Assembly (NCBI RefSeq): GCF_016862895.1
Contig: NZ_BONV01000024.1
Coordinates: forward strand, 1-64,000
Source of the DNA: Planotetraspora kaengkrachanensis
GTDB lineage: Bacteria > Actinomycetota > Actinomycetes > Streptosporangiales > Streptosporangiaceae
DNA: 64,000 nucleotides
Direction: 5' to 3'
Part shown: positions 1 to 64,000 of the stretch, piece after piece
How the letters are laid out: every line of letters starts with the position of its first letter
Position numbering within the stretch: position 1 is the stretch's first letter
The notes under the pieces: model-generated
Databases searched by the model: none
What the model was told of the DNA's origin: nothing
Seen by the model: the letters and a program-made list of their open reading frames with translations, nothing else
Program-made: the position numbers and the translations under genes

Positions 1-185
1 AAACCGCGGCGCCGGAACCGGCCGCACGGAAACCGCCGCGCCGGAACCGGCCGCACGGAAACCGCCGCGCCGGAACCGGCCGCACGGAAAACCACCGCGC
101 TGGACCCGGTTACAAGGAAACCGCCGCGCCGGAGGCCACACGGAAACCGGCCTCAGGAAACCGGCTTCAGGAAACCGGCTTCAGG
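1..185. repeat. GC-rich tandem repeat array
   Basis: The first 87 bases are three nearly identical 29-base units beginning AAACCGCCGCGCCGGAACC. Degenerate units follow at 88-117 (30 bases) and 118-143 (26 bases). Three 14-base units, AAACCGGCTTCAGG or one base different, fill 144-185. Every unit starts with AAACCG. The array may extend to the left of the window. There are no unique spacers, so it is not a CRISPR array. No gene overlaps it; it lies beyond the 3' end of ugd. Confidence 0.85.
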
Positions 186-193
186 CAAAGTGT

Positions 194-238
194 CGCATCG
201 GGACCGGTCGCATTAAACCGACCGCATCGGGACCGGTC
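194..238. repeat. Short direct repeat pair after the tandem array
   Basis: CGCATCGGGACCGGTC occurs at 194-209 and again at 223-238, a 29-base period equal to that of the array to the left. It is probably a diverged continuation of that array. The rest of 239-342 shows nothing recognisable. Confidence 0.6.
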
Positions 239-342
239 ACTCCAAACGGTGGTACCGGACCCCGCTCACACGAAGACGGCCACGCACCAGGACACCGTGA
301 CGTCGAGCAGATCCGCTGACGTCACGAGGTCCTAGTAGGGCG

Positions 343-1656
343 TCAGGGGCGGCCGAGGGCGCGGTAGTGCCATCCGGCGGAGCGCCAGGTCTCGGCGTCG
401 AGGGCGTTGCGGCCGTCGACGATGTTCCGTACGGAGACGACGGAGCCGAGCGTCTCCGGGTCGAGGTCGATGAACTCCTGCCATTCGGTGAGCAGCAGCA
501 TGACGTCGGCTCCCCGGGCGGCCTCGAGAGCCGAGTCGGCGTATCCGAGATGCGGCTGGGCGCGGCGGGCGTTGTCCAGGGCGACCGGGTCGTAGATGGT
601 GACCTTGCCGCCTTCCTGGCCGATGGTCGCGGCCACGTCCAGAGCCGGCGAGTCACGGATGTCGTCGGAGTTGGGCTTGAAGGCCGCGCCGAGCACGCCG
701 ACCGTGCAGCCGGTGAACGAGCCTCCGACCAGTCCGCGCGCGAGGTCGACCATCCGGGCGCGGCGACGCATGTTGATCGCGTCGACCTCGCGCAGGAACG
801 TCAGCGCCTGGTCGGCTCCGAGCTCGCCCGCGCGGGCCATGAACGCCCGGATGTCCTTGGGCAGGCAGCCGCCGCCGAAGCCGAGTCCGGGGTTGAGGAA
901 CCTGCCGCCGATGCGGTCGTCGAACGACAGCGCGAGCGACAACTGCTTGACGTCCGCGTGGGCGACCTCGCACACCTCGGCCATGGCGTTGATGAAGGAG
1001 ATCTTGGTGGCGAGGAAGGCGTTGGCGGCCGACTTGACCAGTTCCGCGGTGGGGAAGTCCGTCACCACGATCGGAACCTCGCCCAGCGGCGCGTAGACGT
1101 CCCGCAACACCTTCTCGGCGCGCTCGGAGGCGACCCCCAGCACGATCCGATCCGGGTGCAGGGTGTCCTTCACGGCGAAGCCCTCGCGGAGGAACTCCGG
1201 GTTCCAGGCCAGCTCGGCCTGGGTGCCGGCGGGTGCCAGCCGTACGAGCTTCTCGGCGAGGCGCTCGGCGGTGCCGACGGGGACGGTCGACTTGCCGACG
1301 ACGAGGCACTCACGGTCGAGGTAGGGGGCGAGGGATTCCACGACGGCGTCAAGGTAGGAGACGTCCGCGGCGTACTCGCCCTTCTTCTGCGGAGTTCCCA
1401 CACAGACGAAATGGACGTCGCCGAAGGCGGCGGCCTCCTCGTAGGAGGTCGTGAACCGCAGGCGCCCCGCCTCCAGGTTGCGCCGCAGGAGGTCCTCTAG
1501 ACCAGGCTCATGGATCGGGAGATGGCCGCGCTCGAGCATGTCGATCTTGCTCTGGTCGACGTCGAGACCGAGAACCTCGAAGCCCAGTTCGGCCATGCAT
1601 GCCGCATGTGTGGCACCCAAATATCCGGTACCGAGCACGGTGAGACGGTAAGGCAC
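343..1656 (-). CDS. ugd: UDP-glucose 6-dehydrogenase
   Basis: Oxidises UDP-glucose to UDP-glucuronate with NAD, supplying a precursor for envelope polysaccharides. At 437 residues it has the family's usual length. The N-terminal Rossmann motif is GTGYLG, just after the start. The catalytic Cys lies in GFGGGCLPKD, and the central and C-terminal UDPGDH domains are complete. I chose the GTG at 1656 because GAGGGGAG sits six bases upstream and translation then begins MPYRLTVLG; an in-frame extension to 1725 has no family support. It is divergent from the acyl-CoA dehydrogenase gene, with a 231-base gap. The glycosyltransferases further right could use its product, but that link is inference. Confidence 0.95.
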   Translation of the reverse strand: MPYRLTVLGTGYLGATHAACMAELGFEVLGLDVDQSKIDMLERGHLPIHEPGLEDLLRRNLEAGRLRFTTSYEEAAAFGDVHFVCVGTPQKKGEYAADVSYLDAVVESLAPYLDRECLVVGKSTVPVGTAERLAEKLVRLAPAGTQAELAWNPEFLREGFAVKDTLHPDRIVLGVASERAEKVLRDVYAPLGEVPIVVTDFPTAELVKSAANAFLATKISFINAMAEVCEVAHADVKQLSLALSFDDRIGGRFLNPGLGFGGGCLPKDIRAFMARAGELGADQALTFLREVDAINMRRRARMVDLARGLVGGSFTGCTVGVLGAAFKPNSDDIRDSPALDVAATIGQEGGKVTIYDPVALDNARRAQPHLGYADSALEAARGADVMLLLTEWQEFIDLDPETLGSVVSVRNIVDGRNALDAETWRSAGWHYRALGRP

Positions 1657-1887
1657 AGCATGCTCCCCTCTTACCCACTCTTTGTGATCTGGCATAGTAC
1701 TGGGGCTCTCGACTGCCCCAGGCATCGGGCAGGCAAACAGTTCTGGCCCAACCGTAGGGGGTGCCGAGGATCAAGGCTTTGTCACCCCCCACCCAGAGTG
1801 CGCTGGCCGGATGCGCGTCAGGGGCGGTGCGCCGCGCAGAGTCGTACTGGTTGGTAACTATCTGATCGGCCGACCTAGTATCGCGCT

Positions 1888-3051
1888 ATGAGCTTCCCTC
1901 TGTACGCGCCCGCTGAGGAGCATGAGATGCTCCGCGAGACGGTCCGGGCCCTCGCCGACGAAAAGATCGCTCCCCGTGCCGCCGCGGCGGACGAGAACGA
2001 GGAGTTCCCGTGGGAGGTCTACAAGGACCTCGTCGCGGCCGACCTGCACGCCGTGCACATCCCCGAGGAGTACGGCGGAGCCGGCGCCGACGCGCTCGCC
2101 ACCGTCATCGTGATCGAGGAGGTCGCCCGCGCGTGCGCGTCGTCCTCGCTCATCCCCGCGGTCAACAAGCTGGGGACGGTCCCGCTGCTGTTGTCGGCGT
2201 CGGACGAGGTCAAGCGGCGCTACCTGACGCCCGTGGCGGGCGGCGACGCGATGTTCTCCTACGCGTTGAGCGAGGCAGAGGCCGGGTCGGACGCGGCCGC
2301 CATGAAGACCCGTGCGGTCAAGGACGGCGACCACTACGTGCTCAACGGCACCAAGATGTGGATCACCAACGCGGGCGTCTCGGAGTACTACACGGTCATG
2401 GCGGTGACCGACCCGTCGGCCGGCGCCCGCGGGATCTCCGCCTTCGTCGTCGAGAAGAGCGACGAAGGGGTCGGGTTCGGTCCCAAGGAGAAGAAGCTCG
2501 GCATCAAGGGGTCGCCGACCCGTCAGGTGATCCTCGAGAACGTCCGCATCCCCGAGTCGCGGATGATCGGCGAGCCCGGCTCCGGCTTCAAGACCGCGTT
2601 GGCCACGCTCGACCACACGCGGATCACGATCGCCGCGCAGGCGCTCGGCATCGCGCAGGGCGCGCTCGATTTCGCGATCGGCTACGTCAAGGAGCGCAAG
2701 CAGTTCGGCAAGGCGATCGCCGAGTTCCAGGGCCTGCAGTTCATGATCGCGGACATGGCGATGAAGCTCGAGGCCGCCCGTCAGCTCACTTATGCCGCGG
2801 CCGCGAAGTCGGAGCTCGCCATGCACGGCACGCGCGTCAAGGACCTGACGTTCTTCTCGAGCGCGGCCAAGACCGCCGCTTCCGACGCCGCCATGGAGAT
2901 CACCACCGACGCCGTCCAGCTCCTCGGCGGGTACGGCTACACGCGCGATTTCCCGGTCGAGCGCATGATGCGCGACGCGAAGATCACGCAGATCTACGAG
3001 GGCACCAACCAGATCCAGCGCATGGTCATGGCCCGCCAGCTGCTGAAGTAG
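1888..3051 (+). CDS. acyl-CoA dehydrogenase
   Basis: FAD-dependent alpha,beta-dehydrogenation of an acyl-CoA, in beta-oxidation or branched-chain amino acid breakdown; the substrate cannot be told from sequence. The 387 residues carry the three family domains: the N-terminal helical part, the middle beta domain with YALSEAEAGSD, and the C-terminal helical domain with the catalytic Glu in IYEGTNQIQR near the end. Translation starts at MSFPLYAPAEE. It stands alone, with a strong hairpin 15 bases past the stop. Its last 22 codons plus the terminator are duplicated about 7.2 kb to the right, which suggests that its 3' end served as an integration site. Confidence 0.95.
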   Translation: MSFPLYAPAEEHEMLRETVRALADEKIAPRAAAADENEEFPWEVYKDLVAADLHAVHIPEEYGGAGADALATVIVIEEVARACASSSLIPAVNKLGTVPLLLSASDEVKRRYLTPVAGGDAMFSYALSEAEAGSDAAAMKTRAVKDGDHYVLNGTKMWITNAGVSEYYTVMAVTDPSAGARGISAFVVEKSDEGVGFGPKEKKLGIKGSPTRQVILENVRIPESRMIGEPGSGFKTALATLDHTRITIAAQALGIAQGALDFAIGYVKERKQFGKAIAEFQGLQFMIADMAMKLEAARQLTYAAAAKSELAMHGTRVKDLTFFSSAAKTAASDAAMEITTDAVQLLGGYGYTRDFPVERMMRDAKITQIYEGTNQIQRMVMARQLLK

Positions 3052-3105
3052 CCCCTGACATGCGAAAACCCCGCTTCCCTAGTGTGGGCGGCGGGGTTCG
3101 TTCAT
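2986..3105 (+). repeat. left copy of the dehydrogenase 3'-end direct repeat
   Basis: It covers the last 22 codons of the acyl-CoA dehydrogenase and its terminator. Positions 2986-3041 (56 bases) are identical to 10209-10264. Beyond that the copies differ by two silent Leu codon changes, a short insertion after the right-hand stop codon and scattered single bases. Conservation across both a coding end and a terminator argues for duplication by integration rather than chance. Confidence 0.85.
3067..3098 (+). terminator. terminator hairpin after acyl-CoA dehydrogenase
   Basis: AACCCCGC at 3067-3074 pairs with GCGGGGTT at 3091-3098, starting 15 bases after the stop codon. A T-containing stretch follows. 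A near-identical hairpin is at 10300-10331. Confidence 0.75.
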
Positions 3106-3132
3106 GTCCGATTCGGAGCACCTAAAGGATCT

Positions 3133-3155
3133 TGTTCCGTCACTGTTCCGTGAGA
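3133..3155 (+). repeat. paired TGTTCCGT motif, left end
   Basis: TGTTCCGT, three bases, then TGTTCCGTGAGA. The same arrangement in the same orientation is at 10080-10102. Only the three-base spacer differs (CAC here, GGC there). Short directly repeated motifs beside the duplicated core are what tyrosine-integrase arm sites look like; that role is inferred. Confidence 0.5.
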
Positions 3156-3551
3156 GTCGCAGGGCGCGTCTGGCGCTGGTCGTGAACGCCCGTTCATATG
3201 CGTTTGGTCACCTCGCGAGCTGCGTCACAGCTTTGTATCCCTGCTCTCCAACATCGCGCGGAAGGTCACCGGGAGGCATGTACACGCGAACGACGGCTTG
3301 ACCCCAGGCGTCCGGCCCGGCATGGCTACGCCTGCCCGACGAGGAGATGACCGGCAGGCGGCACCCGTGCGGAGACCGAGACCCGGGCGCGAAATCGCGG
3401 TACCCGTTCCGAGAACGGGCTCAATAGGGTCACCGCCCTCCAGGTCGACACGGCAGGCCGAAGACGCATGCCACGGGCACGTCATCCGGCTAGCAACCCT
3501 GATGCAAGGCCGGTATTTGATTGCGTACGTTCGGGCCGTTTCGGAGGTGCG
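3156..3551. other. gene-free stretch inside the left end
   Basis: No reading frame here has a convincing start, ribosome site or recognisable family. The small frames present look like noise. I see no RNA gene. Confidence 0.5.
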
Positions 3552-3899
3552 TCAGTTGGCGCGTTCGCGCGGTGCGCGGTCGGGTACCGTCGCGCGGCCC
3601 GGGAAGCGACTGTCGACGAGTTCCTTGTATTCAGGGTGGTCGGCAATGTAGTCCGCCACGAAGGGGCAGTAGTTGGTGAGCTTCAGGTCTTGCGCTCGTA
3701 GATCGTCCAGAGCGTGTTTGACAAGCCGGGTTGCGATCCCTCGGCCGCGGTACTCAGGCTCAACGATCGTGTGGCTGAACGTCACGCGTTGATTGCCACG
3801 CGGTGCGTGGTAGACGATCATGCCGACAACCTGTCCCTCGACCACGGCTTCGTATGATCCGCTGTCGCCGTTCTTCTGCACATTCATCTCGGGGTTCAC
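3552..3899 (-). CDS. GNAT-family N-acetyltransferase (small, YjdJ-type)
   Basis: Predicted acetyl-CoA-dependent acyltransferase of 115 residues, the size of the minimal single-domain GNAT group. The core is visible: a beta-hairpin around GQVVGMIVYH, HTIVEPEYRGRGIATRLV as the acetyl-CoA-binding motif A, and a C-terminal part containing YCPFVADYIADHPEYKELV, typical of this subgroup. The start is the GTG at 3899, with AGGAG seven bases upstream; the frame stays open much further upstream but that extension resembles nothing. The substrate is unknown. It stands alone in the accessory segment. Confidence 0.8.
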   Translation of the reverse strand: MNPEMNVQKNGDSGSYEAVVEGQVVGMIVYHAPRGNQRVTFSHTIVEPEYRGRGIATRLVKHALDDLRAQDLKLTNYCPFVADYIADHPEYKELVDSRFPGRATVPDRAPRERAN

Positions 3900-4442
3900 T
3901 GGGTTTCTCCTGATATTTCCTTGAGTAGCGTGGTCTTCGCTGCTTGGGGTGAGGTCGTCGTTTCCGGTGGCGCAAGTGCGAACGTGTTCCAACGCAACGT
4001 TGAGAGCGACGGCGATGGGTTCACAGTTGTGCGCGGCACGAGCGAGCGTAAAGCTGCCCGGCCAGGGCTTGACGGGACCACTCGTCTTGATGAACAGCTG
4101 AACGGGCATCGCGCCGAGCCCAGCTGGTGTCACGGGGTGTGAAGAGGGAGGGCTGCCGGCGTCAACGAGTGGCTGAAGGGCGCGGTCAGGTGCCATCTTG
4201 AGTCGACGAGTGGTGAGCATGGAACTTCGAACGTCGTGCTCCAAAACTTTGCGGTAGCGCTCCCATCGGAGAAGGTCAGCGTCAGCGTGTACGCTTCGGC
4301 GGTCCGCGACCGACATCGCGCAGGCCGTGACGACCGGCGGCGCCTGCCGCCGGTCTGGCCGTCCGGAGTGTGCCGACATCGAGGACCGAGGTGTCCGAGG
4401 CCGGCGTACTCCAGCCACGGTCCTTCCCGATGCCGTGGTTGT
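3900..4442. other. gene-free stretch between GNAT and nitroreductase
   Basis: About 540 bases with no recognisable gene. One minus-strand frame is open across much of it in continuation of the GNAT frame, but its translation is not protein-like in composition and has no ribosome site. It probably holds the GNAT promoter plus decayed DNA. Confidence 0.45.
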
Positions 4443-5096
4443 TTAGCGGAAAGTGAACAGCTGGTCGGATTCGAAGCGCGAAATCGGGTTGCTGTACACC
4501 TTCGCGGGGTCGGGGTAGCCGAGGAGCATCAGCACTGTCGCGGTGTATCCGGTTTCGCGGATCTTGAACGCCTCGTCGACGCAGACCGGGTCGAACCCTT
4601 CGAGTGGCATGGCCTCGACGCCGAGCTCAGCGGCCGCCATCAGGGTCATGCCCAGCACCATGTAGGTCTGCTTTTCCATCCAGTGGTTCATGTTCTCGTC
4701 GCCGTACATGCGCGGCAGGCCGAGGAAGCCGAGGAAGTCACTGTTCATTGACTCCCGCAGCTCCTGCTGTGCCAGGTCCGGGAACCGGCCATCGGCCCTC
4801 TCCTTCGAGAACACCGCCTCGACGTGGCTCTCGGGCAGATCTACCCGGGTGGTGAGGATGATGGCGTGCGACGCGCGCAGGATCTTCTCGCCGTTGTCGA
4901 AATCGCCCAGGTTGTTGGCAAGCCGCTCTTTGCCTTCGGGTGTGGCGAGGACGTAGAAGTGGTTGGGCTGGATGTTCGTCGACGTGGGCGCCGAGCGCAG
5001 GAACCTCAGCAGCTGCTGAAGGGTTTCCTCAGGAATGGCCTTGCTGGGGTCCAAATACCTGCTGAGGTGCTTGCTCATGAGCTTGTCGAGATTCAT
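4443..5096 (-). CDS. NfsB-like oxygen-insensitive NAD(P)H nitroreductase
   Basis: FMN flavoenzyme reducing nitroaromatics or quinones with NAD(P)H. The ATG at 5096 gives 217 residues, the same length as E. coli NfsB. Family features seen are the N-terminal SKHLSRYLDPSKAIPEE, the FMN-site region LRSAPTSTNIQPNHFYV, the central substrate-loop segment DFLGFLGLPRMYGDENMNHW, and a C-terminal GYPDP motif. The ribosome site is only a weak AAGAAG. An NfsB of the enterobacterial type is not a core actinomycete gene; with the mobile debris around it, acquisition by transfer is likely. The physiological substrate is unknown. Confidence 0.85.
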   Translation of the reverse strand: MNLDKLMSKHLSRYLDPSKAIPEETLQQLLRFLRSAPTSTNIQPNHFYVLATPEGKERLANNLGDFDNGEKILRASHAIILTTRVDLPESHVEAVFSKERADGRFPDLAQQELRESMNSDFLGFLGLPRMYGDENMNHWMEKQTYMVLGMTLMAAAELGVEAMPLEGFDPVCVDEAFKIRETGYTATVLMLLGYPDPAKVYSNPISRFESDQLFTFR

Positions 5097-5310
5097 ATCA
5101 ATCTGTCTTCTTCTTGTTGGCTGCTTCCATGCGACGACGCTAGCCAACAGTCGGACCCGTAGCAGGATCCAAATCCATGCCAGATATGGGTACCACTGTC
5201 GCGGGCGACCTCGCCTCGGCGACGACAGGCATCACTTTCGAGCGCCTTGGCGAACTACTTGCCCGTGGCAAGAACTAGCCCAAACTCGACGAACCACCGC
5301 TCCTCACCTG

Positions 5311-5798
5311 CTGGTAATGCTTGGGACGTTCGCGTGGCGGGTTGACCACGAAGATCCATCTGTCGTGTGAGCAGAAGGTCACGTCCCTGCTGGTCACTGC
5401 CGGTCAACGGGGAGACTCGCCGCAGTTCCAGCCCGTGCTGGAGGTGATTAGCGTGCCCAGGATGGGTGCGGGTCGTCCCCGTAAACGGCCGGACAGGGGC
5501 CGGGCCGACAGGGCCTATGGCTCACGCGCCAACCGCGCCTACCTGCGTAGACGAGGTATCCGTTGCACGATCCTGAAAAAAGACCGACCAGATCCGCCAC
5601 CGCAAGAACCACGGCAGCCGCGGAGGCCGGCCACCAGTGTTCTGCGCGCTTGACTACCGCCAACGCCACGCCGTTGAGTGCGGCATCAACCGGCTCAAAC
5701 GACACCGTGCCGTGGCCACCAGATACGAAAAACTCGCCGTCCGCCACGAAGCCACCATCCACATCGCCGTCATCAACGACTGGCTGACCTGCCTTTGA
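5311..5798 (+). pseudogene. IS5-family transposase relic
   Basis: C-terminal part of a DDE transposase. It opens with GRSRGGLTTKIHLS, then TAGQRGDSPQFQPVL, RADRAYGSRANRAYLRRRGI, and after at least two frame changes GINRLKRH and [23 protein letters not shown]-type sequence, ending at a TGA at 5796-5798. The N-terminal third and the first catalytic region are missing. It cannot encode a functional enzyme. Confidence 0.85.
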
Positions 5799-5807
5799 AA
5801 CAGGCTC
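5794..5807. repeat. right terminal inverted repeat of the IS5 relic
   Basis: TTTGAAACAGGCTC overlaps the transposase stop codon, as is usual at the right end of this IS5 subgroup. I found no matching left end, so the element is truncated on that side. Confidence 0.5.
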
Positions 5808-5830
5808 TAGCTCGCCGGTCGACGTGCATT

Positions 5831-7255
5831 TCATCGGGCTGATCCGTGCTGTCCGTTGGTGATGGTGGCGAGCAGGGCGATGGCCTCGTCGATGGCGTGG
5901 GGGGTGATGTTGCCGTAGCCGATGACGACGCCGAGGGGGTCCGGGTCAGGGGTGAGCTGGTAGCGGGTGATGGAGTCGAACGCGATCCCGACGGCCTGGG
6001 CGCGCGCGGTCAGCTGGTCGGGGTGGGTGCCGTCGAGCTGGGTCGCGAGGGCCTGGACGCCGGCGGGTGTCCCTGCAAGTCGTAGGGGCACGTCATGACG
6101 GGTGATGGCCTGCTCGAGGGCTTGCCGAGCGGTTCGGTAGCGGGTCCGGGCGGCGCGGATGTGCCGGTCGTAGTCGCCGGCTTCGATGAGGTGAGCCAGA
6201 GCGAGTTGATCGAGGGTCGGGCTGCCATGGTCGGCGAGGAACTTGGGGAGCAGCAGCTCGCTGTGCAGTTCGGCCGGGCTGACCATCCAGCCCAGACGTA
6301 GCGCCGGGGCGAGCGTCTTGCTGGTGGATCCAAGGTAGACGACACGGTCAGGCGCACGGCCTTGCAGACAGCCCACAGCGCGTCGGTCGAAGCGGAACTC
6401 CCCATCGTAGTCGTCCTCGACGACGATCGCGCCGCAGCGCCCGGCCCAGGCCAGCAGTGCCTCCCGGCGGGCGGGTGCCATGACCGCGCCGGTAGGGAAC
6501 TGGTGAGCTGGGGTGGTCAGTACTGCGTCAACGCCTTGCTCGGGTAGTTGGTCGACGAGGATGCCGTCGCCGTCGACCGAGACGGGCATGACAGCGAGAC
6601 CGGCCTGTTGCAGGATCGGTGCGCGGTGAGGCATCCCCAGGTCCTCGAGCGCGACGGTCCGTGCGCCTCGGGCACGCAGGGTATGGGCGAGCAGGTGAAG
6701 GCCCTGGGTGAAACCGGCACAGATCAGCAGCCGCTGCGGGTCGGCGTACACGCCGCGGACCCGACCGAGGTAGGCGGCTAGCACCTGACGCAGCCGGGGA
6801 TGCCCGGCGGAGTCGGGGTACGCCAGATCGGAGTCCGCGGCAGCACGCAGCGCGGCCGTCCATGCCCGCCGCCACAGGTGGCGGGGGAACGCCGATAGCG
6901 TCGGAATGCCTGGGCGCATGTCCCATCGGGCTGAGCGTTCCGGCGACCGGAGAGCAGCAGGCGCATTGGCGGCCGGCGGCAGGGCCAGGTCAGAGACGCA
7001 GGTGCCAGAGCCGGGCCGGCTGACCAGATAGCCCTCGGCGGTCAGCTGCGTATAGACCTCGACGACCAGGCGACGAGAGACTCCCAGGTCGCCAGCCAAA
7101 ACACGGCTGGCCGGCAACCGCTGACCGGCCGCGAGCCGACCGGTACGCACCGCGTCGCGCAGGGCGCTCTCAAGCTGAACCCGGCGAGGTCGTCCGGGCT
7201 GCGGTGGTTCGATCGGGAGGAGGAGCTCCACCCCAGACGAGACGCCGCGGGACAT
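5831..7255 (-). CDS. MocR/PdxR-type GntR regulator with aminotransferase domain
   Basis: Transcription factor of 474 residues. A GntR winged helix (about 20-90, with GQRLPASRVLAGDLGVSRR) is joined to a fold-type I aminotransferase-like domain (about 110-460). The PLP-binding Lys is in YLGSTSKTLAPALRLG, and VVEDDYDGEFRFD gives the conserved Asp. Such proteins sense PLP or amino acids and usually control a neighbouring gene. No PLP-synthesis or aminotransferase gene lies beside it, so the target is unclear; the flanks are transposase relics. The gene is intact. The chosen ATG follows the usual short N-terminal segment. Confidence 0.9.
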   Translation of the reverse strand: MSRGVSSGVELLLPIEPPQPGRPRRVQLESALRDAVRTGRLAAGQRLPASRVLAGDLGVSRRLVVEVYTQLTAEGYLVSRPGSGTCVSDLALPPAANAPAALRSPERSARWDMRPGIPTLSAFPRHLWRRAWTAALRAAADSDLAYPDSAGHPRLRQVLAAYLGRVRGVYADPQRLLICAGFTQGLHLLAHTLRARGARTVALEDLGMPHRAPILQQAGLAVMPVSVDGDGILVDQLPEQGVDAVLTTPAHQFPTGAVMAPARREALLAWAGRCGAIVVEDDYDGEFRFDRRAVGCLQGRAPDRVVYLGSTSKTLAPALRLGWMVSPAELHSELLLPKFLADHGSPTLDQLALAHLIEAGDYDRHIRAARTRYRTARQALEQAITRHDVPLRLAGTPAGVQALATQLDGTHPDQLTARAQAVGIAFDSITRYQLTPDPDPLGVVIGYGNITPHAIDEAIALLATITNGQHGSAR

Positions 7256-7457
7256 GATTCAAGGGTCGCCTAGCGCCAACGGGCGCACAATGCGGAATAA
7301 TTCGAGCTAGCCTACGTGTGAGACGAAGGCACAATGATGGAGACCACCTCAGAGCCAATGACCATTCGACGGAGCGGAGTTCTCGGGCGGCAAAGTCTTT
7401 CTCGACAAACCTCGTGATTGGTCTCGGCCACCGACTGGCCTACCGGATCACGCACCC

Positions 7458-7607
7458 GAGGAGGTCGCCGCCCCGGTCGCGGATGAGCGGATGCCGGATG
7501 CGTTCTGGCGGGGCCTGCGGCTGATGGCGGTGGACGGCACCGTCTTCGACCTGCCCTCGGGCCGGCCCCGTCCCATGTCCTGCGAACTCGGCGATCTCCC
7601 CAGATGA
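7458..7607 (+). pseudogene. IS4-family transposase fragment
   Basis: One frame reads PEEVAAPVADERMPDAF followed by WRGLRLMAVDGTVFDLP, matching the end of the IS4 N-terminal domain and the first catalytic Asp region (VDGT). The frame then diverges and stops. About 50 codons of a protein normally over 400 residues long survive. Confidence 0.7.
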
Positions 7608-8263
7608 TCAACCCAACCCGCTTGACGCGACACCAAAACCGCTAACTACGCGGCCTTGCTTCAAGGCGGCCCTAACCGGGCCGCACGCGCCGCCGTCACG
7701 GCGCACGCCGCCTCCCGCTGGCGCTCCCGGCGGACAGCGCACAAAGAACGCCGGACGGCTGGCGCGGACGAGTCGATGGGCCGCCAGGCGACAGTACATC
7801 TCTGATCACAGGACCGATGAGCTGAGCTGGAACAGCCGCCAGGTGCCGACCGTATGTGGTGATGCCTCCGGCGGGGGCGCTCCGGCTCCGGGATGGCATT
7901 CGAACACACGTACAGGTTGTGGGGTGGCTGGGGTAGGGTTGCCATCCCGCCCGCCATCGACCCAGGCGAGCCCAGCAGCCCGTCTCCTCCGCCGCAAGCC
8001 CGGCTGTGACCGTTGGCATCCCATCACCGTGGAAGGCGCACAGGCGCAGGGACACGTCAAGCCGGGCTTGCACCTCTGTCGCCGGCCCGCTGCCGCTCCG
8101 CGGTGGGTCGACGGCAAACGGGATGGGGGCGGATCTCTTCTCTGCGGCGGTCATCACAGCCACCATCGGCCGGGTGGTTGAGCGGCACTGGAGTGCTTGA
8201 GGCAGGTACACGCGATGCCGGCCTGCCCCTCCGTCGCAAAGATTCACCTTCGTCCAACAAACC
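7608..8263. other. gene-free stretch between IS4 fragment and sensor kinase
   Basis: About 650 bases without a credible gene. Several overlapping frames on both strands are open because of high GC, but none has a ribosome site or recognisable motif. It is probably decayed insertion DNA. Confidence 0.5.
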
Positions 8264-9490
8264 CTAGGCCGCGAGGGGGAGGCGGAGGACGAAGCGGGCG
8301 CCGGTGGGGTGATCGGCGGCGTACAGGCGCCCGCCGTAGGCGTGGGCGATCTCGCGGGCGATGGGCAGACCGAGCCCGGAGCCACCGGGATCCCGGCGAC
8401 AGGCATCGTCCAGGCGGAAGAGGCGCTCGAAGATTCTTTCGCGGTCAGCCGGAGCAATGCCGGGGCCATCGTCGATGACTTCCAGGACCGCGTCCGGTGG
8501 GTCGCCGGTGACGCTGATCTCGATCACCGTAGAGGTGTGCCGTTCGGCGTTGTTGACCAGGTTGCCCAGGAGCCGCGCCAGCCGGATCCGGGAGGCGTTC
8601 ACCACCACCTGCCTCTCGAGCCGGGTAACGACGGCTACGGTCAGAGTGCGGCGTTTCAGTTCATCTATCACCAGCTGGGTCAGGTCGACTGGTTCGGTTG
8701 GGGCGGGCGGCGCGGCGTCCAGACGGGCGAGTTCGAGCAGATCGTTCACGATGTCGTTGAGTCGCTCGGCGTCCAGCAGCAGTTTGCGCAGGAGCTGGTG
8801 CAGGTCGCTGTCAGGTTCTGCGATCGCGACCTCAAGCTCGGCCAGGAGCCCAGTGATCGGGTTGCGCAAGTCGTGGGAGGCGTCGAAGACGAACCGCCGC
8901 TGCCGTTCGATGGCCTCTCGTAACATCGACGTGGTCTGGCGTTGTTGCCTGTGCGCCTGCTTGAGTTCTTCGTTGAGCTCCTGGAGCTCGCATGCGCGAG
9001 CGTAGAGGTCGGTTCTCATCGCCTCAAGCTCAGACCGAGCCCTCGTGACGTCGCGCTCGCCGGACAACCTCAGCTGCTGGAGGAACTCAGTGACGTCCTC
9101 AGTCCGGAGAACGATTAATTCCACCTCACCGTCCGGGTCCAGGACGGGCATGTTGATCGTGCTCCAGTACCGCTCCTCGAACACGCCCGGTATGCCGCTC
9201 GCCTCGATGTCGTACCGTTGCAGCGCCATGGTGTCCCGTTGGCCAGTGGCGACAACGCGTACCAGCGAAGCATGCAGACGCATCACCCCCTGCACGTCAG
9301 GATCGTTAGGAGCGTTGGGATTGCCGGGGAAGACGGCGAAGAAGTCCCGGCCGAGCAGGTCCGCCTGACTCCGCCCGACCAACTTCAGGAAGGAGTCGTT
9401 GGCCGCCACTACGACGAAGTGCGGTGTCATGACTAGCAACGGGGACACGATGGCCTTGAACACCGCCCTGCAGTCAACCCTTGAATCCAT
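8264..9490 (-). CDS. PAS-domain sensor histidine kinase (orphan)
   Basis: Soluble sensor kinase of 408 residues. An N-terminal PAS domain (about 10-130, with FVVVAANDSFLKLVGRS) is followed by a coiled coil (about 140-195). Next is a HisKA dimerisation domain with the phospho-His in FDASHDLRNPITGLLAE. The C-terminal HATPase has the N box LGNLVNNAERHT and G boxes VIDDGPGIAP and GSGLGLPIARE. No transmembrane segment is seen, so it should sense a cytosolic signal such as redox state or a ligand. No response regulator is adjacent. The ATG at 9490 follows GGTGAGG by seven bases; a GTG at 9493 is possible. Confidence 0.88.
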   Translation of the reverse strand: MDSRVDCRAVFKAIVSPLLVMTPHFVVVAANDSFLKLVGRSQADLLGRDFFAVFPGNPNAPNDPDVQGVMRLHASLVRVVATGQRDTMALQRYDIEASGIPGVFEERYWSTINMPVLDPDGEVELIVLRTEDVTEFLQQLRLSGERDVTRARSELEAMRTDLYARACELQELNEELKQAHRQQRQTTSMLREAIERQRRFVFDASHDLRNPITGLLAELEVAIAEPDSDLHQLLRKLLLDAERLNDIVNDLLELARLDAAPPAPTEPVDLTQLVIDELKRRTLTVAVVTRLERQVVVNASRIRLARLLGNLVNNAERHTSTVIEISVTGDPPDAVLEVIDDGPGIAPADRERIFERLFRLDDACRRDPGGSGLGLPIAREIAHAYGGRLYAADHPTGARFVLRLPLAA

Positions 9491-9703
9491 CACAACACCT
9501 CACCTGCGTTCCGCGTAATTCGGGTTGCCTGGAGACACGAACAGGCGGTTGACCTGGTGGAAATGTCCGTACAGGCTTGCCAGGGCGTGCCTCTAGCGAT
9601 GTGACCTCTCGGGCCAATTCAGGTCGCGACCGGCTTCCACCCGGAGTGCTGGCACGAAGACACCCGTGCGCCGGGTAGATGGACCATTTCGTCCAGTTTG
9701 TTC

Positions 9704-10057
9704 TTATGTGTGAACATTGTCAATTGTCAAGACCCTCCGAGACGATGATCCGAAACGGCCTGGCTCAGAGCTCGTCCGGCCGCGAGGACCGGCAACTGGC
9801 GAGACAGCCTGAGCGACCAAGTGAGTAACGCCATCGCCACGATCTCTGAGCATCGATTGTTCGAGAACCCAGTTGTCAGGCCTTGCGTAGGGGAGGGTGA
9901 CGAGTAGGACGTTGTATGGCCCCTCTGCCAGTTCAACCGCGAAGGTCAGGGGGGACCAGCCGACTCCTTCGCAGTAGGTCGGTTTGTGGCGGACGCGCCA
10001 GCGGTACGTCGTGTCACTTACGGTGATGAGGCGGGAGCCCTTCTTGGGGAGCGTCAT
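9704..10057 (-). CDS. hypothetical protein of an actinomycete-specific small family
   Basis: About 117 residues from the ATG at 10057, preceded by AGAAGGGGG. The N-terminal half (LPKKGSRLITV, TYRWRVRHKPTYCEGVGWSPLTF) resembles a widespread actinobacterial family of unknown function. The C-terminal half, after the NWVLEQSM segment, does not continue the family pattern I know, so the gene may have suffered a frameshift and gained a random tail. No function is assigned. It lies next to the right-end TGTTCCGT pair. Confidence 0.5.
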   Translation of the reverse strand: MTLPKKGSRLITVSDTTYRWRVRHKPTYCEGVGWSPLTFAVELAEGPYNVLLVTLPYARPDNWVLEQSMLRDRGDGVTHLVAQAVSPVAGPRGRTSSEPGRFGSSSRRVLTIDNVHT

Positions 10058-10079
10058 GAGCCCCCTTCTGATCATGGTC

Positions 10080-10102
10080 TGTTCCGTGGCTGTTCCGTGA
10101 GA
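10080..10102 (+). repeat. paired TGTTCCGT motif, right end
   Basis: TGTTCCGT, GGC, TGTTCCGTGAGA; same order and orientation as 3133-3155. It lies 107 bases before the right copy of the dehydrogenase 3' end. Possible integrase arm site (inference). Confidence 0.5.
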
Positions 10103-10208
10103 ACGTTGAAATCGGCAGCAACCTATGGAAGATCTCGGCAAGCGTATGTCCTGGTCAACGACAAGATCCAGGGGTAATCGCAGGCGGCTTAGGGACGCGA
10201 CGTAGAAC

Positions 10209-10337
10209 ACGCAGATCTACGAGGGCACCAACCAGATCCAGCGCATGGTCATGGCCCGCCAGCTCCTCAAGTAGCTCAAGTAGGCCGCTGACATGCGAAA
10301 ACCCCGCTTCCCCAGTGTGGGCGGCGGGGTTCGTCAT
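10209..10337 (+). pseudogene. right copy of acyl-CoA dehydrogenase 3' end
   Basis: It encodes TQIYEGTNQIQRMVMARQLL, Lys and a stop, identical in protein to the end of the gene at 1888-3051, then the same terminator. A nine-base duplication, CTCAAGTAG, repeats the final codons and stop. No dehydrogenase body lies upstream; similarity fades about 13 bases before 10209. It is therefore a remnant or att-like duplicate, not a gene. Confidence 0.85.
10300..10331 (+). terminator. terminator hairpin of the duplicated 3' end
   Basis: AACCCCGC at 10300-10307 pairs with GCGGGGTT at 10324-10331; counterpart of the hairpin at 3067-3098. Confidence 0.7.
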
Positions 10338-10341
10338 ATCT

Positions 10342-10377
10342 GGGCGCCCGCCCGGTCCACGGACCGGGCGGGCGCCC
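10342..10377 (+). terminator. strong GC hairpin with T-tract
   Basis: GGGCGCCCGCCCGGTCC pairs with its complement in GGACCGGGCGGGCGCCC around a very short loop, and TTTT follows. It reads as a rho-independent terminator on the plus strand, right after the duplicated dehydrogenase terminator. Confidence 0.8.
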
Positions 10378-10454
10378 TTTTCGCACTGCACGGCGGTCAC
10401 TCGTGCGCTGCGGACAGCCCTTCCCTCATCGGTTCGCGAGGCATGGTGGCCATC

Positions 10455-11036
10455 TCAGCGGGCGACGTCATAGACCAGCTTGGTGATGCCGTTGGCGTAC
10501 GTCTCGGACTCGACCACCTTCAGCATCTGCTTCTCCTTGTCGGTGTCGCTGAACATCCGCTTGCCGGCTCCCAGCAGCACCGGGAACACCAGCAGGTGGT
10601 AGCGGTCGATCAGACCGGCGTCGGAGAGGTTGCGAGCGAGGGTGGCGCTGCCGTGGATGACGATGGGGCCGCCGTCGGTCTCCTTGACCTTCGCGACGTC
10701 CTCGAGGGAACGAAGAATCGTGATGTCCCCCCAGTTGTCGACGAGGGCGTCCTCGCCGAGGGTGGTCGAGACGACGTACTTCGGCAGGTCCTTGAGGGCG
10801 GCGAAGTCCTCCATGTCCGGCCATAGCGGCGCGAAGGCCTCATAGCTGGTCCGGCCGAACATCAGCGCGGCGGACTCCCCGATCTCCCGACCCTTGATCT
10901 CGTATGCCTCGGGCAGGAACTCGATGTCCTTGTAGGTCCAGCCGCCGCTGCGGTGGGTCTCGGAGGGGAGTCCGCCGCCGGGAGAGTCGACGACCCCGTC
11001 CAGCGAGACGAAGGCGGTGTAGATCAGCAAACGCAT
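10455..11036 (-). CDS. dihydrofolate reductase family / RibD C-terminal domain protein
   Basis: Predicted NADPH-dependent reductase of 193 residues, the standalone RibD_C type. Motifs are the N-terminal FVSLDGVVDSP, the cofactor segment ALMFGRTSYEAF, and GGPIVIHGSATLARNL with LLVFPVLLGAGKRMF. The actual substrate of such standalone proteins is generally unknown, and no riboflavin or folate gene is nearby. The ATG at 11036 has AAAGGA seven bases upstream. It is monocistronic, running away from the AraC gene on its right. Confidence 0.88.
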   Translation of the reverse strand: MRLLIYTAFVSLDGVVDSPGGGLPSETHRSGGWTYKDIEFLPEAYEIKGREIGESAALMFGRTSYEAFAPLWPDMEDFAALKDLPKYVVSTTLGEDALVDNWGDITILRSLEDVAKVKETDGGPIVIHGSATLARNLSDAGLIDRYHLLVFPVLLGAGKRMFSDTDKEKQMLKVVESETYANGITKLVYDVAR

Positions 11037-11196
11037 TCGATGTCCTTTCCGTCGTCAGGTGGAGATCTCTATCCTGCGGTGGCGTCACGCGCGCGGCAAT
11101 GATCAATGCTCATCATCTGATCTCAGAACTCGGCACGCTTCAAGCTCTCCCGCCAACCCCGAAACCACTTGATCCACGGCCTGGCGAACGTCGGGA

Positions 11197-12024
11197 TCAG
11201 GCCTGGCTTCCGAGCCGGGCGTAGGCCGCGGGGGGCATGCCCACCGCGGCGGTGAAGTCGCGGGTCAAATGGGCCTGATCGGTGTAGCCGAGCTCGGCGG
11301 CCAGCGTGGCGAGGTCGATGCCCCGGTGGACCCGCTCCGCGGCTTCGTGCAGCCTGAAGCGGCGGATCACCCACTTGGGGCCGACGCCTACATAGTCCCG
11401 GAACAGCCGTTGCAGCGAGCGCACGGACCGCCCCGATCTGGCGGCCAGTTCGTCGACCCTGGTCATGGACATGTCGCTCTCCACCATCGCCACCAGTGCC
11501 GCGACCTCTTCCGCTGTCGGATCCTGATTCGGCCCCAGACTCCGTAGGAACCTCTCGATGAGCGCGATGGCGGCCCGAGCGTCGGGCTCGGCCAGGACCT
11601 GCTCGACCAGGGCCGCGCCCGCCGCGCCGTACATCTCGCTGATCTCCACGAACCGGCCGGTCAGCTGGGACACCGGACCGCCGAGGAACGGCCGGAAGCC
11701 ACCGGGGCGAAAGCGTGTGCCGAGCACGCGGCCGCTGTCCCGCATCGTGTAGGAGAACCCTCCCCTGATCACTCCCGCGATCCGGTGGAAGTCCTGAGTG
11801 ATCGTCATGTTCACGGTGGGGTGAGAGACGATGCGCTGTTCGTACGGCTCGGCGAGATCGGTCCACGTGACGACCCAGAAGTGCTCCACATACGCCGCGA
11901 GCTCGGGCGACGGCGCCTGCCGGAAGAAATCGAAGGCGTTGAGCCCGGCATACGGGTTGACCCAGCCGCGCTGTCGCGTTTCTACAAGCCGCCCTTCGGG
12001 CAGGCGAGGCACGCTGGTTGCCAT
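11197..12024 (-). CDS. AraC-family transcriptional regulator
   Basis: 275 residues. The N-terminal part (about 20-160; PSPELAAYVEHFWVVTWT, HPTVNMTI) is the sensor module of the DUF6597 type. The C-terminal part (about 175-265) holds two helix-turn-helix units, with VDELAARSGRSVRSLQRLFRDYVGVGPKWV and LATLAAELGYTDQAHLTRDF. Its ATG shares two bases with the ATG of the divergent gene at 12023, both lying within CCATGG. A downstream start, such as the GTG four codons later, is possible. It probably regulates that divergent gene or itself. Confidence 0.88.
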   Translation of the reverse strand: MATSVPRLPEGRLVETRQRGWVNPYAGLNAFDFFRQAPSPELAAYVEHFWVVTWTDLAEPYEQRIVSHPTVNMTITQDFHRIAGVIRGGFSYTMRDSGRVLGTRFRPGGFRPFLGGPVSQLTGRFVEISEMYGAAGAALVEQVLAEPDARAAIALIERFLRSLGPNQDPTAEEVAALVAMVESDMSMTRVDELAARSGRSVRSLQRLFRDYVGVGPKWVIRRFRLHEAAERVHRGIDLATLAAELGYTDQAHLTRDFTAAVGMPPAAYARLGSQA

Positions 12025-12565
12025 GGAAGACATGATGCCGCTGATGACGCGCGCCACCGAACGGACCGGGAGATTGGTGCGGGCGGTGCGGCAGGAGCAG
12101 TTCGGGCTCGCGACACCATGCGCGAAGTTCGACGTCAAGGACCTGATCAACCACCTCGAGTGGGTGGCGGAGATGTTCGAGTCGCTGGGTCGCAAGGGGC
12201 CGAGCGTCGAGCAAGGACCTTACGCGGGCGACTTCCCCAAGCGAGCGGAGGGCACGCTGGCCGCCTGGTCGCGACCCGAGGCGTGGGAGGGGACCAGCCC
12301 CGACAGAGGCCTGCCGATGACCGCCCTGGCCCACATGTACCTCGTCGACATGGTCGTGCACGGCTGGGACCTGGCCAGAGCCACCGGTCAGGAGTACGAG
12401 CCGGACCTCGATGCCGTCTCGCGGGCGCTGCACTTCACTGAGCAGATGGTGGAGATGGGCAGGCGACGCGGTGTCTTCGGTGCGCCGGTGGCGGTGCCGG
12501 ACGACGCCCCACAGTTCGACCGCCTGCTCGGCATCATCGGTCGGGATCCGGTCTGGACAGTGTGA
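12023..12565 (+). CDS. TIGR03086-type metal-binding (DinB-like) protein
   Basis: 180 residues of the actinobacterial maleylpyruvate-isomerase/DinB-like fold. Typical features are the N-terminal helix with ERTGRLVRAVRQEQFGLATPC, a DVKDLINHLEWVAEMF segment carrying the first metal-ligand His, and YLVDMVVHGWDLARATG with the second. The enzyme activity is unknown in this subgroup; members are often thiol-dependent. The start is ATG 12023 or ATG 12032. The 3' end overlaps the convergent AraC gene by 32 bases. Confidence 0.85.
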   Translation: MEDMMPLMTRATERTGRLVRAVRQEQFGLATPCAKFDVKDLINHLEWVAEMFESLGRKGPSVEQGPYAGDFPKRAEGTLAAWSRPEAWEGTSPDRGLPMTALAHMYLVDMVVHGWDLARATGQEYEPDLDAVSRALHFTEQMVEMGRRRGVFGAPVAVPDDAPQFDRLLGIIGRDPVWTV

Positions 12566-13340
12566 GCCGGTCGGCGAAGTAGGCCGTGGGGGTCGTGCCG
12601 AGCGTACGGCTGAACATCGCGGTGAAGGCGCTGGGCGTGGCGTAGCCGAGGCCGGTGGCGACGGCGGTGACCGGTGTGCACCTGGCGAGCTGGGCGACCG
12701 CGTGTATGAGTCTGGCCTGCTGCACCCAGCGCGCGAGGCTCATGCCGGTCGCGGCGGTGAATCTGCGCTGCAGGCTGCGCGGACTCATGTGCGCGTAGGA
12801 GGCGGCGTCCGAGGTCGTCCACCGGCCGCCGGGCTCTCGCTGGATCGCCGCGCAGAGTTCGCCGAGTTGGGCGTCGGCGGGAGCGGGGAGGTGCAGCGCC
12901 GGGACGGGCAGTGGTGCGAGCTCCAGGAGCAGCAGTTCGATGACCTTGCCGTCGCGGCCTTCGCGCTCGTACTCGATCGGGAGCCGGGTCGCTTCGTCGA
13001 TGAGTTCGCGTAGCAGCGGGGAGACCGAGACGACGGTGGGGGTCGCGGGCAGGTGCCAGGCCGACTGCGGCTCGATGTAGAGAGTGCGCATGGCCACCTG
13101 TCCAGCGCAGGTCATCGCATGGGTGAGTCCGGCCGGGACCCAGACTCCCCGGGTGGCGGGAACCACCCAGACGCCGTGACCGGTGGCGACGGTGATGGCG
13201 CCCGTCGTGCCGTAGATCAGTTGAGCGCGCCGGTGGTGGTGGGCGGGGATGTGATGGCCGTCGGGAAGGTCACGTGCCATCGCCGCGAGCGGCCTGGGAA
13301 CGTGCTGGTAGTCGTCGCGGTGTTCGCTCTTGCCGTACAT
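12534..13340 (-). CDS. AraC-family regulator, cupin sensor type (NimR-like)
   Basis: 268 residues: an N-terminal cupin (about 20-110; HHIPAHHHRRAQLIYGTTG) and a C-terminal double helix-turn-helix (about 165-260; YAHMSPRSLQRRFTAATGM, TAVATGLGYATPSAFTAMF). The architecture and the divergent major-facilitator gene match the NimR-NimT arrangement of E. coli, in which the regulator represses an efflux pump. That parallel is inference. The ATG at 13340 has a poor ribosome site; a TTG three codons into the upstream extension is an alternative. Confidence 0.88.
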   Translation of the reverse strand: MYGKSEHRDDYQHVPRPLAAMARDLPDGHHIPAHHHRRAQLIYGTTGAITVATGHGVWVVPATRGVWVPAGLTHAMTCAGQVAMRTLYIEPQSAWHLPATPTVVSVSPLLRELIDEATRLPIEYEREGRDGKVIELLLLELAPLPVPALHLPAPADAQLGELCAAIQREPGGRWTTSDAASYAHMSPRSLQRRFTAATGMSLARWVQQARLIHAVAQLARCTPVTAVATGLGYATPSAFTAMFSRTLGTTPTAYFADRLTLSRPDPDR

Positions 13341-13420
13341 GGCTACATGGCGCAATCTCGATGAATGATGGCGTGGCCACGAAAGTATGCCAGTGGGAGG
13401 TCGGCCTACCGTCGGCTCAT

Positions 13421-14758
13421 GTGATCCGACCCCACCCCGCCGCAGCCCTCGATCTCGGCCGTGACGGCCGCCGACCGGACCGGCGGCTGATCGCGCTCCT
13501 GGCCGCCACCAGCGCCGTAACGGCGGCCAACGTCTACCTCAACCAGCCTCTGCTCGGAGCGGTGGCCGCCTCGCTTGGCGTCGGCCGCGACACCCTCGGC
13601 GCCGTCCCGACCGCGACGCAGCTGGGCTATGCGGCAGGCATCCTCCTGCTCGTTCCGGCAGGCGACGGCCACGACCGGCGCCGGCTGATCCTCGGCCTCG
13701 GTACGGCGTCCGCGTTCGCGCTCGCCGCCTGCGCCCTGTCTCCTTCGGCGTGGTTCCTGATCGTGTCGAGCTTCGCCGTCGGCCTGCTGTCCCCGGTCCC
13801 GCAGTTGGTCACCCCCCTCGCCGTCGCCCTGGCCGGAGGAGACACCGGACGAGACACCGCAGGAGACACCGCAGGAGACACCGGAGGAGACAAGGGAGAC
13901 GGGGGACGGGCCAGGGGCAGGATCGTCGGCGTCGTGCAGGGTGGCCTGTTGGTCGGCGTGCTCGCCTCCCGCGCCTACTCCGGGGCGTTCGCCGAGGTGG
14001 CCGGGTGGCGTGCCGTGTACGGCTGTTCCTGCGCGCTCACCCTCGTGCTCGTGATCGTTCTGCGGCGGGCGCTGCCCCATGTCCCGGCGGCCGCCCGCAT
14101 CTCTTACCGCGCCACGCTGGCATCGCTCCCGAAGTTGTTCGTGTCCCGGCCGCTGATCCGGCGGATCACCATTTCGGGGGCGCTGGTCGGCATCGCGTTC
14201 GGTGCCTTCTGGACGACGCTGACGTTCCTGCTCGAGCGGCAGTACCACTTCGGCTCGTCGACGATCGGGCTGTTCGGGCTGGTCGCCGCGGCCAGCGCCC
14301 TCGCCTCGCCGTACGCCGGGAGGATGACCGAGCGCCTCGGGAGGCGTAGGGCGCTGGCGGTGCTCATCGGCCTGGTCATCGCGGGATGGCTGATCCTGCT
14401 GCCGGGTGCCACGGGCCTCTGGTGGCTGATCGCGGGCGTGCTCGTCCTCGACGTCGGCGTCTGGGGCAGTCAGGCGGTCTGCCAGACGGTCCTGTTCACG
14501 CTCGATCCCGCCACCCACAACCGCCTCAACACCGTCTACTTCACTCTGCGGTTCCTGGGCATCGCGCTCGGGTCGCTGCTCGGCTCACTGGCGTGGGCGG
14601 GCGGCGCATGGCCCGCCGTGGTGACCACCGGCGTCGTCGCCGCTCTGGCCGGGCTGCTAGTCTGCCTCCTCCCCACCACCGGATGGACCGCCGCACCGAG
14701 TGCGAGCAGCAGCAACCCGGCCGAGGCCCACGCGGCCCAGTCGCCCAGCACGGTGTAG
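13421..14758 (+). CDS. major facilitator superfamily transporter
   Basis: Twelve-helix proton-coupled exporter, 445 residues from the GTG at 13421; ATG 13361 is an alternative. The first helix carries the AANVYLNQPLLGAVAASL segment common to drug/solute MFS pumps, and the loop-2/3 signature is seen in GDGHDRRRLILG. A central cytoplasmic loop is expanded by a repeat of GDT units (12-base DNA repeat at 13839-13898). Divergent from the AraC regulator, so probably an efflux pump it controls. The last 223 bases overlap the Lnt-like gene on the other strand. Confidence 0.9.
   Translation: MIRPHPAAALDLGRDGRRPDRRLIALLAATSAVTAANVYLNQPLLGAVAASLGVGRDTLGAVPTATQLGYAAGILLLVPAGDGHDRRRLILGLGTASAFALAACALSPSAWFLIVSSFAVGLLSPVPQLVTPLAVALAGGDTGRDTAGDTAGDTGGDKGDGGRARGRIVGVVQGGLLVGVLASRAYSGAFAEVAGWRAVYGCSCALTLVLVIVLRRALPHVPAAARISYRATLASLPKLFVSRPLIRRITISGALVGIAFGAFWTTLTFLLERQYHFGSSTIGLFGLVAAASALASPYAGRMTERLGRRRALAVLIGLVIAGWLILLPGATGLWWLIAGVLVLDVGVWGSQAVCQTVLFTLDPATHNRLNTVYFTLRFLGIALGSLLGSLAWAGGAWPAVVTTGVVAALAGLLVCLLPTTGWTAAPSASSSNPAEAHAAQSPSTV
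13839..13898 (+). repeat. 12-base tandem repeat inside the MFS gene
   Basis: Five consecutive units of GAGACACCGCAG or close variants, in frame, encoding a four-residue repeat of the type (G/R)DTA in the central cytoplasmic loop. Copy number could vary between strains. Confidence 0.8.
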
Positions 14759-15954
14759 AGCGTCGCCGAGCCCTCCCGGGGCAGGGTCGCCGTGACCGTG
14801 GTCATGCCTGACTTGTCGCTGTAGCGCTCGGCCACGATCCGGCCGCGGTCGTCGCTGACCGTCAGCCATCCCTGGCGTGCGGCACGGGCCACCGCCACGC
14901 CGCTCTCCACGCCGCGCACCACCGCCATGCGGCTGTGCAGCCACGCGTCCTCGTCGAAATCCCAGGCGGGCGCGAGCAGGGCGGCGGCGCCGGCCTTGCG
15001 GTAGTCCCTGACCAGGCCCGGGTAATCGAGGTCCTTGCAGATGATGAGGCCGAGTCGGTTGCCGTCGAGGAAGGCCAGGCTGGTGCCGGGCCGGAATTTG
15101 CGCTCCACCCCGGGGATCATGTGGTGCTTGTCGTAGCGCGCGCCGGAGGGGTAGCTCACCGCGCTGTTGGTCTCCATGGCGATTCCCGCGACCACCTCCA
15201 CGCCCGGGCGGGTGAACGGCAGGTCGGTGGTCGTGAAGACCTTCTCGGGCAGCACCACGATCTCCGCACCGCGGGCCACCGCGGTGTCAATGGCCTCGCC
15301 GTACCGGCGGACGAGATCCTCGGAGTCGTCCGTCGCGACCAGTGCGACCTTCCGTCCTCCGGTGTCGGCGGGCGTCGCGAGCCGTACGAACCCGTGGCCG
15401 AGCGTCAGCGTGACCAGGACACCGGAGAGGACCGCCGTACGTGGCCGCAGGACCGCGATCGAGGCGGGCACGAACAGCAGGAGGAAGGTGATGCCCCAGA
15501 CCCCGGTGACGGAGGCGGTCTGCAGCATGGGCAGGAAGTCGGCCTGCGTGTACGCCAGACTCCACCAGGCCCCGTGCGGTCCGGCGAGGTTCATGACGTA
15601 CTCGGTGGAGACCCAGACGGCCGGTACGGCTGCCGCCGCCAGGAGCGGCCTGCCGCGCACGAGCAGGGTGCGGAAGAGCAGCACGCCCAGGCCGTAGCAG
15701 AGCGCCGGGCCGATGATGAGGGCGGCGGTCAGTGCGGGCGGCATCTCGAGGGTCCGGGTGAAGTACGGCCACATCTGCACCTGGCCGGCGATCCAGACGA
15801 GCGTCCCGGCGGCGAATGCCGTACCCCTGCCCGCCCGGCGAGCCAGGAACAGGACGGGCAGCGGCGCGAGCCAGGTGAGCCACCAGACGGGGTGGAGACC
15901 GGTGCCGAAGTGCATCAGGACGGCGGAGGCGAGGATGAGGAGGATGCGTTCCAT
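14536..15954 (-). CDS. apolipoprotein N-acyltransferase-like protein
   Basis: 472 residues: several N-terminal membrane helices (about 1-190), then a carbon-nitrogen hydrolase domain (about 200-420) and a final helix. The nitrilase triad is visible as Glu in VVLPEKVF, Lys in YDKHHMIPG or VERKFRPG, and Cys in LIICKDLDYP. The predicted role is transferring an acyl chain to the N-terminal Cys of lipoproteins at the membrane; divergent from E. coli Lnt. A Pro/Ala/Thr-rich tail of about 45 residues is encoded antisense to the MFS gene. The ATG at 15954 places the first helix at the N terminus; GTG 15978 is possible. Confidence 0.8.
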   Translation of the reverse strand: MERILLILASAVLMHFGTGLHPVWWLTWLAPLPVLFLARRAGRGTAFAAGTLVWIAGQVQMWPYFTRTLEMPPALTAALIIGPALCYGLGVLLFRTLLVRGRPLLAAAAVPAVWVSTEYVMNLAGPHGAWWSLAYTQADFLPMLQTASVTGVWGITFLLLFVPASIAVLRPRTAVLSGVLVTLTLGHGFVRLATPADTGGRKVALVATDDSEDLVRRYGEAIDTAVARGAEIVVLPEKVFTTTDLPFTRPGVEVVAGIAMETNSAVSYPSGARYDKHHMIPGVERKFRPGTSLAFLDGNRLGLIICKDLDYPGLVRDYRKAGAAALLAPAWDFDEDAWLHSRMAVVRGVESGVAVARAARQGWLTVSDDRGRIVAERYSDKSGMTTVTATLPREGSATLYTVLGDWAAWASAGLLLLALGAAVHPVVGRRQTSSPARAATTPVVTTAGHAPPAHASEPSSDPSAMPRNRRVK

Positions 15955-15990
15955 GCCGACGATCGTGCTTTTCCCCACCCTGCCGGCGCG

Positions 15991-16686
15991 TCAGTCGCGG
16001 GTGCGATCTCCGTTGTCACTCTCACCGGCGACCACCAGCCCGGATTCGTAGGCCAGCACCACGGCCTGGACCCGGTCCCGCAGGTCCAGCTTGGTGAGCA
16101 TGCGGCTGACGTGCGTCTTGACCGTGTGCTCGGTGACCACGAGCGCGGCGGCGATCTCCGCGTTCGACAGGCCGCGCGCGACCAGCCTCAGTGTCTCCCG
16201 CTCACGGTCGGTCAGCGCGTCCAGCCTGGCCGCCAGCCGGGGCGCGACGTCGTGGGCGGGCCTTCGCACCAGGTCCTCGAGCAGTCGCCTGGTGGCCGCC
16301 GGGGCGAGCAGGGCCTCGCCCGAGGCGACGATGCGCACGGCGTGGGCCAGTTCGTCGCGCCGGATGTCCTTGAGCAGGAACCCGCTCGCTCCCGCCCGGA
16401 CCGCGTCGTAGACGTACTCGTCGAGGTCGAACATGGTCAGCACGAGCACCTTCGCGGCGGTGGCGGCGCAGATCTCCCTGGTCGCCTCGATGCCGTTCAC
16501 GCCCGGCATGCGCACGTCCATCAGGACCACGTCCGGCTGGAGCCGCCTGGCCTCGGCGATCGCCTCCGCGCCGTCGGCGGCCTCGCCGACCACCTCCATG
16601 TCCGGCTGCGCGCCCAGGATCAGCCCGAACCCCGCGCGAAAGAGGTCCTGGTCGTCGGCGATCATCACCCGCAACATGCGGGTCAT
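15991..16686 (-). CDS. NarL/LuxR-family response regulator
   Basis: 231 residues. The receiver domain (about 5-120) has the acidic pocket IADDQ, the phosphorylated Asp in VVLMDVRMPG and the switch Lys in FLLKDIRRDEL. The C-terminal LuxR helix-turn-helix (about 155-215) includes LTDRERETLRLVARGLSNAEI. It forms a two-component pair with the kinase upstream. The genes overlap by four bases (ATGA), so they are translationally coupled. Confidence 0.95.
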   Translation of the reverse strand: MTRMLRVMIADDQDLFRAGFGLILGAQPDMEVVGEAADGAEAIAEARRLQPDVVLMDVRMPGVNGIEATREICAATAAKVLVLTMFDLDEYVYDAVRAGASGFLLKDIRRDELAHAVRIVASGEALLAPAATRRLLEDLVRRPAHDVAPRLAARLDALTDRERETLRLVARGLSNAEIAAALVVTEHTVKTHVSRMLTKLDLRDRVQAVVLAYESGLVVAGESDNGDRTRD

Positions 16687-17783
16687 TCAAGCGGAAATTC
16701 AGCGTTCACCACGAACCCCCCGTTCCGTCCTGCCCCGGCCGTGAGCGTGCCGCCGCATGCCGCCGCCCGTTCCCGCATCCCGGCCAGCCCGTAGCCGCCG
16801 CCATCGCCCGGCCCCCGCCCGTCGTCGGCGACCTCCACCGTCAGGTTCTCCCCCCAGGTCAGAGAGAGGCGTACGGCACGCGTGCCGGCGTGTTTGCGCA
16901 CGTTGGTGAGCGCCTCCTGAACGATGCGGTAGACGGCCGCCTCGACGCTCTCCGCGACCGGACGCGAGGTGCCGACGGTCCTGCTCACCACATCGAGGCC
17001 GCTGCGCTCGCTCAGCGCGGGAAGGTTGGCCAGGCGGGGCTGGAGCAGTGCCTCGCCGGCACGGCCCCACGCCTGACCGCCGTCGGCCGGGTTCCGCAGT
17101 GCGGCGAGCACACCCCGAAGCTCGGTCAGCGCGCTTCTTCCCGTGTTCGCGATCGCATCGAAGACCGCCTCGGCCCTGCCCGGGTCGCTGCGCACCACCA
17201 CCGGCCCGGCCTCGGCCTGAACCACCATCAGCCCGACGGAATGGGTGACGATGTCATGCATGTCGCGCGCGATCCGGGTGCGTTCCTCGGCCGCCGCCGC
17301 GACGTGCTCCTGCTCCTGCCGCCGTGCCCGCTCGGCCAGTTCGGCCGCGCGCGAGCGGCTCGCCCTGGCACTGGTGCCCAGCGCGTAGGCGGCCACGAAG
17401 GCGGTACCCATCAGCCGGAAGGTCTCGTCGTCCTCTCCCGGCAGCACCAGCGAGACGCCCACAGCAGCCACGATCGCCGGAATCGCCGCGAATCTCTTCC
17501 ACATGGGGCTCAGATCGGCGATCGTGTAGACGGCCAGCAGCGGCCCGAAGGGCAGGAACGGTTTCTCCCACATCACCATCACGGACATCGCCGCGCCGAC
17601 CACCACCGCCACGACCATCGGCGCCCGCCTGCGCCACCACACCGGCACCGACGCCAGCAGCCCCAGCCCGATGATCCACCATGGTTTGGGATCGGGCAGG
17701 ACGAGCGGGCCGACCGTGGCGAGGACCACGCACACCGCGAGCGCCCCGTCTATCGCCCTGCCGACCCGGCCCGCTGCGATCAT
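16683..17783 (-). CDS. NarX-type sensor histidine kinase
   Basis: 366 residues with about five N-terminal membrane helices (1-140) and no large extracellular domain. The HisKA_3 dimerisation domain has the phospho-His in ARDMHDIVTHSVGLMVVQAE. The ATPase domain has VADDGRGPGDGGGYGLAGMRERA-type G boxes. This intramembrane-sensing layout is common in actinomycete kinases that respond to envelope stress or antibiotics; the signal here is unknown. The ATG at 17783 is preferred over GTG 17822, whose purine box is too close. Confidence 0.9.
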   Translation of the reverse strand: MIAAGRVGRAIDGALAVCVVLATVGPLVLPDPKPWWIIGLGLLASVPVWWRRRAPMVVAVVVGAAMSVMVMWEKPFLPFGPLLAVYTIADLSPMWKRFAAIPAIVAAVGVSLVLPGEDDETFRLMGTAFVAAYALGTSARASRSRAAELAERARRQEQEHVAAAAEERTRIARDMHDIVTHSVGLMVVQAEAGPVVVRSDPGRAEAVFDAIANTGRSALTELRGVLAALRNPADGGQAWGRAGEALLQPRLANLPALSERSGLDVVSRTVGTSRPVAESVEAAVYRIVQEALTNVRKHAGTRAVRLSLTWGENLTVEVADDGRGPGDGGGYGLAGMRERAAACGGTLTAGAGRNGGFVVNAEFPLE

Positions 17784-17886
17784 CCGTCCATTATCAGGAC
17801 GTGTCGCCCCCTCCGCCCTCACCCTCCAGAGTGAACGTCCCTGTCATTCCAGGGAGCGACCGTCCGCGGGACGACTCAGGCGTCGC

Positions 17887-18276
17887 TCAGCCGGCGGAGT
17901 CCTTGCGTGCCGACCGAGCGGCATGGACGGTGCCCAGATAGGCGTCGGTCCAGGCCGCGACGTTCTTGATGATGGCGTGCAACGCCCGCCCGGAATCCGT
18001 GAGCGCGTATTCGACCTGCGGCGGGATGGTGGGGTGGACCGTCCTCGTCACCAGGCCGTCCCCCTCCAGGGCGCGCAGGGTCGAGGTCAGCACGCGCTGG
18101 GTGATGGGGCTGACCAGCCGCCGCAACTCGTTGAACCGCCGAGGTCCGGCCGCAAGTTCGTCCATCACGACGGCCGACCATTTGTCCCCCACGCGGCCCA
18201 GGATGCTGCGGACGACGTCGCACGGGTCCAGTTCCTCCGCCGTCGGCGACGCCGCGCCTTTTCGCGCATCGGCCAT
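17887..18276 (-). CDS. HxlR-family winged-helix regulator
   Basis: 129 residues with the HxlR core: DPCDVVRSILGRVGDKWS, a Cys (DPC) where redox-sensing members carry theirs, RFNELRRLVSPITQRVLTSTLRALEGDGLVTR as recognition helix and wing, and VEYALTDSGRAL. The start is ATG 18276, with GAAGGGAA upstream. It is divergent from the cupin gene; the 306-base gap contains an inverted repeat that could be its operator. It probably controls the cupin gene in response to electrophiles or redox stress (inference). Confidence 0.9.
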   Translation of the reverse strand: MADARKGAASPTAEELDPCDVVRSILGRVGDKWSAVVMDELAAGPRRFNELRRLVSPITQRVLTSTLRALEGDGLVTRTVHPTIPPQVEYALTDSGRALHAIIKNVAAWTDAYLGTVHAARSARKDSAG

Positions 18277-18336
18277 GGGGTTCCCTTCGGGATACCAGGG
18301 CACTTTCAACTGCCTTCTTGCAGCTGAGTAGGCGTG

Positions 18337-18362
18337 CCGAGAACCTGATTCCTGGTTCTCGG
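18337..18362. promoter_or_regulatory. inverted repeat between HxlR regulator and cupin gene
   Basis: CCGAGAACC, eight bases, GGTTCTCGG: perfect nine-base arms in the intergenic region, about 60 bases from the HxlR start. Candidate operator for HxlR autoregulation (inference). Confidence 0.5.
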
Positions 18363-18582
18363 ACCGTATCAAAGGCGGCATCAAAGACGTCATAAAAAGT
18401 GGCATCACGGACATCGACGCGCGCAGCCGTCCGGACTCGTCTCCATGTCCGAGATCCGTGTCGGAGACCCGGGTCAGAGGTGCGCGCGATTTCCCCTAAG
18501 CCGACGTGTCACCACGGCATGCCGGAAGATCGCGGCCCGAGACGAACACGAAAAGTGACGTGAAGCATACGAGGAGTGCATG

Positions 18583-19104
18583 ATGAGTTTCCCCCTTCCG
18601 ACACCCGGCGACGACCCGAGATACACCAAGCGCGGAGCGCTCTACGTGCCCGCCGGTGAGGGCCCCGCCATCTGGGCGGCCGGCGACGTTTACACGATCA
18701 AGGCCACGGCCTCGCAGACCGGTGGACGCCTCGGCTTCATCGACGCGTCGGTGCCCCCGGGCGGAGGCCCCGAGGCGCATGTCCACAACGACCACGACGA
18801 GACGTTCTTCCTCATGTCCGGGGAACTCGAGTTCCTCGACGGCGGCGAGACGTTCACCGCGCGCGCGGGGGACTTCATCCATGTGCCCCGGGGGACCCGT
18901 CATCGGTTCAAGAACAACGGACTGCACACCGTGAAGATGATTTTCCTGTTCACCCCCGGCGGCCCCGATGAGGGATTCATCGATCTCTTCCCCAAGGCCG
19001 TGCCCGGCGAGCTGCCTGGGCCGCCGACCGCGGAGCAGATCGAGCGCATGATGACGATGGGGGCGCGGACCAACACCGACCTCCTCCCCGATCTTCCCCA
19101 GTGA
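18583..19104 (+). CDS. cupin-domain protein
   Basis: 173 residues with one conserved cupin barrel (about 40-130). Motif 1 is GGGPEAHVHNDHDETFFLMSG with the metal-binding His, His and Glu, and motif 2 is DFIHVPRGTRHRFKN. It probably binds a divalent metal and acts as a dioxygenase, isomerase or binding protein; the substrate is unknown. GAGGAG lies just upstream; two consecutive ATGs (18580, 18583) are possible and the second has better spacing. Confidence 0.85.
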   Translation: MSFPLPTPGDDPRYTKRGALYVPAGEGPAIWAAGDVYTIKATASQTGGRLGFIDASVPPGGGPEAHVHNDHDETFFLMSGELEFLDGGETFTARAGDFIHVPRGTRHRFKNNGLHTVKMIFLFTPGGPDEGFIDLFPKAVPGELPGPPTAEQIERMMTMGARTNTDLLPDLPQ

Positions 19105-19191
19105 TGCCGTAGGTGCCCGGCGCCGATGTGCCACGAGGCCGTGCCGGCGATTTCGCCGCCGGCGCGGCCTCGTGACACCGTCGGTCCGTCT

Positions 19192-19728
19192 CTACTCGTC
19201 CGCGTCCTCGTCGTCGGGCGGCGGGTCGGGCAGTCGCCAGCCCGCGATGAGCAGCGGCGTCGTGTAGTGGGTCGCGGCCAGTGTCAGGGCGGTCGGTCCG
19301 ATCAGCGCGAGCGGGATGGTGATCGACAGAGGCCCGTTCTGCCAGCTCACGAAGTTCGCCAGGATGAACAGCAGGGCGAGGACGGCGGTGGTCGCACCGT
19401 GCGCCGACGTGTAGGCCCGGTGCCGTTCGGTCCGCTGCCGCTCGTCGAGGTACTGCTCGGGGAGGTACATGGCGCCTCGCGTGGCCGCGTGCAGCCAGCT
19501 GGTCACCGGAAGCCCGACGACCAGGCTGATGCCGAACATCGACAGGTAGACGTTGCGCGCCAGGTCGCTGGGCGCGTACTGGGCGATCACCACGAGCCCG
19601 GCCCAGAGGATGACCAGCGCGGCCACGCCCGCCACCACCAGACGCCGCCGGGCGGCCCGCGTGGCCCAGAGCCGGTTGGCCGGGAGGTTCTCCAGGCGGT
19701 CCCGCCGCTTCTCCCACGTGCTGCTCAT
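19192..19728 (-). CDS. four-helix membrane protein of ABC exporter operon
   Basis: 178 residues with four predicted helices (for instance VAALVILWAGLVVIAQY and TTAVLALLFILANFV) and an acidic C-terminal tail (PPPDDEDADE). Family unrecognised. It is the last gene of a tight four-gene operon: ATPase, permease, HTH regulator, this protein. Its start overlaps the regulator's stop by four bases (ATGA). This position suggests a membrane partner or sensor linked to the exporter or the regulator. Confidence 0.75.
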   Translation of the reverse strand: MSSTWEKRRDRLENLPANRLWATRAARRRLVVAGVAALVILWAGLVVIAQYAPSDLARNVYLSMFGISLVVGLPVTSWLHAATRGAMYLPEQYLDERQRTERHRAYTSAHGATTAVLALLFILANFVSWQNGPLSITIPLALIGPTALTLAATHYTTPLLIAGWRLPDPPPDDEDADE

Positions 19729-19955
19729 GACGACCCCAGTCTGGCGAACGGGCGGAGGGAGAAGATGACCTCCACCGGGACCTCGAAGTATTCGGCGATC
19801 TTCAGGGCGAGGAACAGCGAGGGGCTGTACTCGCCCCGCTCCAGGTAGCCCACCGTCTGGTAGTGCACCCCCAGAGCCGTCGCCAGGTCCTTGCGGGAGA
19901 TGCCCCGCTCCGCCCTGAGCATCGGGATCCTGTTGTAGACGATCTCGTTGGACAC
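19725..19955 (-). CDS. small XRE/Cro-type HTH regulator
   Basis: 76 residues, essentially one helix-turn-helix: ERGISRKDLATALGVHYQTVGYLERGEYSPS, the compact form with a short C-terminal segment (EVIFSLRPF). The GTG start has TGAGGA upstream. It lies within the ABC exporter operon and is likely the operon's own regulator, possibly acting at the palindrome before the ATPase gene. Confidence 0.88.
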   Translation of the reverse strand: MSNEIVYNRIPMLRAERGISRKDLATALGVHYQTVGYLERGEYSPSLFLALKIAEYFEVPVEVIFSLRPFARLGSS

Positions 19956-19964
19956 CGTGAATCC

Positions 19965-20744
19965 TCACTTGCGTGTGACCCTGCGCAGCAGCCACGGTGC
20001 CAGCACCATACCGGCGACCGCCCAGGCCCCCATCACCATCGCGGCCGTTCCGAGCTCCCACGCCTTGTGCAGCTCACCGCCGGGGGAGTCGAAGAACGCC
20101 GCCCGCAGTCCGTGCCCCTGCCAGTAGAGCGGGAAGACCTGCGCGATCCACTGCACGGGCGCGGGCATCATCGTCATGGGAATCATCACCCCCGAAGCGA
20201 TCATCAGCAGCATGGTGGGCAGGCCGACGACCGCGGCGGCCGCCTTCGCCGTGGGCAACATCGCCCCGATCATCGCGCCGAGCGGGATGACCGAGAGGGC
20301 GCCAAGGCCCAGGACCCAGATCAGCGTCGCCCAGCCGTACAGGGTGGAGGGCAGCGCGACGCCGCCGATGGCGCCGCCGATCGCCAGCATCAGCGCCGAG
20401 TGCACGGCGATGTGGAGGATCAGCGACACCGCCCGGCCGGTGATGTAGACGGGCACACCGCGCGGGAGCAGGCGCAGCCGGAGCAGCGCGCCCTCCTCCC
20501 GGTCGGCCGCGATCAGCATGGGCAGCGTCATGATCCCGGCGGAGAACACCGTGAACGCGACGAATCCGACCGTCATGAACGCGGTCATGTCGACGCCCCC
20601 GCCGGCGGGGTTGCGGCCGATCCAGAGGATGAGCATCAGGTACATGACCAGGCCGGCGATGTTGGTGCCGAGTTCCTTGCGATCGCGCAGGATGGAGTTC
20701 TGCTCGATCAGGCCGCGCCTGATCCCGAGTGCCATCGTGTTCAC
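19965..20744 (-). CDS. ABC-2 type exporter permease
   Basis: 259 residues with six predicted membrane helices and the ABC-2 pattern: an N-terminal cytoplasmic start, TVGFVAFTVFSAGIMTLPML as helix 2, and the paired LLPRGVPVYI loop. The GTG at 20744 follows AAAGGAG by six bases and overlaps the ATPase stop (GTGA). A longer in-frame extension runs inside the ATPase gene and is a shadow. Substrate unknown; a drug or lipid is usual for the family. Confidence 0.9.
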   Translation of the reverse strand: MNTMALGIRRGLIEQNSILRDRKELGTNIAGLVMYLMLILWIGRNPAGGGVDMTAFMTVGFVAFTVFSAGIMTLPMLIAADREEGALLRLRLLPRGVPVYITGRAVSLILHIAVHSALMLAIGGAIGGVALPSTLYGWATLIWVLGLGALSVIPLGAMIGAMLPTAKAAAAVVGLPTMLLMIASGVMIPMTMMPAPVQWIAQVFPLYWQGHGLRAAFFDSPGGELHKAWELGTAAMVMGAWAVAGMVLAPWLLRRVTRK

Positions 20745-21565
20745 GCCGCGCTCCTTTCCACCAGGTTGAGGTAGCTCTCTTCGAGGGAGGGCCGCCGGAT
20801 CTCCAGCCCGGGGACCGGTCCGCCGTATCGCTGGTGCAGCCGCCAGGCCAGTTCGGACGGGTCGTCCGTCCGCTCGCTTCCGTCCCGCCACCGCACCAGG
20901 GAGGGCGCCTGTACGGTCGCCGCCACCTCCTGCGGGGTGCCGTGGACCGCGATGCCGCCGTCGAGGAGCACGGCGACGCGGTCGGCGAGTCGCTCGGCCT
21001 CGGCGAGGTCGTGCGTGGTGAGCAGGATCGTGATGTCCAGGCTCTCGATGAGCTCGTGGAACTCCCTGCGGGCCTCCGGGTCGAAACCGGTGGTCGGCTC
21101 GTCGAGGAAGAGCAGTTCGGGCCGGCCGACGATGCCCAGCGCGACATCGAGCCGTCTGCGCTGTCCGCCGGACAGCTCCCGGACCCTGGAGGTCGCGTGG
21201 CCGTCGAGCCCCAGCGTCCGCAGCAGCTCGTCGGTGTCCCACGGATCGGGGTAGTGGGCGGCGACATGGTCGAGCAGGGTCCGCACCTGCCACCGCGGGT
21301 GGTCGTGCCAGTTCTGCAGCACCGTGCCGAGTCTCGCCCGCCAGGCGTCGGCGCCGCGGGCCGGGTCCTCGCCGAGCACCTCGACGTCGCCGGCGGCCCT
21401 GATCCGCAGTCCCTGAAGGATCTCGATCGTGGTCGTCTTGCCGGCGCCGTTCGGGCCCAGCAGGGCGACGGTCTCGCCGCGTCGCAGGTCCAGGTCCAGC
21501 CCGCGCAGGACCTGTCGTTCGCCGTACGACATCCGCAACCCGCGGGCGCTGATCACAGTATCCAT
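20741..21565 (-). CDS. ABC exporter ATP-binding protein
   Basis: 274 residues. Walker A is GPNGAGKTTT, the signature is LSGGQRRRLD, Walker B is LLFLDEPTTGFD and the H-loop is LLTTHDLAEA. The C-terminal extension is of the DrrA type found with ABC-2 permeases. The ATG at 21565 is preferred because family similarity begins immediately after it (MDTVISARGLRMSYG). First gene of the operon, with a palindrome in its promoter region. Confidence 0.93.
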   Translation of the reverse strand: MDTVISARGLRMSYGERQVLRGLDLDLRRGETVALLGPNGAGKTTTIEILQGLRIRAAGDVEVLGEDPARGADAWRARLGTVLQNWHDHPRWQVRTLLDHVAAHYPDPWDTDELLRTLGLDGHATSRVRELSGGQRRRLDVALGIVGRPELLFLDEPTTGFDPEARREFHELIESLDITILLTTHDLAEAERLADRVAVLLDGGIAVHGTPQEVAATVQAPSLVRWRDGSERTDDPSELAWRLHQRYGGPVPGLEIRRPSLEESYLNLVERSAA

Positions 21566-21573
21566 GCGAGGGA

Positions 21574-21593
21574 ATGTAGTACTTCTGCTACAT
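21574..21593. promoter_or_regulatory. palindrome upstream of the ABC exporter operon
   Basis: ATGTAGTACTTCTGCTACAT has arms ATGTAG/CTACAT separated by eight bases, located 9-28 bases before the ATPase start and next to an AT-richer stretch. Candidate operator for the operon's HTH protein (inference). Confidence 0.5.
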
Positions 21594-21665
21594 CTTCGAC
21601 AATACCTAGGACGGAAGTGAGTAGTTTTCGGGCATGCGGCAGCCACGGTCGTCAGTGGACGATCG

Positions 21666-23192
21666 TCAGTTGGCCGCCTGGTTCTTGCAGATGTTCTGCG
21701 TGGCCGTACGGGCCGAGGGGGTCGCCGCCGGCTTGGGGGTCGTCCCGCCGCCGGCCTGGACCTTCACCCGCTTGACCGTGTTGTTCTTCTGGCCGAGGAC
21801 GACCTCGATGCTCTTGACGTCGTCCCTCTCCCGCAGCTCTGCTCCGGGGAACGCGGCGGCCACGGTCCGGGCGGAGTCCTCCCGGCCGGCCGGATAGCGG
21901 ATCACGGTGTTGGTGAAGTCCCGCTCGGGCACGTCGCCGGGGCTCGACGGGACCATGAAGCCGGCCGCCAGCAGGCTCGACCTGGTTTTGGCGCCCAGCC
22001 CGGTGATCAGGGTGCCGTTGAGGACGCGGACCGCGATGCGCCCCGGGGGAATGGTCAGTGCGGTCGGCGAAGCGGACGGCGTCGCGCCCGCGGACGCGCC
22101 CGCAGGTGAGGAGGCCGAGGCGGACGGCGCGGGGGAGCGGCGCTTGACCGGCCCGGCCTGCAGTTCGTCCGCGGCGATCCGGCGGAACAGTTCCCGGGCC
22201 GCGGGCTTGTCCCACAACACGGCGGACTCGCCCGTCGGCGCCTTGTAGTTCACGTCGGACAGCGGCACGGTCGCGAACGAGACGTCGTCGGTGGAGACGT
22301 CCTTGAGCTGGTTGGCCAGCCCGAGCAGGTCCTCCGACAGCGCCTTGTCCACGGTCAGCGTCTTGAGCGTCGAGTTGACGAGCCCGGCCAGCTTGATCGG
22401 GTCGGTGAGCGTGTCGCCGCTGAGCGCCTTGCCGAGAAGCGCCGAGATGACCTGCTGCTGCCTGTCGATGCGGTCGAGGTCGGCCCGGGCGGTGGCTCGC
22501 GTCCGCGCGTACGCGAGCGCGTCCACCCCGTTGAGGTTGTAGGTGCCCGCCTGCAGCGACAGCCGGGTCTTCGGGTCGTCGATGGCGATGGGCGTGCAGA
22601 CGGTGACGCCGCCGAGCGATTCGACGACGTCGATGAAGCCGAGCACGTTGACCTCGACGTAGTGGTTGATGCGCAGCCCGGTGGCCTGCTCGACCGTCTT
22701 CACCGCCAGCTTGGCCCCGCCGAACTGGTACGCCGAGTTGATCTTGTGGGTGCCCTGGCCGGGGATCTCGGTCCAGGTGTCCCTCGGCAGGCTGACGACG
22801 GTGACCTTCTTGTGGTCCTCGGAAAGGTGGACGACCATCATCGTGTCGCTGCGCTCGCCGGACTCACGCCCGAGATGGAGCTGGACCTGCTGGCGGCGGC
22901 TGAGGTCGTCGCGCTTGTCGACGCCGACGAGGAGGATGTTCATCGCACCCGTGGCGGGGGCGTCGGTCGTGCCGGCGTCGACGGACTGGATGCGGCTCGC
23001 CGCGTAGTTCGGCACCAGCCACATCACGCCGGACCCGAGCAGGACGACGCTGGACAATGAGCCCGAGATGAGAAGAGAGCGGAGGTTCGTCCGGCTTCGA
23101 CGGGCGCGACGGGCCGCGATCCTGATCCCGCCGTAGGCGTCCCCCCCTACGTGGACGCCGGAGTCGCCGATCTCATCGTCGTCGCCAGGCAT
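21666..23192 (-). CDS. LytR-CpsA-Psr family protein with LytR_C domain
   Basis: Predicted wall-polymer ligase, 508 residues: short cytoplasmic N terminus, one membrane helix (about 43-65), the LCP catalytic domain (about 80-310) and a LytR_C domain (about 375-475) after a Ser/Pro/Ala linker. LCP hallmarks are NILLVGVDKR, the Arg-containing ERSDTMMVVHL, SLPRDTWTEIPGQGTHKINSAY and YARTRATARADLDRIDRQQ. Family members transfer undecaprenyl-linked glycopolymers to peptidoglycan outside the membrane. It is divergent from a glycosyltransferase. The C-terminal NIC motif recurs in the second LCP protein at 36121. Confidence 0.93.
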   Translation of the reverse strand: MPGDDDEIGDSGVHVGGDAYGGIRIAARRARRSRTNLRSLLISGSLSSVVLLGSGVMWLVPNYAASRIQSVDAGTTDAPATGAMNILLVGVDKRDDLSRRQQVQLHLGRESGERSDTMMVVHLSEDHKKVTVVSLPRDTWTEIPGQGTHKINSAYQFGGAKLAVKTVEQATGLRINHYVEVNVLGFIDVVESLGGVTVCTPIAIDDPKTRLSLQAGTYNLNGVDALAYARTRATARADLDRIDRQQQVISALLGKALSGDTLTDPIKLAGLVNSTLKTLTVDKALSEDLLGLANQLKDVSTDDVSFATVPLSDVNYKAPTGESAVLWDKPAARELFRRIAADELQAGPVKRRSPAPSASASSPAGASAGATPSASPTALTIPPGRIAVRVLNGTLITGLGAKTRSSLLAAGFMVPSSPGDVPERDFTNTVIRYPAGREDSARTVAAAFPGAELRERDDVKSIEVVLGQKNNTVKRVKVQAGGGTTPKPAATPSARTATQNICKNQAAN

Positions 23193-23239
23193 TCGCGGTC
23201 ACCCTTTCGGTTGCCGTCTCCACCCCTCCGTACAGTAGC

Positions 23240-24310
23240 GTGAGCGCAGCCATGAAGCCCTTTCCCGACTCGCGCCAAACCGGCCAGGCCCCCCCGCGCG
23301 ACTGGCCCCCCATATCGGTGATCATGCCGGTGCTCAACGAGGAACGGCACCTGCGCGATGCCGTCTTGCAGGTCCTCGACCAGAAGTACGACGGCCCCAT
23401 CGAAGTCGTCATCAGCGTCGGCCCGTCCCGCGACCGCACGCAGGAGGTGGCCGACGCGATCGCCGCCGAGGACCCCCGCGTCGTCGTCGTGGCCAACCCG
23501 ACCGGCCGCACCCCCAACGGCTTGAACGTGGCGATCGCCGCGTCGAGCAATCCGATCATCGCCAGGGTCGACGGGCACGCGATGCTCCCGTCCGACTATC
23601 TGCGCGAAGCCGTGGAGACCCTGGAGGAGACCGGCGCCGACAACGTCGGCGGCATCATGGCCGCCGAGGGGATCAGCCCGTTCGAGCAGGCCGTGGCGTG
23701 CGCGATGACGTCCAGGATCGGCGTCGGCAACGCGCGGTTCCACACCGGTGGTGAGCAGGGCCCGGCGGACACCGTCTATCTCGGCGTCTTCCGGCGTGCG
23801 GCGCTCGACCGCGTCGGCGGCTACGACGAGCACTTCCAGCGGGCCCAGGACTGGGAGATGAACCACCGCATCCGGGAGACCGGCGGCCTGGTGTGGTTCC
23901 AGCCCCGCATGCGGGTCTCCTACCGGCCCCGTCCGAACGTCAAGGCGCTGGCCAAGCAGTACTTCCACTACGGCCGATGGCGGCGGGTCGTCTCGCGCAC
24001 CCACAAGGGCACGATCAACCTGCGCTACCTCGCCCCGCCCGCCGCGGTGCTCGGCGTCGTCCTCGGGCTGGTCGTCTCCCCGTTCTTCTGGCCCGGACTG
24101 CTGATCCCCGCCGCCTACATCGTGGCGATCCTCGCCGGATCGGTGCTCACCGGACGGAGCCTGCCTCCGGCCGCTCTCCTGCGGCTGCCCCTCGTCTACG
24201 CCACCATGCACCTGTCCTGGGGCAGCGGGTTCCTGACCAGCCCGTCCCGGCTCAGCAAGGTCCGGCCCGAGGCCGAGCGGGCGCGCCTGCAGGACCTGTT
24301 CGAGGACTGA
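23240..24310 (+). CDS. family 2 glycosyltransferase with C-terminal membrane helices
   Basis: 356 residues. A GT-A domain (about 25-250) begins ISVIMPVLNEERHLRDAV. ARVDGHA holds the nucleotide-sugar-binding DxD equivalent, and RAQDWEMNHRIRETGG is the acceptor/QxxRW-like region. Two helices near 265-310 probably tether it to the inner face of the membrane. Similar to ExoA/succinoglycan-type transferases. The GTG at 23240 or ATG 23252 starts it. Its place between an LCP ligase and a cytidylyltransferase points to wall-polymer assembly. Confidence 0.88.
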   Translation: MSAAMKPFPDSRQTGQAPPRDWPPISVIMPVLNEERHLRDAVLQVLDQKYDGPIEVVISVGPSRDRTQEVADAIAAEDPRVVVVANPTGRTPNGLNVAIAASSNPIIARVDGHAMLPSDYLREAVETLEETGADNVGGIMAAEGISPFEQAVACAMTSRIGVGNARFHTGGEQGPADTVYLGVFRRAALDRVGGYDEHFQRAQDWEMNHRIRETGGLVWFQPRMRVSYRPRPNVKALAKQYFHYGRWRRVVSRTHKGTINLRYLAPPAAVLGVVLGLVVSPFFWPGLLIPAAYIVAILAGSVLTGRSLPPAALLRLPLVYATMHLSWGSGFLTSPSRLSKVRPEAERARLQDLFED

Positions 24311-24364
24311 CCCCCCACGGCGTCCTCGCCGTCCGGCAGGCAGGCGAGGACGCAGGGAAGCCGA

Positions 24365-25774
24365 TCATCGCGTGAGGCGGACGTCCACCACCTGTCCCGT
24401 GCGGTCCGACAGCAGGACGTCGAGGCCGGTGCGGGCGACCGCCTCAGGCGCGATCTGTCCCGCGGAGTCCGGCGAGGGCGCGACAGGGACGGCGGAGCCC
24501 GCCCGGTCGTAGTTCAGGCAGTTCACCCGCACGCCCTGGGCGGCCCATTCGTCGGCGAGCGCCTCGGCGAGGTTCACGACCGCGGCCGTCGCGGACGCCT
24601 GGAGGCTGTGGCCTGCCCGCCCGTGGGTGTGCGCGGACGAAACGCAGAGCAGCAGGTGCCCGCGGGACTCGGCCAGATAGGGGAGCGCGGCCCTGGCGAC
24701 GGTGACCGGGCCGAAATAGTCGACCGCCACGATCTCGGCGAGCGCGGACTGGCCGACGTCGGCCAGCATGCCGGTGTGCGTGGCCGACGCGACGTTCACG
24801 ACGTGGTCGATGCGGCCGGTCTCGGCGTGCACGCGCGCGAGCGTCTCCTCCACGGCGCGGGCGTCCTCCACGCGCACGCCGCCGCGGCCGCGTGAGAACG
24901 AGCGGACCGTCGCGCCGTAGCCCTTGGCGAGGTCGGCGAACTCGGCGAACTCGGTCCCGAGGCCGTGCCCGCCGCCGAAGACCACCAGCGTCCGGCCGTC
25001 GAGGCCGCGGCGGCACTCGTCGTCGGTGAGGGCGGGCGCCGCCCGCCCGCGCAGCCGGAAGAGCCCGTCCGCGATGTACGCGTCGACCGGATGGGTGACC
25101 TTCATGTTCTGCTCGCTGCCCGTGACCAGGTGGATCGGCACGTCCGGCAGATAACGCAGGACGACGCCGCAGTCGTCGGTCGCGGGCCGCTCGGCGAAGC
25201 CCGGGTCGGCGAAGGCCCGCCGATAGGCCTCCCGGACGACGGACAACCGGAAGCACTGAGGCGTCTGCCCTCGCCGGAGCAGTGAGCGGTCGGGGATCTC
25301 CCTGACGGTCTCGCCGTGCGGGCCGGGGGCGGCGACCAGGACGGTGTCGGACGACGGGATCACCACGTCCACGGCCTCGTGGTGGCGGAGCGCGGCGACG
25401 CACTCGCTGATCACCCGCGGCTCGACGAACGGCCGGACGGCGTCGTGCAGCAGCACGTCGCACTCCTCGTCGCCCAGCGCCTGCAGGGCGCGCCATGTCG
25501 ACTCGCTGCGGCTCGCGCCGCCTTCGAGGATCTTGGTCACCTTGGCGTAACCGTTCCTGCGCACCAGGTCGGCGGCCTCGTCGACGAAGCCGGGGGCCAT
25601 CAGCACCACGACCTCGTCGACCTCCGGATGGCCGTCGAACGTGTCGAGCGTGTGCTCGATGATCGTCCTACCGGCGATCTTCAGCAGCTGCTTCGGCGTG
25701 TTCAGGCCCATCCGCTGCCCGATACCTCCGGCAAGCACCACTCCGACCGTCCGAAGGCGTGACTCCGCGATCAT
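24365..25774 (-). CDS. Bcs1/TarI-like cytidylyltransferase fused to a short-chain dehydrogenase domain
   Basis: 469 residues. The N-terminal IspD/TarI domain (about 8-240) has the CTP site VVLAGGIGQRMGLNTPKQLL and LLHDAVRPF. The C-terminal short-chain dehydrogenase domain (about 260-468) has the cofactor loop FGGGHGLG at 266-273. The domain order equals Haemophilus Bcs1, which reduces ribulose-5-P and makes CDP-ribitol. Here Ser379 is kept, but the catalytic Tyr is Gln392 and the catalytic Lys is Thr396. CDP-polyol synthesis is likely; the reductase is probably inactive or altered. It is divergent from the CDP-alcohol phosphotransferase cluster. The protein starts at the ATG giving MIAESRLRTV. 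Confidence 0.88.
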   Translation of the reverse strand: MIAESRLRTVGVVLAGGIGQRMGLNTPKQLLKIAGRTIIEHTLDTFDGHPEVDEVVVLMAPGFVDEAADLVRRNGYAKVTKILEGGASRSESTWRALQALGDEECDVLLHDAVRPFVEPRVISECVAALRHHEAVDVVIPSSDTVLVAAPGPHGETVREIPDRSLLRRGQTPQCFRLSVVREAYRRAFADPGFAERPATDDCGVVLRYLPDVPIHLVTGSEQNMKVTHPVDAYIADGLFRLRGRAAPALTDDECRRGLDGRTLVVFGGGHGLGTEFAEFADLAKGYGATVRSFSRGRGGVRVEDARAVEETLARVHAETGRIDHVVNVASATHTGMLADVGQSALAEIVAVDYFGPVTVARAALPYLAESRGHLLLCVSSAHTHGRAGHSLQASATAAVVNLAEALADEWAAQGVRVNCLNYDRAGSAVPVAPSPDSAGQIAPEAVARTGLDVLLSDRTGQVVDVRLTR

Positions 25775-25899
25775 GATCTCCTCCCCACCTGACCATACCC
25801 GCGTCAGGAGAAGGGCAAGGCGATTGCCACGTCGTGATCACTCGGTTACGTTGCGATGTGACTCTCGGGGGGGTGGTCGAGCTGGGAAGCGGGAACGTG

Positions 25900-27465
<1,566 letters not shown>

Positions 27466-27478
27466 TGCGAGGCAATTC

Positions 27479-28099
27479 ATGATCTCCGTACAGATGACGC
27501 GCGTCCCGCGCAGCGCCGTGGTGGCCTACCGCGACGACGGGCTGCTCGCCCGGGGCATGGGCCTGCTGGTCGTCGGCCAACTGCCCCCGCTCTTCCCGGC
27601 GGTCGTGGGGGCCTTCGTGACCGGGGTCCTGCTGGTCATGGGGGTGGCAAGCGTCGACGACGTCGCCGTGTTCGCCCCCGCGGCGACGCTGCTGCTGGCC
27701 GGCGCGGGCAGCTCCCACCGGCACGACGGGCGGCTCGACTGGCTCGTGCCGCCGATCCTGCGGCTCACCGAGTACGGCTTCGTCGCCTCGATCGGCTTCG
27801 CCCGGTCCGTGCCGCCGCTGCTCATCATGGCGGTGCTCGGCGCCATGGCCTTCCACCACTACGACATCGTCTACCGGGTGCGGCAGCACGTGTATCCGCC
27901 GCACTGGCTCGCCCCGGCGGGACTGGGCTGGGACGGCCGCATGCTGGTCATCGCCGCCGGAGGCCTGTTCGGCGTGGTGACCCCGGACTTCTGGATCCTC
28001 GCCGTCTATTTGTGGGGGCTGTTCCTGTGGGAGAGCCTCACGTCCTGGCTCGCCGCACCCCGGCGGGCGGAGGTGGCGGGCGCGATGGAGCCCGGCTGA
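27479..28099 (+). CDS. DUF5941-type membrane protein
   Basis: 206 residues with about five membrane helices. It resembles the domain of unknown function that in streptomycetes is found at the C terminus of CDP-alcohol phosphotransferases of the preceding type: YRDDGLLARGMG, HDGRLDWLVPPILRLTEY, AFHHYDIVYRVR and GLGWDGRMLV are its conserved stretches. Here it is a separate gene, 13 bases downstream, with GAGG six bases before the ATG. Close coupling suggests a subunit or partner of the phosphotransferase. Confidence 0.75.
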   Translation: MISVQMTRVPRSAVVAYRDDGLLARGMGLLVVGQLPPLFPAVVGAFVTGVLLVMGVASVDDVAVFAPAATLLLAGAGSSHRHDGRLDWLVPPILRLTEYGFVASIGFARSVPPLLIMAVLGAMAFHHYDIVYRVRQHVYPPHWLAPAGLGWDGRMLVIAAGGLFGVVTPDFWILAVYLWGLFLWESLTSWLAAPRRAEVAGAMEPG

Positions 28100-28144
28100 G
28101 CCGTGTTGCGCGCACACACCGGTGCGGCACGCGTGGTTAACTAC

Positions 28145-28185
28145 AAGCCAACTCTGGCTTACACAATCAGGACCAAAAGCCAACT
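28145..28185. promoter_or_regulatory. direct repeat AAGCCAACT upstream of the nucleotidyltransferase gene
   Basis: AAGCCAACT at 28145-28153 and 28177-28185, 32 bases apart (about three helical turns), in an AT-richer intergenic stretch. An overlapping small hairpin, AGCCA-ACTC-TGGCT, is also present. Possible activator or repressor site, and suggestive of an internal promoter (inference). Confidence 0.35.
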
Positions 28186-28232
28186 AACCTTTGAGGTTAC
28201 TGTCTGACGGTCGACCTCGAGGAGTGCGGAAA

Positions 28233-28964
28233 TTGCTCGGAATGGTGCTGGCAGCAGGGGCTGGACGCCGCCTGCGGCCGTACACCGACACCCTGCCCAA
28301 GGCATTGGTGCCGGTCGACGGTGAGACCACGATCCTCGACATCGCCCTGCGCAACCTCGCGCAGGTCGACCTCCGCGACGTGGTGGTCATCGTGGGCTAC
28401 CAGGCGCAGGCCGTGCACGAGCGCAAGGCCGACCTCGAGCGGCGTCACGGGGTCACGCTGACGCTCGTCCACAACGACAAGGCCGAGGAGTGGAACAACG
28501 CGTACTCGTTGTGGTGCGCGCGCGACTACTTCGGGCAGGGCGCGTTGCTGGTCAACGGGGACACCGTCCATCCGGTGTCCGTCGAGCAGACGCTGTTGTC
28601 GGCGGACGACGGCGGGGACATCCTGCTCGCGGTCGACGACGTGAAGTCCCTCGGCGACGAGGAGATGAAGGTGACCCTCGAGGACGGCCGCCTCAAGAGG
28701 ATCACCAAGCTGATGGAGCCCGCCGAGGCGTACGGCGAGTACATCGGCGCGACGCTGATCAGGCCCGGTGCGGCGGACCGGCTGGCCGACGCGCTCAAGA
28801 CGACGTTCGAGCGTGACCCGCAGCTCTACTACGAGGACGGCTACCAGGAGATGGTCGCCCGTGGGGAGAAGATCGCGGTCGCGCCGATAGGCAAGGTCGA
28901 CTGGGTCGAGGTGGACAACCACGACGACCTGGCGAAGGCCCGTGAGATCGCATGCCGCTACTAG
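28233..28964 (+). CDS. LicC/IPCT-like sugar- or polyol-phosphate nucleotidyltransferase
   Basis: 243 residues, one NTP-transferase domain. The triphosphate loop is VLAAGAGRRLRPYTDTLPKAL, the segment EEWNNAYSLWCAR matches the LicC/IPCT subgroup, LLVNGDTVH holds the metal-binding Asp, and KVDWVEVDNHDDLAKA is at the end. It probably makes a CDP-activated small alcohol from a phospho-alcohol. The glycerol-1-phosphate dehydrogenase-like gene directly downstream makes a CDP-glycerol stereoisomer a reasonable guess. TTG 28233 lies seven bases after GAGGAG; ATG 28242 is the alternative. Confidence 0.85.
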   Translation: MLGMVLAAGAGRRLRPYTDTLPKALVPVDGETTILDIALRNLAQVDLRDVVVIVGYQAQAVHERKADLERRHGVTLTLVHNDKAEEWNNAYSLWCARDYFGQGALLVNGDTVHPVSVEQTLLSADDGGDILLAVDDVKSLGDEEMKVTLEDGRLKRITKLMEPAEAYGEYIGATLIRPGAADRLADALKTTFERDPQLYYEDGYQEMVARGEKIAVAPIGKVDWVEVDNHDDLAKAREIACRY

Positions 28965-29029
28965 GAACGCCGGGCCGCCCGGCTCCCCGACCCCGCGCGC
29001 ACGACACTCTCGCCGCCTGAGGAGTTCTC

Positions 29030-30088
29030 ATGCCGATTCTGGCAAGGATGCTCCCCGCCCCCCTCACGATGGAGGTCCGGCGGGGCGCGATAGCGCAACT
29101 GGGCGCGTTGCTCGCCGACAGCCGGGTCGCCACCTCCGGCCGGGTCGCGGTCGCCGTGGGCGCGAGCCAGGGCGACAGGATCGCGGAGGTCATCGCCCCC
29201 TCGCTGGGTGAGGCGCGGGTCTTCCGGGTGCCGGACGGCACCGTCGACGCTGCCGTCTCACTGGGCGCCGACCTGCGCAAGGGCGCCTACGAGGCCGTCG
29301 TAGGAGTCGGCGGCGGCAAGACCATCGACGCGACCAAGTACGCCGCCTCGCTGGCCGGCATCCCGATGGTCGCGGTGGCGACCAACCTCTCGCACGACGG
29401 CATCTGCTCGCCGGTCGCCTCCCTGATCCACGAGGGCGGGAAGGGCTCGTTCGGCGTGCCCATGCCGCTGGCGATCATGGTCGATCTCGACTTCGTGCAC
29501 GACGCGCCGGCCGCCCTGGTCAGAAGCGGCGTCGGCGACGTGGTGAGCAACCTGTCGGCCATCGAGGACTGGCACCTCGGCGCGGCCGAACGCGGCGAGC
29601 CCATAGACGGGCTGGCGATCTCCATGGCGCGCACCGCGGCTGAGGCGGTGCTCGGGCGGTCGGACTCGATCGAATCCGACGCCTTCCTGACCGTGCTCGC
29701 CGAGGCTTTGATTCTCTCCGGCATGTCTATGGTCATCGCCGGGTCAAGCCGCCCGAGCAGCGGCGGTGATCATGAGATCCTGCATGCTGTGGATCAGCTT
29801 TACCCCGGAACGTCCAATCACGGCGAGCTTGCCGGGATCGGCGCGGCGTTCTGCTTCTACCTCCGCGAGGACGCCCGCCGTCTCGGCGAGGTCGCCGGGT
29901 GCCTCAGGAGCCACGACCTGCCCGTCGTTCCGGGGGATGTCGGCCTGACCCTCGAGCAGTTCACCGACGCGGTGATGCTGGCTCCGAGCACGCGGCCCGG
30001 CCGCTACACCATCCTCGAGCACCTTCGGCTTTCTGAGACCGAGGTCCGCGCGAAAGTTGAGGGATATGTCCACGCCGTCGGTCGCTGA
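29030..30088 (+). CDS. sn-glycerol-1-phosphate dehydrogenase-like enzyme
   Basis: 352 residues of the iron-type alcohol dehydrogenase/AraM-EgsA group, which reduces dihydroxyacetone phosphate to sn-glycerol-1-P with NAD(P)H. NAD site: VVGVGGGKTIDATKY. Metal ligands are probably Asp123 (SHDGICSP), His248 (GGDHEILHA) and His264 (SNHGEL), which matches the family pattern. GAGGAG five bases before the ATG fixes the start. It lies between the nucleotidyltransferase and a second CDP-alcohol phosphotransferase, whose start is inside its end (23-base overlap). A related polyol-phosphate dehydrogenase activity cannot be excluded. Confidence 0.85.
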   Translation: MPILARMLPAPLTMEVRRGAIAQLGALLADSRVATSGRVAVAVGASQGDRIAEVIAPSLGEARVFRVPDGTVDAAVSLGADLRKGAYEAVVGVGGGKTIDATKYAASLAGIPMVAVATNLSHDGICSPVASLIHEGGKGSFGVPMPLAIMVDLDFVHDAPAALVRSGVGDVVSNLSAIEDWHLGAAERGEPIDGLAISMARTAAEAVLGRSDSIESDAFLTVLAEALILSGMSMVIAGSSRPSSGGDHEILHAVDQLYPGTSNHGELAGIGAAFCFYLREDARRLGEVAGCLRSHDLPVVPGDVGLTLEQFTDAVMLAPSTRPGRYTILEHLRLSETEVRAKVEGYVHAVGR

Positions 30089-30824
30089 GCTCCGCGCGGT
30101 CGCCCAACCGCAGACCACGATGGACCGCCGCAGCGGCGAACACTGGGCGGGCCTGCTCTACATGAGGCACCTGTCCATCTACGCCACCTGGCTGCTGGCC
30201 AAGACGCCCATCACGCCCAACCAGGTCACCGGCCTGATGATCGTGGCCGGGGTGGCGGCGGGAGCCGTCCTCGCCCTGCCGGGCCTGTGGGCGGCGCTGG
30301 CGGCGGCCGTGCTGATCCAGCTCTACCTCCTGCTCGACTGCTCGGACGGCGAGCTCGCCCGGTGGACGCGCCGCACGTCGATCACCGGCGTGTACCTCGA
30401 CCGGGTCGGCCACTATTTCGCCGAGGCCGCGCTGCTCATCGGACTGGGTTTCCGGGCCTCGGAGACCGTGCCCGACTGGTACACCATCCTCGGTTTCGCC
30501 GCCGCGCTGGGCGCGATCCTGATCAAGTCGGAGACCGACCTCGTGGACGTCGCCAGGGCCCGCTCGGGCCTCGTGGCGGCGACCGAGACGTCGGCGGGGG
30601 AGTTCACGTCGAGCCGCCTGGGCCTGGCCAGAAAGGTGGTCGGGGCGCTCAAATTCCACCGGGTGATCCAGGCCATCGAGCTGTCGATCATCGTCGTGAT
30701 CGCCGCGGTGCTGGACTTCTGGTTCCCCGCCACGCGGATCCTGGTCGTCGCGTGCGCGATCATCGCCGCCCTCCAGCTGATCCTGCATCTGGTGAGCATC
30801 CTCGCCTCGAGGCGGCTCACGTGA
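30066..30824 (+). CDS. CDP-alcohol phosphotransferase with altered catalytic residue
   Basis: 252 residues with six predicted membrane helices. Signature: DCSDGELAR at 91-99, Gly108, Asp112, then His116 where the canonical motif has its last Asp, the proposed base. Three of the four acidic residues and the CDP-binding Gly/Arg are kept. The ATG at 30066 overlaps the preceding gene by 23 bases, which signals coupling. Likely moves a phospho-alcohol from CDP to a lipid or soluble alcohol; substrates are unknown. Confidence 0.85.
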   Translation: MSTPSVAELRAVAQPQTTMDRRSGEHWAGLLYMRHLSIYATWLLAKTPITPNQVTGLMIVAGVAAGAVLALPGLWAALAAAVLIQLYLLLDCSDGELARWTRRTSITGVYLDRVGHYFAEAALLIGLGFRASETVPDWYTILGFAAALGAILIKSETDLVDVARARSGLVAATETSAGEFTSSRLGLARKVVGALKFHRVIQAIELSIIVVIAAVLDFWFPATRILVVACAIIAALQLILHLVSILASRRLT

Positions 30825-31014
30825 TCAGTCCCACCTGTACGTATCGGACCGGCGGCCGGGGGAAAACCGGTCGTCCGTACATGCGTGGTTCGGTAGGGGT
30901 TTCCCGGGAGTTCCGATACTCTTATTTTGCAGTAAATAAGGCGGATTCCGGATTGCCCGGCCATACAGACTCGGTGATCATGAAATCGTATGTAGCCGTC
31001 CCGATGCTGAGGCG

Positions 31015-31905
31015 ATGACGCCGGTGAAGCTTTCATGCGTCATCCTCACCATGGGCAACAGGGTCGCCGAGCTCGACCGGGCGGTCGAGTCCGCGCTGAC
31101 CCAGACCGACGGCGACGTCGAAGTGGTGATCGTCGGCAACGGCGCCGACGTGCCGGAACTGGCCGCCGAGGTCCTGCCGGGATCGGCGGCCGTGGTCAAG
31201 ACGGTGCGGCTCCCCTACAACGTCGGCATCCCCGAAGGGCGTAACCGAGGCGTCCAGGAGTGCTCGGGGGACGTCGTCCTGTTCCTCGACGACGACGGCT
31301 GGTACGCCGACTCCAAGGTCGCCGCGCACGTGCGCGAGAGGTTCACCCACGAGCACGATCTGGCCGTCATCTCCTTCCGGGTCATGGAGCCGGAAGGAGG
31401 CTCGGTGCAGCGGCGGCACGTCCCGCGGCTGCGCGCGGGCGACCCGGAACGGTCCTCGCCCGTCACCACGTTCCTCGGCGGCGCGTGCGCGATCAGGAAG
31501 TCCGCCTATCTGCAGGTCGGCGGCTTGCCGGAGAGCTTCTTCTACGCGCACGAGGAGACCGACCTGGCCTGGCGGCTGCTCGGCGAGGGTTACCGCATCG
31601 AATACGACGCCGTGCCGGTCATGTACCACCCTCTCGTGGCGCCGAGTCGGCACGCCGAGTTCTACCGGATGAACGCCCGCAACAGGGTCTGGCTGGCCCG
31701 GCGGAACCTGCCGTGGCCACTGGCCGCCCTGTACCTGTTCAACTGGATCGCATTGACCGTCGCCCGGGTGCGGGCGACGAGCGCGCTCAAGGCCTGGTTC
31801 CGCGGGTTCGGGGAAGGGCTGCGCCAGCCGGCGGGCGAACGCCGGCCGATGGCCTGGCGCACGGCCTGGCGCATGCTGCGTCTCGGCCGTCCGCCGATCG
31901 TCTAG
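31015..31905 (+). CDS. family 2 glycosyltransferase
   Basis: 296 residues: GT-A domain (about 1-230) with SCVILTMGNRVAELDRAV, VRLPYNVGIPEGRNRGV, the DxD site LFLDDDGWY, and the acceptor-side FYAHEETDLAWRLLGEG, similar to rhamnosyltransferase-like GT2 enzymes. A weak C-terminal hydrophobic stretch (ALYLFNWIALTVARV) could bind the membrane. ATG 31015 has GAGG close upstream. It follows the polyol-phosphate genes after an AT-richer 190-base gap (30825-31014), which probably contains its own promoter. Confidence 0.88.
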   Translation: MTPVKLSCVILTMGNRVAELDRAVESALTQTDGDVEVVIVGNGADVPELAAEVLPGSAAVVKTVRLPYNVGIPEGRNRGVQECSGDVVLFLDDDGWYADSKVAAHVRERFTHEHDLAVISFRVMEPEGGSVQRRHVPRLRAGDPERSSPVTTFLGGACAIRKSAYLQVGGLPESFFYAHEETDLAWRLLGEGYRIEYDAVPVMYHPLVAPSRHAEFYRMNARNRVWLARRNLPWPLAALYLFNWIALTVARVRATSALKAWFRGFGEGLRQPAGERRPMAWRTAWRMLRLGRPPIV

Positions 31906-31958
31906 ATCGGTCTAGATCCGTCTAGATCCGTTGAGATCCGCGGCGGCGGACCGCACGG

Positions 31959-32729
31959 TCAGTCGCCCGGCGGCCGCGGAGACGGCAGTGGAGACGGCAG
32001 GGGACGGGCCTCGCCGACCGACATCGACAGATTGCTGATCGAACTCGTCATCAGGGCCCGCTTGGGCAGCCCGAGCTCGCTCAGCTCCTTGGCGACGGGA
32101 TGGTTGCCCAGCCGGATCAGCGCACCGCCGGGCCGGGCACGGATTCCCCTGGGCCGCATGGACCACGGCACGCATCGGGTGACCCCGTCGAGATGCGCGT
32201 AGGCCTCAAGCGCGAGCGGGCCCGTCCCCGGAAGCGGTGTGCCCGGCCGGATCAGCAGATCGATGACCAGCCGCCCGTCCTTGCGGAGGATGCACCGCTT
32301 GTACGGCGTGTCGAGCCGGACGTCGATGTCGGCGAGTTCCTTGGGGAAGCCCCAGATGGACCGCCCGGCCTCCAGCGTCAACCTCCGGTCGACGGGAAGC
32401 CAGTGGACGAAGGTACCGAAGCCGGCCCCGCGCATGTCCCTGACGCCCGCCAGGGGGCCGCGTGGCGGCGGAGCGTGCGCCTCCGGTGGCCGTACCAGGA
32501 AGACCACGCCGAACTCGTGGTAGGCCTCCAGAGCCGAGTCCCGGTACGCCGCGAAAACCAGCGTGCAGGCCGCCTTTCCCGGCATGAGCTCCGTGACGTC
32601 CATCCCCGAGTACGCGAGGACGGCCCGGGCGGCGTCGGCCCGTACGAGATAGGTCGCGCTGCACACCGTGGCATCGCGGATCTCCAGCGGGATGTCGACC
32701 CGGCGGCCCAGGATGAGATGGCTTGCCAT
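31959..32729 (-). CDS. acetoacetate decarboxylase-family protein
   Basis: 256 residues of the acetoacetate decarboxylase superfamily. GRSIWGFPKELADIDV matches the family's catalytic-Lys neighbourhood, with the Lys of FPK kept. Many actinomycete members act as decarboxylases, dehydratases or aldolase-type enzymes on other keto acids, so the reaction is open. The C-terminal tail is Pro/Ser-rich (PLPSPLPSPRPP). ATG 32729 with GGAAG upstream. It is convergent with the glycosyltransferase at 31015; no pathway link with neighbours is evident. Confidence 0.8.
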   Translation of the reverse strand: MASHLILGRRVDIPLEIRDATVCSATYLVRADAARAVLAYSGMDVTELMPGKAACTLVFAAYRDSALEAYHEFGVVFLVRPPEAHAPPPRGPLAGVRDMRGAGFGTFVHWLPVDRRLTLEAGRSIWGFPKELADIDVRLDTPYKRCILRKDGRLVIDLLIRPGTPLPGTGPLALEAYAHLDGVTRCVPWSMRPRGIRARPGGALIRLGNHPVAKELSELGLPKRALMTSSISNLSMSVGEARPLPSPLPSPRPPGD

Positions 32730-32831
32730 GCTTCCAGTACAGCAAGCGGGAGTGACCTGAGGGTAGCCGCCATGCTGCCAGGTCATGCTGTCAGGCGGCC
32801 TGAACCGGCTCGATCAGGCGGCCCCGCGCGG

Positions 32832-33968
32832 TCAGACCGGCAGGATGCGGCCGGGCTGCCGCGCCTGCGACGCATCCGGAGCGTCGGCCCAGCGCTCCAG
32901 GTGGCCGACGAACTCGCCGGACACCAGAGGCCAGTGGTAGTGGTGCAGCGCCTCGAAATACCCGCGCGCTCCCATCGCGTTGCGCCGCTCGGCGTTGTCG
33001 CGGAGCCGGAGCACGGCCTGCGTGACCGAGGACACCACGGACTCCACGTCGCCGAACGGGACGATGGTGCCGCAGTCGACGCGTCCGACGAGCGAGGCGG
33101 CCCTGGTCAGCGGCGTCGTGATCACCGGGATGCCGCGCGCCATGTATTCGATGACCTTCGTGGGCGTCGAACCCCGGTAGTTCGGCAGGTCGTGCAGGAG
33201 GGACAGGCCCGCGAGCGCGCCCTCTGCCATCCTGAGCGCGTGCTGGTTGGGCACGTGGCCGAACCAGTCGAGGACGCCTTCCCGCTGGGCGTCCCGCAGC
33301 AGGGGCCTGATGTCGGCGTCGGCGGGACCGATCAGGTCCAGCCGTACCCCGTGGCCGCGGAGCCGGCGCGCGATCTCGATCATCTCGATCGCGCCGCGGG
33401 CCTGGGCGAGCTGGCCGATGTAGACGATCCGGTTGTCGCCCGGGGGCGGGGGAGGGGTGTCCGGCACGTACGTGAGGTTGGGGATCACCGGATGGTCGCC
33501 CACGAAGCGTTCCCGGTACGACTCCTCGGCGAGGAACAGGTGCATCCGGCGCTCGGCGCGGCCCTCCATTCCCCTGACCAGCGGAGGAAGGATGTTCCGC
33601 ACGGGGTCGGGGAGATACGTCTTGGCCTCCATCGCCGCCGCGGTGTCCTCGTGGACGTCCCAGACGGTCGGCGGCCTCTTACGGGGCAGCGCCAGCAGCA
33701 GCTCGATGTCGTGGATGAGAAGGATGTCGGCGTCCTTCACTCCTCTTTTCAGCGCCGAGCGGGCGGCTCGGATCGCCTTCCTCCGGTGCAGGCCCACGGC
33801 ACGAGGGACGTCGATGGGCCGGATCTCCGGAGGCGGAGTCACGTTGCAGTGGGTGAACGGCGCGATGAAGGTGACCTGGTGGCCTGCGTCGAGCAGCGCA
33901 CGGATCTGCCGATGGGTGATCCGTGCGTCCTCCGGATGATGGACGATCGTGCCGACACATACCCTCAT
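32832..33968 (-). CDS. family 4 glycosyltransferase
   Basis: 378 residues, GT-B fold. The N-terminal domain starts MRVCVGTIVHHPEDARI, the interdomain linker NRIVYIGQLAQARGA begins the C-terminal domain, and nucleotide-sugar binding is seen in NYRGSTPTKVIEYMARGIPVITT (the EX7E-type region). Cytoplasmic and retaining. The substrate is unknown. It starts at the ATG at 33968. It neighbours the acyltransferase gene on the same strand, with a 119-base gap. Confidence 0.88.
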   Translation of the reverse strand: MRVCVGTIVHHPEDARITHRQIRALLDAGHQVTFIAPFTHCNVTPPPEIRPIDVPRAVGLHRRKAIRAARSALKRGVKDADILLIHDIELLLALPRKRPPTVWDVHEDTAAAMEAKTYLPDPVRNILPPLVRGMEGRAERRMHLFLAEESYRERFVGDHPVIPNLTYVPDTPPPPPGDNRIVYIGQLAQARGAIEMIEIARRLRGHGVRLDLIGPADADIRPLLRDAQREGVLDWFGHVPNQHALRMAEGALAGLSLLHDLPNYRGSTPTKVIEYMARGIPVITTPLTRAASLVGRVDCGTIVPFGDVESVVSSVTQAVLRLRDNAERRNAMGARGYFEALHHYHWPLVSGEFVGHLERWADAPDASQARQPGRILPV

Positions 33969-34087
33969 AAGGGGAGGCTTGCCGTCCGGTCCGAAGTGTC
34001 TGAATGCGCCGGGTGAATGGCCGCCGAACTGCTGCTTAATTTCTGCTGCTCAATTTGCCGCTGCCGCCCGCGGGCGGCAGCGGAGGA

Positions 34088-35845
34088 TCACGCCGACTGC
34101 TCAGACCTCCGATAGAGCCAGCTGACGCGCGGCTCGAGCAGCCACTTGAAGAACGTGCGCGTGATCGGCATGCACAGCACGATCGCCAGCGCGAAGCAGG
34201 CGCTCGCGATCGCGGCCACTCCGAGCGGGCCGAACAGCCACGGGGCGCTCAGCCAGCCCATCTCCTTCGCGATCATCACGGGGATGCCGTGCAGGAGGTA
34301 GCAGTACAGCGTGCGCGTGCCGAGGTCGGAGAACCACGTATCGGACCGGGGGATCAGCGAGAGCACGGCGGCCGACATCGTGAGCGCGGCGACGAGGAGC
34401 GCCATCCGCAGCACCATGCCCTTCCACCAGACGAGGTGGAGGTCCACGTAGCTTTGGCTGTAGTAGATCGGGCCGAGCTTGATCGAGTAGTTCTTGACCA
34501 GGTAGACGGCCACGGCGGCCGCGCCCGCGATCACGAGGACGGAAAGGACCCTGACCCACGTGCGGGCGAGGAACTCGAACAGACCGGGCTTGATCACCAG
34601 TCCCAGCACGAAGAAGGGCAGGAGCCCGAAGAACCGGTCGATGCTGAAGTCGCCCGACAGGTCGGTCATGCCCGCGACGACGTAGATGATCACGGCGATG
34701 AACAGGGGGAATCGCACACGCTGCCAGACGGGCGTCGACAGCCGCCACAGCAGCAGGGCGAGCAGGTACCAGTTCAGCCAGGCGGGATCGGTGATCGAGA
34801 TGCTGAACTTGTGGCCGAACGCCGTGCGGAGCGCGGCGTAGCCGATCTCGACGACGACGTACGGGATCAGGAAGTTGTCGATGAGCTTGGTGGTCTTGGT
34901 GCTGGAGTTCCAGAAATTCCTGGACAGGTAGCCGCTGACGATGACGAACAGCGGCATGTGGAAGACGTAGATGAACAGGTAGGCCGCGCGGGACGAGTCG
35001 GCCGCCAGGGTCGGGACGAGCGAGTGGCCGGTGGCCACGAGCGCGATCAGGATGAACTTGACGTTGTCGAGGAAGGGCTCACGCGGCCGCTTGCCCTGAG
35101 GCGCGGGCGCGGGCTCCTGCTCGGTCTCCTGCCCGTCCCATCCGGCCGGCGGGGCCGGGCGGGTGCGCTGGGCGAACTCCTGGGGGAGCGGTCCCGTCCC
35201 CGTGGCCGTCTGGGCCGGCGCCGACGGCCACGGCGGCAGGGAGGGGTCCTCGGCGGGCAGGTCGCGCATGGGCCTGTCCCGCATCGGCCGGGCGGGCCTT
35301 TCCGGGGCCGCGGTGCCGGCGTCGGCCGCCGGCCGGACGGCGCCTCCGTTTCCCTCCTGAGCAGTCCTGCTCCACGGGTCCCACTGTCCGCCGGGCGCGC
35401 CGCCCTCGGTGGTCTCCGGCAACCGCAGGCCACGTGGATCCCGGGCCGGGGGCCGCGACTGGGCGGGGAAGGCGTGCGGTCCGGTGCCCTGGAGGGCCCA
35501 CGCTCCCGATGTCTCCGCCGAGCGTGTGTCCGGCCCGCCGTCCCGGGCGGAGGCGGCGAAGTAGTCGAACCCCTGAGCGGGCGTCTCCTGATTCGCCGGG
35601 CCGGCCGCCGCGGCTCCACGCTTGCGCGGCTGCCGTACGGGCAGCGGGGGTTTGTCGATCGGAGCGGAGGCGTCGCGAGCGGGGGCCGTGCCGGGCCGGC
35701 GGCCGTCCTGCGCATCGAGTCTGTCGCCTCGTGGCGGCCGGTCGCCCGTGATGCGGCTGATCACGCCGGTGGGTCCGTCTTCGGCATCGGGGGTGACGCC
35801 TGATCCCGGGGGCTGAAGCGGAGATTGGTGGCGGGAGTCACTCAC
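34088..35845 (-). CDS. acyltransferase family 3 membrane protein with long disordered N terminus
   Basis: 585 residues. Residues 1 to about 250 are Pro/Arg/Gly/Ala-rich and probably disordered. The rest is a ten-helix acyltransferase-3 domain beginning REPFLDNVKFILIALVATGHS, whose His is the usual catalytic-site residue; FHMPLFVIVSGYLSRNFW and a C-terminal LYCYLLHGIPVM are family features. It probably O-acetylates a sugar of the envelope polymer. The GTG start at 35845 is provisional, because a shorter protein starting nearer the membrane domain would also be functional. Confidence 0.85.
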   Translation of the reverse strand: MSDSRHQSPLQPPGSGVTPDAEDGPTGVISRITGDRPPRGDRLDAQDGRRPGTAPARDASAPIDKPPLPVRQPRKRGAAAAGPANQETPAQGFDYFAASARDGGPDTRSAETSGAWALQGTGPHAFPAQSRPPARDPRGLRLPETTEGGAPGGQWDPWSRTAQEGNGGAVRPAADAGTAAPERPARPMRDRPMRDLPAEDPSLPPWPSAPAQTATGTGPLPQEFAQRTRPAPPAGWDGQETEQEPAPAPQGKRPREPFLDNVKFILIALVATGHSLVPTLAADSSRAAYLFIYVFHMPLFVIVSGYLSRNFWNSSTKTTKLIDNFLIPYVVVEIGYAALRTAFGHKFSISITDPAWLNWYLLALLLWRLSTPVWQRVRFPLFIAVIIYVVAGMTDLSGDFSIDRFFGLLPFFVLGLVIKPGLFEFLARTWVRVLSVLVIAGAAAVAVYLVKNYSIKLGPIYYSQSYVDLHLVWWKGMVLRMALLVAALTMSAAVLSLIPRSDTWFSDLGTRTLYCYLLHGIPVMIAKEMGWLSAPWLFGPLGVAAIASACFALAIVLCMPITRTFFKWLLEPRVSWLYRRSEQSA

Positions 35846-36084
35846 GAGAGAAACGCTCTGCTATCTGTCGGGGGATCGGCGGTTGCTCATGCGGGGCGGA
35901 TCCTGGAGATCTGCGGCGCGCGGCCCGTATCGGACATTAGCGAAGGCGCCCTCACGGATCAGCCGAATGGGTGAACAGGGCGCGTTCACCGGTTCTTTAC
36001 CTTAACGTCCCCCGGATCGGATGTCGCGCACGAGCTGAAACGTGATCCATCTGACACCGGTTGACTGGAGTGGTCAAGGAAACT

Positions 36085-36112
36085 CGCCGGGCGGGTGGTG
36101 TCCCGCCCGGCG
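36085..36112 (-). terminator. hairpin downstream of the second LCP gene
   Basis: CGCCGGGCGGG and its complement CCCGCCCGGCG flank a short loop, nine bases past the LCP stop codon on the minus strand. A short T-rich stretch follows in that direction. Probable terminator. Confidence 0.6.
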
Positions 36113-36120
36113 GGTTCACG

Positions 36121-38112
36121 TCAGCCGGCGCAGATGTTGGTCTTGGACGTCACCGCGTCGGCGCCGCCCACCTTGAGCGGGATGCGGATGCCCTTCCAGT
36201 CGGCGCCGACGACCAATGAGATCGTCGGGCCGCTCGCCTTGGCCTTCGGGCCGGGCGGAGGCTTGGACGGGGTGTACTTGGTCGACGGGGCGCTGGCCGT
36301 GACCTTGCCGATCTCCGGGGCCACCTCGTTGAGCAGTTTCCCAGTGAGGATCTTGGAGGAGGCGGCGCCCGCGCCCTCGTAGCGGACCAGGGTCTTCGGC
36401 TGGTCCGCGCCGCCCGCCTTCGTGGCGTTGCCGACGCTCACGACCTTGAAGCCCTGCGCGGTGAGTTCGTCCGCGACCTCCTTGCCCTTGCCGCCGGTGT
36501 TGGTGCCGTTGTACACGGCGATCCTCACCTGCTGGGGCTTGGTGATCGGTTCGGTCGCCGATGTGCCGCCTGTGTCTCCGCCCGTGCCGCCGGTCGTACC
36601 GGTGCTCGTGCCGCCTGCGGGCGCGGTCGCCTTGGCGGGGCTCGGCGTGGCGCTGGCGACCACGGTGTCGCCCTTGATCGCGTTGAACAGGTTGTTCGCG
36701 TCAGGCTGCTTCCACTGCACCCGGTTGGGGTCGGGGGTGTACGGCTCCCACGGCACCGTGGTGGCCTTGAAACCGCTCGCCTTCAGCTTCTGCGCGCTCT
36801 GCGCGATCTGCAGGATCTCTCCCGCGTTGAGCGCGTCGTCCGTGGTCACCGATTCGGCGGCGGCCTTGATGAAGCCGTTGAGCTTGCCGACGTCGGTGAG
36901 CATCGAACTGCTCGTCGCCTTCTTCACGACCTGCGAGATGAAGATCTGCTGGCGCTTGATCCGGTCGATGTCGCTGCCGTTGCCGAGTGAGTGCCGGGCC
37001 CGGACGTAGGCCAGTGCGGTCTCACCCTTCACCGTCTGCGTGCCGGCCTTGAGGTGGAGCTTGGCGTCGTCGTCGTCCACGTTCTTGGGGACACAGATCT
37101 CGATGCCGCCCAAGGCGTTCACGATGTTCTTGAAGCCGGTGAAGTCGACCTTCACGTAGTGGTCGACGGGAATCCCGGTGAGGGTCTCGACGGTCCGCCG
37201 TGTGCAGATCATCCCTCCGTCGGAGAACGCGGAGTTGATCATGCCGAGGTGGGCCGGCGTGGTGGTGCCCTTGTTCTGGGTGCTGTGGCACTCGGGGATC
37301 TGCACCATGGAGTCGCGGGGGAAGCTGATCAGTGTCGCGCCGTCGCGGTTGGGCGCGACGTGCAGCAGCATGATCGTGTCCGTGCGCTCACCATCGTTGA
37401 CGAGGCCCTTGCCGTACTTCGCGTTGTCCCCGGCCCGGGTGTCCGAGCCCACCAGGAGCACGTTGATCGCGCCGGTCTGGTTGACGGGGCGGTTCTTGTC
37501 CAGGTCGTCGGTGGAGGCTCCGCGCTTGATGAGGCCGAACGTGTCCCGGTAGACCTTGTACGCGGTCAGCGTGCCGAGGACCAGCAGGCTCGTGAGCACG
37601 ATGCTGACCCAGCCGACCACGCCGAGGCGGCGCTTCGCGCCGTCGCCGGACTTGCCGTCCGACGGGTCGTAGCCGTCCAAGCCGTTCCCGTATCCGGTCG
37701 CGAGCTCGGGCTCCGCGGAATCGCCGCCGCGCCCCTTGCCGCGTGCGCGGCCGGAGCGGGCGCCGACGCCGGCGGACGCGAACTCGTCCTCTTCCACGCG
37801 GCCGCGCCGACGGCTCCGCTTGGGCGCGTCGTCCTCGTAGAGGTCGTCGTAGGCGTCCCTGGCGGGGGGCACGTCGCCGGAGCGCCGGCCGCGGGGCGCC
37901 TTCTCGTAGGAGTCGGCGCCGAACGAGTCGTCCCCGTAGGAGTCGGACCCGAAGAAGCCCGACCCGCGGTCGTCGGCCCCGAACGGGTCGGCACCGAAGC
38001 CGTAGGAATCCTGGCCGAAGTGGTCCTGGCCACCGCGGGGATCACCCCAGACCCTCTGGTCGCCTGAGGGGGGCGTCGGGTCGCCCGGGGAGACGCGACG
38101 GCGGTCGCTCAC
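36121..38112 (-). CDS. LytR-CpsA-Psr family protein with acidic FG-rich N terminus
   Basis: 663 residues. The cytoplasmic N terminus (about 1-165) is rich in Asp, Gly, Phe and Tyr, with repeated SYG/FGAD-type units, followed by a basic segment. One membrane helix is near 170-190. The LCP domain (about 210-430) contains NVLLVGSDTRAGDN, RTDTIMLLHVAPN, SFPRDSMVQIPE and YVRARHSLGNGSDIDRIKRQQ, with the phosphate-binding Arg residues. After a Thr/Gly linker there is a LytR_C domain (about 520-610), and the protein ends in NICAG. Predicted polymer-to-peptidoglycan ligase. The GTG start has AAGGAGG four bases upstream and overlaps the stop of a 25-codon leader ORF. Confidence 0.93.
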   Translation of the reverse strand: MSDRRRVSPGDPTPPSGDQRVWGDPRGGQDHFGQDSYGFGADPFGADDRGSGFFGSDSYGDDSFGADSYEKAPRGRRSGDVPPARDAYDDLYEDDAPKRSRRRGRVEEDEFASAGVGARSGRARGKGRGGDSAEPELATGYGNGLDGYDPSDGKSGDGAKRRLGVVGWVSIVLTSLLVLGTLTAYKVYRDTFGLIKRGASTDDLDKNRPVNQTGAINVLLVGSDTRAGDNAKYGKGLVNDGERTDTIMLLHVAPNRDGATLISFPRDSMVQIPECHSTQNKGTTTPAHLGMINSAFSDGGMICTRRTVETLTGIPVDHYVKVDFTGFKNIVNALGGIEICVPKNVDDDDAKLHLKAGTQTVKGETALAYVRARHSLGNGSDIDRIKRQQIFISQVVKKATSSSMLTDVGKLNGFIKAAAESVTTDDALNAGEILQIAQSAQKLKASGFKATTVPWEPYTPDPNRVQWKQPDANNLFNAIKGDTVVASATPSPAKATAPAGGTSTGTTGGTGGDTGGTSATEPITKPQQVRIAVYNGTNTGGKGKEVADELTAQGFKVVSVGNATKAGGADQPKTLVRYEGAGAASSKILTGKLLNEVAPEIGKVTASAPSTKYTPSKPPPGPKAKASGPTISLVVGADWKGIRIPLKVGGADAVTSKTNICAG

Positions 38113-38186
38113 AGGGCCTCCTTCGTCGGGTCGACCATCGGACCGGCGGGCGAACAGCGGGAGGGACTACTGCTTCGCCTGCACAC
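38109..38186 (-). CDS. leader peptide (uORF) coupled to the LCP gene
   Basis: A 25-codon frame starts at GTG 38186, four bases after a perfect AAGGAGG. It begins MCRRSSSPSRC and ends TKEAL, and its TGA overlaps the LCP start codon as GTGA. The strong ribosome site and exact stop-start overlap suggest translational coupling or attenuation. No peptide family is recognised. Expression is unproven. Confidence 0.5.
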   Translation of the reverse strand: MCRRSSSPSRCSPAGPMVDPTKEAL

Positions 38187-38373
38187 GTGTCCTCCTTGTA
38201 AGGCGATCACTTTGCCGCGCTCCGAGATTAGGTCACGGAAGCACACAAGGCGCCCCGATCGGGTGAGTCGTTGTCCCTGATCGCGGTGCTCCGCACCGGA
38301 ATGGTGTGAGCGCCGAGCATACTAAAACCAGGACATTTCAGGGTATGCAGCAAACTCCGGGTTTACTGGGATT

Positions 38374-39855
38374 TCACAAAACAGCCTGATCACTGCGCAT
38401 CTCGACGGGCTCGGGGGTCCTTTCACCGGCGTCTCGACGGCCCCGGGTGACGGCCAGAGCGGCGGCCAGGCAGGCGAGCGGCGCCGCGGGCAGGACGTAC
38501 CGGTAGTCGAACGCCGCCGTGGCGGCGGGCGCCGCCAACAGGGCCACCGCGGTCAGCCAGACCGTCCAGGCCGCGAGGGTCCCGCCGCCGAGAGCGGCCT
38601 CCCGCCGTCCGCGCGCGCGCAGCCGCGCCAGGGCCGCCGCGGGCGGCACGAGCAGCAGGACGAGCAGCGCAGCCCCGGGAAGGAACGCCACGTCCTGGTA
38701 GGCCCGCATCCATCCGGCGTACGGCTCTGCGACCGTCACCGTGAGCGGCCCCCGTTCGTATCGCTCGGCGAGCGCCGCTCCCGTCACCGCGGGCGCCCTG
38801 TCCGGCGGGGGCGGCGCCGTGACGGGGAACTGGTAGGCCTCGTAGGTCGCCTCGTCCGGGTAGACGGGCCGTCCGAAGGTGAAGGAGCGGGCGAACTCGG
38901 TCAGCACGGATTCCGCGAAGTCCAGGGGCCGGCTCCGGATCGCCAGCATGCCGAACCGGTTCGCCAGCGCGTCGTTCGCCTGGGAGAAGGTGATGCCGGG
39001 CTGCCTGACCAGGGGAGACGCCGTGTTCCAGATGTAGTCGGGCGGTGACGGGCGCGCCGACGGCGGGCGCGGATCGCACAGGACCGCCAGGTCCGCGGGA
39101 GGCTTCATCGCGGCGCAGTCGGCGAACATCATCGTCCGGGAGTAGAGGAACACGCCGTTCGACCCCACGAGGCCGATTCGGTGATACGTGGCGTAGAACC
39201 AGCCGCCGTACGCGCCGAGGGGGACCAGGGCCGCGAGGAGGAACGCGCCGAGCGCCCGCGCGAGCCGCCGCCGGCTCCCTTCCCGGATTCCGCGCCACAC
39301 CACGTAGAGCCCGAACACGGCGATCAGCGGAAGACCGACGGTTCTGGTCAGCGTCGAGGCGGCCAGGAGCAGGCCCAGCGCGAGAGCCGTACGCGGGGAG
39401 ACGGCGCGGCCGCGTGCCACGAGGCAGCAGGCCGCGACGACGAGCAGGGTGAACAGGGAGTCGGAGACCAGCAGATGTTCCAGCTGGATCTGGTAGGCGT
39501 CGAGGAGGACGGGGACCGAGGCCAGGGCCGCCACCCAGGCGCGCCCGCCGGCACGCCGCACGGTCACGTAGATCAGGACGCCGACGAGCAGCCCGGACAG
39601 GTGCTGCACGAGGGTGACGACGGCGAAGCTGTGGAACGGCTCGAGCAGCCGCAGGAACATCGAGTAGCCGGCCGGGCGGACCAGGTCGGGCCGCGGCCGC
39701 ATGGCCGTCACGACGTAGGTGTAGGAGTCGGGGAACCAGAGCGCGGGCCGGTAGCCGGCCATCGTCACGATCCGGAGCGCCGCCCCCAGCGCGAACACCG
39801 CGAGAAACCACCCGTGTCGCCGGGTCCACGCCGCGATGCGCCCCATCTGCGCCAC
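38374..39855 (-). CDS. polytopic GT-C-like glycosyltransferase
   Basis: 493 residues with about ten membrane helices. The first periplasmic loop has an acidic residue in RPALWFPDSYTYV, typical of polyprenyl-phosphate-sugar-dependent GT-C enzymes (dolichyl-P-mannose mannosyltransferase relatives). A large extracytoplasmic loop (about 260-390) precedes the last helices. It probably adds a sugar outside the membrane; donor and acceptor are unknown. GTG 39855 follows GGGAG by five bases. It is divergent from a second such protein (39938). Confidence 0.8.
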   Translation of the reverse strand: MAQMGRIAAWTRRHGWFLAVFALGAALRIVTMAGYRPALWFPDSYTYVVTAMRPRPDLVRPAGYSMFLRLLEPFHSFAVVTLVQHLSGLLVGVLIYVTVRRAGGRAWVAALASVPVLLDAYQIQLEHLLVSDSLFTLLVVAACCLVARGRAVSPRTALALGLLLAASTLTRTVGLPLIAVFGLYVVWRGIREGSRRRLARALGAFLLAALVPLGAYGGWFYATYHRIGLVGSNGVFLYSRTMMFADCAAMKPPADLAVLCDPRPPSARPSPPDYIWNTASPLVRQPGITFSQANDALANRFGMLAIRSRPLDFAESVLTEFARSFTFGRPVYPDEATYEAYQFPVTAPPPPDRAPAVTGAALAERYERGPLTVTVAEPYAGWMRAYQDVAFLPGAALLVLLLVPPAAALARLRARGRREAALGGGTLAAWTVWLTAVALLAAPAATAAFDYRYVLPAAPLACLAAALAVTRGRRDAGERTPEPVEMRSDQAVL

Positions 39856-39937
39856 GCTCACTCCCGCTGCCGGAGGTCTCCCGCGTACGCTACCGGCTCC
39901 CAGGGGCCGGTCGTGACCTGCGCCCGGGCGGCGCCGC

Positions 39938-42157
39938 ATGATCGGATTTCCGCGGCGGAGGGCGACCGCCGGGCGGGGCGGCTACGCTCGCCTCATTCCG
40001 AAGAACGCTATCGATCTCGCCCGTTGGCGGACGACATGGCCGTCGGCGGGCCGGACGCTCGCCGTCGCCTCCGCCATGCCCGCGCTCGCCATCAGCGGAT
40101 GGCTGGTGGCGGGGCTGCCGCTGCTGCTGCTCGGCTGGTTCAGGCCGCTGCCCATGGTGCTCGCCGGCGGCGGGCTCGCCCTCGTCTTCTGCTGGTACGG
40201 CCTGCGCCGCCTGCCCGAGGTGGTGGAGTCGTCGGCGTGGCCCACGGTCGCCGTCCTCGGGATCGCCGCCGCCTCGGGGATCTTCAACGGGCTCCTCCAC
40301 GGGGAGCAGCTGATCGTCCGGCGTGATCCCGCCACCTACGCCCAGTACGCCGTCTGGCTGGCCGGGCACGGCTCACTGCCGATCCCCCTCGGCGACTTCG
40401 GCGGCTCCGATCCCGCCCTGCGGTTCGTGAGCATGGGCTTCTACGAGTGGGACGGCGGCATCGTCCCGCAGTTCATGGCCGGGCCGCCGATGATCCACGC
40501 GATCGGCTACTGGCTCGGCGGCGTCTCCGGGCTCGTGCTCGTGCCGCCGGTCCTCGGCGCCCTCGCCGTGCTGACCGTCGGCGGGACCGCGGCCCGTCTC
40601 GTCGGCGCCCGCTGGGCGCCCCTGGCCGCGCTGGCCTTCGCCGTGAGCATGCCGGTGCTGTACACGTCCCGGACCACGTTCAGCGAGATCCCGTCGCTGA
40701 TCCTGGTGTTCGGGGCCATGAGCCTGCTGCTCGACGCCCGCTTCCGCCTGCGCGCGGGCCTGCTCGGCCTCGGTTTCCTGGGGCCGGCCACGCCCGCGGA
40801 GACCGCGCGGCGGGCGCAGCCCGGCGGCGCGCGCCTGATGGCGGGGCTCGCGGGCCTGGCGTTCGGGCTGACGGTGCTCGTCCGCGTCGACGGGCTCAGG
40901 GACGTGCTGCCTGTGCTGGCCTACGCCGGGCTGCTCATCGCCCTGGCCAGGCTGTCGCGCGCCCGCGACGCCATGAAGGAGCGCGCCCCCGAAGGGAGAC
41001 TCGGGCCGCCTCTGCTCCTGGGGCTCGTGGCGGGCGCGGCGCTGGGCTTCGCCGCCTGCCTCACGATCGCCCGCCCCTATCTCGGCTACCTGTCCGGCTC
41101 GCTCAAGCCCCTGCTCGCCATCTGCGCGGCGGTGCTCGTGCTCACCGCCGTGGCGGCGGCGGTGGCGCCGTGGATCGCGGGACGCGTGGGCACGCTCTCC
41201 GGGGGACGGCTCGCCCGCCGGCTGCCCGACGTCGCCGCGGGTCTCGTCGTGCTCGTCGTCGCGGGCCTGGCCGTACGGCCGTGGCTGCAGACCGTGCGCC
41301 GCGTCGCGGTGACGCCGGAGGACCAGCTGACGGCCAACTTCATCGGGAAGACGCAGCAGGTCAACCACCTGCCGATCGACCAGACCCGGCTCTACTACGA
41401 GGACTCGCTGTGGTGGGTGATCTGGTACGTCGGCGTCCCCGTCGTCGTGCTCGCCACGCTCGCCGCGGCCGTGCTCGCGCGGCGGATGGCCAAGGGGAAG
41501 GAGTTCGGCTGGCTCCTGCCTCTGGCGATCATCGGCTGGACGACGGTGACGACGCTCTGGCGGCCGGCGATCACGCCCGACCACCCGTGGGCGTCCCGGC
41601 GGCTGGTGCCGATCGTGATCCCGGGGATGATCCTGCTCGCGGTGTGGGGGCTGCGCTGGATCCGCCGACGGGCGCATCGCTGGGGGTACGGCTCACGCCT
41701 GCTGATCGCCACGGGGGCGGCGCTGCTGGTCGTGCCGGCGGCGATCACCTCGATCGGGACCGCGTTCACCCCGGTGGACAGGGGAGAGGCCGCCGCCGTG
41801 AAGGGATTGTGCGCGGCGATCCCGCGGAACGCGTCCGTGCTGATCGTCGAACGGGCGACGGGCGACCGCATCACCCAGCTCGTCCGGGGCGAGTGCGGCG
41901 TGCCGACCGCCCGGGTGGCCTACCCCAAGGGCAGCGACGTGCCCCTGCACTCCGACATCGAGCGCCTGGTGGAAAAGGTCAGGGGGACGGGCCGCCTGCC
42001 CGTGCTGCTCGCCGCCGAGCCCGGCCAGCTCTGGCCGTACGGCCCGCCGACACAGGTGCTCAAACTGCGCAGCCGCCAGGACGAGCGCTCCCTCGTGGAC
42101 CCGCCCGACGGCACCTGGTCGCTCACGATCGACGTCTGGATGACCATGCCGGCCTGA
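39938..42157 (+). CDS. large polytopic membrane protein, GT-C-like
   Basis: 739 residues with about twelve helices and a C-terminal extracytoplasmic domain (about 600-739). The loop after helix 3 carries the acidic motif VRRDPATYAQYAVWLAGHG, similar in position to the catalytic Asp of GT-C transferases. The C-terminal region reads like a soluble receptor or Rossmann-like part (AIPRNASVLIVER). Specific function unknown; probably a lipid-linked sugar transferase in envelope glycan assembly. ATG 39938 lacks a clear ribosome site; the true start may be slightly downstream. Confidence 0.75.
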   Translation: MIGFPRRRATAGRGGYARLIPKNAIDLARWRTTWPSAGRTLAVASAMPALAISGWLVAGLPLLLLGWFRPLPMVLAGGGLALVFCWYGLRRLPEVVESSAWPTVAVLGIAAASGIFNGLLHGEQLIVRRDPATYAQYAVWLAGHGSLPIPLGDFGGSDPALRFVSMGFYEWDGGIVPQFMAGPPMIHAIGYWLGGVSGLVLVPPVLGALAVLTVGGTAARLVGARWAPLAALAFAVSMPVLYTSRTTFSEIPSLILVFGAMSLLLDARFRLRAGLLGLGFLGPATPAETARRAQPGGARLMAGLAGLAFGLTVLVRVDGLRDVLPVLAYAGLLIALARLSRARDAMKERAPEGRLGPPLLLGLVAGAALGFAACLTIARPYLGYLSGSLKPLLAICAAVLVLTAVAAAVAPWIAGRVGTLSGGRLARRLPDVAAGLVVLVVAGLAVRPWLQTVRRVAVTPEDQLTANFIGKTQQVNHLPIDQTRLYYEDSLWWVIWYVGVPVVVLATLAAAVLARRMAKGKEFGWLLPLAIIGWTTVTTLWRPAITPDHPWASRRLVPIVIPGMILLAVWGLRWIRRRAHRWGYGSRLLIATGAALLVVPAAITSIGTAFTPVDRGEAAAVKGLCAAIPRNASVLIVERATGDRITQLVRGECGVPTARVAYPKGSDVPLHSDIERLVEKVRGTGRLPVLLAAEPGQLWPYGPPTQVLKLRSRQDERSLVDPPDGTWSLTIDVWMTMPA

Positions 42158-42265
42158 TCCGGAGGGGCCCTCCGCGGGCCGTACGAGTCGGAGATGTTGG
42201 GCCGCGATTCGGCTGGGCAGAGTACCCTGACCGGACGTGACCACGCCCGAGACCTTGGAAGCGCT

Positions 42266-43165
42266 GTGACTGCCGCGGAGAACCCTTACGTGACGATCGT
42301 CCTGCCGTGCTACAACGAGCAGGATCACGTGGTCGACGAGGTCGAGCGCATCTGCGCGGCCATGGACGCGAGCGGTTACACCTATGAGCTCGTGGCCGTG
42401 GACGACTGCTCGAGCGACCAGACCCTCGCCCGCCTCCAGGAGGCGGCCCCGCGCTATCCGAACATGCGGATCAAGGCGTTCCACCGCAACGGCGGCTCGG
42501 GCACGGTCCGCAGGATCGGCACCCAGGAGGCCCGTGGCGAGATCGTCGTGTGGACCGACGCGGACATGAGCTACCCCAACGAGCGGATCCCCGAGCTGGT
42601 CGAGATCCTCGAGAAGGACCACACCGTCGACCAGGTGGTCGGCGCCAGGACCACGGAGGAGGGGTCGCACAAGTTCCTGCGGGTGCCCGCCAAGTGGTTC
42701 ATCCGCAAGGTCGCCGAGCGGCTCGCCGGGCAGCGGATCCCCGACCTCAACTCGGGTCTGCGGGCGTTCCGCAAGTCGGTCGCCAAGCCGTACCTGCGGC
42801 TGCTGCCCCCCGGGTTCTCCTGCGTCACGACGATCACGCTGGCGTTCATGTCGAACCAGCACGACGTGCACTACCTGCCGATCGAGTACTCGAAGCGGGC
42901 GGGGAAGTCGAAGTTCAGCTTCGTCTCCGACGCCTACCGCTACATCCTGCAGGTGCTGCGGATGGTCATGTACTTCAACCCGCTCAAGGTGCTCATGCCC
43001 CCGGCGCTCTGGCTGGTCGGCATCGGGCTGGTCAAGGGCGTGTACGACGTCGTGCGGTACGGCTTCTACCTGACCAGCAACACCATCGTGATCTTCCTGT
43101 CCGGCCTGCTGATCGGGTCGCTGGCGCTCCTGGCCGACCTCATCGTCCGGTCCCGGGGCGAGTAG
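42266..43165 (+). CDS. DPM1-type polyprenyl-phosphate glycosyltransferase
   Basis: 299 residues: GT-A domain with VTIVLPCYNEQDHV, the DxD in VWTDADMSYPNERI, and VPAKWFIRKVAERLAG as interface region. Two C-terminal helices (VLMPPALWLVGIGLVKGVY, TIVIFLSGLLIGSLALLADL) are as in GtrB/DPM-like synthases. It likely makes polyprenyl-phosphate hexose used by the GT-C proteins just upstream (inference). GTG 42266 with GGAAG upstream. It is followed 13 bases later by a GT4 gene, so probably one operon. Confidence 0.9.
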   Translation: MTAAENPYVTIVLPCYNEQDHVVDEVERICAAMDASGYTYELVAVDDCSSDQTLARLQEAAPRYPNMRIKAFHRNGGSGTVRRIGTQEARGEIVVWTDADMSYPNERIPELVEILEKDHTVDQVVGARTTEEGSHKFLRVPAKWFIRKVAERLAGQRIPDLNSGLRAFRKSVAKPYLRLLPPGFSCVTTITLAFMSNQHDVHYLPIEYSKRAGKSKFSFVSDAYRYILQVLRMVMYFNPLKVLMPPALWLVGIGLVKGVYDVVRYGFYLTSNTIVIFLSGLLIGSLALLADLIVRSRGE

Positions 43166-43178
43166 GCGGCCCGCGTCG

Positions 43179-44258
43179 ATGAGGATCGCCATCGTCGGCC
43201 CGACGTATCCGTACAAGGGCGGCGGCGCCCATCACACGACCGAGCTGGCCAGGCGGCTGCGCGCCGAGGGCCACGACGTCGTGATCGAGTCGTGGAGGGC
43301 GCAGTATCCGGGCTTCCTCTATCCGGGGCAGCAGACGATCGACGCGCCCGAGGGTGAGCCGTATCCGGACACCCGGCGCGAGCTCGACTGGCGCAGGCCC
43401 GACGGATGGGTCGGCTGCGGCAGGCGGCTGCGGGGCTTCGACCTCGTCGTCCTCGCCGTCCTCAGCCCGGTGCAGGTGCCCGCCTATCTCGGCATCCTGT
43501 ACGGCCTGCGCCGCAAGGCCAGGGTCGTCGCGCTGTGCCACAACGTGTTGCCGCACGAGCGCAAGCCGTACGACCGGCCGCTGATGAAGGCCCTGCTCGG
43601 CAGGGTGGACGAAGTCCTCGTCCACTCCGAGGAGCAGGCAGGCATGGCCCGCGGGCTGACCCCCGCCCCGGTGCGGGTGGCGGCCCTCGCTCCGCACCTG
43701 CCCACCCGCGCGGCCGGGGCCGCCGCCGGGCCCGAGCCGTACGGCAGGCTGCTGTTCTTCGGCATCGTCCGGCCGTACAAGGGGCTCGACCTGCTGCTCC
43801 GGGCCATGGCGCAGACTCCGGGCGTCACCCTCACGGTCGCGGGCGAGTTCTGGGGAGGGCTCGAGGAGACCAAGGCGCTGATCGCCGAGCTGGGGTTGAC
43901 CGACCGCGTCGACCTGCGCCCGGGGTATGTCGCGGCGCAGGACGTCGCGCGACTGTTCGCCGACGCGGACGCCCTCGTGCTGCCGTACCGCTCCGCGACC
44001 GCGAGCCAGAACGTGTGGCTGGGCCACGAGCACGGGGTCCCGGTGATCGCCACCCGGGTGGGGGCGCTGGCGGACAACGTGAACGACGGGGTCGACGGGC
44101 TGCTCGTCGAGCCGGGCTCCGCGGGCGCGCTGGCCGAGGCGCTCAAGCGCTTCTACGAGCCGGGCACGCCCGCGCGGCTGCGCAGCGGCGTCAAGGCGGT
44201 CGACCCCGACCCGTTCTGGGCGGTCTATCTCGGCACCCTGCTCGCCGCCGTCATCTGA
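43179..44258 (+). CDS. family 4 glycosyltransferase
   Basis: 359 residues, GT-B fold: MRIAIVGPTYPYKGGGAHHTTELARRL at the N terminus with the glycine-rich acceptor loop, LLFFGIVRPYKGLDLLLRAM starting the donor-binding half, and VLPYRSATASQNV, GVPVIATRVGALADNV near the active site. Cytoplasmic; sugar unknown. Its end overlaps the convergent flippase-like gene by eight bases. Confidence 0.88.
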   Translation: MRIAIVGPTYPYKGGGAHHTTELARRLRAEGHDVVIESWRAQYPGFLYPGQQTIDAPEGEPYPDTRRELDWRRPDGWVGCGRRLRGFDLVVLAVLSPVQVPAYLGILYGLRRKARVVALCHNVLPHERKPYDRPLMKALLGRVDEVLVHSEEQAGMARGLTPAPVRVAALAPHLPTRAAGAAAGPEPYGRLLFFGIVRPYKGLDLLLRAMAQTPGVTLTVAGEFWGGLEETKALIAELGLTDRVDLRPGYVAAQDVARLFADADALVLPYRSATASQNVWLGHEHGVPVIATRVGALADNVNDGVDGLLVEPGSAGALAEALKRFYEPGTPARLRSGVKAVDPDPFWAVYLGTLLAAVI

Positions 44259-45237
44259 CGGGTGCCTGACCGGCGGCGACGCCGGACGAGGAGCGGGCGA
44301 CCCGGTGCAGGATCACGCCGAGGGCCGCCCATGCGACGTCGGCCAGAGTGAACGCCACCCGGGAGGCCACGGCCACGACCAGGGCCCTCGGCGCGTCGAG
44401 GACCGGCGCCAGCGCGATGACCATCGCGCCCTCGCGCACGCCGATGCCCGCGGGCACGACGACCGTCAGGATGCCCGTCGCCCAGGCGAGCGCGTACGCC
44501 CCGGCGGCGACCGCGTAGAGGGACGCGCCGCCCGGCCGCATGCCGGCCACCAGGACCCACAGGTGCACGCCGTACACGAGCCAGCCGATCAGGGTCCAGC
44601 CGGCGGCCCTGACCATGTGCGCCCCGCGCAGCGTCTGGTCGAGTGGCTCCTTCCTGGCGATCCGCAGCGCCAGGTTCAGTCCCCAGGTCATCACCCGCGG
44701 GTGAAGCCCGACCACGATGAGAGGGATGAGGGCCAACAGGTACCAGCCGTCCCTGATGATCTGGCCCGAGAGCGTGGCGGCGGCGAGCGCGAGCGCGCAG
44801 CCGAGCGAGGTCACCAGACCGAGCGCTGTCGCGCTGAACGTGCGCCGGGGCGGGGCGCCGTGGTCGCGGGCCAGCTCGATCATCGCGGCGAACGCCCAGA
44901 CTCCTCCGGGGACGTACTTGCCGAGCTGGCCGACGAACATCACCCGGGCCGCCACCCCATGCGGCAGCGGTGACCCGAGGCCCTTCAGGATCTCGCGCCA
45001 GGCCAGGAGCATGAACCCCAGGCCGGCCATGACGGCGGCGAAGCTCAGGGCCGGCGTCCACCAGGACAGCCGGGACAGGGCGGCGGAGGTCTCCGACCAG
45101 TTCCCCGCCACCCCGCGCACGAGGAAGCCCAGCGCGACCAGGACCAGCAGGACTCTCGGCGTGCGCGCGGCCCGCAGCCGCTCCAGCCGGGTGGCGGGGG
45201 GTGAGCCGGTCTCGGCTACCGGGGGGTGGCTCGGCAT
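44251..45237 (-). CDS. flippase-like (lysyl-PG synthase TM domain) membrane protein
   Basis: 328 residues with eight predicted helices of the AglD/YbhN type: VMFVGQLGKYVPGGVWAFAAM and TVVVPAGIGVREGAMVIALAP are the conserved stretches. Such proteins are thought to move lipid-linked sugars or lipids across the membrane. A paralogue at 46221 has the same motifs, with a methyltransferase gene between. ATG 45237 start. Function inferred from family only. Confidence 0.85.
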   Translation of the reverse strand: MPSHPPVAETGSPPATRLERLRAARTPRVLLVLVALGFLVRGVAGNWSETSAALSRLSWWTPALSFAAVMAGLGFMLLAWREILKGLGSPLPHGVAARVMFVGQLGKYVPGGVWAFAAMIELARDHGAPPRRTFSATALGLVTSLGCALALAAATLSGQIIRDGWYLLALIPLIVVGLHPRVMTWGLNLALRIARKEPLDQTLRGAHMVRAAGWTLIGWLVYGVHLWVLVAGMRPGGASLYAVAAGAYALAWATGILTVVVPAGIGVREGAMVIALAPVLDAPRALVVAVASRVAFTLADVAWAALGVILHRVARSSSGVAAGQAPVR

Positions 45238-45363
45238 CCGCCGATGGTAGGGCGTGGAAGCTACCCGCTGGTAGGCCCATCTCGGTCACGGGGACCGGCG
45301 CCGCGGCCCGTCGGCGGTACTGTTGGGCACCGTGGCACGGACGGAGATGGCGGTGATCGACCG

Positions 45364-46224
45364 GTGAGCGGAGAGCGCGCCGCCCAGCTGGAGTACTCCG
45401 AGTTCCAGGGCGCGATGCTCGACGAGGACAAGAGGCGCCGCAAGGCCGCGAAGATCCTCGCCGTGCTCGCGCACTACCTCGGCAGGGACGCGGCCGAGCC
45501 CGGCAGCGTGCTGTCGGGGCTGACCGTGGCCGACATCGGCTGCTCGGCCGGCTTCATCGCCGACGAGCTCGCGGGCGCGGGAGCCGCCAGAACCTTCGGC
45601 GTCGATATCGACGTCCCCGGCCTGAAGAAGGCCGCGGAGCGGTTCGGCGAGCGGGTCGAGTTCGTCTGCGCGAACGGCGAGGCGCTGCCGTTCCCCGACG
45701 GATCGGTGGACGTGCTCGTCTTCAACCACATCTACGAGCACGTGGTCGACCCCGACGCGGTGATCGCGGACATGCACCGCGTGCTGTCGGACGACGGCGT
45801 GCTCTACCTCGGGCTCGGCAACCGGCTCGGCGTCATGGAGCCGCACTACAAGCTGCCGTTCCTGTCCTACCTGCCGGCCGCCGCCGCCGACCGGTACGTG
45901 CGGGCGTTCGGCCGGGCCGACCACTACTACGAGCGCTTCCGCACGCGGGCGGGGCTGCGCCGGATGCTCTCCGCGTTCCACGTGTGGGACTACACCTTCC
46001 CGGTGCTCGCCTCGCCCGACCGGTTCGCCGGCGGCGAGCTGTTCCCCGGCGCCGTTGGCCGCGCGGCCAAGGGCGTGCTCGAGCGGACGCCGCGACCCGC
46101 GCTGACCGCGCTTCGGCCGGTGGTGCCCACCTACCTCTGGATCGCGACCAAGACGCCGGGCCGGCCGCTCGGCGCCGCCCTCCCACAGTCGCCCGAGCCC
46201 GTACGCACCTCAGGCGTGGGATGA
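45364..46224 (+). CDS. class I SAM-dependent methyltransferase
   Basis: 286 residues. SAM motif I is VADIGCSAGFIADELA, the acidic end of strand 2 is GVDIDVPG, and motif post-I/IV is VLVFNHIYEHVVDPDAVI, followed by HRVLSDDGVLYLGLGNRLG of the UbiE/Methyltransf_11 type. The C-terminal third (about 190-286) is unusual and may recognise a lipid-linked saccharide. It may cap or modify a polysaccharide (inference). Start GTG 45364 (weak ribosome site). Its TGA overlaps the ATG of the next gene. Confidence 0.85.
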   Translation: MSGERAAQLEYSEFQGAMLDEDKRRRKAAKILAVLAHYLGRDAAEPGSVLSGLTVADIGCSAGFIADELAGAGAARTFGVDIDVPGLKKAAERFGERVEFVCANGEALPFPDGSVDVLVFNHIYEHVVDPDAVIADMHRVLSDDGVLYLGLGNRLGVMEPHYKLPFLSYLPAAAADRYVRAFGRADHYYERFRTRAGLRRMLSAFHVWDYTFPVLASPDRFAGGELFPGAVGRAAKGVLERTPRPALTALRPVVPTYLWIATKTPGRPLGAALPQSPEPVRTSGVG

Positions 46225-47150
46225 ACCGCCGCAAGGCCGTACGGCTGGTTTTCCTTCTCCTCGCGCTCGGCTTCGGCGCCTGGAGCATCGCGGGCCAGTG
46301 GGGGGCGGTGTCGGAGGGCTTCACGCGGCTGTCGTGGCCGGAGCTCGCCGGGTCGCTGATCGCCGTCCTCGGGGCGCTGGCCGCGGGGATGATGATGTGG
46401 CGCTCGCTGCTCTCCGAGTTCGGCTCGCCGCTGTCCCTCACCGCCGCGGCCAAGATCTTCTTTCTCGGGCAGCTCGGCAAGTACATCCCCGGCTCGGCGG
46501 TGCACGTGATGCTCGCCCAGATGGAGATGGGCCGTGACCACGGCATTCCGAGGTCCCGCAGCGCCGCCGCCTTCTTCCTGACGTATCCGATCTATCTGGC
46601 CAGTGGCCTGCTCGTGGGGGTGGTCACGCTCCCCGTGATCGGCGGCGACTCGGTCGCGCGCTACGCCTGGCTCCTGCTCCTCGTCCCCGTGCTCGCCGTG
46701 GCCCTCCATCCGGCGATCGTGAACCCGGTGATCGCCTTCGGTCTCAGGAAGCTGCGCAGGCCGCCGCTCGAACGGCCGCTGACCCGCCGCGGCATCCTGG
46801 TCGCCGTCGGCTGGGCGCTCACCGGGTGGGCGGCGTACGGCGTGCACCTCGCACTGATCGTCCACGGGCTCGGCGCCACGGGGGCCGACGCGGTGATCCT
46901 CAGCTTCGGCGCCTTCGCGCTGGCCTGGTGCCTGGGCACCCTGGCGATCGTCTTCCCCGCCGGGGCCGGCGTGCGGGAGGTCGCCATGGTGGCCGCGCTC
47001 GCTCCGGTGCTCGACCGCGGCTCCGCCATCGCGGCGGCCCTGTGCTCGCGCCTGATCGTCTCGGTGGGCGATCTGGTGTGCGCGGCCATCGCCGGTGCGG
47101 CGGCGCGAGGTTCGGTCCCCCAAACCGGTCAACCTGCCGAAAAGCACTGA
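46221..47150 (+). CDS. flippase-like (lysyl-PG synthase TM domain) membrane protein, paralogue
   Basis: 309 residues with eight helices; FFLGQLGKYIPGSAVHVMLAQ and AIVFPAGAGVREVAMVAALAPVL match the protein at 44251 position by position. ATG 46221 overlaps the methyltransferase stop by four bases (ATGA), so the two are co-translated. It may transport the methyltransferase's lipid-linked product (inference). Confidence 0.85.
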   Translation: MNRRKAVRLVFLLLALGFGAWSIAGQWGAVSEGFTRLSWPELAGSLIAVLGALAAGMMMWRSLLSEFGSPLSLTAAAKIFFLGQLGKYIPGSAVHVMLAQMEMGRDHGIPRSRSAAAFFLTYPIYLASGLLVGVVTLPVIGGDSVARYAWLLLLVPVLAVALHPAIVNPVIAFGLRKLRRPPLERPLTRRGILVAVGWALTGWAAYGVHLALIVHGLGATGADAVILSFGAFALAWCLGTLAIVFPAGAGVREVAMVAALAPVLDRGSAIAAALCSRLIVSVGDLVCAAIAGAAARGSVPQTGQPAEKH

Positions 47151-47234
47151 TCATCACTGGCAATTCGTGTAACAGGTGCGAATTTCCCCAGAGTCACCCG
47201 GATGGGCGTGTGATATCCCTCACGGTTGCGGGGA

Positions 47235-47365
47235 AGCCAGCCATAGAGTGAACGCTGAAGGGTGGCCGGGGGGAAGGAGGCACCCGTTGGCTGACGGGAG
47301 TTCCCGCCTTTCTCTCCGGGGTGACACCTGGCTGAGAGGCAGGCGATCAGGAGACTCCTGATCGC
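47235..47365 (+). promoter_or_regulatory. structured leader upstream of the glycosyltransferase–manB pair
   Basis: Nested pairing GGGAA (47271-47275)/TTCCC (47301-47305) encloses CCCG/CGGG (47283-47286/47295-47298). CACCC (47281-47285) could instead pair with GGGTG (47260-47264). CAGCCA (47238-47243) can pair with either TGGCTG at 47288 or TGGCTG at 47329. These are mutually exclusive folds. A perfect palindrome follows at 47343-47365. It may be a riboswitch or attenuator; unproven. Confidence 0.4.
47343..47365. promoter_or_regulatory. perfect palindrome just before the GT4 start
   Basis: GCGATCAGGA, GAC, TCCTGATCGC: ten-base perfect arms, 26 bases before the TTG start codon. It could be a protein operator or an RNA hairpin occluding the GAGGGGAG ribosome site area. 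Confidence 0.55.
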
Positions 47366-47391
47366 GAGCCGCGCTGAGGGGAGCGATCTTC

Positions 47392-48519
47392 TTGAAACCC
47401 CGTGTGGTCGTCGACGCGGCGGCCGTTCCCACCGATCGAGGCGCTCTGATCCGGTACGTCGACGGGTTGCTCGCCGCCCTCCACCAGGCCGGAGCCGATC
47501 TCGCCGTCGTCTGCCAGCGGTCCGACGCCGAGAGGTACGGAAAGCTGGCCCCCTCCGCGCGGATCCTCCCGGGGCCGCCCGCCATCACCAACCGCGGTGC
47601 GCGGCTCGTGTGGGAGCAGACCAGCGTGCCCGTCCTGGCCCGCCAGGTGGGCGCCGACGTGATCCACGCCCCCTTCTACTCGATACCGCTCAGGTCCGGC
47701 CTGCCGACCGTGGCGACCGTCCACGACGCCACCTGTTTCACCGACGCCGAGCAGCACGGCACCGTCGACGCCTCGTTCTTCCGCTCCGCCACCCGTACGG
47801 CGGTCCGCCACGCCACCCGGATGATCGTGCCGTCCAAGGCCACGAGAGACGAACTGGTCAGGGTGCTCGCCGCCGACCCCACGCGGATCGACGTCGCCTA
47901 CCACGGCGTCGACCCGGCGCTGTTCCACCGGCCCACCGAGCTCGAGACCAAGCGGGTGACCTACCGGTTCGGCATCCACGGACATCCGTACGTCGCCTAC
48001 CTCGGCGCCGTCGAACCCCGCAAGAACGTCCCCAACCTGGTCAGGGGCTTCGCCAGGGCCGTACGGCATCTGGAGGAGCCGCCCGCGCTGGTGCTTGCGG
48101 GCGGTCCGAGCTGGGACGACGAGGTGGACGCCGCCATCGCGGAGCTGCCGCAGAAGATCCGGGTCGTCCGGCCGGGGTATCTGCCCTTCGCCGACCTGCC
48201 GGGTTTCCTCGGCGGCGCGCTCGTCGTCGCGTTCCCGTCCCGGGGCGAGGGGTTCGGGCTGCCGGTGCTGGAGGCGATGGCCTGCGGGGCGCCGGTGCTC
48301 ACGACCCACAGGACCTCGCTGCCCGAGGTCGGAGGCGACGCGGTGGCCTACACCGAGCCGGACGCGGACGCCATCGGCGACGCGCTGCGGGCACTCATGG
48401 AGCAACCGGAACGACGGGAGGCGTTGTCCTCGGCGGGGTTCGCCCGATCCCAAGAATTCACCTGGCGGCTGTCCGCGGATGCCCATCTCGTGTCATACCA
48501 GCGGGCGATCGAGAGCTAG
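47392..48519 (+). CDS. family 4 glycosyltransferase (mannosyltransferase-like)
   Basis: 375 residues, GT-B fold similar to WbaZ/MtfB-type mannosyltransferases: VDAAAVPTDRGALIRYVDGLL, TVHDATCFTDAEQHG, YVAYLGAVEPRKNVPNLVRGF, and FPSRGEGFGLPVLEAMACGAPVLTT with the donor-binding Glu residues. The TTG start is supported by GAGGGGAG eight bases upstream and by the immediate family start MKPRVVVDAAA. It is followed 15 bases later by a mannose-1-P guanylyltransferase, consistent with GDP-mannose as donor (inference). Confidence 0.9.
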   Translation: MKPRVVVDAAAVPTDRGALIRYVDGLLAALHQAGADLAVVCQRSDAERYGKLAPSARILPGPPAITNRGARLVWEQTSVPVLARQVGADVIHAPFYSIPLRSGLPTVATVHDATCFTDAEQHGTVDASFFRSATRTAVRHATRMIVPSKATRDELVRVLAADPTRIDVAYHGVDPALFHRPTELETKRVTYRFGIHGHPYVAYLGAVEPRKNVPNLVRGFARAVRHLEEPPALVLAGGPSWDDEVDAAIAELPQKIRVVRPGYLPFADLPGFLGGALVVAFPSRGEGFGLPVLEAMACGAPVLTTHRTSLPEVGGDAVAYTEPDADAIGDALRALMEQPERREALSSAGFARSQEFTWRLSADAHLVSYQRAIES

Positions 48520-48534
48520 GCTAACCTCGCGGCT

Positions 48535-49638
48535 GTGAGCGAGAGTTCTTTGCGGTCGCCGGAGCCCCTCGAGGCGATCCTGCTCGTGGGGGGTCAGGGA
48601 ACCCGCCTGCGGCCACTGACGTTGCACACGCCCAAACCGCTGCTGCCCACCGCCGGTGTCCCCTTCCTCGCGCACCAGCTCGCCAAGGCGCACGCGCACG
48701 GAGTCCGGCGGGTCGTGTTCGCCACCTCCTATCGCGCTTCGATGTTCGCCGACGCCTTCGGTGACGGGGCGGCGTTCGGGCTCGAGATCGAGTACATGAC
48801 CGAGGAGACGCCCCTGGGCACCGGTGGAGCGATCCGAAACGCCGCCGAGGCGCTCACCTGCCCGATGGACGCCCCCGTGCTGGTCCTGAACGGTGACATC
48901 CTCTCGGGACACGACATCTCGGCCCAGGTGGAATTCCACCGCTCTCGCGGCGCCGCGTTGACGTTGCACCTCACGGAGGTCGAGGACCCCTCGCGGTTCG
49001 GCTGCGTGCCGACCACCCCGGACGGTGTGGTGACCGCGTTCCTGGAGAAGACACCCAACCCGGTGACCAACCGGATCAACGCGGGCTGTTACGTGTTCCA
49101 GCGATCGGTCATCGACATGATCCCCCAGGGCGAGGTCGTGTCGGTGGAACGCGAGACCTTCCCGGGCCTCATCGAGGCGGGCCAGATGGTGCTCGGCTAC
49201 GCCGACGCGTCCTACTGGCTCGACGTCGGCACGCCGGCCGCCTTCGTGCAGGGCTCGGCCGACCTCGTCCAGGGCAGGCTCGCGTCCCCCGCCCTGCCCG
49301 GCGCGGCCGGCGAGCGCCTCCTACTGGACGGGGCCGAGGTGTCGCCCGAGGCGAAGGTCACGGGCGGCACGGTGGTCGGCGCCCGCGCCAAGGTCGAGGC
49401 CGGAGCCAGCGTCCGCGGCAGCGTCCTGGCCGACGACTGCCGCGTGGCCTGCGGGGCCGTCGTCGTCGACTCGGTGGTCGGCGCGGGCGCTCACGTCGCG
49501 CCCGGGGCAGTCCTGCGCGGGGCGGTCGTGGGCGACGGCGCGCGGATCGGCGAGGGCAACGAACTCATGGCGGGCGTGCGCATCTGGCCGGGCGTGTCCC
49601 TGCCCGAGTGCTCGGTGCGGTTCTCGAGCGACGTCTGA
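48535..49638 (+). CDS. manB: mannose-1-phosphate guanylyltransferase (ManB/ManC-like)
   Basis: 367 residues. The nucleotidyltransferase domain (about 12-240) has LVGGQGTRLRPLTLHTPKPLLP, TPLGTGGAIRNA and LNGDILSGHDI. A left-handed beta-helix (about 260-367) has hexapeptide repeats (AKVTGGTVVGARAKVEAG). It makes GDP-mannose from mannose-1-P and GTP for polymer and lipid mannosylation. Orthologous in layout to the mycobacterial gene near fbiA, fbiB and whiB2, all of which lie further right here. GTG start. Confidence 0.88.
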   Translation: MSESSLRSPEPLEAILLVGGQGTRLRPLTLHTPKPLLPTAGVPFLAHQLAKAHAHGVRRVVFATSYRASMFADAFGDGAAFGLEIEYMTEETPLGTGGAIRNAAEALTCPMDAPVLVLNGDILSGHDISAQVEFHRSRGAALTLHLTEVEDPSRFGCVPTTPDGVVTAFLEKTPNPVTNRINAGCYVFQRSVIDMIPQGEVVSVERETFPGLIEAGQMVLGYADASYWLDVGTPAAFVQGSADLVQGRLASPALPGAAGERLLLDGAEVSPEAKVTGGTVVGARAKVEAGASVRGSVLADDCRVACGAVVVDSVVGAGAHVAPGAVLRGAVVGDGARIGEGNELMAGVRIWPGVSLPECSVRFSSDV

Positions 49639-49718
49639 GCATGCCGATCGGTGACGGGACCGCCCGGTTTCCCCCGGCCGCCGTGCGGCGGCATGCTGGG
49701 ACGGGGGAGGCGAGGCCG

Positions 49719-50681
49719 ATGTCGTCAGCCGGCGCCGCGACCGGCGTCAGAGAACGCAGGTGGACTCCGTCCGCGCCGGTGGATGTGGAGCTCACGCTGT
49801 CGCCGCACCGGCGGGGGAGCGGAGATCCCGCCTGGCGGCGTACTCCTGACCGGGCGATCTGGCGGACGTCCCGCACACCCGAGGGGCCCGGCACGCTGCG
49901 GGTCACCAGCCGCATGGGAGAGGTGCACGGCCAGGCCTGGGGGCCCGGGGCCGAGTGGTTGCTGGAGACGCTTCCGCAGGCCTTGGGCGCGGACGACGAC
50001 GTCGCCGGTTTCGCCGGGGCGCTCGACGGCCCGCGGCAGGCGGGCGCCGCCGCGTTGGTCGCCGACTTGGCCGCCCGGCATCCCGGGCTGCGGATCGGGC
50101 GGACGCTGCGGGTGTTCGAGGCGCTCGTGCCGGCCGTGCTCGAGCAGAAGGTCGTCGGCAGGGAGGCCTGGCGCGCGTGGCGCTGGCTCATGCGCAAGTA
50201 CGGCGAGCCGGCTCCCGGGCCGGCGCCCGAGGGGATGGCGGTCATGCCGCCGCCCCAGGTGTGGCGCACGATCCCGTCCTGGGACTGGCACCGTGCCGGG
50301 GTGGAGGCCGTGCGCGCCAGGACGATCATCAACGCCGCTCGCCATGCGGACAAGCTGGAGGCGACGGCGCTCGGCGGTCCCGATTCCGCCGAGGCCGACC
50401 GGCTGCTGCGGGCGTTGCCGGGGATCGGCGTGTGGACGTCCGCCGAGGTGCGCCAGCGCGGCCACGGCGACCCCGACGCGCCGAGCGTGGGGGACTTCCA
50501 CCTGCCGGGCATGGTCGGATGGGCGTTCACCGGCCAGAAGACCGACGACGCCGGCATGCTCGAGTTGCTCGAGCCCTTCCGCGGCCACCGCCATCGGGTC
50601 GTGAAGCTGATCGAGCTCAGCGGCCTGCGCCCGCCCGCCCGCGGCCCCCGCATGCCCGCCCGCGACTACCGCTCCTTCTAG
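49719..50681 (+). CDS. AlkA-like DNA-3-methyladenine glycosylase / HhH-GPD protein
   Basis: 320 residues. The C-terminal half has the helix-hairpin-helix segment LLRALPGIGVWTSAEV, and the catalytic Asp lies in VGDFHLPGMV, placed as in AlkA. LVPAVLEQKVVGREAWRAWR matches the family's first helical bundle. It excises alkylated bases by flipping and cutting the glycosidic bond. I see no iron-sulfur cluster cysteines. ATG 49719 has GAGG upstream; an earlier ATG at 49641 is in frame. Confidence 0.82.
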   Translation: MSSAGAATGVRERRWTPSAPVDVELTLSPHRRGSGDPAWRRTPDRAIWRTSRTPEGPGTLRVTSRMGEVHGQAWGPGAEWLLETLPQALGADDDVAGFAGALDGPRQAGAAALVADLAARHPGLRIGRTLRVFEALVPAVLEQKVVGREAWRAWRWLMRKYGEPAPGPAPEGMAVMPPPQVWRTIPSWDWHRAGVEAVRARTIINAARHADKLEATALGGPDSAEADRLLRALPGIGVWTSAEVRQRGHGDPDAPSVGDFHLPGMVGWAFTGQKTDDAGMLELLEPFRGHRHRVVKLIELSGLRPPARGPRMPARDYRSF

Positions 50682-50693
50682 TCTCCTCTTCCG

Positions 50694-50942
50694 CGTGATC
50701 ATGCACAGGTTCGTGTGTATGAGTCTTGAGCTGCAAGAACTCATTTCGTGATCATGCACGGACTCGGCTGCCTGCCGTACGAGCTGGGGAAACGCCATCC
50801 GTGATCATGCAAAACGTCTGTGTGTGCATGATCACGCAGCCCAAAGGCGCAGGTCAGTGGCGATCGCGCCGAACCTGTGCATGATCACGACTGGAAGGGG
50901 CGCAGGCTGCGGGGCGTTTCCGCGAATCTGTGCATGATCACG
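50694..50942. repeat. cluster of six CGTGATCATGCACAGGTTCG-type elements before fbiC
   Basis: Three copies read forward (50694-50713 full length, 50748-50760, 50801-50811). Three read in reverse (50823-50836, 50870-50889 full length, 50921-50942). The full copies at 50694 and 50870 are exact 20-base inverted repeats. The shared core is GTGATCATGCA. The whole 332-base gap between the glycosylase gene and fbiC is otherwise empty. Three further copies lie between fbiB and fbiA. Confidence 0.85.
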
Positions 50943-51013
50943 CCCGGGGGGTGGGGGGCGGGGGTGGGGGGCTGAGTAAAGGCGGCGTACTCAGGGGGCC
51001 GTAGGGTGCGCGT

Positions 51014-53653
51014 ATGACGGGACACAAGGCCATGCACGGTGACAGCGGGACTCGGCGCGCGCTCGCGCGTGCGCGTGACGGCAAGACGCTCGACGTCGCC
51101 GAGGCCGTCATCCTGCTTCAGGCTCGTGGCGAGGACCTCGAGGTTCTGCTCGACCACGCCTCGCGGGTCAGGGACGCCGGGCTGGCGGCGGTGGGACGGC
51201 CGGGGATCGTGACCTACAGCCGGAAGGTGTTCATCCCGCTGACGCGGCTGTGCCGGGACCGCTGCGGCTACTGCACGTTCGCCACCGCGCCGCACAAACT
51301 CGACAGTGCCTTCCTGTCGCCCGACGAGGTCCTGGAGATCGCCCGGCAGGGCGCGGCCATGGGCTGCAAGGAGGCCCTCTTCACGCTGGGCGACCGCCCG
51401 GAGGACCGGTGGCACCAGGCGCGCGAGTGGCTCGACGCGCACGGTTACGACGACACCCTGTCCTACGTCCGCGCGATGGCGATCCGCGTGCTCGAGGAGA
51501 CCGGGCTGCTCCCGCACCTCAACCCCGGCGTGATGACCTGGCGCGACCTCCAGCGGCTGAAGCCGGTCGCCCCCTCGATGGGGATGATGCTCGAGACCAC
51601 GTCGGAACGGCTGTTCGCGGAGAAGGGTCAGCCGCATTACGGCTCACCGGACAAGGACCCGGCCGTACGGCTGCGCGTGCTCGAGGACGCCGGGCGGTCC
51701 AACGTGCCGTTCACCACGGGCATCCTCATCGGCATCGGGGAGACCATCGAGGACCGGGCAGAGTCGATCTTCGCGATCCGCAGGGTGGCCCGTGAGTACG
51801 GCGGCATACAGGAGGTCATCGTCCAGAACTTCCGCGCCAAGCCCGACACGGCGATGCGCGGCATGCCGGACGCCGACCTGCAGGAACTGGCCGCGACGAT
51901 CGCCGTCGCCCGCCTCGTGCTCGGGCCGAAGGTCCGCATCCAGGCCCCGCCCAACCTGATCGGCGACGAGTTCACGCTGATGGTGCGGGCGGGCATCGAC
52001 GACTGGGGCGGCGTCTCCCCGCTGACGCCCGACCACGTCAACCCGGAGCGTCCCTGGCCGCAGATCGACGACCTCGCCGCCCGGACCGCCGACGCCGGGT
52101 TCGAGTTGCGCGAACGCCTGACGATCTACCCGGAGTACGTGCTGGCGGGTGAGCCCTGGCTCGACCCACGCCTGTTCGCCCACGTCGCTGCGTTGGCCGA
52201 CCCGGAAACGGGCCTCGCGAGGCCCGACGCCGTCCTTGAAGGCCGCCCGTGGCAGGAGCCCGACGGCGGCTTCGAGGGCGGTCTGCGGACGTCGGGCCGG
52301 TCCGACCTGCACACGGCCATCGACTCCGAGGGGCGGACGAACGACCGCCGTGACGACTTCGACGACGTCTACGGCGACTGGGACGCGCTGCGCGAGCGCC
52401 TGCCGCGCGAGAGCCGTACGGGACGGGTGGACGGGACCGTGCGGACGGCCCTCCGGCAGGCGGAGAGCGACCCCGCCGGGCTCACCGACGAGCAGGCGCT
52501 CGCGCTGCTCGACCTGGCCGGCGATCCGTCGGGGGCGGGAGCCGACGACGCGGGCCTGGACGAGTTGTGCCGGATCGCGGACGGCCTGCGACGGGAGGCC
52601 GTGGGGGACGACGTGACCTACGTCGTCAACCGCAACATCAACTTCACGAACGTCTGCTACACCGGTTGCCGGTTCTGCGCGTTCGCGCAGCGGCGCACCG
52701 ACGCGGACGCCTACACGCTGTCGCTGAGCGAGGTCGCCGACCGGGCACAGGAGGCGTGGGAGGCCGGCGCGACCGAGGTCTGCATGCAGGGCGGCATCCA
52801 CCCCGACCTGCCGGGCACCGCGTATTTCGACATCGCCCGCGCGGTCAAGGAGCGCACGCCGGAGATGCACGTCCACGCGTTCTCGCCGATGGAGGTCATC
52901 AACGGCGCGAGCCGTACGAACCTTTCGATCGCCGAGTGGCTGCACGCGGCGAAGGAGGCCGGAGTCGACTCCCTGCCGGGAACCGCCGCCGAGATCCTCG
53001 ACGACGACGTGCGATGGGTGCTCACCAAGGGCAAGCTCCCGACGCGCGAGTGGGTGGACGTCATCACCACCGCGCACAAGGTGGGCATCCCGACGACGTC
53101 GACCATGATGTACGGCCATGTGGACACCCATGATCACTGGGTGCGGCACATCAGGCTGATCCGGTCGATCCAGGAGGAGACCGGGGGCTTCAGCGAGTTC
53201 GTCCTGTTGCCGTTCGTGCACACCAGCGCCCCGATCTACCTCGCCGGGATCGCGCGGCCGGGCCCGACCGCCCGCGAGAACCGGGCCGTCCACGCGCTGG
53301 CGAGGATCATGCTGCACGGCGCGATCGGGAACATCCAGTGCTCGTGGGTCAAGCTGCGGGACGACCTGTGCCGGTCGGTGCTGGACGGCGGCGTCAACGA
53401 TCTCGGCGGGACGCTGATGGAGGAGACGATCAGCCGGATGGCGGGATCGGAGAACGGGTCCTACCGCACGATCAGCCAGATCGCCGAGATGGTGGCCCCG
53501 ACCGGGCGGCCGCTGCGGCAGCGCACCACCTCGTACGGCACGCCGAGCGCCGAGCGGGTCGAGGCGGCCGGGCGGAGCGACGGGGTGTGCGGGAGCGTCC
53601 GGCGGACGATCACCCTCGTCTCGCTGCACGAGACCGGCTCGGGGCGCCCTTGA
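51014..53653 (+). CDS. fbiC: FO synthase (7,8-didemethyl-8-hydroxy-5-deazariboflavin synthase)
   Basis: 879 residues, the single-chain fusion of CofG and CofH. It joins tyrosine and the flavin precursor 5-amino-6-ribitylamino-uracil to form FO, the F420 chromophore. Two radical-SAM cluster motifs are visible: Cys80, Cys84, Cys87 (CRDRCGYC) and Cys548, Cys552, Cys555 (CYTGCRFC). [12 protein letters not shown] and [17 protein letters not shown] are typical of the two halves. ATG start; length as in the actinobacterial family. The gap before it carries six palindromic elements shared with the fbiA-fbiB gap. Confidence 0.96.
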
Positions 53654-53794
53654 GGCGTCGTCTTCGGTCGTCGTTCTGAAGCTCGTTCCCCGCTTCGTCA
53701 CTCCTCGGTCCAGAACGACGTCACGCCCCTCACAACTGGGTTATAACAAGTTCTATGTTTCCGGCCGATGGTCTTGCGCCCCGTGTGGTCGTGC

Positions 53795-53822
53795 TTGACA
53801 CAATCATGGCTTCGAGTAAGGA
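53795..53822 (+). promoter_or_regulatory. candidate promoter for the solute-binding/vWA gene
   Basis: TTGACA (53795-53800), 16 bases, TAAGGA (53817-53822), 22 bases before the ATG at 53845. Good -35, weak -10 match. Inferred from sequence only. Confidence 0.4.
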
Positions 53823-53844
53823 AACTTGACCGACGTTGTGAGGG

Positions 53845-55611
53845 ATGGTCACCGTGCGATCCGGTCGTCACCGCACCGGTTTCACCGCCGAACGGCGCCG
53901 CCGGCAGGCCATGTGGCGGGGCGCCGTGTCGAGTGTCGCCGTCGTGGCCGTCCTGGCGGCAGCGGTCTACGCCGTCGTGGACAAGGCGGGTGGAGCGTGC
54001 TCCGCACGGGATCCGATCGTCGTCAGCGTGGCGTCGGCGGTGGACGTGGCACCCCCCGTGATGGAGGCGGCTGATGGGTTCAACGCGTCGAACGCCGGGG
54101 TGGACGGCCGCTGCGTGCTGGTCCAGGTGGCCGAACAGCCTCCCGCGCCGGTCCTGCGTACGCTCATCGGCGAGCGCGCGGGGGTGCTTCCCGGCAGGCC
54201 TGACGGCTGGGTCGCCGACTCGACCGCCTGGGTGCGGCTCGCCCGCAAGCAGGGGGCCGAGCACGTCGCGGACGGGGAGACCGTCGTCGCGACCTCGCCG
54301 CTGGTGTTCGCCACCACGCGGGCGCTCGCCAGGAAGTTCGCGGCCGGCCGTACGGCGATGAGCTGGAACATGGTCTTCCCCGCCACCGTCCACGGGCGGT
54401 TGCAGCCGACCGAGGACGAGCCGGACATCGTGCGGATCCCCGATCCTTCGACGTCCGGAGCGGGCATCGCGACCGTCGCCGCCGCCCGCGACCTCGTGGG
54501 GACGGGGGAGCAGGCGGACAAGGACCTCACCGCCTTCGTCCGGATGGCCCAGGCAGGATCGGCTCCGGACTACAGGAGCACCCTGGCCGCCGTGGGCGAG
54601 TCGGGGTTGTGGAGCCGTCCGGTCGCCATCGTCCCCGAGCAGACGGTCTGGGCGCACAACCGCGACGTCACGATCGAGCCCGTGGCCGCCCTCCAGCCCA
54701 CAGAGGGGACGATCGACCTCGACTATCCGTACGTGGTGACGGCGGCAGACGACGACAAGGCCGAGGGTTCGCGGCTGTTCGCGCAGTGGTTGCGCAGGCC
54801 CGCCGTCCAGGAGGAGATGCGCCACGACGGCTTCCGGACCGCGGACGGGCAGGAACCTCCGTACTGGCCGGGCACCGACATCCCGGTCGAGCAGCCCAAG
54901 CCCCGGCCGTCAATCACTCCCGAGGTGATCGACGAGGCGCTGGACGCCTGGAGCCGCCTGGCCCCGCCGAGCCGCATCCTCGTCCTCGCCGACGCGTCGA
55001 AGGAGACGGCGGCGCCCGTCCGGGACGGCGGCGGCACACGGCACGAGGTCGCGGTGGAGGCCGCCACGGTCGGGCTGCAACTGTTCCCCGACGGGACAGA
55101 TCTCGGGCTGTGGGAGTTCGCCAGGGACCTCGACGGCGACGCGGACGAGCGCGAACTCGTCAGTCTCGGCCCCATCACGGAGCCGGCCGGCGGGCAGGAG
55201 ATCCGGCGGACCGAACTGCTGCGAAGGATCCAGGCGACCACGGTCTCGGCCCACAGGTCGAGTTCGCTCTACGACGCGATCCTCCGCGGCTTCCGCTCGG
55301 TGTCCGAGGGTTACGACCCCCTGATGAACAACTCGCTGCTTCTGCTGACCGCGGGCCACGACGACGGCAGGGGCGTCTCCCGGGAGCGGCTCGTCGAGGC
55401 GTTGCGTGAGGAGTGGAACCCGGACCGGCCCGTCCAGGTCATCGTGGTCGCGTTCGGCGAGGGGGCCGACCAGGGGGCGCTGAACGAGATCGTCTCCGTG
55501 ACCAACGGCCAGCTCTACGTCGCACGGGAGCCGGGCCAGATCATCGACGTGTTCCTGTCCGCTCTGGCCCGGCGTCTGTGTCATCCCATCTGCGAGTCGC
55601 CGAACAGCTGA
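53845..55611 (+). CDS. membrane-anchored solute-binding and von Willebrand A domain protein
   Basis: 588 residues: basic cytoplasmic start, one membrane helix (about 27-47), an extracellular periplasmic-binding-like domain (about 55-350) and a vWA domain (about 370-580). The vWA metal site begins LADASKET, so the DxSxS signature ends in Glu instead of Ser and metal binding may be weak. TLTAGHDD-type sequence marks a later strand. Actinomycetes often have such fusions; the role is unknown. It sits between fbiC and fbiB, transcribed toward fbiB. GAGGG precedes the ATG closely. Confidence 0.82.
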   Translation: MVTVRSGRHRTGFTAERRRRQAMWRGAVSSVAVVAVLAAAVYAVVDKAGGACSARDPIVVSVASAVDVAPPVMEAADGFNASNAGVDGRCVLVQVAEQPPAPVLRTLIGERAGVLPGRPDGWVADSTAWVRLARKQGAEHVADGETVVATSPLVFATTRALARKFAAGRTAMSWNMVFPATVHGRLQPTEDEPDIVRIPDPSTSGAGIATVAAARDLVGTGEQADKDLTAFVRMAQAGSAPDYRSTLAAVGESGLWSRPVAIVPEQTVWAHNRDVTIEPVAALQPTEGTIDLDYPYVVTAADDDKAEGSRLFAQWLRRPAVQEEMRHDGFRTADGQEPPYWPGTDIPVEQPKPRPSITPEVIDEALDAWSRLAPPSRILVLADASKETAAPVRDGGGTRHEVAVEAATVGLQLFPDGTDLGLWEFARDLDGDADERELVSLGPITEPAGGQEIRRTELLRRIQATTVSAHRSSSLYDAILRGFRSVSEGYDPLMNNSLLLLTAGHDDGRGVSRERLVEALREEWNPDRPVQVIVVAFGEGADQGALNEIVSVTNGQLYVAREPGQIIDVFLSALARRLCHPICESPNS

Positions 55612-55649
55612 TGGGTGCTTTAGTACTATTTGTCGTGGTTTAGGATGAT

Positions 55650-56930
55650 TCAGCGGGTGACAATGAAGTCGCCCGCATCTCTGTGTGCCCGCTGGCGCGC
55701 CGGGCCCGCCGCGTGGCCGACGGCCACCGCGCCCATCGGATCCCAGTTCTGCGGCAGATCGAGCACCTTGCGCACGACGTCGCGGCAGAACATCGTGGAC
55801 GACACCCAGGCGGACCCGAGCCCCTCGACCGCGAGCTGTACGAGCAGGTTCTGCACGCCCGCCCCGGTGGCCACCACGAACATCTCCCGCTCGGACGCGT
55901 TCCTCCGCTCGTCGCGATAGGTGTGCGAACCATCCATGACCAGGCAGGGGACCACGAGGTAGGGCGCGTTCCTCAGCACGTCTCCCCGCTTGACCCGCCG
56001 GGCGATCGACTCCTCGCTGAAGCCGTCGGAGCGCAGGTCGTCGATCCAGGCCGCCCTCATCGCGTCGAGCAACTCCGTACGGGCCTCCGGGGTCTCCAGC
56101 AGCACGAACCGCCACGGCGTCGTGTGATGAGGGGCGGGCGCGGCCACGGCGGCGGCGACCGCCCGCCGTACGGCGGCGGGGTCGACCGCCTCGTCGGAGA
56201 ACTCGCGGATCGTCCGGCGGGCGAAGACGACGTCGGCCGAGCCGTACCGGAACATGTCCTCGTCCGCGGGCCGGATGAGCACGCGGGCGCCGGGCCCCTC
56301 GTCGGCGGTGACCAGCTCAGCGAGGCCCCGCACGATCGCGACGGGGACGCCGCCGAGCTTGCCCTTCACCAGTTCGCCCGCCGCGGCGATCTCGTCGGCC
56401 AGCGCGGTGACCGTGGCGTTGAGCGGGTTGCCGTAGGCGTCCGTCTTGCCGCGGAGGTCGTCGAGGGGGCGCACGCCCGCGGCGCCGATCGCCACATCGG
56501 TCAGGCCGTGCCGCCAGGGCCGCCCGAAGGTGTCCGAGACGATCACGCCGACCTCGACGCCCAGCGTCTCGCGCAGCCCGTCCCTGATCCGCCGGGCGGA
56601 GCCGTCGGGGTCCTCGGGCAGCAGCAGGATCGTCCCCGGCGCGGTGTTGGAGGCGTCGACGCCCGCCGCGGCCATGACGAAACCATGCCGGGTCTGCGCG
56701 ATGACGGTCTCTCCGCGTCGCGCCACGACGCGGACGGACTCCTCCTCGATCGCGGCGGTACGGCTGTCGCCCGCGCGGACGCGGCCCTCGGCCTTGCTCA
56801 CGATCTTCGAGGTGACGACGAGGATGTCGCCGTCCTCGAGAGCGGGGACGGCTCGCGCCACGAGACGTGCGATGTCGTCCCCGGCCTGGACCTCGGGCAG
56901 TCCGGCGATGCCGGTGATGGTGATGGCCAC
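55650..56930 (-). CDS. fbiB: F420:gamma-glutamyl ligase with C-terminal FMN domain
   Basis: 426 residues. The CofE domain (about 1-240) has [14 protein letters not shown], the GVDASN turn and [18 protein letters not shown]. The nitroreductase-fold domain (about 245-426) has [13 protein letters not shown] and [17 protein letters not shown]. It adds glutamates to F420-0 and, with the C-terminal domain, reduces dehydro-F420 using FMNH2. GTG 56930 with AGAGGAA upstream. It lies downstream of fbiA on the same strand after a 153-base gap filled with palindromic elements. Confidence 0.95.
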
Positions 56931-56970
56931 GGGTTCCTCTCAGAGCGTGTTCTCGGCAGAGGGTCTTCTC

Positions 56971-57088
56971 TGCATGATCACAAAATGCCTTTTCGCTGGT
57001 GGGTGCGACCGCCACCGAAAGTGTGCATGATCATGTCCGAGGTTTTCGCAGGTGGCGAGGCCGATCCCCGAACCTGTGCATGATCACG
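56971..57088. repeat. three TGCATGATCAC-type elements between fbiB and fbiA
   Basis: TGCATGATCAC at 56971-56981, TGTGCATGATCAT at 57022-57034, and a full CGAACCTGTGCATGATCACG at 57069-57088 that overlaps the fbiA stop codon. All three are in the same orientation. The last is identical over 20 bases to the copy at 50870-50889 before fbiC. Confidence 0.85.
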
Positions 57089-58022
57089 CGCGGAGGGTGT
57101 GGGCGAGGGCGAGGGCCGCGGCGGCGATGTCCCTCGTCGCCTCGGGGGAGTTCATGAGCAGGGGCCTGGCCTCGACGGTCACGCCGTCCAGGGCGACGCC
57201 CTTGTCCTCCTCGGCCACGAGCCACCCGTCGACGAGGCGGGAGCCGTACAGCTCGAGCACCGCCTGGGCGCTGGTCTCGACGCCGATCGCGGTCAGGCAG
57301 GCGTCGGCCATGCCCCGCACCGGCGCGCCGCCGATGATCGGCGAGACGCCGACGACCGTCTTGTCCTCCACCGCCGCCCGGATGCCCGGGATCTGGAGGA
57401 TGGTGCCGATGCTGACGACGGGGTTCGACGGGGGCAGGATCACCACGTCCGCCGCCCCGATCGCCTCGAGGACGCCGGGGGCGGGGACGGCCTCGTCCGC
57501 GCCCACCAGGCTGATCTGCTCGGCCGGGACCGACGCCCGCAGCCTGACCCACCACTCCTGGAAGTGGACGGCCCGCCGGCCGTTCTCGTCGGAGATGACC
57601 ACATGGGTCTCGGTCCGGTCGTCGGACATCGGAAGAAGCCGCACGCCCGGCTGCCAGCGGTCGCACAACGCCTGGGTCACCTGGGAGAGCGGATAGCCGG
57701 CCGCGAGCATCTGGCTCCGCACGATGTGGGTCGCGAAGTCACGGTCGCCGAGGCCGAACCACTGCGGCTCCATGCCGTAGGCCGCCAGTTCCTCCTTGAC
57801 GACGTGGCTCTCGCCCACCCTGCCCCAGCCCTGCTCCTCGTCGATCCCGCCGCCGAGGGTGTACATGACGGTGTCCAGGTCAGGGCAGACCCGGAGGCCG
57901 AAGAGGGTGATGTCGTCACCGGTGTTCCCGATGACGGTGATGTCGGAGCCGGGGGCCGCAGCCTTGAGGCCGCGGAGGAAGCGGGCGCCGCCGATTCCTC
58001 CTGCCAGGGACACGATGCGCAT
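57084..58022 (-). CDS. fbiA: phosphoenolpyruvyl/lactyl transferase of F420 synthesis
   Basis: 312 residues, CofD family. It transfers phosphoenolpyruvate (from its guanylyl-activated form) to FO, giving dehydro-F420-0. Motifs are the N-terminal VSLAGGIGGARFLRGLKA, VIGNTGDDITLFGLRVCPDLDTVMYTLGG and the loop GWGRVGESH; ILPPSNPVVSIGTIL is the GDP-binding region. ATG start gives the family-typical beginning. It is the first gene of the fbiA-fbiB unit and divergent from the Q/G/Y-rich protein gene. Confidence 0.95.
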   Translation of the reverse strand: MRIVSLAGGIGGARFLRGLKAAAPGSDITVIGNTGDDITLFGLRVCPDLDTVMYTLGGGIDEEQGWGRVGESHVVKEELAAYGMEPQWFGLGDRDFATHIVRSQMLAAGYPLSQVTQALCDRWQPGVRLLPMSDDRTETHVVISDENGRRAVHFQEWWVRLRASVPAEQISLVGADEAVPAPGVLEAIGAADVVILPPSNPVVSIGTILQIPGIRAAVEDKTVVGVSPIIGGAPVRGMADACLTAIGVETSAQAVLELYGSRLVDGWLVAEEDKGVALDGVTVEARPLLMNSPEATRDIAAAALALAHTLRA

Positions 58023-58195
58023 GGACGACAGTCTTCCACCGGCGGTTCAGCGGACTGCGAACACCCACCCCCCGATTTGTGCGTCAAACGGGGCTATATC
58101 GTCTTACGAGCAGAATGAGGTTCTTGGGTCAGCCGACACTAATGTCTGGCATGTGGGAAACTGCCCTGGTGTCTTCTGGACCGATGGGGGTAGTT

Positions 58196-59824
58196 GTGCT
58201 CAAGGTCGATATCAGACGGTTGCGTGAGCCGGCCGCGCTGGTCATGCTCGCGGTCGTGGCCACGAACGTCCTCGTCGGCCTCGTGCGGCTGCTCGCGCCC
58301 TCCGGATCCGGGGCGGCGGCGAACTCGTTCGCGTTGCGCTCAGCCACCGCTCTGAGGACCTTCACGTCGCCCCTGTACGTCATCCTCATCGTGGTCGCGG
58401 TCCTGCTCGTCAGCAGGTTCGGCGAGCGGACGGCACGGGCCCAGCTGGTCGACCGCCTCGCCGCGGGCACGCTCGGTCTCTCCCTCCTGTTCAGCGTGAT
58501 CACCACGCTCGGCGTGCTGTTCGGCGGCGACGCCCTCGACTTCCGGGACAAGTTCGAGAGCCTGATCGTCGGCCTCCCGTCGGCCGGCCTGGTGTTCCTC
58601 GGCCTGGCCTTCGTGATCAATTCGGCCAAGGGGATCCCGGCGGCCGCCTGGTCGGGTACGAGCGGCGGGGAGGCCGGTTACGACGCCCAGCGCGCCGGCA
58701 ACGGTTACCCCCAGGATCCGTACGCCTCCCAGGGCTATGCCCAGGGATACGGGCAGGCGCCCCAGGGACAGCCGGCCGCCTCCGACGGCGCGGCGGCGTA
58801 CGGTCAGCTGGCCGCTCCGGTCGACGGTCAGTACGCCGCCCAGGACCCCTATGGCTCGCTGTACGCCGACAGGTCGCAGGCGGACGCGTACGGCGCGCAG
58901 GCGGCGTATCCGCAGCAGGCCGCGCAGGGAACGCCCGCGCAGCCGCAGCAACAGGACTTCCAGACGGGCGTGCTCTTCACGGACCCGTACGTAGCGGGCT
59001 ACCAGCAGGACCAGTCCGGCGGGCAGGCGTCCGGCGCCAACCAGGGATACGGCGCGAACGCGACCGGCGCCGCGCCGTACGGTCAGCAGCCCGGTCAGCA
59101 GGCCGACTCCACGACCCCCGGCCAGGCGTACGAGAACTACCCCCAGAACCCGGGATACGACCAGTACGGCTACGGCGCCCAGCAGCCGCAGGCCGGCGGC
59201 TACCCGCAGCAGCCGACCGGCGGCCAGCAGGACGGCGTCGGGTTCGCACAGGCTCAGGGAACGGAGGGGCAGGGGTTCGCCCAGGGCTCCTACCAGGACC
59301 CCGGCTTCGGCCAGTCCGGCTCCCACGCCGCCCCCACCCAGGGCGACCCCGCCCAGCAGTACGGCCAGCAGGGCGGGTCGCCGTTCTCCGGCTACTCGGG
59401 CCCGCAGTTCGCGGCCGGCGCGGACGCGCCGTCCCAGTCCCCCTACGAGCAGACCGCCGACCCCCGGGAGCAGCAGCTCGCCCAGGCCTACCAGCAGGCG
59501 CAGAGCTACCAGCAGCTCGGGACGCCCACCGACTATCCCCCCACGCCCGCCGCACCCCCGGCGGCGGACTACTACGGCAACCCGCTGGGCCACCCTCAGC
59601 AGGAGTCGTACACCGCGCCCTCCGACCAGCAGACCACCCGCCTCGACCCGCCCGCCTACCAGGGAGACGCGCTCAGCGGCCCCGGCAGGAGGGAGGAGCC
59701 TCTCGACCCGACGGCCATCTACGCCCCCGAACGGTCCCAGGCAAAGTATGAGGAAGGTTCCGGCACTGATCAGGCAGGGCACAGAGCCGACACCAACCCC
59801 CATTGGTATGGTTCCGAACGCTGA
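58196..59824 (+). CDS. membrane protein with prion-like Q/G/Y/A-rich C-terminal domain
   Basis: 542 residues: four predicted helices (about 10-150), then about 390 residues made almost only of Q, G, Y, A, P and S with spaced Tyr (QGYAQGYGQAPQGQ-type units). This tail is probably disordered and cytoplasmic. No enzymatic domain is seen. GTG 58196 has GGGGG five bases upstream; ATG 58184 is the alternative. It is divergent from fbiA and upstream of whiB2. Function unknown; such tails can drive protein clustering, here inference only. Confidence 0.75.
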   Translation: MLKVDIRRLREPAALVMLAVVATNVLVGLVRLLAPSGSGAAANSFALRSATALRTFTSPLYVILIVVAVLLVSRFGERTARAQLVDRLAAGTLGLSLLFSVITTLGVLFGGDALDFRDKFESLIVGLPSAGLVFLGLAFVINSAKGIPAAAWSGTSGGEAGYDAQRAGNGYPQDPYASQGYAQGYGQAPQGQPAASDGAAAYGQLAAPVDGQYAAQDPYGSLYADRSQADAYGAQAAYPQQAAQGTPAQPQQQDFQTGVLFTDPYVAGYQQDQSGGQASGANQGYGANATGAAPYGQQPGQQADSTTPGQAYENYPQNPGYDQYGYGAQQPQAGGYPQQPTGGQQDGVGFAQAQGTEGQGFAQGSYQDPGFGQSGSHAAPTQGDPAQQYGQQGGSPFSGYSGPQFAAGADAPSQSPYEQTADPREQQLAQAYQQAQSYQQLGTPTDYPPTPAAPPAADYYGNPLGHPQQESYTAPSDQQTTRLDPPAYQGDALSGPGRREEPLDPTAIYAPERSQAKYEEGSGTDQAGHRADTNPHWYGSER

Positions 59825-59890
59825 TAGGACCGAACAACTGGGCGTACGAACCGGGGCAAGCGCGTCTTTCCCCGGGTATCGTTATGCCGC

Positions 59891-59920
59891 TTGACGCCAC
59901 ACGCGGCACGCGCGTGTAAT
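59891..59920 (+). promoter_or_regulatory. candidate whiB promoter
   Basis: TTGACG (59891-59896), 18 bases, TGTAAT (59915-59920). The predicted start would be near 59928, about 90 bases before the ATG and just before a hairpin. Sequence match only. Confidence 0.4.
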
Positions 59921-59935
59921 TACAGACGTGTTGTT

Positions 59936-59968
59936 ACGCCTCCCCGAGGGTGGGTACGGGGGAGGCGT
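59936..59968 (+). terminator. hairpin between the Q-rich gene and whiB
   Basis: ACGCCTCCCC (59936-59945) pairs with GGGGAGGCGT (59959-59968), then TCTT. It lies 112 bases after the previous stop and 48 before the whiB ATG. It may terminate the previous transcript or, if the promoter at 59891 is real, be a leader hairpin of whiB mRNA. Confidence 0.6.
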
Positions 59969-60015
59969 TCTTGGGGGGCTCCATAGTGGGCGGGCGAGCG
60001 ACAGGGAGGTGTGCA

Positions 60016-60273
60016 ATGGCCGATCCGGTCATGGCACAGGCGCTCGATGGTGAGGATCTCGGGTGGCAGGAGCGCGCCTTGTGCGCTCAGACCGACCCCG
60101 AGGCGTTCTTTCCCGAGAAGGGTGGCTCCACCAGAGAAGCCAAGAAGGTGTGCCGTTCGTGCGAGGTACGGGCGGAGTGCCTGGAATACGCGCTCGAGCA
60201 CGATGAGCGCTTCGGCATCTGGGGTGGGCTCTCGGAGCGGGAAAGGCGCAGGATCAAGCGTCAGGCTGTTTGA
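60016..60273 (+). CDS. whiB2: WhiB-family iron-sulfur regulator (WhiB2/WhmD type)
   Basis: 85 residues. The four cluster cysteines are Cys23, Cys46, Cys49 and Cys55 (CRSCEVRAEC), followed by the GIWGGLSERERR turn and the basic RRIKRQ tail used for DNA binding. A [4Fe-4S] protein that works with the sigma factor; the WhiB2/WhiB orthologue controls septation and sporulation in actinomycetes. Assignment to this subgroup rests on the length, Cys spacing and neighbourhood with fbiA/fbiB. GGGAGG precedes the ATG by six bases. Confidence 0.92.
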   Translation: MADPVMAQALDGEDLGWQERALCAQTDPEAFFPEKGGSTREAKKVCRSCEVRAECLEYALEHDERFGIWGGLSERERRRIKRQAV

Positions 60274-60310
60274 ACCATCTCGAGAACCATCTTGAGAACC
60301 ACGTTGTGGA

Positions 60311-60364
60311 CACTGGGCGGGGGCCACACGTTCCGTAACAGGAACGCGTGACCCCCGCCCAGTG
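60311..60364 (+). terminator. long hairpin downstream of whiB2
   Basis: CACTGGGCGGGGG and CCCCCGCCCAGTG form a 13-base perfect outer stem. An inner CGTTCC/GGAACG stem lies inside it. It starts 38 bases after the whiB2 stop. No T-tract, as is common in high-GC actinomycetes. Confidence 0.7.
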
Positions 60365-60495
60365 CGTCACGTGGGTCATCAGCCGGTTCGCGACGGGGTC
60401 GCGCTGATCTAACGGTTCGGCGCACGTGTGATCGGCCGTCCTGGGGTTGCCGTATCGTGGTCGGCGCTCAGCTTGACGACCCCCAAGGACCTGAC

Positions 60496-63345
60496 GTGCA
60501 ATCGGTCACCGCGATCGTCGTCGCTCACGACGGCGCACGCTGGCTCAAGGAGACACTGGCGGCCCTCCGCCGCCAGACCCGGCCGCTTGACCGCGTCGTC
60601 GGCGTCGACAACGGCAGCCGCGACGGCAGCGGTCAACTGCTGGCCGAGGCCTTCGGCGGCGCCAACGTGCTGACCATGCCGAGGTCCACCGGCTTCGGCG
60701 AGGCCGTGCACGAAGTGCTCGGCAGGCTTCCCCACGATCCGCGCGCCGACGAGTGGGTCTGGCTGCTCCATGACGACTGCGCCCCGGACGCCCGGGCGCT
60801 GCAGACCCTGCTGTGGGCCGCCGAGCACGCTCCCGAAGCCGCGATCCTCGGGCCCAAGCTCCTCGACTGGCTCGACAGGCGCGTGCTGCTGGAGATGGGC
60901 GTCACCGTCAGCCGATCGGGCATGCGGGAGACGGGCCTCGAACCGAGGGAGTACGACCAGGGCCAGCACGACGGCGAGGGGCTCCTCGACGTGCTGTCGG
61001 TCTCCACGGCGGGCATGCTGATCCGCCGGGACGTCTGGGACCAGCTGTCCGGACTCGACCCGGAACTCCCGTTGTTCCGCGACGATCTCGACCTGTGCTG
61101 GCGCGCGCGGGCCATGGGGCATCGCGTGCTCAACGTGCCGGAGGCCGTGGCCTGGCACGCCGAGGCCGCGGCCCGCCGCCGCAGACGCCTCGCGGTGAGC
61201 GACGAGCACCCTCGCAGGCTCGACCGGCGCAACGCGCTGCTGGTCATCATGGCCAACCTGCCGTTCGGGGCGCTGATCCGGTCGGTCTTCAGGAACATCC
61301 TGGGATCGCTGCTGCGGACCGTCCTGTTCCTCGTGGCCAAGCAACCCGCGAACGCCCTCGACGAGGTCGTCGCGCTGGGCTCGATCATCGGCCGTCCCGG
61401 ACGGCTGAGGCGAGCGCGCAGGCGGCGCAGACAGGGCCGCAAACAGGGATATCCCGCCGTCGCGCGTCTGCTCACCCCCCCAGGAGCGGCGTTCCGGCGG
61501 CTGGCCGACATGGTGCAGAGCTTCGTCGCGGGCGCCGGGCCGGTCGACTCGGCCGGCCGGCACCACGCCGCCGCGGAGACGGACGAGGACGACGGCGAGG
61601 ATCTGCTCAGCGACTCCGGGCTGATGCAGCGGCTGTTCACGAGCCCCGGCGTGCTGCTCTGCCTCGCTCTCCTGGCCGTCACCGTCGCGGCCGAGCGGTC
61701 CCTGGTCTACGGCGGCCTCCTCGGGGGCGGCTCGCTGGTGCCGATCACCGGTGGCGCCTCCGACCTGTGGCGGCTCTACACCGAGAGCCACCACGTGACG
61801 GGCCTCGGCTCGGACACCTGGGCCCCGCCGTACGTCGCGCTGCTGGCCCTGGTCTCCACGGTCTTCCTGGGCAAGACGTGGCTGGCGGTCTCCGTCCTGC
61901 TCCTCGGCTGCGTGCCGCTGGCCGGCATCTCCGCGTACGTGGCGACCAAGAAGATGATCTCGTACACGCCCGCGAGGGTGTGGCTGGCCGCCACCTACGC
62001 GCTGCTGCCGGTCGCGACGGGGGCGATCGCGAGCGGGCGGCTGGGCACCGCGATCGTGTTCGTGCTGCTTCCCGTCTACGCGTCCCTCGCGACCCGCATC
62101 GTCGCGGGCTCGCGTCGCGCGGCATGGGGGTTCGGCCTGCTCCTCGCGGTCGGCACGGCCTTCGTCCCGCTCCTGTACGTGCTGGTCGCCGTACTCGGCG
62201 GGCTCGCGGCGGTGTCCTTCGCCGGGGTGCGCAGGGGAGTGGGCGTGGCGCTCGCGATCGGCCTCGGCACCCCGCTCGTCCTGCTGTTCCCCTGGCTCGC
62301 CGGGCTCGTCCGGGATCCAGGGCGGATCCTGCTCGAGTCGGGCCTGCACGACATCGCACTCTCCGACCCCGGCCTTGGCGGGGAGAACCTGCTGATGCTG
62401 AGCCCCGGCGGCCCCGGCGCGCCGCCGGTCTGGGTGACCGCGGGCCTGGTCGCCGTCGCGCTGGCCGCCCTGCTCGTGCGCCGCCACCAGATGGTGGTGG
62501 CGATCGGCTGGGGCGTCATGGTCTTCGGCGTCCTGGTGGCGATCGTCGTCGGCCGCCTCACGGTTCACGGCGTCCCCGCCTGGCCGGGAGTCCCCCTGGC
62601 CTTCGCCGCCACAGGACTGCTCGTCGCGGCCGCCCGCCCGGCCCGCTGGATCGGGGAGTTCGCCGCCGGCGGGATGCTCCGTCGCGCCGCGGCCGCGCTG
62701 ATCGTCGTCGTCGCCTTCGCCACGCCTCTCGCGGCGGCGGCGATGTGGATCAAGTCGGGCGCCGAGGACCCGCTCCGCCGGGGCGTGCGCGATCCCATGC
62801 CCCTGCTCGCCGCCGTCGGATCGGCGAAGGGGCAGGGCACCCTGGTGCTGCGACCGAGAGACGGCGTCGTCACCTACACCGTCCTGCGCGGCAGCGCCCC
62901 CCTGATCGGGGAGTCCGATCTCGCGGCGGCCGAGGACGCCTCCCAGCGGTTCGGCACGGCCGTGGCCGGCCTCGCCTCCGGCCGCGGCGGCACCTACGCC
63001 CGGACGCTCGCCCAGTACGGCGTGCAGTTCGTCAGCGTGCCGGGCCCCGTCGACGCCACTCTGCACCGCACGCTCGACTCCGAGCCCGCCCTGGTGCGGA
63101 TGAGCCTGTCGGCGGGCGGCGGGCTGTGGAAGCTGGCCCAGCCCGCTCCGGCGCCGCCGCCTCCACCGGGCGGCGACTCCGCGCACAGGATCTGGTTGTG
63201 GGCTCAGGCGACTCTCCTGCTCGTCGTGGTGATCCTGGCCTCGCCGGGCGCCCGCGCGGCCGAGGCCGAGGAGCAGTACGCCGACGTCCCCCTGGAGGAA
63301 CCCCGGGGACGCCGCCGGGCTGGTGAGGATCGGGTGCGGGTGTGA
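60496..63345 (+). CDS. giant family 2 glycosyltransferase with polytopic C terminus
   Basis: 949 residues. The GT-A domain (about 1-230) has TAIVVAHDGARWLKETLAAL, VVGVDNGSRDGSG, LLHDDCAPD as DxD-like site and LPLFRDDLDLCWRARAMG. An intervening basic/linker region is followed by about twelve helices (380-780) and a final extracytoplasmic part with one last helix (about 900). The layout resembles mycobacterial/streptomycete proteins near whiB2 of unknown sugar specificity. GTG 60496 starts MQSVTAIVVAH. The stop overlaps the next gene by four bases (GTGA). Confidence 0.85.
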   Translation: MQSVTAIVVAHDGARWLKETLAALRRQTRPLDRVVGVDNGSRDGSGQLLAEAFGGANVLTMPRSTGFGEAVHEVLGRLPHDPRADEWVWLLHDDCAPDARALQTLLWAAEHAPEAAILGPKLLDWLDRRVLLEMGVTVSRSGMRETGLEPREYDQGQHDGEGLLDVLSVSTAGMLIRRDVWDQLSGLDPELPLFRDDLDLCWRARAMGHRVLNVPEAVAWHAEAAARRRRRLAVSDEHPRRLDRRNALLVIMANLPFGALIRSVFRNILGSLLRTVLFLVAKQPANALDEVVALGSIIGRPGRLRRARRRRRQGRKQGYPAVARLLTPPGAAFRRLADMVQSFVAGAGPVDSAGRHHAAAETDEDDGEDLLSDSGLMQRLFTSPGVLLCLALLAVTVAAERSLVYGGLLGGGSLVPITGGASDLWRLYTESHHVTGLGSDTWAPPYVALLALVSTVFLGKTWLAVSVLLLGCVPLAGISAYVATKKMISYTPARVWLAATYALLPVATGAIASGRLGTAIVFVLLPVYASLATRIVAGSRRAAWGFGLLLAVGTAFVPLLYVLVAVLGGLAAVSFAGVRRGVGVALAIGLGTPLVLLFPWLAGLVRDPGRILLESGLHDIALSDPGLGGENLLMLSPGGPGAPPVWVTAGLVAVALAALLVRRHQMVVAIGWGVMVFGVLVAIVVGRLTVHGVPAWPGVPLAFAATGLLVAAARPARWIGEFAAGGMLRRAAAALIVVVAFATPLAAAAMWIKSGAEDPLRRGVRDPMPLLAAVGSAKGQGTLVLRPRDGVVTYTVLRGSAPLIGESDLAAAEDASQRFGTAVAGLASGRGGTYARTLAQYGVQFVSVPGPVDATLHRTLDSEPALVRMSLSAGGGLWKLAQPAPAPPPPPGGDSAHRIWLWAQATLLLVVVILASPGARAAEAEEQYADVPLEEPRGRRRAGEDRVRV

Positions 63346-64000
63346 AAAGTCTGATCGAGAACCGCTTCGGCCTGCTCGTTCTGGTGCTGGTGGCCCTTGG
63401 CGCCCTGTACGGCGTCGCCTACGCGAGCAGGCCCGCGCCCGCGGCCCACACGCCACCCAAGCCCGTCCGGGCCCTCATGGAGTCGCTGACGACCGTCTGC
63501 CCGTCTCCCGGCGGCAGCAGGGTGAGCGTCGTGACGCCCCCTGGCGCCCAGGGGCAGGGGAGCGCCACCGTGGGAGAGGTCACGCGCGTCCCGGCCGCCG
63601 GCGAGGACGGATCAGACGGGGACGCGGCGAAGAAGGACGCACAGAAGAAGGACGCCAAGAAGGGCGCCGCGGAAGGAAACGACGAGGCCGCGAAGCCCGG
63701 CAAGGCGGCCGAGCCCGAGCGGCTCGACCAGCCGGGTGTGCTGTGGCAGCGGGACATGAAGACGGGCACCGCTCCGCTGGCCGTCGCGGGCTCCGGTTCG
63801 ATGGCGGCCGGGCTGGAGGCAACGCAGACGGCCCGGTTGGACGCGGGGACCCAGCGGGGCCTGGCGTCCGTCCGCTGCGTCGAGCCGGGCTCCGACGCCT
63901 GGTTCATCGGTCCCGGCCCCGCCGCGGCCGCGATGACGCTGTACCTCACCAACGCCGACTCCGCCCCCGCCAACGTCGAGGTCATGATCTACGCCGGTGA
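63342..64000 (+). CDS. DUF5719-type secreted/membrane-anchored protein, truncated by window end
   Basis: At least 219 residues; the gene continues past the window. One N-terminal anchor helix (GLLVLVLVALGALYGVAYA) is followed by an extracellular part. A charged low-complexity segment KKDAQKKDAKKGAAEGNDE lies near residues 95-120, then AVAGSGSMAAGLEATQT and GSDAWFIGPG, as in actinobacterial DUF5719 proteins that follow this glycosyltransferase. GTG 63342 is coupled to the preceding gene. Function unknown; probably acts with the glycosyltransferase at the cell surface. Confidence 0.8.
   Translation, partial: MKSLIENRFGLLVLVLVALGALYGVAYASRPAPAAHTPPKPVRALMESLTTVCPSPGGSRVSVVTPPGAQGQGSATVGEVTRVPAAGEDGSDGDAAKKDAQKKDAKKGAAEGNDEAAKPGKAAEPERLDQPGVLWQRDMKTGTAPLAVAGSGSMAAGLEATQTARLDAGTQRGLASVRCVEPGSDAWFIGPGPAAAAMTLYLTNADSAPANVEVMIYAG

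Follow-up and report, generated by a model that had tools for sequence, protein, structure and literature searches.

The window analyzed here is a 64,000-nucleotide stretch of DNA from the actinomycete Planotetraspora kaengkrachanensis. Positions 1888–3051 on its forward strand encode a 387-residue acyl-CoA dehydrogenase (ACAD) with the Pfam Acyl-CoA_dh N, M, and 1 domains, and the 3' end of this gene is present twice. In a gapped alignment, the forward-strand block at 2985–3041 (the attL side of the att block) equals 10208–10264 over 57 identical bases, and similarity between the copies extends across the stop codon and terminator to about 3108 and 10340. The left copy completes the intact gene. 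The right copy (attR, 10208–10340, forward) lacks a gene body, reads CTCCTCAAGTAGCTCAAGTAGGCCG where the left copy reads CTGCTGAAGTAGCCC (a silent difference in two Leu codons), and carries an additional short duplication relative to the left copy. A preliminary description of this DNA had already noted the shared block with its continuation through stop codon and terminator, the intact left gene, the bodiless right copy, and the silent Leu codons, and alignment and open reading frames (ORFs) bear it out; the identity it reported stands, and only its extent, given as 56 bases (2986–3041 and 10209–10264), is corrected to 57. A 191-base query against the organism's own genome matched both copies (E = 2e-95 and 9e-45) and four other places (E = 7e-14 to 1e-4; 31–90 bases, 76–90% identity), one of them another ACAD gene on contig C21. 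These E values and the alignment rule out a chance repeat as the origin of the two copies.

The att block covers codons of the catalytic loop of the enzyme. It includes the motif EGTxx[IV]Q, which contains the catalytic glutamate; Glu371 of the window ACAD falls on the catalytic Glu376 of MCAD. The last 22 codons of the gene (ITQIYEGTNQIQRMVMARQLLK) lie inside the block or at its edge.

Between the two copies lie several reverse-strand genes: a GNAT-like acetyltransferase (3552–3929; PF14542), a nitroreductase family protein (4443–5147; PF00881), a PdxR-like MocR/GntR regulator (5831–7255; NF052282 above cut-off), a PAS-domain sensor histidine kinase (8264–9493), and a small right-end gene that matches no family (9704–10057). 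A probable DDE transposase remnant with two in-frame stops lies on the forward strand at 5321–5800 (a weak PF01609 match, below cut-off). Beyond attR, the first right-flank gene (10455–11036, reverse) has a RibD_C domain. No integrase or recognizable remnant of one was found within 3049–10208, and the eight segment ORFs scanned contained no integrase, Rep, or Tra family and no phage structural domain. Four related integrases used as queries for a hidden integrase gave nothing convincing; their best match in the segment (E = 0.018 over 57 residues, about 6778–6938) falls inside the span of the PdxR-like gene and was taken as chance. A tRNA gene as the target was likewise rejected, as the window contains no detected tRNA. 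With no integrase found in the segment, the agent responsible is inferred from relatives.

The two inner ends of the segment resemble the ends of related elements. The left end (3046–3191, forward) shares 77–78% identity, across 146 bases, with the left ends of two Microbispora elements that keep their integrase (L096, from Microbispora catharanthi, and L097), and the right end (9917–10188) aligns across 272 bases with that of a Nonomuraea element (L091) at 69% identity. A further stretch at 7862–8125 resembles internal sequence close to the right end of L096 (70%), and is also similar to L100 and L125. Parts of the first ~70 residues of the 9704–10057 product (116 in L190) recur beside the right end of L087, L091, L188, L189, L190, L194, L200, and L041.

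Both inner ends also carry a direct paired repeat, TGTTCCGTnnCTGTTCCGT, at 3133/3144 and at 10080/10091, a feature that the preliminary description had not mentioned. The left pair (TGTTCCGTCACTGTTCCGTGAGA, 3133–3155, forward) begins 149 bases after the core start (2984), and the right pair (TGTTCCGTGGCTGTTCCGTGAGA, 10080–10102, forward) stands 128 bases before the core. These distances fit those of related elements (145–151 bases after the core start, mostly 148–149, and 127–128 before the core); in Kribbella-type and some other loci the paired repeat differs or is absent. Among 31 paired-repeat sites examined, of 72 listed, 27 are separated from ACAD core codons by one of two tightly defined distances, and inspection of three others showed no adjacent ACAD core. 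The pattern gave no control matches in 338 genomes; allowing one mismatch added eight matches in the organism's own genome and one among the controls. The repeats are putative integrase arm sites.

Related segments retain the missing enzyme. In one of them (L052), an integrase with PF00589 and PF14659 domains faces the 3' end of an ACAD gene, and the same convergent arrangement occurs in 47 of 69 loci that were found by integrase sequence alone. The distance from integrase to ACAD is 81–263 bases in 37 of these 47 loci, whose ACADs fall into five classes. The target is not a single gene but a paralogous ACAD family; neither this nor the lack of an integrase in the window segment formed part of the preliminary description. 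A repeat pair lies at most 300 bases after the ACAD stop codon in 25 of the 47 loci, with none upstream (0/47) and none in 9,400 shuffles; in the other 22, a relaxed pattern found no pair. In the integrase tree, the ACAD clade has moderate support (92/88) and includes 3 rows of 46 without an ACAD in the stretch examined; the 16 rows outside the clade have no convergent ACAD. Pfam scans of the genes beside nine integrases outside the clade, and beside L100, gave a varied set in which no gene was shared. At the far end of the elements, a second tail copy was seen within the stretch examined in 5 of 47 loci; a weak second-copy match in L111 proved on reading to be no att copy. Such bodiless copies (in L087, L091, L096, and others) begin at about the same codon, and tandem arrangements at the same site are found in relative G095 and probably in G004 and G286. 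A phage or plasmid origin was considered and set aside: the homologous integrase is below 60% identity in all 766 matched phage records (26–29% in the 20 matches listed), and the best plasmid match is 38%.

An empty site was found in one genome, G002, which has a single ACAD gene in 19.9 kb, followed directly by the right flank of the window (96.8% over 760 bases). Upstream of the core, G002 matches the left copy at 79 of 83 positions and the right copy at 16 of 83. Downstream, it matches the right copy at 69/76 and the left at 58/77, and further downstream the right at 120/160 and the left at 23/180. Its tail carries the small duplication common only to the right copy; with the empty site, this identifies the right copy as the tail that the gene first had, now displaced. 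The left copy is, on these alignments, the one brought by the element, and the last 22 ACAD codons would accordingly be element-derived. The right-flank gene lies on a separate contig in G001 and G003, and G004 gives only a weak match.

The reading favored here, with a probability of about 0.93, is that an integrative element with a tyrosine integrase entered the ACAD 3' end, rebuilt the gene, and later lost its integrase, leaving a relic like a cis-mobilizable element (CIME). The element would have recombined site-specifically between its attP and the core in the ITQIYEGTNQIQ codons, with a crossover probably close to the 5' boundary of the core. Its attP would have borne a matching gene tail, so that the ACAD reading frame was restored with an identical set of 22 residues, a stop codon, and a terminator (attL), while the original tail was displaced 7.2 kb downstream (attR). 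The integrase would have been lost later; homology to the left end of relatives stops at about 3191. What remains would be a CIME-like relic with the nitroreductase, acetyltransferase, PdxR-like regulator, and sensor kinase, and it probably stays in place as long as no related integrase is provided. The two att copies, the spacing of the paired repeats (standard for the family), the unoccupied site in G002, and the integrase of the homologues are read directly from the DNA, and the recombination reaction is presumed from them. The preliminary description had already proposed attL and attR of an element that rebuilds a gene 3' end; the empty site and the integrases beside ACAD 3' ends in related segments lend this proposal support.

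Two other origins for the duplicated tail were weighed. A tandem ACAD duplication whose second copy was then mostly deleted could leave a pure 3' end at 10208, which is what the right copy is. The preliminary description had named a complete second dehydrogenase in relatives as the sign of such a history; instead, the single ACAD of G002 is joined to the right flank and ends in the right copy's tail. The bodiless copies of other elements share nearly the same breakpoint, which deletions would not yield, and paired repeats stand at near-constant offsets inside both ends, making this origin extremely improbable. Homologous recombination at ACAD 3' ends, such as with a circular plasmid that bore an ACAD tail, would require no integrase; none was found in the segment, and 57 identical bases could support a rare exchange. 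Yet the integrase of the homologues lies beside ACAD in constant orientation and at a mostly constant distance, repeat pairs occur at both ends, and the att block has a similar 5' boundary across elements. Such an exchange is very improbable, if slightly less so than the deletion.

A different question is whether the segment can still move, excised as a working CIME when an integrase is provided in trans or a new element arrives in one att site. Neither core and none of the four repeat units is damaged, their spacing is standard for the family, relatives carry the tandem arrangements described above, and the portions consulted of PMC5704250 and PMC9513070 report CIMEs and accretion among ICEs, IMEs, and AICEs. 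Against this, the own genome yields one partial integrase match and one remnant. The single match to a Microbispora integrase query is partial (E = 1e-10, 50% identity; a 304-residue frame on contig C1), and the 12-kb stretch examined around it contains no ACAD; a second scar at the C21 ACAD combines a repeat pair with a 22-residue piece 86% identical to an integrase C-terminus. The probable transposase remnant also suggests an ageing segment, and continued mobility seems rather unlikely.

A broader proposal is that one integrase lineage targets the EGTxx[IV]Q-coding DNA of ACADs much as others target tRNA genes, entering at least five classes, supplying a matching active-site tail, and leaving integrase-less offspring that are mobile in trans. 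This is offered tentatively, as a possibility less likely to hold than to fail. The family uses at least five paralogue classes, perhaps because its core lies on conserved catalytic-loop DNA and genomes have several paralogues; enzyme chemistry would then hold the core sequence constant, as is suggested here, and explain why one lineage uses several paralogues. ACAD 3' ends rebuilt in frame through the catalytic loop are a recurrent landing site in Actinomycetota, unreported in the literature searched. An ACAD tail with a paired repeat can mark islands missed by integrase-based searches, such as the window segment, and the elements might be turned into tools for DNA integration in such genera as Nonomuraea, Microbispora, and Kribbella.

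The class of mechanism is already known, and it is the ACAD 3'-end target that looks undescribed in the literature searched. Open-licence literature yielded no tyrosine-integrase elements at ACAD 3' ends, the accessible portions of PMC7466150, PMC3219685, and PMC12884075 contain no such site, and the claim of the preliminary description that an ACAD rather than a tRNA is a little-described target agrees with these searches. One close category is the CIME or decayed AICE, whose definition and decay route are given in PMC5704250 and PMC9513070 (as far as consulted). Like these, the window keeps attL and attR with cargo between them, integrase and transfer genes were not found, and its relatives include tandem (accreted) elements at the same site; unlike them, its site is the end of an ACAD gene and not a tRNA gene, a target for which the literature searched gave no decay series. 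The family also resembles pSAM2-like AICEs, in that Microbispora L096 combines its integrase with a replication initiator of the RepSA type (PF20199 above cut-off; NF041486 below) and, as in AICEs, the integrase adjoins attL. AICEs are recognized by Int, Rep, and Tra together (PMC3218068, in the part consulted). None of the three occurs among the eight ORFs of the window segment, which differs from AICEs in having neither integrase nor RepSA-type initiator, and L096 has Int and RepSA, with no Tra gene recognized in the five of its seven ORFs scanned. The main text of that AICE survey contains neither “acyl-coa” nor “dehydrogenase.” The marks of a prophage are lacking: the eight segment ORFs scanned include no phage structural domain, and the homologous integrase is only distantly related to those in phage records. 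An acyl-CoA dehydrogenase gene is the site of prophiT49-3 in Mycobacterium abscessus (MAB_1851, a FadE gene); in contrast to the window segment, that insertion, as described in the portion consulted of PMC9934374, relies on a serine integrase, sits near position 280 of 1,140 bases, rebuilds no tail, and likely inactivates the gene. Among protein-gene targets, the dusA islands of Proteobacteria offer a close parallel (Farrugia et al. 2015, PMC4482086, in the part consulted): a tyrosine integrase family is tied to one conserved gene and, less often, its paralogues dusB and dusC, and the island supplies a replacement gene end. In dusA islands this is the 5' end, outside known binding residues, whereas the elements described here supply an ACAD 3' end that includes the catalytic-loop codons, and do so in Actinomycetota.

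The window covers bases 1-64000 of contig C24 in the 8.77-Mb Planotetraspora kaengkrachanensis genome, and it includes an intact acyl-CoA dehydrogenase (ACAD) gene (1888-3051). Near its end, a block of 57 bases (2985-3041; 56 in the preliminary description) is exactly repeated at 10208-10264. The identity extends up to a silent Leu-codon change, and the left and right copies stay similar past the stop codon and terminator, to about 3108 and 10340. Both the duplication of the ACAD 3' end and the lack of a gene body at the right copy are borne out by the sequence of the window.

Four genomes of the same genus were compared for an empty site, which is present in one of them, G002. Here the gene preceding the ACAD gene in the window is followed by a single ACAD gene and then directly by the right flank of the window (96.8% identity over 760 bases). 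The right-flank gene is on another contig in G001 and G003, and its match in G004 is weak. In the junction alignment, G002 upstream of the core agrees with the left copy in 79/83 columns and with the right copy in 16/83; downstream of the core, it agrees with the right copy in 69/76 versus 58/77 for the left, and past the terminator with the right copy in 120/160 and the left in 23/180. A tail duplication (CTCAAGTAG twice) is common to G002 and the right copy and is missing from the left copy, G001, G003, G004, and G009. Together, the junction matches and the shared tail duplication identify the right copy as the original 3' end, now displaced, and the left copy as having arrived with the segment. 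The proposal that the two copies are attL and attR thus holds against a relative without the segment. Deletion of a tandem ACAD paralogue was considered and rejected, as such a deletion does not predict the junction pattern of G002.

No integrase was found in the window segment. Short, apparently bodiless ACAD 3' ends are present in other genomes too. In Nonomuraea deserti (G007; L052 and L087 denote the same locus), a tyrosine integrase gene (PF00589, PF14659) lies 174 bases from the ACAD end and reads towards it, with a bodiless ACAD tail about 9 kb away. This integrase (10001-11137 in L087) no longer resembles its relatives beyond residue 374 and terminates soon afterwards, and this copy may be inactive. 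Relatives gathered by integrase sequence alone match in 116 of 297 family genomes (E 1e-30; many distant), with 69 named loci. An ACAD gene adjoins the integrase in 47 of the 69 and is convergent with it in all 47 (matched ends 81-263 bases apart in 37 loci, 360-1,471 in 10); the other 22 have no ACAD within the stretch examined. In a tree restricted to the 62 loci that have 250 or more aligned residues, a moderately supported clade (92/88) of 46 rows has ACAD in 43, as compared with 0 of the 16 rows outside it. Of the clade's three exceptions, L095 runs into the end of its contig after 91 bases; L100, which is the G286 site, has an ACAD 13 kb away on one side and a bodiless copy on the other; and L115 has no ACAD in the stretch examined. 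Contig G125:C1 carries two widely separated ACAD tails (743015 and 10830923), each adjoining a piece of an integrase of this family.

The element ends are marked by a pair of 8-mer repeats (TGTTCCGTnnCTGTTCCGT), which the window segment carries within each of its ends (3133/3144 and 10080/10091). In related elements, the pair keeps nearly the spacing of the window segment, lying 145-151 bases (mostly 148-149) after the start of the attL core and, where found, 127-128 bases before the attR core. A scan of 338 family genomes with an extended motif listed 72 sites, spread over 49 genomes, and the reversed control gave 0. Of 31 sites examined (30 loci), 27 are spaced from the ACAD core codons by one of two narrowly defined distances: 15 follow a 371-455-codon open frame ending in an ACAD tail, at 133-136 bases after EGT; 11 stand 141-142 bases ahead of a bodiless tail; and one follows a bodiless core located between two pairs. 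The remaining four comprise L229, where the expected position reads as a decayed core, and three sites without a core. With a relaxed motif, a pair occurs within 300 bases past the ACAD stop in 25 of the 47 loci that pair an ACAD with an integrase, at a distance of 39-99 bases from the stop (81-86 for 14 of these), as compared with 0/47 upstream and 0/9,400 shuffles. The pairs are putative integrase arm sites.

The 47 integrase-adjacent ACADs form five classes when grouped at 50-60% identity (20, 17, 6, 3, and 1 members) or four at 45%, and all 47 tails contain EGTxx[IV]Q. On the integrase tree, target labels (including "none") need at least 13 changes, where five is the least possible; the target has thus switched on more than one occasion. 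In 47/47 loci, the tail was judged by eye to fit the class of its host ACAD, despite the target switches on the tree. A far-end tail copy is present within the stretch examined, past which longer elements would extend, in 5/47 loci (L087, L091, L096, L114, and L117); in these and in the window, the att block begins just upstream of the EGT codons. The window tail matches the solved ACAD structure MCAD (1ege) at equal length (query 2-53 on 338-389), coordinates that put Glu371 on MCAD residue 376. According to PMC11153573, Glu376 is the catalytic residue of mature MCAD, at a position conserved among all but two of the known ACADs; the block therefore covers the active-site loop codons.

The window segment is read as a relic. 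Its left end (3046-3191) is 77-78% identical to those of two integrase-bearing Microbispora elements, a similarity that stops about 100 bases short of the expected integrase end. The right end (9917-10188) carries a small gene and the repeat pair and shares 69% identity with the right end of a Nonomuraea element. The small gene (9704-10057, MTLPKKGSRLITVSDTTYRWRVR...), which has no Pfam or NCBIfam match, recurs beside the attR of several related elements. Among 15 segments with both ends seen (13 of them drawn from the matches listed, and so not a random sample), the integrase is near full length in six (L186, L193/194, L195, L196/197, L198/199, and L200/201), partial, split, or a fragment in five (L187, L188, L191/192, L202, and L203), and missing between the ends in four (the window segment, L189, L190, and L041). 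Integrase loss is thus frequent within that set. The cargo of the window segment includes a GNAT-like acetyltransferase, a nitroreductase, a PdxR-like regulator, and a sensor kinase, along with a probable transposase remnant at 5321-5800, which gives a weak DDE_Tnp_1 match and contains stops. A further stretch, at about 7400-7610, resembles a transposase by eye only. About 260 bases (7862-8125) are 70-76% similar to parts of Microbispora L096, L100, and L125; this stretch is just inside the right end in L096 and 2 kb from it in the window, which suggests either that two element ends form a mosaic here or that the kinase region was inserted. One intact homologue, L096, encodes a glycoside hydrolase as well as a replication initiator of the RepSA type (PF20199). 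Some of the family, at the least, therefore resembles actinomycete integrative and conjugative elements (AICEs); of the 7 ORFs of L096, the 5 that were scanned included no Tra.

The window's genome has three exact copies of the repeat pair, two in the window and one on contig C21 (one mismatch adds eight sites, with one control match). The C21 pair follows another ACAD (tail IGEGTSEVQRM), and directly behind it is a 22-residue piece, in the expected orientation, 86% identical to a Microbispora integrase C-terminus; no second tail copy lies in the stretch examined. This combination indicates that two ACAD paralogues of this genome have probably been struck. Elsewhere, L040 (G004:C44; 17643, 5990, 3200) has an ACAD followed downstream, on its own strand, by two further partial tail/left-end copies, as well as an integrase remnant of 20 residues; these are probably relics stacked by accretion. 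Past the right tail copy of L194 (G095:C56, 1799-2251) are an additional repeat pair and a C-terminal fragment of an integrase, as expected for two tandem elements.

The tail duplication, displaced original end, conserved ends, integrase in homologues, and several target classes are shown by the sequences, and a likely mechanism is proposed from them. The integrase would bind the repeats and the core, strand exchange would occur near the 5' edge of the att block, and the gene would receive a synonymous tail that keeps the host enzyme whole. The window copy would have lost its integrase afterwards.

Integration into gene ends with reconstitution of the gene is well known. Cis-mobilizable elements, accretion, and AICE decay are described in PMC5704250 and PMC9513070. 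Neither "acyl-coa" nor "dehydrogenase" occurs in the main text of an AICE survey (PMC3218068), and the accessible parts of the literature searched, mostly non-subscription papers, include no element at an ACAD 3' end. The sole report found of an element in an ACAD gene concerns a serine-integrase prophage in the gene interior (PMC9934374). Among published systems, the dusA-specific islands (PMC4482086) come closest; they replace a 5' end, whereas the elements described here replace the 3' end of ACAD genes.
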